DNA from: Halarchaeum acidiphilum MH1-52-1
Lineage (GTDB): Archaea; Halobacteriota; Halobacteria; Halobacteriales; Halobacteriaceae
NCBI RefSeq assembly: GCF_000474235.1
Contig: NZ_BATA01000023.1
Coordinates: 1-33,014 of the forward strand
Direction of reading: 5' to 3'
DNA: 33,014 bases
In this document: in pieces, positions 1 through 33,014 of the stretch
Layout of the letters: the number at the start of each line of letters is the position of its first letter
Numbering within the stretch: position 1 is the stretch's first letter
Position numbers and translations under genes: made by a program
Notes under the pieces: generated by a model
The model's database searches: none
Told to the model about the DNA's origin: nothing
What the model saw: only the letters and a program-made list of their open reading frames with translations

Positions 1-101
1 ACTACGAGTCCGACGACCTCGCGCAGTTCGTCCGCGTCGGCTTCGCGCGCTACGATCGCACCGAGGACGACGAGACTGTCGCGTACTACACGCACCAGTG
101 A
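1..101 (+). CDS. C-terminal end of an unidentified protein (partial)
   Basis: Only the last 32 codons lie in the window, ending in TGA at 99-101. The frame reads as an acidic haloarchaeal tail finishing in the residues VAYYTHQ, with aspartate and glutamate clustered in a TEDDE stretch. I do not recognise the family from so short a piece. It is convergent with tmcA, whose stop lies 185 bases downstream on the other strand, and the space between holds a set of palindromes. The call as coding rests on codon use (G or C at most third positions) and on the absence of any earlier stop in this frame. Confidence 0.55.
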   Translation, partial: YESDDLAQFVRVGFARYDRTEDDETVAYYTHQ

Positions 102-122
102 ACCGCCTCGGGTCAAGTGGTT

Positions 123-225
123 CGAGACGCCTTCGGCGTCTCGTCATGGCGGGAAATCGAAGATTTCCCGCTTGCAGTCGGGAAGCGGACGCGTTCCGAC
201 GGCATCACGAAGACCGGCGGTCTTC
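123..225. repeat. Array of three perfect palindromes between convergent genes
   Basis: Three perfect inverted repeats follow one another. At 123-143, CGAGACGCC and GGCGTCTCG flank a TTC loop. At 150-170, CGGGAAATC and GATTTCCCG flank a GAA loop. At 209-225, GAAGACC and GGTCTTC flank a GGC loop. The first two have the same geometry (9-base stems, 3-base loops) and reverse-complementary loops, with six bases between them. A looser pair, GTCGGGAA (178-185) and TTCCGAC (194-200), lies between the second and third. The place is right for back-to-back terminators of the two convergent genes, but the regularity also fits a dispersed haloarchaeal palindromic repeat. Confidence 0.7.
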
Positions 226-285
226 CGGACGACCCCCGAGGCACTCGGCCTGCCCAGCCTGTAGAACGACGCGCGCGTCCACTCC

Positions 286-2672
286 TCACCGCTGTTCTTC
301 GTCTTCGTGTCGCGCGCGTTCCGCGCGCGCCGCGTCGCCGCCCCACGCCTCGCAGAGCGGTTTCAGCGCGTCGCCGAACGCGCGCATCGCCTGCCCGGTC
401 GAGTGATAGCCCAGCGAGTCGGCGACGGCGTCCCACGAGCGACACTGGAGGAGCTTCAGGACGAACAGCCGCTCGCGCCTGTCGGCCTCGTCCGCCGCGT
501 CGCCCGCGTCGTCCCCGTCGCCCGCGACGAGCGAGGGGGCGTCGTCGCGGACGAGCGCGCAGACGGCGAGTCGGCGGAACGGCGCTGGATCGACGCTGTA
601 CATCGCCGAGCCGTAGGCGGAGCCGGCGACGACGCGCCACCGGTCGTCGGAGAGGGCGGGCGCGGGCGTGGCGTCGCAGGCGGCGAGCGCGGCGCGCGCG
701 ACGTCCGGATCGAGGTCGCGGAGGGCGTCGACGAGCACGTCCGCGATCCGGTCCGCGAACCACGACTCGTGGCGGGCGGCGAGCGCTTCCCCGTCGGCGC
801 TCAGCGGATCGAGCATGAGGACGGAGTACTCGCCGCTCGTGTCGTTGCGCGTCGTCGAGAGGTGGACGGTCGAGAAGCCGTTGCGCGCCCAGAAGCGAAG
901 CAGGTCGGCCGTCGCGCCGTAGCCGACGCCGAGCCAGTCTCGATCCCCGAACTCCGCGCGGACGCCGTCGAGGAGCGCGGATCCCAGCCCGCGAGAGCGG
1001 GCGGCGTGGTGGGTTGCGATGCGGACGACGCGCGTGCCGACGGGTTCGGCGGCACGCTCGTCGCGCAACTGGCTCGTGAGGACGTCCGGGAGCATGTTGC
1101 CCTTCACGCGTCTCCCGGTGTACATCGCCTCTCGGGTATCGGCGTCGAGACCCCCCTCGCGCGCGAGGAGGGCGACGGCGACGACGTGGCCGTCGTGTCG
1201 GAGGGCGCGCACCGAGAGGTTCGGCGCGTCGAGCAGCCGGGCGAGGTCGTCGGGTTCGGTGCGGTAGTGGGCGGCGACGAGGAGACCGAACGCCTCGCGG
1301 AGCAGAGTCTCGTCGGCGGCGAGCGTCTCGCTGTCGAGGGCGTCGTACGTGCAGGTCTCGGGGGTGGCGTCGGCGACGAGCGGCGCGACCGGTGGTCGGG
1401 CGTCGAGCAGGAGCGCGCGGAAGGCCCACACCTCAACGGGGTCGCCGGCGGCGTACCGGATCGGGTCGTCGAGGCGGACGTCGGTGACGTCGATGTCGCT
1501 CTCGGCGAGGACGTCGCGGAAGCGGACATCGAACCCGCGGCCCGCGCCCTCGTAGCCGTGGACGGTCGTGGTGAACGCGACGGCGTCGGCGTCGAGGCAG
1601 CGTTCGAGGAGGCGGACGGGGAGCGCGGCGGCCTCGTCGACGAGGAGGACGTCCGCCTCGTCGGTCGCATCGACGGCGTCCGGGGGGCGCGCGTAGCGGA
1701 TCTCGCCGCCGGCGTCGAGAGCGAGTCGCGTGTGTTCGGGACGCCGGTGGTCGACGTCGAGATCGTCGAGCAACGCGTCGGCGCGCTCGTAGAGTTCGCG
1801 GACGCCGCGGAACGACGGCGCGGTGACGCGGACGTCCAGTCCGTCGGCGGCGAGGCCGGCGGCGGCGAGGCCGGCGGCGCTCGTCTTCCCGCGGCCCCGG
1901 TCCGCCTCGCAGACGACCGCGCTCCCGGGATCGCGGAGCGCCTCGAAGGCGCGGACGGCGTCGACCTGATCGGGGGTGAGACAGGCCTCGTACGCGGCGG
2001 CGGGGAACGCGTGCTCGTCGGGGACGGACGGGGCGGGCTTCGCGCGGCGCGGGGCTGGATGCGTGAGTCCGTCGTCCTCGATCGTGACACCGTTCGGGGC
2101 GTCGCCGCGCCGATCGCCGTCGCTCGAATCGGTGAGGGAGACGACGGCGACGCCGCGGTGCGCGCGGAGAGTGGCGACGAGACGCGCGCGAAAGCGGCCC
2201 GCCACGTCCCGACGTCGAACGGGGGGACGGCCATGCTCGAATCGAACTCGTCGCGGTGCTCGGGCCAGTCGTCGAGGGGCGGCGTCACGAGGACGAGGAG
2301 TCCGCCGCCGTCGACGGCGCCGGTGATGCGGCCGAGCGCGTTCGGGCGACACTCGTCGCGGGCGTCGTAGACGATCGCGTCGCGCGTGGTACCGAGGAGG
2401 TCGCCGGTCCCGCGAGGGTCGAGGCGCTCGCAGCCGAGACCGTCGCGGTGGCCGACGAGCGTCGTCGCCGCGCGCTCGATGTCGGCGGCGTCGAGGGCGG
2501 TCGCGGCGGCGGCGAGACCGTTGTCGCGACCCGGCTCGCGGTCGCCGTCGCGGTCCTCGATGTCCGCGTCCGGCCCGTTCCCGCCCGGTCCGTCGGCGAG
2601 GACGAGCAGGCGGCGCTCGTTCGTCTCGCGGGCCTCCGCGCGGAGCCGACTCGCGACCTCCGAGAGCGTCAT
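286..2672 (-). CDS. tmcA: tRNA(Met) cytidine acetyltransferase TmcA, frameshifted once near 2208
   Basis: TmcA makes N4-acetylcytidine at the wobble base of elongator tRNA-Met, using acetyl-CoA and ATP to drive an RNA helicase module. The repaired protein is about 795 residues, normal for the family. It has an N-terminal DUF1726-type domain beginning MTLSEVASRLR, a Walker A motif DRGRGKTSA (about residues 258-266), a helicase acidic box LLVDEAAALP (about 342-352), the conserved VKGNMLPDVL, and a GNAT acetyl-CoA site IATHHAARSRGLGSALL (about 552-568). The N-terminal part (2672 to about 2208) and the rest are in different frames. One extra C at 2208-2210 joins PPFDV to GDVAGRFRARLV. I infer a sequencing deletion, because the rest of the protein is unbroken. 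The start is ATG at 2672, where the family begins. It is divergent from rpl7ae. Confidence 0.93.
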
Positions 2673-2833
2673 CGCCGGCGCTTCGTTCGGCGAGGGCAAG
2701 GGCGTTGTCGTTGCCCGTCGACGGCGGGATCGCGCGGTCACCGGGCGCATCGGTGCCGGTGGGACCGTCGAGCGCCCGGAACCCGGCTCTCGGGGCGCGT
2801 GTTTCGCGTTCGCACGCCCGAGGGCTTTGAAAG

Positions 2834-2842
2834 CGTTTTTAA
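2834..2842 (+). promoter_or_regulatory. Probable promoter (TATA box) of the rpl7ae operon and its leader
   Basis: The T-rich box GTTTTTAA at about 2835-2842 is the only good TATA element in the 288-base divergent space between tmcA and rpl7ae. Transcription would begin near 2864, giving a leader of about 97 bases, unlike the leaderless genes elsewhere in the window. The leader holds a short stem (ATCGC and GCGAT around a five-base loop, just before the GATGG at about 2921). The rest of the intergenic space (2673-2830) holds G/C-rich inverted repeats but no gene that I can see. Confidence 0.5.
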
Positions 2843-2960
2843 CGACGGGGAACGGAAGACGTGGTACAGCCTTCGGGGGGTCATGATGCTTCGAGTCGCC
2901 ACGGGAATCGCGGTCGGCGATGGAGCGCAAGCCCGCCCGAGGGAGTAGGTGAACATAAAA

Positions 2961-3323
2961 ATGCCAGTCTATGTCGATTACGACGTCCCGGCCGACCTCC
3001 AAGAGCGAGCGCTCGAATCGCTCGAAGTCGCCCGCGACACCGGTAGCGTGAAGAAGGGTACGAACGAGACGACCAAGGCCGTCGAGCGCGGCAACGCGGA
3101 CCTCGTCATCATCGCCGAGGACGTCTCCCCCGAGGAGATCGTCCTCCACCTCCCCGAACTCGCGGAGGAGAAGGGCGTCCCGTACGTCTTCGTCGAGACG
3201 CAGGACGAACTCGGCGTCGCGGCCGGCCTCGAAGTCGGCTCCGCCGCCGCGGCCGTCGTCGACGCCGGCGACGCCGACGAGGACGTCGAAGACATCGGCG
3301 CGAAGGTCGAGGAGCTGAAGTAA
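2961..3323 (+). CDS. rpl7ae: 50S ribosomal protein L7Ae (eL8), kink-turn binding
   Basis: A 120-residue protein that binds kink-turns in 23S rRNA, in archaeal C/D and H/ACA guide RNPs and in RNase P. The family signature is complete: [22 protein letters not shown] contacts RNA, followed by [14 protein letters not shown] and the acidic C-terminus AKVEELK. I chose ATG at 2961 because haloarchaeal L7Ae starts MPVYVD. The in-frame GTG at 2949 would add four residues, and its GGTG is better read as the Shine-Dalgarno core 9-12 bases before 2961. It is the first gene of an operon with rps28e, rpl24e and ndk. The gap to rps28e is four bases. Confidence 0.97.
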
Positions 3324-3327
3324 CACC

Positions 3328-3555
3328 ATGAGTGCCGAGGAATCGGAGACGGAGGACTCCACGTCCGCCGAGGTCATCGAGGTCGTCGGGAAGACCGGGA
3401 TGCACGGCGAGGCGATGCAGGTGAAGTGTCGACTTCAGGAAGGTTCCAATCAGGGTCGCATCATCACGCGCAACGTCCTCGGCCCCACGCGGGTCGGTGA
3501 CGTCCTCCAACTGCGCGAGACGGCCCGCGAAGCCGACTCCATCGGAGGTCAGTAA
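3328..3555 (+). CDS. rps28e: 30S ribosomal protein S28e (eS28)
   Basis: A 75-residue OB-fold protein of the small subunit near the mRNA exit side. It is recognised by [24 protein letters not shown] and by [22 protein letters not shown], the archaeal-eukaryotic S28 core. The first 13 residues are an acidic haloarchaeal extension. It starts four bases after rpl7ae, and its TAA stop directly abuts the ATG of rpl24e, so the four genes are surely co-transcribed and probably translationally coupled. Confidence 0.97.
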
Positions 3556-3744
3556 ATGCCCCAGACCCGAGAGTGTGACTACTGTGGGGCGGACATCGAA
3601 CCCGGCACGGGGACGATGTTCGTCTACAACGACGGAAGCACCGTACACTTCTGCTCGTCGAAGTGTGAGAAGAACGCCGACCTCGGTCGCGAACCCCGCG
3701 AACTCGAGTGGACCGAAGAGGGCCACGCGGGCGGTGGGGAGTAG
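3556..3744 (+). CDS. rpl24e: 50S ribosomal protein L24e (eL24), zinc ribbon
   Basis: A 62-residue large-subunit protein with one zinc-binding site formed by C7, C10, C33 and C37 (motif CDYCG, later FCSSKCEKN). The length and the pattern up to RELEWTEE match archaeal L24e. It is placed between rps28e and ndk with no spacer on either side: its ATG follows the rps28e stop at once, and its TAG at 3742-3744 is followed at once by the ndk ATG. Confidence 0.97.
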
Positions 3745-4227
3745 ATGAGCCACCACGACGAGCGGACCTTCGTCATGGTCAAGCCCGACGGCGTCCAGCG
3801 CGGTCTCATCGGTGAGATCGTCGGCCGCCTCGAGGACAAGGGCCTGAAGATGGTCGGCGGGAAGTTCATGCAGATCGACGAAGCGCTCGCCCACGAGCAC
3901 TACGGCGAGCACGAGGACAAGCCCTTCTTCGAGGGTCTCGTCGAGTTCATCACCTCCGGACCCGTCTTCGCGATGGTCTGGGAGGGCGCGGACGCGACGC
4001 GACAGGTCCGCCAAATGATGGGCGCGACGGACGCCAAGGAGGCCGCTCCCGGCACCATCCGCGGTGACCTCGGGAACGACCTCGGGCACAACGTCATCCA
4101 CGGCAGCGACCACGAGGACGAGGGCGCCAACGAGCGCGAGATCGCTCTCTTCTTCGACGAGGACGAACTCGTGGACTGGGACGCCGACGCGGCGACGTGG
4201 GTCTACGAGGACGCCGGCGACCACTAA
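3745..4227 (+). CDS. ndk: Nucleoside diphosphate kinase
   Basis: Transfers the gamma-phosphate between NTPs and NDPs through a phosphohistidine, keeping (d)NTP pools in balance. The protein is 160 residues. It has the N-terminal [12 protein letters not shown], the middle [10 protein letters not shown], and the active-site loop ending NVIHGSD with catalytic H119. The C-terminus [16 protein letters not shown] carries the acidic haloarchaeal form. It is the last gene of the rpl7ae-rps28e-rpl24e-ndk operon, a usual archaeal arrangement. A pyrimidine-rich stretch just after the stop (about 4235-4255) may end transcription. Confidence 0.97.
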
Positions 4228-4315
4228 CGCGGCGTTCTCCCTCTCGTTCTCTCAGTGCGCGTAGCGCCGCGGCCGATCGCGACGACAGCGTCGCCGGCTG
4301 AACCCGACCACGACA

Positions 4316-4324
4316 TGTAAATAG
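4316..4324 (+). promoter_or_regulatory. TATA box for a leaderless GTG start at 4346
   Basis: TGTAAATAG is centred 26 bases before GTG 4346. This spacing puts the transcription start on the start codon and is the main reason for taking 4346 as the gene start. Confidence 0.6.
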
Positions 4325-4345
4325 GCAAATGGGCTACGGGTCGCT

Positions 4346-6377
4346 GTGACGCGGGCAGAGCCGATCGAGTTCGAGGAAGACGAGGGGACAGTACGGATAC
4401 ACGATCGAGTGATGGACACGGCGTGTCGTGTCACCGCCGATGGATCGATCGATCCGTCCGGGTGTCGAGCGCGCGCTTTCTCTTCCCGGTCGATGCCGCC
4501 GTCGCCTTCGAGACGTCGTCGCTGTCGATGCCGGCGAACGCGGGCGCATGCGTTCGCACCGAGCAGGGGGACATCGAACGGCAACTCACCGAGGAGAGGG
4601 TGTCGTTCCCGCGCGGACGTACTACCTCGACGTCGAGGCGAACTGCAAGGTCTACGTGAAGGTGTTCGACGCCGCCTTCGAGGCGATGACGGAACACCAC
4701 CACGGGCCGGACGCGGCGACCGTGGCGTTCGACGAGCCGGCCCGGGTGGCCGTCGGTGCGCGCTCGCGACACGAGCGGCCGGCCGGGGCGATCACGGTGC
4801 CGGATGATCCGTCGGCGCTGCTGGAGGCGCTGCCCTATCTCGCGTCCGCGGTGAAGGAGTGGTCGCCGGAGCGCTCGTGGCCGACGCTGCGCGGGCACCC
4901 GCCGCGGATCGAGCGCGGTGACGAACTCTCCGTTCCCGCGTCGCTCTCGCGTCCCGAAACGGGCGTGACGCTCGCCGTCCCGGCGACCTACGAGTCGCTG
5001 TACGCGGTCGCGCCGCTCGCGTACTATCTCGGCGCGGACGTGGTCGAGGCGAGAGAGCCGGAACTCCGCCTCGACAACGGATATCACCGATCGCTCGGCG
5101 ACGGTGCGGTCTCGACCGACGAGGCGACGGCGCTCCTCGAGCGCTGTTTCTTCCTCGATTCGCTCGTCCGGACGGCCGGCTACTACGACATCCCGCGACA
5201 GGAGTACGAGGCGGTCGCGGGCGCGCTCTCCTTCTACCCGCCGTCGGTGTACGAGCAATCGGTCGTCGAGCAGCTCATGGAGTACCTCGAAGCGCCGCGC
5301 TCGGCGTTCGACGAGTACGTCCCGCGGGCGCGGTACGCGGCCGTCCTGCGCGACGAGCCGACGGACGCGCCGCTCCTCCCGTTCCTCGCTCGCGACCTCG
5401 TTCCCGTCGCGGTCGGCGACGATCGGGGCGCGACGTCGCGGGCGCTCGTCACCGGTCACAGCGCGCCGCCGATCCCGGACGGCGACACTCGACTCTCCGT
5501 CGCGGGGTTCGAGCACGCGCTCTCGAAGCCGACGCGCGACGTGACGGCGGAGCGAATCGCCCTCCTCGGCGTCGACGACGCGGCTCGGGAGTCGCTCTCG
5601 ACGGTGTTGATCGGCGAGGAGCACCGGGACGTCGACGAGCCGTTCGAACTCGACGCCGCGGCGCCGACGACGGCGGCCGTCCGGGACGCCCTCGAGAGCG
5701 AGTACGGATTCGTCCACGTCGGGGCGCCGCTGACCGACGCCGGGTTCGCGTGTCGTGACGGCGTCCTCGATCCGGCGAGCCTCCACGCGATCTCGGCGCG
5801 CGTCGTCTCGGTGGTCGGGGACACGGACGTCGGCGGTGCCGTCCTCGATGCGCTGATCGAGCGCGGGGCGCGTGCGGGCGTGGCGTCCCCCTCGTTCGAT
5901 GCGCGCGCGGTCGGGCGAACCGTTGGACGCTTCCTCTCGGGCGCGCCGATCGAGCGAGCGGTCGGGTGGTCGGGCGCCGACGGGCCGTTCCGGTTCGCGG
6001 GCGACGTCTCGGCGTGTCCGGTCGTGCTCGGCGGCGGCGTCCCCATCCCGCAGTACGTGATCCGCTCGTCGGGGTTCGATCGCCACCGACTGTGGACTCG
6101 AGCGTGGTGGTCCGGGTTCAACGTCGCCGGCGGCGTGACGGCGCTCTACGGCGAACACGTGGCGGACCTGTATCGCCTCGTCGGCACCGAGGTCGAGCAG
6201 CCGCCATCGCTGTCGAGCGAGGAGGTCGCGGCTCTGTGCAACGAGCGCGACGCCGTCTACGTGCTGAACGGCGACGTGTACCAACACGGTCACGGGGTGA
6301 CGCCGGACGAAGTGCGCCAGTCGGCCGCGCGAGCGCTCGCGGATCGCTCGTCGGAGGGGACTGACACCCAGTTCTGA
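4346..6377 (+). CDS. Haloarchaeal CHAT-like protein with degenerate catalytic residues; two frameshifts
   Basis: A haloarchaeal family protein of about 677 residues after repair; its function is unknown to me. The N-terminus is a beta-rich region (IEFEEDEGTVRIHDR, then FLFPVDAAVAFET) and the middle contains PTLRGHPP and APLAYYLGADVV. The region from about GFVHVGAPLTDAGFACRDGVLD to FLSGAPIERAVG has the layout of a CHAT (caspase-like) domain. Where related haloarchaeal proteins, from memory, have a catalytic His (as in IGHC) and Cys (as in LNACGS), this one has VGAP and VVGDT, so it looks inactive. Reading breaks at GGG 4460-4462 and GG 4615-4616; one added G at each joins DPSG-VSSARFLFPVD and FPRG-TYYLDV. 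The GTG start is supported by a TATA box at 4316-4324. No partner gene is evident: ndk is upstream and GTP cyclohydrolase III follows on its own promoter. Confidence 0.7.
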
Positions 6378-6415
6378 GACGCGATTCAAAACCGATAAGC
6401 GACGCGGGCGCGGAG

Positions 6416-7201
6416 ATGGACGTATCCGTGACGAACGCACAGGTCACCCTCGTCCAGTTGGACAACTACGGGCCGTGGACGGTGACGCCGGAGCCGCGCC
6501 GCGAAGCGGACCTCCAGACCATGCAGTCGCGTCTCTACGCCGACCTCTCGCAGTTCTTCGGCACCCGCGACGGCTACGTCTTCTTCACCCGCTTCGACAA
6601 CATGATCGCGGTGACGAACGGCATCGACCGAGCGGCCCACGCGCGCCTCCAAGAGTCGCTGCGGAACCGCTACCCCGTCACCGTGAGCCTCGGCATCGGG
6701 GCGGGCGCGAACCCGGCGGACGCGCTCGTCGACGCCACCGCGCACCTGCAGGCGGCGGGAAGCGCACAGGACGCCGAGCGCCGCGAGGTGCTCGCCGGCG
6801 ACCCCCTCGACGACGACGAGCGCACCGACGACGACGTCCACATCGCGCACTTCGACGTGAACGATGCGACGGGCAAGTACACGGACGAACTCGACGCGTT
6901 CTCGACTTTCGTGCGCATCGAGCAGGGATACGCGTCGCTGATGCGCGCCCTCCACGACGACCACGACGGGCTCGCGTTCTTCGTCGGCGGCGACAACGTC
7001 ATCGCGCTCGTCCCCGAACTCGCCCGTGAGACGTACGAAGCCGTCATCGAGCGCGTCCGCGAGGAGGCCGATATGTCGCTGAAGGTCGGCGTCGGCGCGG
7101 GCCGCACCGCGACGGACGCCGGGATGGCCGCCAAGCACGCACTCGAAGTCTGTCGCGAGGACGCCACGACGGTCGAGGGCGACGTCGCGATTCGAAATTA
7201 A
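6416..7201 (+). CDS. gch3: GTP cyclohydrolase III
   Basis: Archaeal GCH III opens the GTP ring to give the formylamino-pyrimidine nucleotide FAPy and pyrophosphate, the first step towards riboflavin and coenzyme F420 chromophores. At 261 residues it is the usual length. It has two ferredoxin-like halves related to nucleotide cyclases: VTLVQLDNYGPWTVTPEPRR with GYVFFTRFDNM, and later FDVNDATGKYTD with FFVGGDNVIA. The FDN and GGDN turns are the cyclase-type metal sites. The ATG at 6416 has a TATA-like AAAACCGATAA about 25 bases before it, so the message is probably leaderless. The protein serves the same cofactor route that RibL (27719-28150) completes. Confidence 0.93.
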   Translation: MDVSVTNAQVTLVQLDNYGPWTVTPEPRREADLQTMQSRLYADLSQFFGTRDGYVFFTRFDNMIAVTNGIDRAAHARLQESLRNRYPVTVSLGIGAGANPADALVDATAHLQAAGSAQDAERREVLAGDPLDDDERTDDDVHIAHFDVNDATGKYTDELDAFSTFVRIEQGYASLMRALHDDHDGLAFFVGGDNVIALVPELARETYEAVIERVREEADMSLKVGVGAGRTATDAGMAAKHALEVCREDATTVEGDVAIRN

Positions 7202-7248
7202 TTCGAATCGTACTCCCCGATTTTGTACTCGCTCGGTACTCACACCAC

Positions 7249-7256
7249 GTTTTTAC
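7249..7256 (+). promoter_or_regulatory. TATA box of the small gene at 7280
   Basis: GTTTTTAC lies in a short AT-rich patch in otherwise G/C-rich DNA. Its centre is about 27 bases before ATG 7280, and too close to the in-frame ATG at 7268 to serve that one. It therefore decides the start. Confidence 0.55.
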
Positions 7257-7279
7257 TTCCGGCGATCATGGGACCAACC

Positions 7280-7399
7280 ATGCAGTCAATCGACGTCCCG
7301 AACACCCTGTACGACGCGCTCGGCGAGCCGTCCGACGACGAACTCGAGCAGGCCCTCTGGGGACTCGTCTACGAGCAGGGCCGCGACACCGAACACTAG
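7280..7399 (+). CDS. Small acidic protein of 39 residues, leaderless
   Basis: The protein begins MQSIDVPNTLYDALGEP and ends with LWGLVYEQGRDTEH, stopping at TAG 7397-7399. It is rich in D and E with a likely amphipathic helix (DDELEQALWGLVYEQ). An in-frame ATG at 7268 would give 43 residues, but the TATA box at 7249-7256 places transcription at about 7279, so 7280 is the better start. The opening IDVP-x-x-LYDAL resembles the start of small ribbon-helix-helix or antitoxin-like proteins. That is only a likeness, and no toxin-like partner adjoins it. The gene stands alone between GTP cyclohydrolase III and DNA polymerase IV. Confidence 0.6.
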   Translation: MQSIDVPNTLYDALGEPSDDELEQALWGLVYEQGRDTEH

Positions 7400-7483
7400 G
7401 TCCTCCGACGCGCGAATCGCGCTCGACGACTCGAATCCTCGGCGAACCGAATCTATTCCCGTCGCGCACGCGTACGCCGAGGT

Positions 7484-8730
7484 ATGACAGCGGGCGCCGA
7501 CTACCCGGCACCCCGGAGCCCGCCGAGCGCATCGTCCTCCACGTCGACATGGATTGCTTCTACGCGAGTTGCGAGCGGAAGCGCGAGCCGGCGCTGCGCG
7601 GCGAGCCGGTCGTCGTCGGGATGGGGTACGAGGCGGGCGAGACGGTCGGCGCGGTGGCGACCGCGAGCTACGAGGCACGCGCGCACGGCGTCGAGAGCGC
7701 GCAGGCCATCTCGACGGCGCTGGACCGTCTCCCTCGGCGCGCCGACGACCCCGACGGCCCGAGCGCGCACTACCGGCCGGTGGATCTCGACCACTACGAG
7801 ACCGTCGCGGCGGACGTGAAGGCGATCCTCCACGACCTCGCCGACACCGTCCGCGAGGTCAGCATCGACGAGGCGTACCTCGACGTCACGGAGCGCACCG
7901 CGTGGGACGTCGCCGAGGGGTTCGCGCGCCACGTCAGACAGCGGATCGCGCGCGAGGTCGGCGTCCCCGCGAGCGTCGGCGTCGCGCCGGACATGAGCAC
8001 CGCGAAGATCGCGAGCGACCACGACAAACCCGACGGCCTCGTCGTCGTCCCACCCGACGAGGTCGAGGCGTTTCTCGCGCCCATCGACGTCGCGGACGTC
8101 CACGGCGTCGGACCGGTGCGAGCGCGCGAACTCCGCGAGATGGGGATCGAGACCGCGGGTGACCTCGCCGCCGCCGATCCGTACGAGCTGACAGATCGCT
8201 TCGGCGAGCGCGGCCGCGAACTCCACGAGCGCGCGCTCGGACGCGACGACCGCCCGGTCGAACCGACGGGCGACCCGAAGAGCCTGAGTCGTGAGTCGGC
8301 GTTCGACGGCGCGATCGACGACCACGCGCGCGTTCGCGAGCAGGCGCTGACACTCGCGGACGCCGTTTCCGACCGCGCACGCCGTCGCGACGCCCTCTAC
8401 CGCACCATCGGCGTCAAGGTGGTGACGCCGCCCTACGACGTTCATACGCGTGCGCGCTCGCTCCCCGGACCCGTGGACGAACCCGACCTCGTCCGCGACG
8501 TCGCCGACGACCTGCTCGCGGAGTTCGCGGACGAGCGCGTGCGAAAGGTCGGCGTCCGCGTCTCGAACCTCTCCTTCACGGCGGACGAGCAGGCGAAGCT
8601 CGGCGGCTTCGGCGGCGACGGCACGGCGGCGAGTAGTGAGGACGCGAACGCGAGCGCGTCCGGCGACAGCGCGAACGCGAGCGACGGCGGTCGCGACACG
8701 CAGGCGTCGCTCGCGGATTTTCAGCGCTAG
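7484..8730 (+). CDS. dinB: DNA polymerase IV (Y family, DinB/Dbh type), frameshifted near 7508
   Basis: A translesion DNA polymerase of about 415 residues after repair. Visible motifs are the metal-binding VDMDCFYASCE, the steric region VVVGMGYEAGETVGAVATASYEARAHG, the second catalytic SIDEAYLDVT, the helix-hairpin-helix VHGVGPVRARELREMGI and the little-finger region. The extreme C-terminus QASLADFQR fits a PCNA-interacting (PIP) box, Q-x-x-L-x-x-F, following a low-complexity Ala/Ser/Asp linker. The frame opening MTAGADYP and the main frame differ by one base: an added G at 7507-7508 gives DYPGTPEPAERIVLHVDMD. ATG 7484 has an AT-rich box about 30 bases upstream. The TAG stop overlaps the stop of the minus-strand neighbour in one CTAG. 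Confidence 0.94.
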
Positions 8731-9107
8731 TCGCTCGTCTCGTCCGGGTCGACGAGCCGTTCGCACTCGACGACGAACCCCGCGAGATCGCTCGCGGCCT
8801 CGCGTTCGAGCGAGAGCACGACGCCCGCGGTTGCGGACTCCGCGACGACGACGACGACGCCGTGCTCGTAGAGTTCGACGACCGACTGGAAGTCGCCCAG
8901 CGGGTTACCGGGTTGGCGCAGCGGCTCGCGCTCGCGCACGCCCTTGACGATGGTCGCGGTACGGTGTTCCGGCGGGTCGTCGGGGAGGTCGTCGCGCCGG
9001 TAGATGATCTCCCAGTCGTCCGCGGTGTAGTGGACGGCCGTTCGAAAGAGCCGTCGCGCGCGGCTCCGAACGAACTCGACCAGCTCGTAGTGGCGCCTGT
9101 CCGGCAT
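8727..9107 (-). CDS. Uncharacterised haloarchaeal protein of 126 residues
   Basis: A soluble acidic protein with no membrane segment. It starts MPDRRHYELVEFVRSRARRLF, then HYTADDWEIIYRRDDLP, followed by a beta-rich half (VVELYEHGVVVVVAESATAGVVLSLEREA). The pattern of a basic N-terminal helix followed by DDWEIIY/RDDL recalls a set of uncharacterised haloarchaeal proteins, perhaps DUF7522, but I hold this loosely. I chose ATG 9107: five further in-frame residues upstream are not needed, and an element CCTAAGAC (9133-9140) lies about 29 bases before it. It is convergent with dinB and shares the CTAG at 8727-8730 with it. Confidence 0.75.
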   Translation of the reverse strand: MPDRRHYELVEFVRSRARRLFRTAVHYTADDWEIIYRRDDLPDDPPEHRTATIVKGVREREPLRQPGNPLGDFQSVVELYEHGVVVVVAESATAGVVLSLEREAASDLAGFVVECERLVDPDETSD

Positions 9108-9155
9108 GGCTACCCGGATCAAAGAGGGGACGTGTCTTAGGTCGTTCGCGAGCGT

Positions 9156-9803
9156 TCAGGCGAGCGGGGAGACGAGATCTTCGAGCGCCGCCTTCGGGTC
9201 GTCCGCCTTCGCGACGCCGCTGGCGAGGAGGACGCCGCTCGCGCCGAGATCGTCCGCGGCGTCGAGGTCGTCGCCCGTGGAGATGCCGGCGCCGCAGTAG
9301 ACATCGATGTCGTCGTCGACGGCCTCGGCCGCGGCGACGGCGTCCGTGACGATGTCGGGGTCGGCCGACGCCACGGAGACGTCGCCGCCGATGAGTTCGG
9401 GCGGTTCGACGGCGACCGAGTCCGGGCCGAGCGCCGCGACCGCGCCGATCTGCGCGGGGGTGTTCCCACAGACGCAGGTCTCGAGGTCGGCGCGCTCGGC
9501 GGCGTCGAGCGACGCGTCGATGTCCGCGAGCGTCATGCGCTTCTCGGAGTGATTGAGGAGCGTGCCCTCGGCGCCCGCGGCCGCGGCGCGCTCGGCGAGC
9601 GTGCTGCCCGTGTGGCTGCCGTGCTCATTCGGGCTGACGTGTTGGGCCCACGTCTCGACGCCGGTCTCGGCGACGGCGGCGAGGTCGGCGGCCTGCGGCG
9701 CGACCGCGATTCGGACGCCGGACGACCCGGCGACGTCGTGTGCGGCCTCCGCGACCGCGACGGGATCGCAGGGGTACGCCTTCAGATTGACGAGAACGAA
9801 CAT
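9156..9803 (-). CDS. tpiA: Triosephosphate isomerase (compact archaeal type)
   Basis: Interconverts glyceraldehyde-3-phosphate and dihydroxyacetone phosphate in glycolysis and gluconeogenesis. At 215 residues it is the short archaeal form. Catalytic residues are in place: N6 and K8 (VNLKAY), H85 (LLNHSEKR), and E133 ([10 protein letters not shown]). The phosphate-binding end has [10 protein letters not shown] and the last [20 protein letters not shown] 9803 is preceded at about 27 bases by an AT-rich element (GGTAATCC). It is on the same strand as the small protein downstream but 48 bases from it, and probably has its own promoter. Confidence 0.96.
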
Positions 9804-9900
9804 GCACTCGCGTCTTCGTGAACCCTCGGATTACCAGTTTCGAAAAGCGGGAGGCGAACGGTCTCGTGGGATTCGCCGCCGAACGACATCGAGGGGATCG

Positions 9901-10422
9901 CTAGTCCTTGCGTTTGACCATGTCACCGAGGGTCAGCCCGCCCTCGCCGGAGCCGCTGTCCCACTCCTCGTCGCCCTCCACGGCTTCAAGGAGGCTGATC
10001 CCGAGCTTCTTCTCCAGTTTCTTCCGAACGTCGTCGCTCGGAAGGATGTCGCCGCGTTCGAGCTTCCGGACGAGACTCGCCTTCTCGTTGAGTTCGGAGG
10101 CGAGGTCCTCCTGACTGTACTCCCCCTGCTCGCGCGCGTTTCGAATCCGATCGTCGTAGTCGGACGCGAGCTCCTGCATCTCGTCGAACATGTCGCGGCG
10201 ACGGCGTCGCGATCCGCCCGAGGAACCCCCGGACGAACCCGAAGAGCCGGAGGACTCCCCGGAGGAGGACGTCGAATACTTCGTCGAGGTCGTGGAGGAC
10301 GACTCCGTCTTCACCTCGGTACCGAACTCCGTGCAGTCGTCGCAGACGTCGAGTTCGGCCCCCTCGACTTTGATGGTCTTGGGGTTCGCCGTTTCGGCCC
10401 CGCACATCTCGCACTGAACCAT
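9901..10422 (-). CDS. Multiprotein bridging factor aMBF1 (zinc ribbon plus Cro/C1 helix-turn-helix)
   Basis: The archaeal homologue of eukaryotic MBF1, a helix-turn-helix protein linked to TBP/transcription and, in Crenarchaeota, to ribosomes. The 173-residue protein has an N-terminal zinc ribbon (C4, C7, C27, C30), then a very Ser/Gly-rich linker and an Arg cluster. A helix-turn-helix domain follows (GEYSQEDLASELNEKASLVRKLERG), with a C-terminal GLTLGDMVKRKD. The Ser-rich linker is unusually long and repetitive. The start at 10422 (MVQCEMCG) is preferred over an upstream one because a TATA box, TTTATA on this strand (10444-10450), lies about 25 bases before it. Confidence 0.92.
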   Translation of the reverse strand: MVQCEMCGAETANPKTIKVEGAELDVCDDCTEFGTEVKTESSSTTSTKYSTSSSGESSGSSGSSGGSSGGSRRRRRDMFDEMQELASDYDDRIRNAREQGEYSQEDLASELNEKASLVRKLERGDILPSDDVRKKLEKKLGISLLEAVEGDEEWDSGSGEGGLTLGDMVKRKD

Positions 10423-10443
10423 ACGCGTCCTAGCCGTGCCGCG

Positions 10444-10450
10444 TGTATAA
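10444..10450 (-). promoter_or_regulatory. TATA box of the aMBF1 gene
   Basis: Read on the minus strand the sequence is CTTTATACA, centred about 25 bases before ATG 10422. It predicts a leaderless or nearly leaderless transcript and rules out the upstream in-frame start at 10455. Confidence 0.65.
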
Positions 10451-10586
10451 AGCACACGCCGCCGGCGGTCCCTCGCGACGCGCGTCGTTTCGCGGCGACG
10501 CCACGCCGCTCACGCATCACGTCCGTTCCGCGCTCGCCGAAACGTGGCCCCTCCCTCTCGGTCGGCGCCACGCCGCTCGCGTGTTC

Positions 10587-10611
10587 CGCGAGTCCACTAC
10601 GCGGACTCGCG
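10587..10611 (-). terminator. Hairpin overlapping the stop codon of the hisC operon
   Basis: CGCGAGTCC (10587-10595) and GGACTCGCG (10603-10611) form a perfect 9-base stem with a 7-base loop that contains the stop codon of the CDP-alcohol phosphatidyltransferase gene. It sits exactly at the end of the three-gene operon. No T-run follows, so the role as terminator, or as a 3'-end stabiliser, is inferred. Confidence 0.45.
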
Positions 10612-11205
10612 TAGATCGCCCCACGCCCCCCAGAACCGCTGGAGGGCGGTGAGGTGGCCGACGACGGCGAAGAAGCCGAGGAGCCACGCGACGAGGCTGA
10701 AGCCGCCGACGACCGGGATGACAGATGATAGAACGCCGACGATCCCGACCAAGGCGAGGCGGTCCGCGCGCCCGAGGAGGCCACCGTACTGGCGTCCGAG
10801 ACCGACCGCCTGAATCTGCGTCCCGAGATAGGAGGTGAGGAGGACGCCCGTGACGGCGGCGAAGCCGAGCAGCCACGAGTCGACGCCCGCGGCGAGACCG
10901 GCGAGGATGACGACGTCCGCGTACCGGTCGAGGACGTGATCGAGGAGGTCGCCCCCCTTCGAGTCCACGTCGGTCTCGCGGGCCACCGCGCCGTCGAGCA
11001 GGTCGAGCCATCCGTTCAGGAACACCAGCACCGCGCCCGCGACGTCCCACGCGGCGCTGCCGGCGTAGAAGGCGCCGGCGGCCGCGACGGCGAGGACGAA
11101 CGCGAGGACGCTGATCGCGTCCGGGGTGAGACCGAAGCGCACGGCGAGAACGACGAACGGCCGGAGCATGCGGGCCGCGAGCGGGCGGAGCCGATCGAGC
11201 GTCAC
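10597..11205 (-). CDS. CDP-alcohol phosphatidyltransferase (archaetidyl-polar-headgroup synthase)
   Basis: An integral membrane enzyme that swaps CMP of CDP-archaeol for a polar alcohol such as glycerol phosphate or inositol phosphate in ether-lipid synthesis. The diagnostic motif D-x2-D-G-x2-A-R-x8-G-x3-D-x3-D is complete in DLLDGAVARETDVDSKG followed by GDLLDHVLD. About five or six hydrophobic helices flank it. At 202 residues it is typical. The exact headgroup cannot be read from the sequence; haloarchaeal annotations often call this copy pgsA1. The start is GTG 11205, overlapping the TGA of the kinase upstream by GTGA. It is the last gene of hisC-kinase-pgsA. Confidence 0.9.
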   Translation of the reverse strand: MTLDRLRPLAARMLRPFVVLAVRFGLTPDAISVLAFVLAVAAAGAFYAGSAAWDVAGAVLVFLNGWLDLLDGAVARETDVDSKGGDLLDHVLDRYADVVILAGLAAGVDSWLLGFAAVTGVLLTSYLGTQIQAVGLGRQYGGLLGRADRLALVGIVGVLSSVIPVVGGFSLVAWLLGFFAVVGHLTALQRFWGAWGDLRESA

Positions 11206-11714
11206 AGCAGGTACTCCGTGAAATCCACCTCGCCCGCGCTCGGCTCGCGCTCGCCGTCGATCACGGCCGCGATCTCCGCGGCGACCTCGTCGGGCGTCCT
11301 ATCGGTGGTGTCGACCTCGTAGACGCGCTCCCGTCCGTGTTTTCCGACTGCTTCACCGAGGATGACGTCGAGCGCCTCCGACTCCGCGTTCTCCCGGGCC
11401 TTCGCCTCAGACTCGTCGCGCTCCCGGAGGCGCTCCGCCAGCGTCTCGGGCGCACAGCGCAGGACGACGACGCGATCGGCGTCGTCGAGGTGGTGTGCGA
11501 GGTGGCTCTCGACGAGGACGTCATCGGCGTCGGCGTACGTCTCCACGAGCGCGTCGATGTCGGCGACGAGGCTGTCGCGCTCCTCGTCGCGCTCCGTGTA
11601 GAGTCCCTCCTCGCGGATCACGTCGTTCAGGTGGACGACGTCGAGGTCGGTGTCCAATCGCTCCGTCGCCGTGGTCTTCCCCGTGCCCGGTGTGCCGGTG
11701 ACGACGACCCTCAC
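11202..11714 (-). CDS. AK6/Fap7-type nucleotide kinase
   Basis: A 170-residue P-loop NMP kinase of the adenylate kinase 6 / Fap7 family. These phosphorylate (d)AMP and, in eukaryotes and Pyrococcus, take part in 40S/30S maturation with S11/Rps14. The Walker A motif is GTPGTGKTT at residues 7-15. NDVIREEGLY and VVLRCAPETLAERLRERDE (the lid region) are characteristic. The start is GTG 11714, overlapping the hisC TGA as GTGA; the next gene starts by the same GTGA overlap, so all three are translationally coupled. A longer upstream reading in this frame runs inside hisC and is not real. Confidence 0.93.
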   Translation of the reverse strand: MRVVVTGTPGTGKTTATERLDTDLDVVHLNDVIREEGLYTERDEERDSLVADIDALVETYADADDVLVESHLAHHLDDADRVVVLRCAPETLAERLRERDESEAKARENAESEALDVILGEAVGKHGRERVYEVDTTDRTPDEVAAEIAAVIDGEREPSAGEVDFTEYLL

Positions 11715-12835
11715 TCGGCGAGCACCTCGTTGAGTTCGCGGACGGCGCGCTCCGTCTCCGCTTCCGTGCCACACGTGATGCGCACGCATCCCGGGAGACC
11801 GAAGCTCGAACAGTCGCGGACGATGACGCCGCGCTCCTGCATCGCCTCGGCGACGGCGCTCGCGTCGCCCACCTCGACGAGCAGGAAGTTCGCGTGGCTC
11901 TCGTACGTCGGCGCATTGAGATGCTCGGCCATGTACTCGCGGCTCCACCGCGCGGTCTCCACGGTCTGTTCGACGTGGGCGACGTCGTCGAGCGCGGCGA
12001 GACCGGCGCGACACGCGATGAAGCTCGTCGCGAACGGCGTGTTCACGCGCGCGTAGGCGTCGCCCCACGCCTCGGGGACGAGCGCGTAGCCGAGCCGGAG
12101 TCCGGCGAGCCCGTACGCCTTCGAGAAGGTGCGTAAGACGGCGACGTCGTCACGCGGTGCGTGACTGGCCGCCGGGTGTGACCCGTCGACGTCGGCGCGG
12201 TCCCGCAGGAGTTCGAGCGCGCTCGGCGCCTCGGTGAACTCGCCGTACGCCTCGTCGACGACGACGAGCGTCTCCTCTCGCGTGCCGTCGGCGATCGCCT
12301 CGATCGCGTCGAGCGTGAAGCGCCCCCCGCTGGGGTTGTGCGGGCTGGTGAGGTAGACGATGCGCTCGCCGTCGTAGGCGTCGAGGACGCGCTCGGCGGT
12401 GAGGGCGAAACCGCCGTCGTCGCCGGGCGAGACGTCGTACTCGCGCACCTCGCCGTGGTGGAAGCGCGCGCTCATCCCGTAGTAGGCGAAGCCGGGGTCG
12501 GGGACGAGCACGGCGTCGCCGGGTTCGAGGGCGGCCCGCGAGAGGTAGTCGAGCGCGCCGTCGCCGCCGTTCGCGAGCCACACCTGCTCGCTCGCCACGT
12601 CCCACGCTTCCGCGAGGGCGGCCGTGAGATCCTGCTGGTCGGCGGTGGGGTAGTGGTGCACTTCCGACGCGCTCGCCTCGATGGTCTCGACCGCGGCCGG
12701 ACTCGGCCCGAACATGTTCTCGTTCGACGCGAGCTTGACGAACTCCTCGGGGTCGCGGCCGAGTTCGCGCGCGACTTCCTCGATGCCGCGGCCCGCGCGG
12801 TACTCGACGTGGTCCGAGAGGTCCCGTGGTCGCAT
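11711..12835 (-). CDS. hisC: Histidinol-phosphate aminotransferase
   Basis: A PLP enzyme that converts imidazole-acetol phosphate and glutamate to histidinol phosphate in histidine synthesis. The 374-residue protein begins MRPRDLSDHVEYRAGRGIEEVARELG as haloarchaeal HisC does. It has KLASNEN, SPHNPSGGRF, VVVDEAYGEF, the Schiff-base K239 in TFSKAYGLAGLRLGY and C-terminal RITCGTEAETER. The substrate cannot be proved from the sequence; aromatic aminotransferase activity is possible. ATG 12835 has GGTTTAAG about 28 bases upstream on this strand. It leads a three-gene operon by GTGA overlaps. Confidence 0.93.
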   Translation of the reverse strand: MRPRDLSDHVEYRAGRGIEEVARELGRDPEEFVKLASNENMFGPSPAAVETIEASASEVHHYPTADQQDLTAALAEAWDVASEQVWLANGGDGALDYLSRAALEPGDAVLVPDPGFAYYGMSARFHHGEVREYDVSPGDDGGFALTAERVLDAYDGERIVYLTSPHNPSGGRFTLDAIEAIADGTREETLVVVDEAYGEFTEAPSALELLRDRADVDGSHPAASHAPRDDVAVLRTFSKAYGLAGLRLGYALVPEAWGDAYARVNTPFATSFIACRAGLAALDDVAHVEQTVETARWSREYMAEHLNAPTYESHANFLLVEVGDASAVAEAMQERGVIVRDCSSFGLPGCVRITCGTEAETERAVRELNEVLAE

Positions 12836-12859
12836 ATCCCGAGAGAACCGCCGCCGTGA

Positions 12860-12867
12860 CTTAAACC
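12860..12867 (-). promoter_or_regulatory. TATA box of the hisC operon
   Basis: GGTTTAAG on the minus strand is centred about 28 bases before ATG 12835 in the 54-base gap after the hydroxyacid dehydrogenase. The spacing predicts a leaderless message and an operon promoter separate from the upstream gene. Confidence 0.55.
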
Positions 12868-12889
12868 GGCCGGTGCGCGGTATCGCCGT

Positions 12890-13849
12890 CTACCACTCGT
12901 CCGGGACGACGTCGTTCTCCGGGACCCCGCCCGCGAAGACACGCGCGAGGTCCTCGGCCACTGTGACGTTCGCGTCGCGCTTCGACTCGACGGAGAACCA
13001 CCCCGAGTGCGGGGTCGCGATCACGTCCTCGCGCTCCAAGAGCGGCGACCCCCACGGCGGTTCGCTCTCGAAGACGTCGAGACCCGCCGCCGCCACGCCG
13101 CCGCGGTCGAGCGCCGCGCACAGGGCGTCCTCGTCCACGACGCCGCCCCGGCCCGTGTTCACGACGACGCCCCGCTCCGGGAGGGCGTCGATCCACTCGA
13201 CGTCCACGAGCCCGCGCGTCTCCTCGGTGAGCGGCGCGTGGACGGAGAGATGGTCGGCGCGCTCGCGGAGACCCGCGGCGTCCACCTTCTCGACGCCGTG
13301 GTCGGCCATCGCGTCGGCGTCCACGTAGGGATCGTAGGAGATCACGTCCACGCCGAACCCCCGCAGGCGCTCGGCGGCCGCGCTCGCGATGTCGCCGAAA
13401 GCGACGAGGCCGACAGTGTCGTCGCGGAGGCGGTGAACGTCCCGGCCCGCCCGGTCGTCCCACGTGCCGTCGCGGACCCGCCGGTCGTGCGCGACGACGT
13501 CCCGGACGCAGGCGAGGAGGAGCGAGACGGCGTGCGTCGCCACCTCGTCCACGCAGTATCCCGGCGCGTGCAGGACGGTGACGCCCACGTCCGCCGCCGC
13601 CTCCACGTCCACGTTGTCGAAGCCGATCGAGGTCTGCCCGAGCACGGAGAGCGAATCGAGGCCGGCGAGTACGTCCGCCGTGACGTCGATCGCCCCGTTC
13701 GTCACGACCGCCTCCGCGTCGCGCTCGCGGACGGCGGACCGGAACGACTCGGCGTCCGGCATCGACGCGACGTCGACGTCCGCGTCCAGCCGCTCGCGGA
13801 AGCGTTCGGGCTCGATCTTCGGGTCGTCGTCGAGAACGACGCTCGTCAT
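12890..13849 (-). CDS. D-2-hydroxyacid dehydrogenase family protein
   Basis: A 319-residue NAD(P)-dependent oxidoreductase of the family that includes phosphoglycerate, glycerate and glyoxylate/hydroxypyruvate reductases. The catalytic-domain start is followed by LSVLGQTSIGFDNVDVEAAADVGVTVLHAPGYC and the Rossmann segment VGLVAFGDIASAAAERLRGFG, where the usual G-x-G-x-x-G is partly altered. The catalytic Arg is in NTGRGGVVDEDAL, the Glu in DVFESEPP and the His in TPHSGW. The substrate is not known; it is too short for full-length SerA with an ACT domain. It stands upstream of hisC on the same strand but hisC has its own promoter box. Confidence 0.9.
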   Translation of the reverse strand: MTSVVLDDDPKIEPERFRERLDADVDVASMPDAESFRSAVRERDAEAVVTNGAIDVTADVLAGLDSLSVLGQTSIGFDNVDVEAAADVGVTVLHAPGYCVDEVATHAVSLLLACVRDVVAHDRRVRDGTWDDRAGRDVHRLRDDTVGLVAFGDIASAAAERLRGFGVDVISYDPYVDADAMADHGVEKVDAAGLRERADHLSVHAPLTEETRGLVDVEWIDALPERGVVVNTGRGGVVDEDALCAALDRGGVAAAGLDVFESEPPWGSPLLEREDVIATPHSGWFSVESKRDANVTVAEDLARVFAGGVPENDVVPDEW

Positions 13850-13927
13850 GGTCGCGGCTACACGGAGCCTCTACTTGGGCGTTTCCGCTGGCGGCCCGAA
13901 CGCGCTCGGCCGGTCCCTCGACCGCGA

Positions 13928-13968
13928 CCGTCACTCCCCGTCCCGCGGCCGTCACTCCCCGTCCCGCG
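13928..13968. repeat. Tandem direct repeat, two 20-base copies with period 21
   Basis: The unit CCGTCACTCCCCGTCCCGCG occurs at 13928-13947 and again, without a mismatch, at 13949-13968. A single G separates the copies. It lies in the divergent space between the hydroxyacid dehydrogenase and the CopD-like gene, about 40-80 bases before ATG 14008. Two copies at a helical-turn spacing (21 bases is two turns) could bind a regulator on one DNA face, or could simply be a slippage duplication. Confidence 0.8.
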
Positions 13969-14007
13969 ACCGCTACGCCTTAGGACACGCCGACCGCACG
14001 GGCGGGT

Positions 14008-14466
14008 ATGGCGACAGCACTCACCGCGGCGTTCGCGATCCACCTCGTCTTCGGCGCGCTGTGGACCGGGAGCGTCTGCTACTTCGCGTACGCCGTCCTC
14101 CCGCTCGGGCGCGACGGCGACCTCTCCGCCTCCGCGCTCGAATCGACCACCGGGAAGCTCACCACCGTCTCGCGCCTCAGCGCGCTCGTCCAGCTCATCA
14201 CTGGCGGCTTCATGGCGAGTCCGATGGGCGTCGCGGCGAGCACGGGCTACTGGTCGAGCACGAGCGGCTCCCTCGTCGCCGCGATGGTCGTTCTCTGGCT
14301 CGCGCTCGCCGCGCTCACCGAGATGGGCGCCTCGACGCTCCGCGACGGCCTCGCCGTCGATAAGGTCCGCACTCCCGCGCGCGACGCCTCGACGCGCCTC
14401 CGCGCCGCGAGCGTCGTCGCCCTCCTCCTCCTCCTCGACGCCGGCGCGCTCGCCGCCGGACTCTGA
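14008..14466 (+). CDS. CopD-like small membrane protein
   Basis: A 152-residue protein with about four hydrophobic helices, starting MATALTAAFAIHLVFGALWTGSVCYFAYAVLP. The conserved-looking HLVFGALWTGS, SRLSALVQLITGGFMAS and the final LLLLLDAGALAAG resemble the membrane core of the CopD/DUF420-type family seen in haloarchaea. A role in copper handling or haem chemistry is only suggested by that likeness; no metal-binding cluster beyond one early His is evident. It precedes another small membrane protein on the same strand, 89 bases away, which appears to have its own TATA-like box. Confidence 0.8.
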   Translation: MATALTAAFAIHLVFGALWTGSVCYFAYAVLPLGRDGDLSASALESTTGKLTTVSRLSALVQLITGGFMASPMGVAASTGYWSSTSGSLVAAMVVLWLALAALTEMGASTLRDGLAVDKVRTPARDASTRLRAASVVALLLLLDAGALAAGL

Positions 14467-14555
14467 GGTCGACACCCCCGGATCGATCCCCCACCCCGTT
14501 CTCGCCTCCGAAGTCGGCCCCGACGCTTTTCCTCCCCGCTCTCCTTCCGCCACCC

Positions 14556-14903
14556 ATGGCAAGCGCACTCGGTTCGCTGATACTGTTCGTCATCAGCCTC
14601 CTCGTCGGCGGCCTCGGCATCTACGTCGGGGCGCGCGTCGTCACCGGCGTCGAGGACTACTCGCACGCCGTCGTCACGGCCGTCATCGGCGCCGTCGCGT
14701 GGGCGGTATTCTCGTGGATCCCACTCATCGGTGGTCTCCTCGCTCTGCTCGCGTACATCGCCGTCATCAACTGGCGCTACCGCGGCGGCTGGGTGAACGC
14801 CGTCCTCATCGCGCTCGTCGCGTGGGTCGCCACCGCGATCGTCGTCTTCGTCCTCGGTTCCCTCGGCGTCCCGGTGTCGGGAATCGGCGTCCTCGGCGTC
14901 TGA
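14556..14903 (+). CDS. Haloarchaeal four-helix membrane protein, unknown function
   Basis: A 115-residue protein made almost wholly of four hydrophobic segments: LILFVISLLVGGLGIYVGAR, AVVTAVIGAVAWAVFSWIPL, GGLLALLAYIAVINW and AVLIALVAWVATAIVVFVLG. Between helices three and four is a short positive turn, WRYRGGW, suggesting that loop faces the cytoplasm. I know the general type as widespread and unnamed in haloarchaea but cannot give a function. A T-rich element (CGCTTTTCC, about 14523-14531) is about 28 bases before ATG 14556. It is convergent with the FAH gene; the two stops are one base apart. Confidence 0.82.
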   Translation: MASALGSLILFVISLLVGGLGIYVGARVVTGVEDYSHAVVTAVIGAVAWAVFSWIPLIGGLLALLAYIAVINWRYRGGWVNAVLIALVAWVATAIVVFVLGSLGVPVSGIGVLGV

Positions 14904-14904
14904 G

Positions 14905-15637
14905 TCAGTCCCGCCGGACGTCGTGTTCGAGGGTGCCGACGCCCTCGATCTCGGCCTCGACGCGATCGCCGTCCTCGAGGGGACCGACGCCCTCGGGCGT
15001 GCCCGTGATGATCACGTCGCCTTCTTCGAGCGTCATGTACTGGGTGATCTCCGCGATCAGCTCGGGCACGGAGAAGATGAAGTGTTCCGTGTTCGAGGAC
15101 TGGCGCGTCTCGCCGTTCACGCGGAGTTCGACGTCCGCGCCCTCCGGGACGTGCGCGGGATCCGCGAGCACGGGACCGAGCGGGCACGATCCGTCGAAGG
15201 CCTTCCCGCGCACCCAGTTCTGTTCTCTGTCCTGATCGTCGCGATTCGAGACGTCGACGGCGGCGGTGTAGCCCGCGACGACGTCCATCGCGTCCGCCTC
15301 CTCGACGTGCCGGCACTGCTCGCCGATCACCACGCCGAGTTCCACCTCGTGCTCGACGTTCTCCTTCCGGCCGGAGCGTCACCGTGTTCCCGTGGCCCGC
15401 GACGGTGTTCGGCGGCTTCAAGAAGAGCAGCGGCCGGTCGGGCACGTCCTCGCCGCGCTCCTCTGCGTGCTTCGCGTAGTTGCGCCCGACGCAGACGATC
15501 TTCGACGGCTCGCACGGCGCGAGGATCTCGACGTCGTCGACCGCGTAGGAACGCCCGCCGAAGGAGACGGTCCCGTCGTCGTGGTACTCGCCCTCGCGCA
15601 CTGCGCCGGCCTCGTCGCGGAATCGAACGTGTCGCAT
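14905..15637 (-). CDS. Fumarylacetoacetate hydrolase family protein; two lost bases near 15365-15374
   Basis: A metal-dependent FAH-fold enzyme, about 244 residues after repair. Family members cleave C-C bonds of acylpyruvates or fumarylacetoacetate, or tautomerise or decarboxylate; the substrate is unknown. Signatures are IVCVGRNYAKHAEE, LFLKPPNTVAGHG, ELGVVIGEQC, VSNRDDQ, NWVRGKAFDGSCPLGP, and ITGTPEGVGPL. The N-terminal and C-terminal parts are in different frames. Adding one base to the TT at 15365-15366 and one to the GG at 15373-15374 (plus strand) yields TVTLPAGKENVEHEVELGVV, just what the family shows. This argues for two base-call deletions. ATG 15637 begins MRHVRFRDE, the usual start. 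Confidence 0.9.
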
Positions 15638-15687
15638 ACTCCCGCGATTCGCCGGACGGAGAGTAAGCGTTGGGGTCGCGGTAGCGC

Positions 15688-15816
15688 CTACCAGCGGTGG
15701 TGACCGTACTCCTTCACGTACGCCTCGTCGAGGAACGCGACGGCCGACTCTGACCGCCGACGCGGCCGCGGAAGGGAGGCGGCAGGATCCACCCGGCCGA
15801 CAGCTTTATCAGTCAT
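15688..15816 (-). CDS. Possible 42-residue protein (doubtful)
   Basis: A short frame running [16 protein letters not shown] to a stop at 15688, with a protein-like C-terminus [19 protein letters not shown]. It lies in the 200-base gap between the FAH gene and the UPF0173 gene, and the promoter of the latter falls inside its 5' end. No TATA box of its own is clear. The good-looking tail is the only support, and the frame continues as a shadow far upstream, which weakens it. Confidence 0.22.
15802..15810 (+). promoter_or_regulatory. TATA box of the UPF0173 hydrolase gene
   Basis: AGCTTTATC stands about 30 bases before ATG 15838. It predicts a start of transcription within a few bases of the ATG. 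Confidence 0.6.
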
Positions 15817-15837
15817 CCGCGAGTAGTCGGGGACGTC

Positions 15838-16566
15838 ATGGAAGTCACTTGGTACGGCCACTCCACGTTCGGTGTGGACGTCGACGGCGAGACGCTCCTC
15901 ATCGATCCGTTCTTCGACAACCCGAAGACCGACACCGATCCCGAGGAGGTCGATCCCGACTACGTGCTGATCACGCACGGGCACGCCGACCACATCGCCG
16001 ACGCCGATCGCTTCCGCGACGCGCACTTCGTCGGCACCCCCGAGGTCATCAGCTACCTCACCGACGAGTACGGCATCGAGGACGGTACCGGCATGAACCT
16101 CGGCGGCACCTTCGAAACCGAGGAGACCTACGTCACGATGGTCCGCGCCGACCACTCCAACGGTCTCGACACCGACTACGGCGCGACCGGCGGGATGCCC
16201 GCCGGCTACGTCGTCAGCGACACCAAGCCCACGCAGGTATCCGACGCCGAGTCCCAGACCTTCTATCACGCCGGCGACACCGCCCTCCACACCGAGATGC
16301 GCGACGTCGTCGCGCCGTATCTGGAACCGGACGTCGTCGCCGTCCCCGTCGGCGACCACTTCACCATGGGCCCGTGGCAGGCCGCCGTCGCCGTCGACTG
16401 GCTCGACGCCGACTACGCCGTCCCCATCCACTACGACACCTTCCCGCCCATCGAGCAGGACACCGACGACTTCGTCCGCGAAGTCGAGGCGACCGGCAGC
16501 ACCGCCGAGGTGCTCGTCCCCGACGGCGACGAGCCGATCGACCTCGACGACCTGCTCGGGTACTAG
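15838..16566 (+). CDS. UPF0173 metal-dependent hydrolase (metallo-beta-lactamase fold)
   Basis: A 242-residue member of the small UPF0173 branch of the metallo-beta-lactamase superfamily, with unknown substrate. The zinc ligands are in order: H47, H49, D51 and H52 in THGHADH, a middle His in RADHSNG, and Asp in [24 protein letters not shown] and [13 protein letters not shown] are typical of the branch. It starts [11 protein letters not shown] as the family does. The gene is single, with a TATA box near 15806 and a pyrimidine-rich tail after the stop. Confidence 0.93.
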
Positions 16567-16664
16567 ACGACTTCCCCTCGTTCTCCCGCTCTTTCGCGGA
16601 TCGTCAGTGCGGCGTGTGCCCCAGCAGCCTCGCGGTGGCGCTTCGCGTGACAGGCGTGACGGAG

Positions 16665-16678
16665 CGCCGTGAACGGCG
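16665..16678. terminator. Short palindrome between convergent genes
   Basis: CGCCGT and ACGGCG flank two bases, in the 155-base gap between the UPF0173 gene and the nuclease-like gene, whose stops face each other. The pyrimidine-rich stretch at about 16571-16597 is a second candidate terminator for the plus-strand gene. The rest of the gap shows no gene. Confidence 0.3.
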
Positions 16679-16721
16679 GAGCGTCCCACCCCAACGCGCT
16701 CCTGTCGAACCCGACCGGCGA

Positions 16722-17859
16722 TCAGAACTCGGACGCGACTTCCTCGATCGCGGGTCCGATGAGTCGATGGAGCGTGGAGAGCTCGTCGACGGCCGCGGTC
16801 GTGGCAGCCGTCGGATCGTCAAAGGTGAGCGGGATCGACTTCCCGACGAACTCGTAGGTCCCGTCGACGGTTCCCAGTCCCTTGCCTCCAGCTCCGACAT
16901 CCCCGTGCGGTCCAGTATCGCGTCCCGGACCGCGTCCTTCTCTCCACCTTCGACGTCGAAACGGAGCCGAATATCGGCCGGTTTGGATTCGAGGTCGATG
17001 TGCGGTTCGTACTCCATGTTCACGCCGTTGTCGAGCGAGTGCCACCTCGGCTTGTAGAACTGGCTGTAGCTGAGCGAGTTCGTGATCTTCGACTCCCACT
17101 GTTCTCGAGTGGGTCGAAATCATCATAGAACGTACGTACGAGGTTGTTATAGAGGGCCCGCCAGTCCTTTTCGTGCGCATCCGTGAGGCTATGTATCGTG
17201 TCCGCGTACTCCGCGTACAATCGCGTCTCGTCCGAGAATTCGGTGAAGTCGTCCATTGGAAGCTCTCGTCGGACCGTGGTGATAAAGTCTGACAACTGTA
17301 CCCTGCTCCGTTCGGAATATTCCGTCCCGGAGTCCAGCACCGACTCGAAATAGGGGACGAGCGTCTGCCACGAAAGGGTCGTGAACCGTTCCGAGGCGGG
17401 TGGGCCACTCGAGACGGGCGCGAGGTAGACGTACTCGCCCCGGTCGTACCGCTCGGTTTCGATATCCCCGATCCGGGACGCGTTCGCGTACCGGACGGTC
17501 TGACGGTTCGTCTCGCTCGCGTGGATTTTCAGCTCGATACAGAGGAACCACGAGGGGGGATCGTAGACGAGGATGTCGGCCGGACCAGTCGCCGTCTGCG
17601 CTTGCGTCGTTACACGAACGTTCTTCGGTTCGACCGGCGTCGGGATGGAGACCTCGGCGGTGGGCCGAGCAGCGCCAAGGAGAGCGTTCAACAGGTCGGC
17701 ACCGAAGTCGTGGGGTGTCGTCGGATCGAGAAAGTAACTGAGATACCGCTCCCAGTACCGTTCTCGTCCGGTTTCGCCGAGGATTTCCAAGGCGGTACGC
17801 GGCCCGTCGTCTATATTTTCACACTGTCGCTGCATCTCCCGTAATCGGTCTTGGATCAT
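16722..17859 (-). CDS. PD-(D/E)XK nuclease-like protein (PDDEXK_4 type); two lost bases
   Basis: After repair the protein has about 379 residues. The N-terminus TALEILGETGRERYWERYLSYFLDP, then HDFGADLLNALL, matches the helical lead of the PDDEXK_4 family. The nuclease core follows: D95 in GPADILVYD, E109 and K111 in CIELKI, and Q120 with TVRYANA. The rest is mostly helical, then a sheet-rich end with TYEFVGKSIPLTF. Reading breaks twice: an added base at 17111-17113 gives DFDPTREQWESKITNSLSYSQFYKPRW, and one at 16885-16886 gives MSELEGKGLGTVDGTYEF. Base composition is far less G/C-rich than its neighbours (30 of 60 at 17101-17160). It lies just after tRNA-Ala, as laterally acquired genes often do. 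Substrate and role are unknown; defence or DNA repair is possible. ATG 17859 has TCTTATT about 32 bases upstream. Confidence 0.8.
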
Positions 17860-17954
17860 GGTCTACTCGCGTACCCTCACTCCGCTGCAATAAGATGTCG
17901 GACGAGAGGGTATCCGGAGAGAGGCGTGTGCGATACCGGGACTCCGAATGTCAG

Positions 17955-17960
17955 AAAAAG
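17955..17960 (-). terminator. T-run after the tRNA gene
   Basis: On the minus strand CTTTTTC begins five bases past the 3' end of tRNA-Ala, the expected place for an archaeal tRNA terminator. It also separates the tRNA from the nuclease-like gene downstream. Confidence 0.6.
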
Positions 17961-17964
17961 ATTA

Positions 17965-18036
17965 TGGACTCGCCGGGATTTGAACCCGGGGCCTCTCCCA
18001 TGCCAAGGGAGTGATCTACCACTGATCTACGAGCCC
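17965..18036 (-). tRNA. tRNA-Ala, anticodon GGC
   Basis: A 72-base cloverleaf. Acceptor GGGCTCG pairs with CGAGTCC and contains the G3-U70 wobble pair that marks alanine tRNA. The D-stem is GATC/GATC, the anticodon stem CTCCC/GGGAG with loop TTGGCAT (anticodon GGC, reading GCC and GCU), and the T-stem CCGGG/CCCGG with loop TTCAAAT. The discriminator is A at 17965; no CCA is encoded, as is usual in haloarchaea. There is no intron. An AT-rich box (TTCAATTA on this strand, 18067-18074) about 33 bases upstream may be its promoter. Confidence 0.96.
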
Positions 18037-18103
18037 GCGAACGCATCTCCTCGTACCCGGGGGACGTAATTGAACCCTTCGATCCACCCTCGACGGAAGT
18101 GGA

Positions 18104-18258
18104 AACCCTTTAGCGTCCGAGACGCCCAGTGATCCGTAGGGAACTGCACGGCCGCATATCCGACGCGCCACGCGTTCGCGTGGCTTGGGAGTGTGGCAGT
18201 GCTCGGGCGCACCCGCGCCCAGCGCCGCACAGCGGTTCGTGTCGTTCCAATTCACACC
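18104..18258 (+). promoter_or_regulatory. Promoter region and structured leader of the rps15 operon
   Basis: A box ACCCTTTAG near 18106-18113 could start a message near 18136 with a leader of about 120 bases. Two hairpins lie in it: GCCACGCG (18167-18174) with CGCGTGGC (18177-18184), and GGGCGC (18205-18210) with GCGCCC (18215-18220). Another AT-rich spot, GCATATCC (about 18154-18161), is a second possible TATA box and would shorten the leader so that the first hairpin lies at its very start. Confidence 0.4.
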
Positions 18259-18726
18259 ATGGCACGAATGCATACCCGCCGTCGCGGCTCGTCCGGTTCG
18301 GACAAGCCGGCGGCAGACGAACCCCCGGAGTGGAGCGACGTGGACGCCGACGCCGTTGAGGAGCGCGTCGTCGAACTGGCCGAAGAGGGGTACGACCCCA
18401 GCCAGATCGGCATGAAGCTGCGCGACGAGGGCGTCCAAGGGACGCCGGTCCCGGACGTGAAGCTCGCGACGGACAAGAAGGTCACCGAGATCCTCGAGGA
18501 GAACGACGCCTCCCCGGAGCTGCCGGAGGACTTCCGCAACCTCCTCGAGAAGGCGATTCGACTGCGCGAGCACGTCGAGGAGAACGGGCAGGACCACCAG
18601 AACCGGCGCGCGCTCCAGAACACGGAGTCGAAGATCCGCCGGCTCGCGGACTACTACCGCGGCGACGAACTCGACGAGGACTTCACGTACTCGTACGCCG
18701 TCGCCGTCGAACTCCTCGAAGAGTAA
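18259..18726 (+). CDS. rps15: 30S ribosomal protein S15 (uS15)
   Basis: A 155-residue small-subunit protein of the long archaeal-eukaryotic S15 type. It is recognised by the start MARMHTRRRGSSGSDKP, by the N-terminal extension PPEWSDVDADAVEERVVELAEEGYDPSQIGMKLRDEGVQG, and by the rRNA-binding helices IRLREHVEENGQDHQNRRALQNTESKIRRLADYYR. Frame-compatible upstream sequence is not needed; ATG 18259 gives the family start. It leads the operon rps15-recJ-like-pcc1-rps3ae, with four bases before the next ATG. A structured leader precedes it. Confidence 0.97.
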   Translation: MARMHTRRRGSSGSDKPAADEPPEWSDVDADAVEERVVELAEEGYDPSQIGMKLRDEGVQGTPVPDVKLATDKKVTEILEENDASPELPEDFRNLLEKAIRLREHVEENGQDHQNRRALQNTESKIRRLADYYRGDELDEDFTYSYAVAVELLEE

Positions 18727-18730
18727 GTCG

Positions 18731-19840
18731 ATGTCCACCACGGGCCGTCCGGAGTCGTCCGACGCCGCCGCCTCGCTCGCCCAGCAGCTGCGCGAGGCGG
18801 CGTTCGTCCGCGTGATCGCGCGGGCGGACGGCGACGCGGTCGCCGCCGCGGGCCTGCTCGCGCGGGCCTGCGCGGCGACGGATACACCCTATCAGGTGAG
18901 CGTCGCGGCGACGCGCGGCGCGGCCGCAGAGCGCCTGTTCGCCGGCGAGGACGCCGACGTGACGGTCGCGCTCGGCTTCGACGGCACGCCTGCGGACGCG
19001 TCGATCGGGGGCGAGACGCTCACGTCGACGGCGTTCGCGGCGGCGCGTGACCTCCACGACCCGGACCGGGCGCTCGCGCTTGCGGGCGTCCGCGCGGCGG
19101 GCGACGTTCCCGAGGGCGACCTCGCGGCGTCGTTCGAGCGGCGCCCGGGCGTCGGGCTGCCGGTCGCGGATCTCGCGGACGGCCTCGCACACACGACGCT
19201 GCTGCACGCCGACTGGTCGGGCGACGACCGGCAGGCGGGGGCGCTGCTCGCGGAACTCGACCTGCCGGCGGAACTCGACGACGACGCGCGGCGTCGGCTG
19301 GCGTCGCGGGTCGCACTCGACGCGACCGAGACCGCCGCGCCGCGCGCCGTCGGGGCGCTCGCGAACGTCCTGCGACCGCACGCGACCCCGGACGCGCCGT
19401 TCGAGACGGCGGAGGGCTACGCGGACGTCCTCGACTGTCTCGCGGTCGGGAATCCGGGGCTTGCGTCGGCGCTCGCCATCGGCGTCGCGGATCGACCGGC
19501 GGCGCTCGACGCGTGGCGCGAGCACGCGAGCGCGACGCACGTGGCGCTCCGGACGGTCGACCCTGCTCGGTACAGTGGTCTCGTCGTCTGCGAGGTCGAC
19601 GCCCCCGCGTGGCCGCTCGCGCGACTCGTGCGCGACTCCCGCGCCGACGAACCCGCGGCACTCGTCGTCGGGACCGACGGCGCGGCGCTCGCGACGACAC
19701 CGGACGGGCCGGGCGCCCGCGAGACGCTGGCCGCGGCGGTCGGTGACGACGCAGTCGCGGGGACGGCGATGCGCGCACGGACGAGCGAGACGGACGCGGA
19801 CGCTCTCGTCGAGGGCGTCAGGGAGGTGCTGTCGGAGTGA
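18731..19840 (+). CDS. RecJ-like (DHH superfamily) protein with degenerate active site
   Basis: A 369-residue protein in the place where haloarchaea keep a RecJ-like exonuclease gene between rps15 and pcc1. The N-terminal FVRVIARADGDAVAAAGLLARA matches motif I, whose active form has H-x-D-x-D; here arginine stands where the first His is expected. I see no D-H-H motif in the middle and no GGGH of a DHHA1 domain at the end. Relatives in archaea pair with GINS or RPA-type proteins, and inactive RecJ-like proteins resemble Cdc45. A structural role in replication or repair is thus as likely as nuclease action. It overlaps pcc1 by GTGA. Confidence 0.82.
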   Translation: MSTTGRPESSDAAASLAQQLREAAFVRVIARADGDAVAAAGLLARACAATDTPYQVSVAATRGAAAERLFAGEDADVTVALGFDGTPADASIGGETLTSTAFAAARDLHDPDRALALAGVRAAGDVPEGDLAASFERRPGVGLPVADLADGLAHTTLLHADWSGDDRQAGALLAELDLPAELDDDARRRLASRVALDATETAAPRAVGALANVLRPHATPDAPFETAEGYADVLDCLAVGNPGLASALAIGVADRPAALDAWREHASATHVALRTVDPARYSGLVVCEVDAPAWPLARLVRDSRADEPAALVVGTDGAALATTPDGPGARETLAAAVGDDAVAGTAMRARTSETDADALVEGVREVLSE

Positions 19841-20085
19841 CCGACGGCTCCCCGAGCGCGACCGTCCGCACGACGCACGACGACGCGGCGTTGATCGCGC
19901 GCTCGGTTCGGCCGGACAACACCGAGTCGATGACGACGCGCGTCGAGGGCGACGCGGTCGTGACGACCATCGAGCGCGACGACACGAGCGGTCTGCGCGC
20001 GACGGCGGACGACTACGTGGTGAACCTCACGGTGGCGGCGGACGTGGCACAGCACGCGAAACGACACACGACACACGACACATGA
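19837..20085 (+). CDS. pcc1: KEOPS complex subunit Pcc1
   Basis: An 82-residue subunit of KEOPS, which with Kae1 makes t6A at position 37 of ANN-reading tRNAs; Pcc1 forms a dimer that holds two Kae1 units. The family pattern is seen in SVRPDNTESMTTRVEGDAVVTTIERDDTSGLRATADDYVVNLTVAADV. GTG 19837 overlaps the TGA of the RecJ-like gene, and its own TGA (20083-20085) overlaps the ATG of rps3ae as ATGA. Both overlaps suggest translational coupling within the operon. Confidence 0.93.
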   Translation: MTDGSPSATVRTTHDDAALIARSVRPDNTESMTTRVEGDAVVTTIERDDTSGLRATADDYVVNLTVAADVAQHAKRHTTHDT

Positions 20086-20708
20086 GCGAACGTTCAGTAT
20101 CCAAGCAGAACCAGCAGAAGCGATGGTACACCGTGCTCGCCCCCGAGCAGTTCGACCGGGCGGAGCTCGGCGAGACCCTCGCGGACGAACCGGAGAAGGT
20201 GCTCGATCGCACCATCGAATCCACCCTCGGCGACGTCACGGGCGAGTCGGGCGGTGAGAACAACCTCAAGCTCACCTTTCAGGTGACGGACGTCGGCAGC
20301 GACTCGGCGTACACCGAGTTCGTCGAGTCCGAGCTGACGCGCGACTACCAGCGCAGCCTCGTCCGCCGAGGCTCCTCGAAGATCGCCGCGGTCATCACCG
20401 TCGAGACGACGGACGACTACCGCGTGCGCCTTCAGCCGGTCGCGTACACGACGAAGAACGCGGACGACAGCCAGCAGAAGGCGATCCGCCGCCTCATGAT
20501 CGACCTCGTCGAGGACGCCGCGGAGGAACGGACCTTCGAGGGCCTCATCGACTCGGTCATCGAGGGCCGGCTCTCCAGCGCCATCTACAGCGAGGCCAAC
20601 ACCATCTACCCGCTGCGCCGGGTCGAGGTGGAGAAGGCGACGCTGGAGGCGCACCCCGAGGAGGTCTACGAGGAGGAGGAGACCTCCGCCGTGGACGCCG
20701 AGGAGTAA
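20082..20708 (+). CDS. rps3ae: 30S ribosomal protein S3Ae (eS1)
   Basis: A 208-residue small-subunit protein near the mRNA exit. It is recognised by KRWYTVLAPEQFDRAELGET, by RGSSKIAAVITVETTDDYRVRLQPVAYT, by QQKAIRRLMIDLVEDAAEERTFEGLI and by the late YPLRRVEVEKATLEAHPEEVYEEEE. ATG 20082 overlaps the pcc1 stop. It is the last gene of the rps15 operon; a T/C-rich stretch (CCTTCCGTTCTTTCG) about 10 bases past the stop may terminate it. Confidence 0.97.
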   Translation: MSERSVSKQNQQKRWYTVLAPEQFDRAELGETLADEPEKVLDRTIESTLGDVTGESGGENNLKLTFQVTDVGSDSAYTEFVESELTRDYQRSLVRRGSSKIAAVITVETTDDYRVRLQPVAYTTKNADDSQQKAIRRLMIDLVEDAAEERTFEGLIDSVIEGRLSSAIYSEANTIYPLRRVEVEKATLEAHPEEVYEEEETSAVDAEE

Positions 20709-20798
20709 CGACACACCCTTCCGTTCTTTCGACGCGCGACGGTCCGTCAGCGGCCGCGCCGTCCCACCTCGTCGCGTGGCGCGTCCCCGCTCTCCAGC

Positions 20799-20807
20799 GG
20801 ATATAAA
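20799..20807 (+). promoter_or_regulatory. TATA box of the archaetidylserine synthase gene
   Basis: GGATATAAAC ends about 33 bases before ATG 20840; transcription from about 20830 leaves a very short leader. This excludes the in-frame GTG at 20822 as the start. Confidence 0.65.
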
Positions 20808-20839
20808 CACGTAAGGACGCGGTGGTCGTCGCGTGGGGT

Positions 20840-21556
20840 ATGCCTCCCGGGTCCGACGACGGCCGCGACGCGCGCGTGCGACGCGTGTTCCGTCCTCGCT
20901 TCGCGGGCCGCCTCGGCGTCGCGGACGTCGCGACGGTGGCGAACGCCGCGCTCGGGTTCTGCGCCGTCGTGGCCGCGAGCGTCTCCCCGGTGCTCGCCGC
21001 GCGCGTCCTCCTGCTCGCGGCGATGGTCGACGCCGTCGACGGCATCCTCGCGCGCCGCTACGGCGGCTCGACCGTCGGCCCGTATCTCGACTCGCTCGCG
21101 GACGTCGCGTCGTTCGGCGTCGCGCCCGCGGCGCTCGTCGTCGCGAGCGCACGCACCGGCTGGGGCGGGACGCGCCTTCTCGTCGCCGTCGCCGTCGGCG
21201 CGTGCGTCGTCGCGATGGCGGTGGTCCGCCTCGGTATGTACACCGCTGACGACGTGGGGAACGGTCTCACCGAGGGCGTCCCGACGACGCTCGCGGGCAC
21301 GCTCGTCGCGGCGACGGTGCTCTCGGGCGTGGTGGACCCGCTCGTCGTCGTCGGGCTGGGCGCCGTCCTCGCCGCGGCGATGGTGACGACAGTCCCCTAC
21401 CCCGACCTGCGGGTGCGCGACGCGCTCGTGATGGGCGCGGTACAGGCGCTCGCCGTCCTCGCGCCCACCGCCCTCGATCGGGTGTTCCCCCGGGCGCTCC
21501 TCGCGTTCGCGCTCGCCTACTGCGTCCTCGGCCCGCGCTTCTACCGTGGCGGGTGA
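20840..21556 (+). CDS. assA: Archaetidylserine synthase (protein-sorting type PssA)
   Basis: A membrane enzyme that moves phosphate-archaeol from CDP-archaeol to serine. With a decarboxylase it gives archaetidylethanolamine, which in Haloferax is needed for archaeosortase-dependent lipid anchoring. The 238-residue protein has the CDP-alcohol motif in MVDAVDGILARRYGGSTVG, then PYLDSLADVASFGVAPA; the last part (SLADVASFG) is typical of the serine branch. About six or seven helices follow. ATG 20840 fits the TATA box at about 20803. The gene sits between the rps15 operon and a HEAT-repeat gene, a recurrent haloarchaeal order. Confidence 0.88.
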   Translation: MPPGSDDGRDARVRRVFRPRFAGRLGVADVATVANAALGFCAVVAASVSPVLAARVLLLAAMVDAVDGILARRYGGSTVGPYLDSLADVASFGVAPAALVVASARTGWGGTRLLVAVAVGACVVAMAVVRLGMYTADDVGNGLTEGVPTTLAGTLVAATVLSGVVDPLVVVGLGAVLAAAMVTTVPYPDLRVRDALVMGAVQALAVLAPTALDRVFPRALLAFALAYCVLGPRFYRGG

Positions 21557-21595
21557 AGGGAAACGCTGATAGGCGCGCTGGCGGAAGACTGACGC

Positions 21596-23047
21596 ATGAG
21601 TGACGGGGACGACGAGCCGGCGGACGCCGCGGACGAGGCGGAGCCGACCCCCGACGAGTCCGAGAGTGCGGACGCGCCGGAGGAGCGAACGGAGCCCGCG
21701 GCGGACGCGCAGGACGAGACGACCGCTGCGGACGGGGACACAGCGGAGGAAGCCGCCGAGAGTGACGAGAACGAGAGCGAGGACGGAGATGGGGGACCTC
21801 GGCCCGAGGAACGCGATCGCTACGAGACCCTCCGCGATCGCCTCGCCGAGGCGGAGGACGCCCTCGAGGCCGCCGAGACGGAGGCGGATCTCGACGACGT
21901 CGAGGCGTCCCTCGACGCGATCGAGTCCGACATCGAGGACGCCGACTTCACCGATCCCGAGGAGTTCCAGCCGGACGAGGAGGAGCTGGACGAGGACGAG
22001 GAGGTCGAGGAACTCCTCGACTTCGAGGAGGAGTTGACGAACGAACTCCAAGATCTGCAGGACGAACTCGAAGAGCAGCGCGGGCCGTACGGCGAGGACG
22101 TCGTGAGCGAGATCGAGGCCGCGAAGTCCACCGTCGAGAACACCCGGTGGACGGAGACGGGCGACGAGCAGGTCGCCGCGGCCATCGAGGCGTTCACCGG
22201 CGACGTCGCCGCCGAACTCGAGATCGACCTCGCGGGGGTCGACGTCGACGCGCTCGACGCGGCCATCGACGCCGTCGAGGCGGCCGGACTCGACGCGGAC
22301 GCGGACGCGGACGCCATCGCCGCGCTCCTCGACATCGCGGACGACCTCCAGTCGGGGATCGAGGACTCGCAGGCGTTCGCCGACCTCTCCTCTCGCGCGA
22401 AACTCCAGTACGAGGGGTTCTACGACGTCCTCGGGAAGCACAAGGACTACCCGCCGGAGTGGTCGGCGGTGAAGGAGTGGACGAAGCGGAACGACGCGGA
22501 GATGGTGGCGCTCTGCATGGAGCACTTCGGCGACTCGGGCTACATGGAGGAGCACTGTCTGGAGGCGTTCGTCCGCATGGGGAACCCCGAGGCCATCGAG
22601 ACGCTGAAGGGGAAGGCCCAGCGGCGCAACCTCACGGCCGTCGAGGCGCTCGGCAAGACCGGCCACCCGGACGCGGTCGAGGGCGTCGCGGACTACATCG
22701 ACTCCGACTCGAATCCGGAACTCCAGAAGACGGCGCTGCGGGCCGTCGGCGAACTCGGCGCGACCGAGTACACCGAAGACGTCGCCCAGTGGCTCGTCGC
22801 GGAGCGCGAGGACGTGCGGAGCGAAGCCGCGCGCGCCCTCGGTCTCCTCGGTGACACGCGCGCCATCGAGCCGCTCGGCGACGTCCTCACGGACGGCGGG
22901 GAGACGGAGGGCGTCCGCGCGAGCGCGGCGTGGGCGCTCTACCAGATCGGCACCGCGGAGGCGCTCGAAACGGCCGCCGAACACACGGACGAACGCTCCT
23001 TCCTCGTCCAGTCCGAGACGGAGCGCGCCGCGGCGGCACTCGACTAG
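21596..23047 (+). CDS. Acidic HEAT-repeat protein
   Basis: A 483-residue cytoplasmic protein. The first 70 residues are almost only D, E, A, S and T and are surely disordered. A long helical, coiled-coil-like part follows (RDRLAEAEDALEAAETEADLDDVEASLDAIE). The C-terminal third carries HEAT/PBS-lyase-like repeats: AIETLKGKAQRRNLTAVEALGKTGHPDAVEGV, then ALRAVGELGATEYTEDVAQWL, then AARALGLLGDTRAIEPLGDVL, then ASAAWALYQIGTAEAL. Such repeats bind other proteins; no partner is shown. No signal or membrane segment is seen. An element GCTGATAGG lies about 30 bases before ATG 21596. Its stop shares a CTAG with the convergent small membrane protein gene. Confidence 0.9.
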   Translation: MSDGDDEPADAADEAEPTPDESESADAPEERTEPAADAQDETTAADGDTAEEAAESDENESEDGDGGPRPEERDRYETLRDRLAEAEDALEAAETEADLDDVEASLDAIESDIEDADFTDPEEFQPDEEELDEDEEVEELLDFEEELTNELQDLQDELEEQRGPYGEDVVSEIEAAKSTVENTRWTETGDEQVAAAIEAFTGDVAAELEIDLAGVDVDALDAAIDAVEAAGLDADADADAIAALLDIADDLQSGIEDSQAFADLSSRAKLQYEGFYDVLGKHKDYPPEWSAVKEWTKRNDAEMVALCMEHFGDSGYMEEHCLEAFVRMGNPEAIETLKGKAQRRNLTAVEALGKTGHPDAVEGVADYIDSDSNPELQKTALRAVGELGATEYTEDVAQWLVAEREDVRSEAARALGLLGDTRAIEPLGDVLTDGGETEGVRASAAWALYQIGTAEALETAAEHTDERSFLVQSETERAAAALD

Positions 23048-23289
23048 AGGAAGAAGGCGAGGAACTCGACGGCGAACCCGGCCGCGGCGAAGAGCGCGCC
23101 GAGACGGCCGATCCACGTGTGCTCGCGGAGCGCCGACGGCGAGATGTCGATCGAGTAGTCGTCGAACTCCGGATCGTAGCTGACGTAGCTCGGCTGCTGG
23201 AAGAACTCGAGGAAGACGAGGAGCATGCCGAGCGTCGCGAGCGCGTATCCGGCCATGCGGGCGCCTTCGACGAGCGTGAACGCGACCAT
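23044..23289 (-). CDS. Small membrane protein with two helices, unknown function
   Basis: An 81-residue protein with two hydrophobic segments, MAGYALATLGMLLVFLEFF and LGALFAAAGFAVEFLAFFL, joined by a polar loop with YDPEFDDYSIDISPSALREHTW. The loop is conserved-looking and probably forms the functional surface. ATG 23289 is preceded by GCTTTAGC (minus strand, 23312-23319), about 27 bases upstream, so it is probably leaderless. Family unknown to me. The stop overlaps that of the HEAT-repeat gene in CTAG (23044-23047). Confidence 0.82.
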   Translation of the reverse strand: MVAFTLVEGARMAGYALATLGMLLVFLEFFQQPSYVSYDPEFDDYSIDISPSALREHTWIGRLGALFAAAGFAVEFLAFFL

Positions 23290-23358
23290 ACGCCGATTTC
23301 GGGCCGCCGGTCGCTAAAGCGTGCCGACACCGATCGCTAGGGCGCGGGTTCTTCCGCG

Positions 23359-25116
23359 ATGCCGACGCCACCTCGCGGTGTGACGCCACGGACGCGCCTC
23401 GCCGTGCGGATCGCCTGCGTCCTCTTGCTCGTCTGCTCCGCGCTCGTGGCTGGCGCGGGAGCGGACGACGCGAGCGGCGCGCACGCGAGCGACGGGACCG
23501 CGAGCGGCGCGAACGCGGCGTCGGGCGCGCCGCGCATCGTCGCACTCTACCCGAACCCGGTCGCGCGGAACGATGCCGGCGAGTTCGTCACACTCTCGCT
23601 TCCGAAGGCGGTCGCCCTCGGCACGTGCGCGCTCGCGGACGACGAGGCGAGCGTCCCCCTCCCGAACGTCACCGCGGGTGGGCGGGTGACGCTCAGCACC
23701 GCACCGGATCGGACTCGACGCCTCGTCGACGGCCGCGTGCTCGGACGCTCGCTGCCGACGCTTGCGAACGCGGGCGAGCGGCTCGTCCTCGTCTGCGGCG
23801 GTGAGGTCGTGGACGTCGCGAGCTACGCGGACGCCCCGGAGGGCGAGCTGTACGAGAACGGGACGTGGCGTCCGCTCGGGCGGACGGCGTTCCCGATTCG
23901 CTCGGTGACGGACGCGCCGACGACGGTGTTCGCGCTCCCGGACGATCCCGGTTCGGTAACCGACGCGCTCCGCGGCGCGAATCGCCGGATCCTCCTCGGC
24001 GGCTACACGTTCACGTCGACGCGCGTCGCGACCCTCCTCCGTGACGACGCCAGACGCGGCGTCCGGGTCGGCGTCCTCGTCGAGGGCGGTCCCGTCGGCG
24101 GCGTCTCCTCCCGCGAGGCGCGCGTCCTCGATTCGCTCGCGGCGACGCCGAACGTCACGGTGACGGTGATCGACGGCCCGTACGCGCGCTACCCGTTTCA
24201 CCACGCGAAGTACGCCGTCATCGACGACGCGGCGCTCGTCACGTCGGAGAACTGGGATCCGAGCGGCGTCGGCGGTCACGCCACCCGCGGGTGGGGCGCG
24301 CTCGTGCGGAACGCCACGCTCGCCGCCGACCTCGCCGCGGTCTCCCGGGCCGACAGCGGGTGGATCGACGGCGTCCCGTGGGCGAAATATCGAAGGAACG
24401 CGACGTTTCAGCCGCCGCATCCCGCGAACGCGACGTACCCGCGCGCCTTCGCGCCGCTGAACGCCACGGCGGATCGCGTCTCGCTCGTCGTCTCGCCGGA
24501 GAACTCCCGGCGGGCGCTGGTCGGCTTCGTCCGAAACGCCACAGACACACTCGACGTCGAGCAGATGGAGTTCAGCACCGACACCGCGCTCTGGAACGCG
24601 ACGATCGCGGCCGCCGAGCGCGGCGTCCGCGTGCGCGTCCTACTGAGCGGCGCGTGGTACGCCCGCGAGGAGAACGCGGCGCTCGTCGCGCGCCTGAACG
24701 ATCGGGCGCGCCGAGACGGTCTCGACCTCCGCGCGAGGCTCGCCGATCCGCGGGGGCGCTACGGCCACCTGCACGTGAAGGGCGCGATCACGGACGGCGA
24801 GCGCGTGCTGGTGGGGAGCGTCAACTGGAACGCGAACGCCGTGACCGCGAACCGCGAGACGGAGCTCGTGATCGACGATCCCGCGATCGGACGCTACTAC
24901 GAGCGGCTCTTCCGCGCGGACTGGCGCGGCGGCGTCTGGACGCTCCCCCTCCCGGTACTCGTCGCGGCGCTCTGCGCGCTCGGGGTCGTGGTGTGGTATC
25001 TGCGACGGGCGGTCGCGTTCGCGGACTCGGAGACGGACTCGGAGACGGAGGCGGGGACGGGGGCGGGGGAGAAACGTCTCGGGTGGTCGGGCGAAAGAAG
25101 GGAGGACGTCGAGTAG
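23359..25116 (+). CDS. Exported phospholipase D-like protein with lamin-tail-type domain
   Basis: A 585-residue surface protein. The N-terminus has an export signal (RLAVRIACVLLLVCSALVAGAGA), then a Ala/Ser/Gly/Asp linker. Residues about 57-170 (PRIVALYPNPVARNDAGEFVTLSLP to VDVASYADAPEGELY) look like a lamin-tail (LTD) beta-sandwich. Two HKD motifs follow: H282-x-K284-x4-D289 with later SENWDPSG, and H472-x-K474-x4-D479 with SVNWNANA. A membrane helix (about 533-553) and an acidic, repetitive cytoplasmic tail (DSETDSETEAGTGAG) close it. HKD enzymes cleave phosphodiesters in lipids or nucleic acids; with the catalytic half outside the cell, extracellular DNA or lipid are candidates. Many N-x-S/T sites could be glycosylated. 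No clear TATA box precedes ATG 23359. Confidence 0.88.
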   Translation: MPTPPRGVTPRTRLAVRIACVLLLVCSALVAGAGADDASGAHASDGTASGANAASGAPRIVALYPNPVARNDAGEFVTLSLPKAVALGTCALADDEASVPLPNVTAGGRVTLSTAPDRTRRLVDGRVLGRSLPTLANAGERLVLVCGGEVVDVASYADAPEGELYENGTWRPLGRTAFPIRSVTDAPTTVFALPDDPGSVTDALRGANRRILLGGYTFTSTRVATLLRDDARRGVRVGVLVEGGPVGGVSSREARVLDSLAATPNVTVTVIDGPYARYPFHHAKYAVIDDAALVTSENWDPSGVGGHATRGWGALVRNATLAADLAAVSRADSGWIDGVPWAKYRRNATFQPPHPANATYPRAFAPLNATADRVSLVVSPENSRRALVGFVRNATDTLDVEQMEFSTDTALWNATIAAAERGVRVRVLLSGAWYAREENAALVARLNDRARRDGLDLRARLADPRGRYGHLHVKGAITDGERVLVGSVNWNANAVTANRETELVIDDPAIGRYYERLFRADWRGGVWTLPLPVLVAALCALGVVVWYLRRAVAFADSETDSETEAGTGAGEKRLGWSGERREDVE

Positions 25117-25123
25117 GGCGGCG

Positions 25124-27013
25124 TCAGCGCGTCGGCGTGCTGTGCAGTTCCTCGTCGATCTCGGCGTCGGCCATCTTCGCGACGAGGGCGTCGAGCACCT
25201 CCTCGCGCATGCCGTTGACGAAGCGGATGGAGCCGACGACGAGGTGGCCACCGCCGGAGACGCCGGCGCCGGGGAACTCCTCGTTGAGTTCGGTGACCAT
25301 CTGCGGGATGTCCATGCGGACCCCATCGGAGCGGAGGACGGCGAAGTCGGGACCGTAGCCGATGGTGATGACGGGTTCGCCCGTCTCCTCGACCTTGCGG
25401 TCGTGGATCTCGCCCGTCGTCTTCCCGGGCGCGGGGTACGTGAAGCGGTGGGCGTGGTTCTCGACGTCGATGCGGTAGAGGTGCGCGCCGGACTCGACGG
25501 TCTCGTGCTCGACGTGCGGCATGGCGGCGTCGAGTTGGAGGTCGACGTCGCGCTCGGCACGCTCCGCGAGCCACGGCACGAGTTCGCGCTGGCGCTCCTC
25601 GTCGCCGCCGACGTTCAGGACGTCGTTGATGAGGTCGCGGCCCGCGCTGTATCGGAGCCAGAACGCCTCGTAGTCGAGGGCCTCGCTGACGTCGTGGAGG
25701 AACTCCTCGTCGTAGCCGGCCTCGCGCGCGAGGTCGAGGTAGTCGCTCATCGACTCGGCCTTCGAGCGATCGGAGAGACCGGCGACGGCGGGGACGTGAT
25801 CGAGGTCGTCGGCGATCGAGGGCGCGATCATGCGCGCGAGTTCGACGCACATCATGCCCGTCGTCACCCGGTAGTCCTCGCCGTGGAGGTAGGGGTTGAC
25901 GTGCTCGTCGACGAGCGGATCGACGGCGGCGTGATCCGGGTGGTGATGATCGACGACGAGGATCGGGATGTCGTAGTGGCTGAGCGTCTCGTAGGCGGGC
26001 GTGTCCTCCTCCGTGGAGCCGTTGTCGAGCATGAGGAGGAGCGGGAGCTTCTGGCCGTGGCGCGCCTGATCTTCGAGGGCGAAGTTGAGGTCCCGCGTCG
26101 CGTCCTCCATCTCGTAGTAGGGCGCCTTGCTCGGCAGGCGCTTGAGGAGGTGGCGCTTGGCGTCGGGGTCCTCGTGGGTCTGCTCGATGAACCGTTCGAG
26201 GGCGAGCTGGACCGGGACGCTCGCGCACATCCCGTCGCCGTCGGCGTGGTGGCGCATCCGGATGGGACGCGATTCGAGGACGGTCCGTCGGAGGCGGCGG
26301 GCGACGGCGCGGAGGTCGGGGTAGAGTTCGCGCATCGCCGGCCAGTCGACGAGGGGATCGACGTCCGCGGGCGTCGCGCGCTCGGTCGTCGAGGCGTCGA
26401 GGCGGGCGCGGACGTGCTCCGCGGTGCCCGCATCGAGCGTTTCGAGATCGGCGATCTCGACCTGCACGGCGCCCTCGCGCTCCTCGACTTCGCCCGTGAC
26501 GTGGACGACGTCGTCGATGGCGATGTCGGGATAGGCCCGGACGCCGGCCTCCTCGAAGGCGGTGCAGGGGACGGTCCCGCTCTCGTCGCGGATCCGGAAG
26601 ACTGTCGGGCCGCCGGTCTGCTTGACTTGGACGACCTCGCCCTCGATGTGGACGGTGTCGCCGACGCGGCCGGCGAGCGCGCCCGCGGCGACGCGGTCGT
26701 AGGAGAACGCGCGCTCCTCGACGGCGTAGTCGTCGCCCTCGAAGCGCTCGAAGCCGAGGTCGCCGTTCTCGCGGATCTCGGTGAGTTCGACGACGACGTC
26801 GTCGCCGACGTCGTACTCGGCGTCCGCGGGGAGGACGGACTCGTGGAGCAGTCCGGAGATGTTCTCTGAGAGATCGACGAAGACGCCGTAGTCCACCACG
26901 CCGTTCACGGTCGCGGTGTACCGCTCGCCCACCTCGATGTCCTCGACGGTGCACGCGGGGGCGAGCCGGTAGACGACGGGCGTGGCGCCGTCGTCGGGGG
27001 AACCGTCAGTCAT
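25124..27013 (-). CDS. S1-OB-DHH/DHHA1 phosphoesterase (RecJ-like)
   Basis: A 629-residue archaeal RecJ-like protein with RNA/DNA-binding modules at its front. An S1 domain comes first (VGERYTATVNGVVDYGVFVDLSENISGLLHES), then an OB-fold (GDTVHIEGEVVQVKQTGGPTVFRIRDESG, then VHVTGEVEEREGAVQVEIADLE). The DHH domain has RHHADGDGMCASVPVQLALE (motif I complete), LLLMLDNGS and VVDHHHPDH. The end has a DHHA1 domain with GAGVSGGGHLVVGSIRF. All metal ligands seem present, in contrast to the RecJ-like protein at 18731. ATG 27013 is favoured over an upstream in-frame ATG at 27034 by a box GTTTAAC (minus strand, about 27039-27046) that overlaps the region just before 27034. Confidence 0.92.
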   Translation of the reverse strand: MTDGSPDDGATPVVYRLAPACTVEDIEVGERYTATVNGVVDYGVFVDLSENISGLLHESVLPADAEYDVGDDVVVELTEIRENGDLGFERFEGDDYAVEERAFSYDRVAAGALAGRVGDTVHIEGEVVQVKQTGGPTVFRIRDESGTVPCTAFEEAGVRAYPDIAIDDVVHVTGEVEEREGAVQVEIADLETLDAGTAEHVRARLDASTTERATPADVDPLVDWPAMRELYPDLRAVARRLRRTVLESRPIRMRHHADGDGMCASVPVQLALERFIEQTHEDPDAKRHLLKRLPSKAPYYEMEDATRDLNFALEDQARHGQKLPLLLMLDNGSTEEDTPAYETLSHYDIPILVVDHHHPDHAAVDPLVDEHVNPYLHGEDYRVTTGMMCVELARMIAPSIADDLDHVPAVAGLSDRSKAESMSDYLDLAREAGYDEEFLHDVSEALDYEAFWLRYSAGRDLINDVLNVGGDEERQRELVPWLAERAERDVDLQLDAAMPHVEHETVESGAHLYRIDVENHAHRFTYPAPGKTTGEIHDRKVEETGEPVITIGYGPDFAVLRSDGVRMDIPQMVTELNEEFPGAGVSGGGHLVVGSIRFVNGMREEVLDALVAKMADAEIDEELHSTPTR

Positions 27014-27085
27014 GCATTCGGTTTCGACTGGCACGGTGTTAAACTACCTGATAGCGGATTTCCCACGCCGCCCGACGCAGGTGCA

Positions 27086-27130
27086 CGGGGGGATATCCCG
27101 CCGCACGGGAATCCCCGCACTGGAGCGGGG
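27086..27130. repeat. Palindromes in the divergent promoter region
   Basis: GGGATATCCC (27090-27099) is a perfect 10-base palindrome. CCCCGC (27113-27118) and GCGGGG (27125-27130) form a six-base stem. They lie mid-way between the promoter boxes of the DHH gene (about 27042) and the JAMM gene (about 27202), so they could be regulator sites for either. Confidence 0.5.
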
Positions 27131-27196
27131 CGGCCGGCGGAGTCGGGTTCGCTGGTCTGCGGTGGTGTCGGAGCGTCCGGGTCGTCCCGCCCTCGA

Positions 27197-27206
27197 AAGG
27201 TTTAGC
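27197..27206 (+). promoter_or_regulatory. TATA box of the JAMM-ribL operon
   Basis: AAAGGTTTAGC is centred about 28 bases before ATG 27231, giving a leaderless message and fixing the start of the JAMM gene. Confidence 0.6.
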
Positions 27207-27230
27207 ACGCGCCGGCGACCACCGTCAGGC

Positions 27231-27722
27231 ATGGCGTTCCGCTCGCGGCCGGTGCTCGGCATCGCCGGGGAGACGCTCGATTTCGCCCTCGAAGCGGCCG
27301 AGGACACCCACCCGAACGAGTATCTCGGCGTCCTGCGCGGGACCCCGGCCGCGGAGTACGACCTCGACGGCGAGGGCGATCTGATCACGGACGTCCTCTT
27401 CATCCCGAAGACGTCGTCGAGTCCGGTGCAGGCCACCCTCCAATCCGATCTCGTGCCGAACGACAGCCACACGGTCGGGACGGTCCACTCGCACCCGAAC
27501 GGCGTCCTCCGGCCGAGCGATCAGGACGAACAGATGTTCGCGCGGGGACGCGTCCACGTCATCCTCGGCGCGCCCTACGACCGGACGTGCTGGCGCGCGT
27601 TCGACCACGAGGGCGGCCCCGCGGATCTCGACGTCTACGACGTCTCGCTCCCCGATCCCGAGGAGTTCTTCGACTTCACGCAGGAGGACATCGACGCGGA
27701 ACTGGAGGAGGAGGAGCGATGA
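27231..27722 (+). CDS. JAMM/MPN-domain metalloprotease-like protein (JAMM2 type)
   Basis: A 163-residue protein of the Mov34/MPN/JAMM family, zinc isopeptidases that in haloarchaea remove ubiquitin-like SAMPs. The JAMM motif is complete: E30 (HPNEYLGVL) and H86-S-H88-P-x6-S96-x2-D99. It ends in a very acidic tail (DAELEEEER). From memory, Haloferax has an active desampylase JAMM1 and a second protein, JAMM2, encoded next to the FAD synthase RibL; this gene has the JAMM2 setting. Its substrate is open. It overlaps ribL by ATGA. Confidence 0.88.
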
Positions 27723-28150
27723 CCGAGCGCGTCGTCGCGCAGGGGACCTTCGACCTCCTCCACCCCGGGCACGTCCACTACCTCTCGGAGGCGAAGGCGA
27801 TGGGCGACGAACTCCACGTCATCGTCGCGCGCCGCGAGAACGTGACGCACAAGGACCGGCCCGTCCTCCCGAATCGCCAGCGTCGCGACATGGTGCGCGC
27901 GCTCGATCCGGTGGACGCGGCGCGCGTCGGGCACCCGAGGGACATCTTCGCGCCCATCGAGGACATCGACCCCGCGACGATCGTCCTCGGATACGACCAG
28001 CACCACGACGCGGCGGCCATCGAGGACGAACTCGCGGCGCGCGGCGTCGACTGTGACGTCCGGCGGGCGTCCGCGCGCGACCCGACGTACGAGGACGAAC
28101 TGCTCTCGACGGGCGCGATCGTCGATCGCGTCCTCGAACAACGCGCCTGA
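27719..28150 (+). CDS. ribL: FAD synthase RibL (archaeal FMN adenylyltransferase)
   Basis: Transfers AMP from ATP to FMN to make FAD, or could act as a related cytidylyltransferase. The 143-residue protein has the nucleotidyltransferase motif H15-P-G-H18 in [29 protein letters not shown] and the late [10 protein letters not shown]. These fit archaeal RibL rather than the bacterial RibF fusion. The ATG overlaps the JAMM stop as ATGA, so the two are co-translated. It is convergent with the RND exporter gene, 27 bases apart. Confidence 0.9.
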
Positions 28151-28177
28151 CGCGGAAAACGGCGTTCTCGTCCCGCG

Positions 28178-30678
28178 TCACGCGCTCCCGTAGCGCTCGA
28201 CCGCGTGGCCCCAGACGGCCATCGCGGACGGCGTGACGACGACGGAGAGGACGTAGGAGATGAAGATGCTGAGCGCGGTGACGGAGCCGAAGTCGCCGAG
28301 GATGGGCGTGATGGCGAGGACGAGCACGCCGATGCCGGCGACGGTGGTGAGCATGCTCCCGGTGAGCGCCCCGCCCGTCCCGCGGACGGCGACGTCGATG
28401 GCGTCGTAGAGGTCGCGCTCCTCGTACTCGTCGCCGAAGCGATGAACGATGTGCGAGGAGTAATCGACGCCGAGACCGATGCTGATCGAGAGGACGGTCG
28501 CGGTGAGCGCGTTCAGCGGAATGCCGAGGTAGCGCATCGCCCCCGCGAGGAGCGCGACGGTGACGACGATCGGGAAGAGATTGACGAGACCGAGCGTCGT
28601 GTAGTCGCTGAACACCCGGAAGCAGAGCAACAAGAAGAGCGCCGTCGCGAGGAGCGCGACCGCGAGGCTCTTGACCGCGGATTCGAGGATCGTGTCCGCG
28701 ATGTACTGGAAGACGACCGGCTGGCCGGTCGCGATCGCGTTGAGCCGGTAGCGGTTATCGACGTTGTGGGCGTCCGCGACGACGTCCGCCTGACTCGCGT
28801 TCCCCTTCGTCGTGAAGACACGCGGGTCGCGCGCTCGTCGCGCGAGAGGTACTCCCGCGCCTGATCGTGGTACGGGGAGTCGAGCAGGCGGTCGTAGATC
28901 GTTCCGAGGTCGTCGTCGGGGATGCCGTTCCCGTTCACGTCGTTCTCGCGGACGAGGTGCCGGAACGACGCGTCCCGTTGCGCGTAGCTCCGGATGACGT
29001 CGATGATGCTCCGCGTGTTCGCGTAGCGCGAGGGCTCCGACGTCGCGAGCGTGCTCGAATTGCTGATGACGAACGAGTCCGGCGGGTCGTAGGACGCGTG
29101 ATGGATCGATTCGAGCGCGTAGTCCTTGCGCAACGGCCCGCGTATGTACATGGTCACGGAGCCGCCGCTGCCGCTCGCCGCGGTGAAGTGCTCGTCGAGG
29201 TAGTCGAGCGTCGCGGTGGTGTGGTACTCGTGGGGGGCGAAGGGTTCGGGGAGCGTGTGGTACCAGCCGGGCGTCTGCGACGGCGGGAGGAAGTCGTCCT
29301 GACTGAACGACGTGTTGACGCCGGTCCCGTAGCCGGCGGCGACGGCCGTGAAGATCACGACGAGCGCGAGGAAGACGTACGGCGCCTTCCGCGCGACGAG
29401 TACGGGATAGGGGAGGAAGCGCCCGATGAGCGATCCCTCGCCGCCGAGGGGCTGCATCCCGAACTGCGGGATGTCGTGCTCCTCGCGCCAGCGGTCGGTG
29501 TAGACCTTCGCGGCGGGGAGGAAGATCCCGAAGATGAGGACGGTGAACGTGATGCCGATGGCGGAGACCAGCCCGAGGTCGCGGATCGGCCCGAGGCTGC
29601 TCGTGAGGTTCGCCAGAAAGCCGAGCACGGTCGTCCCGGTGACGATGAAGAAGGCGACGAGCAGCTGGTCGGTCGTCGTCTCCATGGACTCGACGACGCC
29701 GTAGCCCTCGCTGCGCTCCTCGCGATAGCGGTTGATCGCGTGGATCCCGAAGTCGATCCCGACTGCGAGGAGGAGGGCGGGGACGACGACGAGCATCTGG
29801 CTGAACGGGATGTCGGCGAGACCGAGGAATCCGAACGTCCAGATGATCGCCATGACGAGCGAGACGACGCCGATGAGGAGGTCGAGCGGGTCCCGATAGC
29901 TGAAGACGAGGAAGAGCAGGATGAGGATCGCGGCGGCCGGAACGACGATGAGCAGCGAGTCGGTGATGACGTTCCCGAACTCCGCGGAGAGGATGCCGCT
30001 CCCGAAGACGGTGACGTCGGACGTTCCGCCGCGCTGGACGACGCTCTGCACTCGCTGTTGGACGGTCGTCACGGGACTGCTCCCGCCGCTCGTCCCCGCG
30101 GATGAGGAGTCGGAGCCGGGGATCTCGTGGGTGACGACGCCGACGGTCGCGCTCGCGCTCGCGGCCTCCGGGTTGAAGTCGTTACTCAGCGACCCCGCGA
30201 GACCGCCGCCGGCCGCTCGCTTGACCGCGGCGTCGATCTCGCTCGGCGTCGCGTCCTCGACGGTGTCGATGCGCTCTCGCTCCGTTCGCGCGCTCGGATC
30301 GAGCGTCGTCGCGATGGTGTCGGCGACGCTCGACGTGGCGGCGACGTGCAGATTCTCGCGCTCCCGGACGCGTTTCTCCGTGCGCAACATCCGCAGGAGC
30401 GCGGGCTTCGCGAGCACGTTCTGGTCCCGCTGGATGAGCTGCGTGCTCGCGGTGTCGGTCCCGAAGGACGTCCCGAACTTCTCATCCACCTGATCGAGCG
30501 CCTGCTGCGCGGGGCTTCCCGAGGTGAACTGACTGGTCCCCGAGGAGGTCGAGATGCCGCCCAATCCGGCCGCGAGACCGGCCGTCACGAGCAGGAACAC
30601 GAGGATGACGGTCCCCGGGCGCTCCCCGACGAGGTAGTCGATCCGGTCGATGACGGCCTGATAGTCGAGATCGACCAT
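28178..30678 (-). CDS. RND superfamily (MMPL-type) exporter; one lost base near 28820
   Basis: A membrane protein of about 833 residues after repair, from the MMPL/hydrophobe-exporter branch of RND transporters. It begins DYLVGERPGTVILVFLLVTAGLAAGLGG (first helix), has a large outer loop, then a helix bundle with VPALLLAVGIDFGIHAINRYREER, a second outer loop, and a second bundle with ISIGLGVDYSSHIVHRFGDEYEE. The G-x-x-x-D in both bundles is the usual RND proton path. Reading breaks after RDERATRV; a G added near 28820 gives TRVVFTTKGNASQADVV. It starts one base inside the stop of the CARDB-type gene (TGATG), so the two form an operon. Export of lipids or hydrophobic compounds is inferred. Confidence 0.92.
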
Positions 30679-32300
30679 CAGCGGCGCTTGTAGTAGACGT
30701 ACCCGCCGCCGACCACGAGCAGGAGGACGACGATGCCGCCGATGAGACCGAGCGGCGGCCCGCCGCTTCCGCCGGACTCGTGGACGGCGAGCGGGACCTG
30801 ATAGTAGTCGGAGAGCTTCGTCTCGCCGTCGGTGTCGTCGTACTGGAAGTCCATCGAGACCGGGTAGGTCTTCGACAGCGCGCTCCCGGTGGCCGCGAAG
30901 GAGAACGCGATGGTCTCCGTCTCGCCGGGCGCGAGCGACGAGACGAACGCCTCGTCGTCACCGGTCGAGATCGGGTCGTCGGCGTACACCTTCGCGTTCA
31001 CGTTCGTGACCGGCCGGTCGCCGTTGTTCGTGACGTGGAAGCGGACCGTCCCGCTCCCGCCGGCCGAGAGCGTGCCGTTGACCGGTTCGACGACGAAGCG
31101 ATCGCGCTCGGCCGCGACGGGGACGGTGGCCGGGAGGGGATCGCTCTGCTGGCTGTCGTTGAACTGGTTCTTGTAGGAGACGGTGAAGTCGAACTGTCGG
31201 GGACCGGACTCGGCGCTGTCGCTGACCTCGACCGGGAAGGTGACGGTCGCGACGTCGCCGACGCCGAGGCGCCCGAGGGCGTACTCGTCGCGTTGCGGCG
31301 TGATCGCGTCGTCGCTCGTCGCGAGGCGAACGGTGGCGTGATCGATGGCGACCGGGCCGTCGTTCGAGACGACGACGGAGACGTTGCCGTCGGTGCCGAC
31401 GCGCAGGTCGCTATCGACGTGGCCGACGTCGAGGTCCTGCTCGGGCTTTGGGCGGAGCGTCGAGACGAGGCGGTTGGCCTCGCGGGTGACGCCGTCGGCG
31501 TCGGCGAACGTGATGTGCAGCGGGACGGAGTAGTCCCGGACCGACGTGGTGTCGGCGATGGCCGCGCTGTACGAGAGCGTCTTCGTCTCGCCCGGCTCCC
31601 ACGTCGCGACCGACGTGCTCGCGCTCTGGCCGGTCGAACCGAACGTCAGCGCGTCGGTTCCCGAGGTCGCTTCGGCGACGACGTTCGTCGCGACCTCGCT
31701 CCCCGTGTTCTTCACCGTGACGTTGTAGGTGCCGCGCTGATTCACCTGCGCGTTCGTCGTCGAGTTCACGACGCTGAACGTCGCGCGGTCGCGCACGACG
31801 ACGGGCACGCGGAACGTCTTGGTCTGCTGATAATCGACGTATTCGGGCTGTTCGGGGTCGTAGTTCACGGCCCCGGTGTACTTGTACTGGGCGCGGACGT
31901 TCAGGTAGTAGGTGCCGGGCTTCGTTCCCTCGGGAACGGTGAGCTTGATCGAGTAAGGACCGTTCGTTCCGTCCACGATGTTCCCGGCGGGATACTGCTT
32001 CGTGTGGACGGTGATCGGGCTGCTCCCGCCCGAGATCGAGAGCTGCGTCGAGCGCGCGGTCTTCACGCGCTCCTGATACTCGGCCGCTCCGCCCTGCGTG
32101 AGGACGCCGTCGTTTTGCACGTAGAGGTCGAGCGTCGCCTCCGTTCCGGTCGTGAATTCGTTGTCGGTGACCGAGGCGTGGAGGTCGGGGTGGCCCGCGA
32201 CGGTCTTGTTCGCCGCGGAGACGGAGACGACCCCGAACGCGCTCGCGCCCACGAGGAGGAGCGCGACGAGCGCGACGCCGAGGCGCCGGTCGCGAGTCAT
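30678..32300 (-). CDS. Exported CARDB/COG1361-type protein, membrane anchored
   Basis: A 540-residue surface protein, probably the accessory partner of the RND exporter behind it. It has a signal segment LGVALVALLLVGASAFGVVSVSA, then three or four CARDB-like beta-sandwich repeats, each with a NxG turn and PGET (VTVKNTGSEVATNVVAEATS with WEPGETKTLSY; VVVSNDGPVAIDHATVRL; FHVTNNGDRPVTNVNAKV with LAPGETETIAF). A C-terminal helix (LGLIGGIVVLLLVVGGGYVYY) ends in KRR, so most of the protein faces outside. It carries no PGF-CTERM motif. ATG 32300 is chosen since it places the signal at the start. The leader is about 80 bases, with an operator over the predicted transcription start. Confidence 0.92.
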   Translation of the reverse strand: MTRDRRLGVALVALLLVGASAFGVVSVSAANKTVAGHPDLHASVTDNEFTTGTEATLDLYVQNDGVLTQGGAAEYQERVKTARSTQLSISGGSSPITVHTKQYPAGNIVDGTNGPYSIKLTVPEGTKPGTYYLNVRAQYKYTGAVNYDPEQPEYVDYQQTKTFRVPVVVRDRATFSVVNSTTNAQVNQRGTYNVTVKNTGSEVATNVVAEATSGTDALTFGSTGQSASTSVATWEPGETKTLSYSAAIADTTSVRDYSVPLHITFADADGVTREANRLVSTLRPKPEQDLDVGHVDSDLRVGTDGNVSVVVSNDGPVAIDHATVRLATSDDAITPQRDEYALGRLGVGDVATVTFPVEVSDSAESGPRQFDFTVSYKNQFNDSQQSDPLPATVPVAAERDRFVVEPVNGTLSAGGSGTVRFHVTNNGDRPVTNVNAKVYADDPISTGDDEAFVSSLAPGETETIAFSFAATGSALSKTYPVSMDFQYDDTDGETKLSDYYQVPLAVHESGGSGGPPLGLIGGIVVLLLVVGGGYVYYKRR

Positions 32301-32379
32301 TGTCGAACGCCCATGGGTGCCGTGAGCGAAGCGATGTCGTCGGTCGGTCGGTGCGAAACGAGTGCGTACACGAGAGTCT

Positions 32380-32395
32380 GACCGAACGTTCAGTC
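32380..32395. promoter_or_regulatory. Palindromic operator, probably for a TetR-type repressor
   Basis: GACCGAACGTTCAGTC is an inverted repeat around AACGTT with one mismatched base pair position per arm. It lies about 20 bases downstream, on the minus strand, of the TATA box at 32402-32411, so it covers the predicted start of transcription of the CARDB-RND operon. A repressor there would block initiation. RND/MMPL operons in haloarchaea often go with TetR-family genes, but no regulator gene lies in the window. Confidence 0.55.
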
Positions 32396-32401
32396 GCCTC
32401 C

Positions 32402-32411
32402 CACATAAATC
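32402..32411. promoter_or_regulatory. Shared TATA region for divergent CARDB-RND and DsbA-like genes
   Basis: CACATAAATC is the only AT-rich spot in the divergent gap. Read to the left it is GATTTATGTG, with a start near 32382 for the minus-strand operon. Read to the right it would start near 32433 for the plus-strand gene. Whether one or two boxes are used cannot be told. Confidence 0.45.
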
Positions 32412-32481
32412 GTACCACACGGCGCTCGGCGCGTCGCGGAGCGGTGGGTCTATGCGTCACAGCGTCGTTCGTGCGACAAGG

Positions 32482-33014
32482 ATGCGAACGCGACGGGATG
32501 TGCTCGCGACCGCCGGCGCGGCGTGCGCGGGGCTACTGGCCGGTTGTACCGGGACGAACGGCGGCGGGAGTGGAGACGGGACGACCGAGACGAACTCGAC
32601 GACGCGGACGTTGACCGACGTTGACGTCCCGGACGATCCGGACGTCACGACGGTGGACTCGATGCCGACGCCGGTCCGCGGCGATCCGGACGCCGACGTG
32701 ACCGTGACGGTCTTCGAGGACTACGCCTGCCCGCACTGCGCGCACTACGCGACGGAGGTCATGCCTCGGATCGTCGAGAACTACACGAAACCCGGAACGG
32801 TCCGCTACGAGCACCGCGACTTCCCGATTCCGGTGAGCGAGGAGTGGTCGTGGGCGGGGGCGAACGCGGCGCGCGCGGTGCAGGACGCCCTCGACGACGC
32901 GGCGTTCTTCGAGTACACCCACACGCTCTTCGCCCATCAGGACGCGTACGTCGATGCGGGCGCGCGCGGGTACGACTACCTCGGGACGGTCGCCGCGGAT
33001 CTCGGCGCGGACGC
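32482..33014 (+). CDS. DsbA-family thiol-disulfide oxidoreductase, Tat lipoprotein (partial, runs off the end)
   Basis: The first 177 residues of a thioredoxin-fold protein. The N-terminus has the twin arginines R4-R5 (RTRRDVLATAG) and a lipobox LAGC with C22, so it is a Tat-exported lipoprotein, the usual haloarchaeal way to export redox proteins. A Thr/Gly/Asp-rich linker follows. The thioredoxin fold has the active site C83-P-H-C86 in FEDYACPHCAHYATEVMP, then EHRDFPIPVSEEWSWAGANAARAVQD, as in DsbA/DSBA-like thioredoxins. An in-frame ATG at 32452, with GGTGGG before it, would add ten residues; I prefer 32482 for the short n-region, but both are possible. No stop is reached in the window. 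Confidence 0.88.
   Translation, partial: MRTRRDVLATAGAACAGLLAGCTGTNGGGSGDGTTETNSTTRTLTDVDVPDDPDVTTVDSMPTPVRGDPDADVTVTVFEDYACPHCAHYATEVMPRIVENYTKPGTVRYEHRDFPIPVSEEWSWAGANAARAVQDALDDAAFFEYTHTLFAHQDAYVDAGARGYDYLGTVAADLGAD

Follow-up and report, generated by a model that had tools for sequence, protein, structure and literature searches.

Transposons of the IS200/IS605 family have subterminal palindromes, and IS608, as described in PMC5934647, inserts 3' of a tetranucleotide that stays in the left flank. PATEs, as described by Dyall-Smith et al. 2011 (PMC3119063), consist of fused IS605-type ends with a near-terminal palindrome and a short targeting oligonucleotide, cause no target duplication and carry no gene; terminal-only forms of 52 bp were reported. 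The SMR-A repeats of the same description are about 110 bp long, have inverted terminal repeats, cause no duplication and lie within near-terminal palindromes of PATEs and IS605 elements, and their insertion was proposed to inactivate IS605 elements. In REPINs (PMC3116915), two hairpin motifs are inverted as one unit and the stems show compensatory changes, while REPs have a GTAG or CGTC tag at the hairpin foot (PMC3733652).

We analyzed a stretch of 33,014 nucleotides from Halarchaeum acidiphilum MH1-52-1 (contig NZ_BATA01000023.1; hereafter the window), in which an array of hairpins lies between two genes. The array very probably belongs to a mobile element of two layers, namely the fused ends of an IS200/IS605 transposon (a terminal-only PATE) and, within their palindrome loop, a small repeat cassette. 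The features of the locus are listed in Table 1.

Table 1. Coordinates of the inserted element, its target and its hairpins in the window.
Feature	Position	Strand	Remarks
Inserted element as a whole, 163 bp (minus sense: AGGCTGG...GGTTCAC)	98..260	-	gltX and CTAC joined in three same-genus genomes
gltX stop codon TGA	99..101	+	Provided by element end GTGAA; stop is TAG within GTAG in L184 and L185
End palindrome 3' arm CCCGAGGC	105..112	-	Right-end-derived GGTTCAC comes next
Inserted hairpin cassette, 115 bp, TCGT...ACCA	118..232	-	Empty palindromes have CTTGA right after GGGG
Outer hairpin B	123-143	none	9-bp perfect stem, loop TTC on +
Inner hairpin	149-171	none	10-bp perfect stem, loop GAA on +
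Inner imperfect hairpin	177-200	none	From the fold
Outer hairpin A	209-226	none	7-bp perfect core 209-225, loop GGC on +
End palindrome 5' arm CCTCGGGG	237..244	-	Left-end-derived sequence runs on to 260
Target tetranucleotide CTAC (GTAG on +)	261..264	-	Kept 5' of element; adjoins gltX in L184, L185 and L186

The outer element and its parent transposons

The gene on the left is gltX, represented by its C-terminus and ending at 101 on the plus strand. Its identity comes from the orthologue in a same-genus genome (L184), which matches archaeal glutamate--tRNA ligase models over the available length and has nearly the same final residues as the window. The right gene is tmcA, with its stop codon at 286-288 on the minus strand. 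In the minus sense, the window reads CTAC-[163 bp]-TGGTGCGTGTAGTACGCGAC. CTAC was joined directly to the gltX end, without the element, in all three of the same-genus genomes compared; the junction reads TGGTGGGCGTAGTACGCGAC in L184 and L185 and TCGTGCGCGAAGTACGCGAC in L186. The homology at these empty sites covers the gltX side only, the relatives diverging beyond CTAC. Judged from this comparison, the outer element lies exactly between CTAC and the gltX sequence that are joined in the relatives, and was placed exactly 3' of CTAC without target duplication. The pre-insertion target GTAG on the plus strand contained the gltX stop codon TAG, as in L184 and L185. Since the element end GTGAA gives TGA, the gltX protein terminates at the same place.

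An extra reading frame is present between tmcA and gltX in many of the 22 relatives read (L184, L185 and others), which may encode a DUF456-like membrane protein; it is absent in L204 and L205. In the window (101-286), the element alone remains between the two genes.

In its outer 48 bp, the element matches the two ends of an IS200/IS605 (tnpA/tnpB) transposon fused together. Relatives of the element are of three kinds: left ends, which read TCTACAGGC...GAGTG-palindrome-GGTGAAGGCCG; right ends, which read palindrome-GGTTCAC and lie 3' of a tnpB 3' region; and terminal-only copies, which fuse the left part of the left end with the right part of the right end. The window copy shares with the terminal-only PATEs of PMC3119063 the fused ends, a near-terminal palindrome like that of IS605-type transposons, a short targeting sequence at one end without target duplication (seen in L184-L186, with homology on the gltX side only) and the lack of a gene, being too short at 163 bp to encode a transposase. 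By all the PATE features compared in the sequence, it is a terminal-only PATE. It differs from the described forms in that its palindrome loop holds a 115-bp hairpin cassette, and it comes from another organism and another sequence family. With the IS200/IS605 family, as represented by IS608 (PMC5934647), it shares the subterminal palindromes and insertion 3' of a left-flank tetranucleotide, here CTAC, but the window copy has neither tnpA nor tnpB.

The exact empty left end was found in 40 of the 392 genomes of the order. Among 30 such loci that were read, 20 had, at a distance of 251-273 bases, a divergent Y1 TnpA signature (at least three of these tnpA genes are interrupted), and one had a TnpB signature together with a matching right end. 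Four full-length elements of 2,032-2,119 bp (L357, L358, L359 and L360) were read throughout. Their left ends are all empty and their right ends all contain a cassette, and every one has a long tnpB frame. The tnpA gene was identified in the first three: it is interrupted in L357, and L358 and L359 (the latter in a 102-aa frame) matched Y1_Tnp at 6.4e-36 and 3.7e-30 and the TnpB domain at 1.1e-16 and 1.7e-18, respectively. In the assembly of H. acidiphilum itself, which is 89.5% complete, a Pfam search for Y1_Tnp found one gene (on C74), followed by what reads as a tnpB-like frame; from its sequence, the ends of this element are other palindromes than those of the window element.

The original prediction had offered a substrate of a Y1-type transposase as one option. 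This is supported for the outer part, whose ends are those of Y1_Tnp-encoding elements; for the inner hairpins no enzyme was found. The outer element, inserted 3' of CTAC in the gltX stop codon, probably moved there through a Y1 transposase supplied in trans and working on its folded single-stranded ends. The cassette would have entered the palindrome loop before or after this mobilization and would have been a passenger afterwards. A Y1 enzyme would be the natural guess for its mover as well, by analogy with REPINs as described in PMC3116915. We infer all three of these points, that is the Y1 mechanism, the order of events and the mobility of the cassette itself by some enzyme.

Structure and distribution of the hairpin cassette

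In the window, the original prediction had reported three perfect palindromes with 3-base loops between convergent genes. The convergent orientation was confirmed, and all three stems are real. The array has, however, four hairpins, the fourth being imperfect. The two stems described as 9-base, with loops TTC and GAA and six bases between their 9-bp cores, have the loops and the spacing claimed, although the GAA stem extends to 10 bp; the 7-base stem with loop GGC is present as described. Hairpin B and the inner perfect hairpin are the sole stems of at least 9 bp with a 3-nt loop in the window. Since a mean of 0.98 such stems was found per shuffled window (200 dinucleotide shuffles), one hairpin alone is unremarkable. 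The cluster is remarkable: two or more stems of at least 7 bp with a 3-nt loop occurred in 1 of 20,000 shuffles of 123-225. Rfam at gathering thresholds gave no family match at the array; elsewhere in the window it matched an S15-Halobacteria ribosomal leader (18137-18202, plus strand) and a tRNA (17965-18036, minus strand), which lie close together.

The cassette lies inside the end-palindrome loop. When empty, the palindrome has the sequence CCTCGGGG-CTTGA-CCCCGAGG, and when filled CCTCGGGG-[TCGT...ACCA]-CTTGA-CCCCGAGG, with arms that vary. The usual cassette is 54 bp long and has two hairpins, its halves being inverted repeats, while the window copy has two extra central hairpins. In 47 distinct 54-bp cassettes, whose right end is invariant because the search pattern demanded it, the halves showed an inverted identity of 0.57, compared with 0.26 in direct orientation and 0.25 in shuffles.

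A marker 17-mer of filled copies, CTCGAACCACTTGACCC, was found in 109 of the 392 genomes and 51 of the 95 genera of the order; its reversed control was found in 0 of 392. Among 114 distinct copies, 112 were parsed: 87 had two inner hairpins, 11 had four and 14 had other counts, some of the latter reflecting mis-parsing, and the left-arm parser misassigned some rows. The hairpin and loop statistics below use the 104 copies within set lengths (10 of the 114 were left out), which come from many genomes and comprise 97 distinct inserts. In the own genome, a sequence search gave 47 matches at E<=10, the weakest of which are probably chance, and a covariance model built from the 47 cassettes gave 15 matches at E<=1e-4 on 11 distinct places, the window being included in both cases. 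The array is thus present in several copies, and these copies together with the spread of the marker support the dispersed haloarchaeal palindromic repeat that the original prediction had also proposed. One own-genome locus (L002) has a related four-hairpin array in a different palindrome. Three others (L004, L009 and L010) carry hairpin arrays that are longer or of another kind and whose linkers differ (TGATGTCGTC, CAACATTG); these possibly form a second array family, and those of L004 and L009 repeat as hairpin pairs.

The covariance model gave 7 to 80 matches per genome at E<=0.01 in 12 hand-picked genomes, with some places scored on both strands. It matched all 11 genomes sampled within the order and 3 of 69 outside it, the latter at 31.1 bits or less. 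These three genomes (G416, G425 and G432) belong to one genus of the same phylum, and their matches are possibly an unrelated paired-hairpin repeat. A further search with the 17-mer gave at least 120 matches. Among the matches listed, 17 of 80 titles were bacterial and none of these 17 had hairpins; among the remaining 103 of those listed, 87 had at least one perfect hairpin and 16 had none. In a plasmid collection 50 records matched, and the best 40 of the 50 bear haloarchaeal names, mostly without an annotated feature under the match. A phage collection had no matching record.

The stems of the cassette vary and remain paired. In the 47 cassettes, 98.0% of cells were paired, compared with 88.7% in shuffles, and two-sided changes were found in 85 cells, compared with 32.1 in shuffles, counts that are inflated by relatedness among copies. 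The change is almost limited to two adjacent pairs per stem, and 84 of the 94 stems have one of the blocks GA/TC, AT/AT or CG/CG there. Just 5 of the 752 cells had a one-sided change, for example G-U, and 15 cells were unpaired. This small number of one-sided intermediates, as opposed to gradual change through G-U, suggests that, at the DNA level, hairpins exchange blocks or serve as templates for one another, and it disfavors RNA-level selection as the sole source of the stem covariation.

The 104 copies contain 214 hairpins with at most one mismatch; 175 are perfect, and loops of the GNA or TNC type are found in 152. The closing pair is C-G in 168 of the 171 perfect hairpins of distinct inserts. 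GNA loops with G-C pairs are described as extraordinarily stable DNA mini-hairpins (PMC4686876). The loop triplets of the 104 copies are nearly strand-symmetric (GAA 54 and TTC 33; GGA 34 and TCC 23), and this symmetry coexists with stems that are strongly purine-rich on one side. Loop flipping was not supported as the cause of the symmetry: among cassettes identical outside their loops, reverse complements made up 14 of 86 loop differences, compared with 13.8% expected from loop frequencies.

It is possible, though we consider it doubtful, that the cassette is one of the published Haloquadratum SMR-A families (HqIRS42, 43 or 55). As in the description of SMR-A (PMC3119063), it is a small repeat with inverted halves, inserts without duplication and lies within near-terminal palindromes of PATEs and IS605 elements, and its four-hairpin form is 109-115 bp long. 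A 54-bp cassette was also found in a right end (L251) on a contig titled Haloquadratum sp. J07HQX50. However, the commonest form and basic unit is 54 bp, the stems are exchanged as blocks, and the cassette occurs at other sites as well. In addition, the published types are described as conserved, commonly over 95%, whereas the cassettes here vary strongly in their stem blocks and are nearly all distinct inserts; this comparison is a loose one, because the published figure applies within one species and our cassettes come from many genomes.

Sites of the cassette and transposition of filled ends

On the INDEPENDENCE of both layers, forty contexts returned by the covariance-model search were read. 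The cassette was found in left ends, in right ends, in terminal-only copies, in another repeat and within tnpA, with no target duplication wherever empty relatives were compared. In one left end (L428), joining the flanks gives a sequence with 99% identity over 102 nt to left ends that are empty (L366/L225). Within a tnpA gene of G220 (L417), the cassette breaks the reading frame and introduces a stop codon, and the joined flanks align gap-free to intact tnpA genes. The same tnpA site is filled in four genera (L417/L080 in G220, L209 in G178, L220/L357 in G243 and L230 in G390), with 54-bp cassettes that differ in their loop triplets. These may represent one event that spread with the host element, or a hot spot, and not necessarily four events. 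Two scans were made, and in the stricter one 14 of 16 distinct tnpA sites had no insert, the other 2 having exactly 54 bp. In L422-L424, L429 and L431, the cassette lies in a different repeat that continues CTCCTTGAG; compared with the empty L269 and L289, the repeat of L422 is only 79-80% identical, with a gap near the junction, so that this border is less certain. On these alignments, cassettes sit in several host contexts with clean borders.

The sites are not confined to palindromes, in which they differ from SMR-A as described. Among 39 sampled covariance-model sites, which are not independent, 19 were apices of stems of at least 6 bp, and palindrome-only targeting of the cassette was rejected.

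Filled ends were found repeatedly at different places. In G221, three copies of the 3' region of tnpB share one identical filled palindrome, each with a different flank. In G220 (three copies, L419-L421) and in G033 (seven copies, L397-L403), left ends share an identical or almost identical cassette and differ in their flanks. To judge from these near-identical filled ends at different flanks, cassette-filled ends have transposed, the cassette riding along. Many cassette copies could derive from few insertions. The multiplication of filled ends also suggests that, within the end hairpin, the transposase depends on the lower stem and can do without the tip.

It should be considered whether the hairpins belong to the transposon end itself, as an elaborated end structure or a guide-RNA scaffold, with no separate element. 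Filled ends are indeed widespread and transposing, and the right end is filled in all four full-length elements. In one of these (L358, minus strand 180-1529), the tnpB frame crosses the entire cassette, so that the hairpins are coding for a C-terminal tail; in the G221 copies (L174, L175 and L177), the tail of the tnpB frame was read as stopping at a linker TGA. This explanation nevertheless seems improbable to us, because cassettes also lie inside tnpA and in another repeat, because an empty end of 99% identical sequence exists, and because four-hairpin forms are present in left ends, right ends and other palindromes. Least probable of all is the two-way transcription terminator of the original prediction, or a 3'-end stabilizer, selected between the convergent genes: better folding than in shuffles was seen for both strands (z -2.8 and -2.9), but a search of both strands of 1-500 gave no T-run terminator, the element is missing next to gltX in three same-genus genomes, and other copies sit in transposon ends and tnpA. 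The array may shape the 3' ends of the gltX and tmcA transcripts, though without a terminator signature.

Relation to known repeats and wider meaning

The preferred reading remains a terminal-only PATE as outer element, with a cassette in its palindrome loop. The cassette resembles SMR-A in target choice and REPINs in architecture. Like the REPINs of PMC3116915, it has two REP-like hairpins in inverted orientation and compensatory stem changes; unlike them, it is archaeal and many of its host sites are transposon ends. Since the conservation described for SMR-A was not seen and no enzyme was found for the cassette, we class it as a new variant and not as a member of either, the distinction from SMR-A being drawn from the published description. 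In the literature searched, supplements aside, no paired-hairpin cassettes in IS605 ends were described apart from SMR-A.

A broader reading may be put forward tentatively, and taken as a whole we would not expect it to hold in every part. The 54-bp cassette would be a haloarchaea-wide mobile unit in its own right, among the smallest, that inserts without duplication and prefers the hairpin loops of transposon ends. It would be moved in trans by a Y1 enzyme, have its stems block-exchanged at the DNA level and grow by hairpin pairs. Carried in IS605 ends as a passenger, it would in this way also enter the right-end hairpin that TnpB guide RNAs have.

The multiplied filled ends argue against the idea, proposed in PMC3119063, that such repeats exist to inactivate IS605 elements in general. 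The tnpA genes broken by the cassette in four genera indicate that some insertions do disable the host gene, so that both outcomes occur.

For Halobacterium salinarum, guide RNAs that include a right-end hairpin have been described (PMC12558985), and by analogy the filled right ends would form part of TnpB guide RNAs. Transcription of such ends, if it occurs, would give many haloarchaeal TnpB guide RNAs extra hairpins near the guide. The block-wise stem changes amount to a natural experiment in which palindromes remain perfect as their sequence shifts, and the element is well suited for studying movement and change in the smallest of mobile DNAs.

Follow-up and report, generated by a model that had tools for sequence, protein, structure and literature searches.

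Introduction

Why would a haloarchaeon keep a protease-like protein whose catalytic residues are gone? The question is raised by a gene at positions 4346-6377 of the window, the whole stretch of 33,014 nucleotides that was analysed. A preliminary description took its product for a CHAT-like protein that had lost both catalytic residues. In protease families, members that have lost their activity often prove to be regulators. In the open-licence text of PubMed Central, we found no paper that combines CHAT with pseudoprotease, none that describes dyad-less CHAT proteins in haloarchaea, and no account of a conserved dead CHAT clade.

The gene, its neighbours and its reading frame

The gene in region 4346-6377 comes from Halarchaeum and shares 78% identity with its counterpart in H. 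rubridurum and 73% with that in H. nitratireducens, the nearest named genomes. From left to right, the genes are tmcA, L7Ae, S28e, L24e, ndk, the pseudo-CHAT gene, GTP cyclohydrolase III and dinB, and the order around the pseudo-CHAT gene is identical in three other Halarchaeum genomes. The gene has a GTG start at 4346, 118 bases past ndk. The features of the locus are as follows.

3745 to 4227, plus strand: ndk, the upstream neighbour, after the L7Ae, S28e and L24e genes; context common to four Halarchaeum genomes
4318 to 4323, plus strand: TATA-like TAAATA, about 26 bases 5' of the GTG start; consensus match only
4346 to 4718, plus strand: N-terminal part, predicted mostly beta strands, corresponding to residues ~1-125 of the H. 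rubridurum orthologue; spread over three frames (tblastn and model)
4447 to 4617, plus strand: stretch between the two frameshifts (tblastn of intact orthologues)
6416 to 7201, plus strand: GTP cyclohydrolase III, the downstream neighbour; context common to four Halarchaeum genomes

The gene had been credited with its own promoter, and this is plausible. The TAAATA has GTAAATA/GTAAGTA counterparts at the equivalent position of H. rubridurum, H. nitratireducens and genome G002, and it is probably a leaderless promoter of the pseudo-CHAT gene.

The region had also been described as one gene. Homology does run along it, but it holds no single open frame. In tblastn searches with intact orthologues, three frames carry the homology (4346-4453, ~4447-4617 and 4608-6374), and the window copy contains two frameshifts, near 4450 and 4610. 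The longest frame, which has the CHAT motifs, is 4614-6374. Each orthologue is one open frame, about 660-700 residues long, and those of G001-G003 are intact. The two frameshifts would suit a gene in decay, with the window copy as a pseudogene, the dyad having been lost by drift and the frameshifts being the end stage. However, tmcA of the same window, the tRNA(Met) cytidine acetyltransferase gene (298-2672, minus strand), is also frameshifted: it shows a frame change near 2215 relative to two intact orthologues, which is probably an assembly indel. As two separate genes are broken by indels while their same-genus orthologues are whole, an assembly error is favoured. Judging from these sequences, the frameshifts in the window copy are likelier to be assembly indels than marks of a pseudogene. 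The source assembly is a draft (165 contigs, 89.5% complete). We left the window sequence unrepaired, and our functional statements rest on intact relatives. Genes in unannotated contigs were called by a composition-based script, and some starts may be wrong.

Two other observations concern the window. GTP cyclohydrolase III has further matches to GGDEF-like models (PF17853, 41 bits) and, with a score under the cut-off, to a minimal CRISPR polymerase model; these matches probably reflect shared ancestry and nothing more. On the minus strand, a 146-residue open frame at 14905-15345 resembles the C-terminal part of a fumarylacetoacetate-hydrolase-like protein and is possibly a frame-broken gene.

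Both catalytic residues are replaced

In frame 4614-6374, the motifs come in the order F-V-H-V-G-A-P-L-T-D-A-G-F-A-C-R-D-G-V-L-D, V-S-V-V-G-D-T, GARAGVAS and IERAV. This is the layout first described (HxxG, D-G-x-L-D, G-x-x-A-G-x-A-S, IERAV). Our alignment reference was a dyad-bearing paralogue of the same genome (L044), which carries FIHFIGHITEDGVRCRDGTLD and ILNGCRSY. Against this paralogue, Gly-His has become Ala-Pro and Cys has become Asp in the window protein; the loss of the catalytic His and Cys, with A/P and G/D at their sites, is thereby confirmed. The protein can be divided as follows.

4719 to 5393, plus strand: conserved core, residues ~126-350 (H. rubridurum numbering), with GARSxHxRP, KEWSxERSWPTLRGHPP, APLAYYLGA and the clade signature
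5544 to 6026, plus strand: pseudo-CHAT domain, residues ~401-560, predicted caspase-like fold, dyad lost (alignment, profile and model)
5724 to 5729, plus strand: Ala-Pro replacing the catalytic Gly-His, with Pro at the His site at 5727-5729 (alignment)
5820 to 5822, plus strand: Asp replacing the catalytic Cys (alignment)
6027 to 6374, plus strand: C-terminal alpha/beta tail, residues ~561-676, with the clade-typical S574, H580 and G613 and the VRxSARRAL end

The same loss is found in many relatives. The family alignment holds 106 full or nearly full proteins: 53 members of a dyad-less clade, one further dyad-less protein (L027) and 52 dyad-bearing proteins. G-H and N-[AGS]-C are present in all 52 dyad-bearing proteins, both residues are absent in the other 54, and not one of the 106 has just one of the two. 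In the His column of the clade, Pro stands in 39 of 53 proteins. Neither His nor Cys occurs at either catalytic column in any of the 53, and the residue in the Cys column is highly variable.

Could the protein instead be a cryptic enzyme whose active site has moved or is of another kind? The clade has a conserved Ser and a conserved His in its C-terminal tail (S574 86%, H580 80%), but these lie outside the CHAT pocket region and are not invariant. Within the CHAT region, no substitute His or Cys reaches 80% conservation among the 53 proteins, and nothing suggests that the dyad has moved. Together with the variability at the Cys site, this makes a cryptic enzyme highly improbable.

The CHAT assignment rests on paralogues and predicted fold

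Assignment of the window protein to the CHAT family stood as far as fold and homology to paralogues are concerned, but not by direct profile match. The window protein matched no Pfam, NCBIfam or PADLOC model, and neither it nor its dyad-less relatives matched PF12770. Dyad-bearing paralogues do match PF12770 in the right region (L045, 24.8 bits; G002, 26.8 bits; cut-off 24); a further one, L099, reaches 20.7 bits, below the cut-off. We use the CHAT label for the window protein because of these PF12770-matching paralogues and the predicted fold.

A profile made from the C-terminal halves of dyad-bearing proteins alone found the C-terminal part of the window protein at E = 7e-10. With E < 1e-3 as the limit, the same profile also detected 27 of the 53 dyad-less relatives, compared with none of 1,060 shuffled sequences. 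Chance is therefore excluded as a source of the CHAT likeness. When the C-terminal parts were compared profile against profile, they matched with 99.5% probability over 251 columns. Sequence searches of solved structures gave no match with the dyad-less alignment, and with a mostly dyad-bearing alignment they gave a weak match to 8tl0 only, at the expected position (E = 0.81).

For the dyad-less H. rubridurum orthologue, AlphaFold gave a model (pLDDT 91.2, pTM 0.91) whose best solved matches are SAVED-CHAT 8tl0 (E = 8e-7), separase and gingipain K; the alignment behind this model included dyad-bearing rows, so the agreement in fold is not fully independent. For a dyad-bearing paralogue, the model (pLDDT 83.4) has matches to SAVED-CHAT (2.5e-7), gingipain R and separase and, weakly, to Craspase TPR-CHAT (8d9g) and procaspase-3. 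These models predict that the dyad-less protein keeps a caspase-like fold of the CHAT/separase/gingipain kind.

The dyad-less proteins form one widespread clade

The conserved but dead form that the preliminary description proposed is far broader than one gene. The 53 dyad-less proteins form one clade (SH-aLRT 100) on a long stem of 0.55 changes per column. This tree was built on N-terminal columns only and excludes the CHAT columns, which prevents the damaged domain from drawing its bearers together. The clade was recovered again (100/100) in a mixture-model tree of 58 rows. The clade spans Halarchaeum, Halobacterium and other genera in that family group, Halorubrum, Halobellus, Halolamina, Haloparvum, Halovivax, Natronobiforma and further order-level relatives. 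Members with intact frames occur across at least four family-level groups. A profile of the dyad-less proteins detected 66 genes without internal stops in 60 of the 292 genomes of the class, all at 558 bits or more. The next match scored 488, and we read this gap as the border of two groups. On this tree, the dyad was probably lost once, in the ancestor of the haloarchaeal clade.

One dyad-less protein is placed among the active members (L027:472-2550, genome G013), and it has one of the eight residues of the clade signature described below. The AU test does not reject a position with the dyad-less clade (p = 0.19), which would allow a common loss. From its placement and signature, a later separate loss is likely. 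In another class of the phylum, outside Halobacteria, L145:4040-6100 (G328) also has both residues gone, with R and T/D at the sites. L145 and L027 are possibly independent losses.

The dyad-less family duplicates in place. Tandem dyad-less pairs whose copies have clearly diverged are found in three genera (L033:7859-11909, L034:7489-11693 and L036:3308-7543), and genomes G002, G008 and G009 have tandem copies.

Relaxed constraint on the CHAT segment, undiminished constraint on the core

Sequence comparison shows that constraint is relaxed on the dead CHAT segment and undiminished on the N-terminal core. Median pairwise identity in the CHAT-like segment is 0.227 among dyad-less proteins versus 0.480 among dyad-bearing ones, while in the core (residues 126-350) it is 0.553 versus 0.502. 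In close Halarchaeum orthologue pairs, dN/dS is 0.20-0.28 for the core and 0.27-0.28 for the CHAT-like segment, far from neutral; in a more distant Halarchaeum pair it is not low.

The clade also has a signature of its own in the core: E172, L243, R285, Y288, Y298, P299, P300 and E313 (H. rubridurum numbering). At least seven of these eight residues are present in 53 of 53 clade members, versus at most one in 52 of 52 dyad-bearing proteins. In the model, most of them are located on the helices of residues 258-316 or close by. Other charged residues of the core are common to dyad-less and active members (R140, H143, R177, R183, D272 and R276). In the tail, the clade has likewise gained S574, H580 and G613 compared with active members, and the VRxSARRAL end, an extra C-terminal helix motif, is absent from dyad-bearing relatives.

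These data bear on the idea of a decaying gene. The CHAT segment has drifted, and degraded or split copies exist: a dyad-less copy in G053 (L149:3395-4327) lacks the whole conserved core and keeps the first ~50 residues and the C-terminal part, and a copy in G027 has a split frame. However, the intact frames in other family-level groups, the purifying selection and the invariant new signature lead us to reject a pseudogene reading for the clade as a whole. Decay is very unlikely, the indel in tmcA included in this judgement. A signature of its own, a conserved core and purifying selection therefore point to a new job and no dying gene. On this evidence and the predicted fold, the gene is a retained, refashioned pseudoprotease.

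Genomic context of the two groups

Dyad-less genes are solitary or in tandem, with housekeeping neighbours in Halarchaeum and lineage-specific ones in Halorubrum. The neighbourhood proved constant in the four Halarchaeum genomes, but we found no neighbour that the dyad-less clade shares across genera. The Halorubrum neighbours were considered as partners and are explained as lineage synteny.

The dyad-bearing genes differ in this respect. Of 36 dyad-bearing loci, 13 have a DUF7504 (PF24336) gene no more than three genes away, versus 0 of 41 dyad-less loci, and we reject DUF7504 as a partner of the dyad-less form. The two groups are therefore found in different contexts. The DUF7504 genes are mostly directly upstream on the same strand (L094:5885-6679, L099:5990-6685, L111:5848-6600, L124:6003-6701 and others). 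DUF7504, of which the open-licence text of PubMed Central holds no mention, looks like a functional partner of the active CHAT form.

A lower-scoring relative of the dyad-bearing type is present in 59 of the 60 genomes with a dyad-less gene; as ~92% of genomes hold the family, this is only slightly above background and the co-occurrence is weak evidence. G093 (Halorubrum-type) is an exception: beside its dyad-less gene, a search at E <= 1e-20 gave no dyad-bearing one. It speaks against strict dependence on active paralogues and hence against an obligate regulator, unless the gene is missing from an incomplete assembly.

A link to defence had also been suggested. CHAT proteases elsewhere act in CRISPR-linked defence (PMC10028731, PMC11417357), and tandem copies in several genomes would suit an accessory or decoy part of an anti-virus or cell-death system. 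However, the window protein and five relatives and neighbours had no match to PADLOC models at E <= 1, there was no match in 50,697 phage records that would indicate phage origin, and the neighbours are housekeeping or lineage-specific. We recognised no CRISPR genes in the neighbourhoods examined, and Pfam gave no match to a SAVED or TPR region. The defence link is unsupported for the dyad-less clade by PADLOC, phage records or neighbourhoods, and we consider such a role quite unlikely.

A model for the dyad-less protein

We propose that the gene encodes an ancient, still selected CHAT-type pseudoprotease that lost its dyad once in an ancestor and acts by binding rather than cutting. This is our best explanation, and we think it has a better than even chance of being correct. 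In our model, the core with its signature-bearing helices (residues 258-316) would be a candidate surface on which a partner or ligand docks. The dead CHAT half may be kept mainly as a structural or occupancy domain.

The likeliest single partner, although well short of an even chance, would be the active CHAT paralogue or paralogues of the same cell, because 59 of 60 genomes hold a relative of the dyad-bearing type. The dyad-less protein might restrain or titrate them in the manner of a pseudocaspase. Alternatively, the partner may be an unrelated protein or a small ligand; the likelihood of a ligand sensor or of some other partner is almost as high. The preliminary description had named a sensor, a decoy or a scaffold as possible roles. 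Taken as a full alternative, a ligand sensor or structural protein outside protease control, with a vestigial CHAT half and a core that would bind either a small molecule or a partner other than CHAT, is possible but the less probable reading. Conservation is concentrated in a core rich in charged residues common to active members, the genes are solitary amid housekeeping genes, and G093 manages without an active paralogue. Yet the core is equally conserved in active members and so may be part of the CHAT machinery, and no ligand-binding family matched.

Returning to the pseudoprotease that we favour, a stronger version would make the dead clade dedicated regulators of the active CHAT proteases in the same cell, as an archaeal parallel to control by pseudocaspases. 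This is conceivable, but we regard it as unlikely. The regulator idea is directly testable, as the dead clade has been placed on a tree, has its own signature and coexists with active-type paralogues in nearly all of its genomes. If it were true, the active paralogues would be candidates for a haloarchaeal caspase-like activity that is still without a gene: such activity was reported in Haloferax volcanii, although clear homologues of caspases were said to be missing from archaeal genomes (PMC3615174). We suggest dyad-bearing family members as gene candidates worth testing for this activity. No H. volcanii member was identified here; H. volcanii gave no PF12770 match, which is also true of most members of the family, and no Haloferax was among the plasmids listed by the search.

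Comparison with known systems

The closest relatives are the dyad-bearing haloarchaeal CHAT paralogues, several per genome, which in plasmid records are annotated as 'hypothetical protein', 'caspase family protein' or 'CHAT domain-containing protein'. They share the full-length architecture, an alignable core, the CHAT-like domain and the C-terminal tail. They differ in that G-H and N-[AG]-C are kept, the CHAT segment is conserved twice as strongly, the eight-residue signature is absent and 13 of 36 adjoin a DUF7504 gene.

Among solved structures, the SAVED-CHAT CRISPR effector (8tl0) is the best fold match of both the dyad-less and the dyad-bearing model. It has a SAVED sensor and belongs to CRISPR, whereas the window protein has another N-terminal region, no CRISPR link and no dyad. 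Craspase TPR-CHAT (Csx29) shares the CHAT fold, and the dyad-bearing paralogue matches 8d9g; the dyad-less protein differs in having no TPR region, CRISPR neighbour or dyad.

Separase and the gingipains, of clan CD, match the fold over more than 300 columns. In these proteases, a non-catalytic caspase-like half precedes the catalytic half. Their own catalytic half is active, whereas that of the dyad-less clade is dead. Last, pseudocaspases such as cFLIP are catalytically dead members of a protease family retained beside active ones. The dyad-less protein differs from them in having no death-effector domains and in belonging to another lineage of the caspase-like fold.
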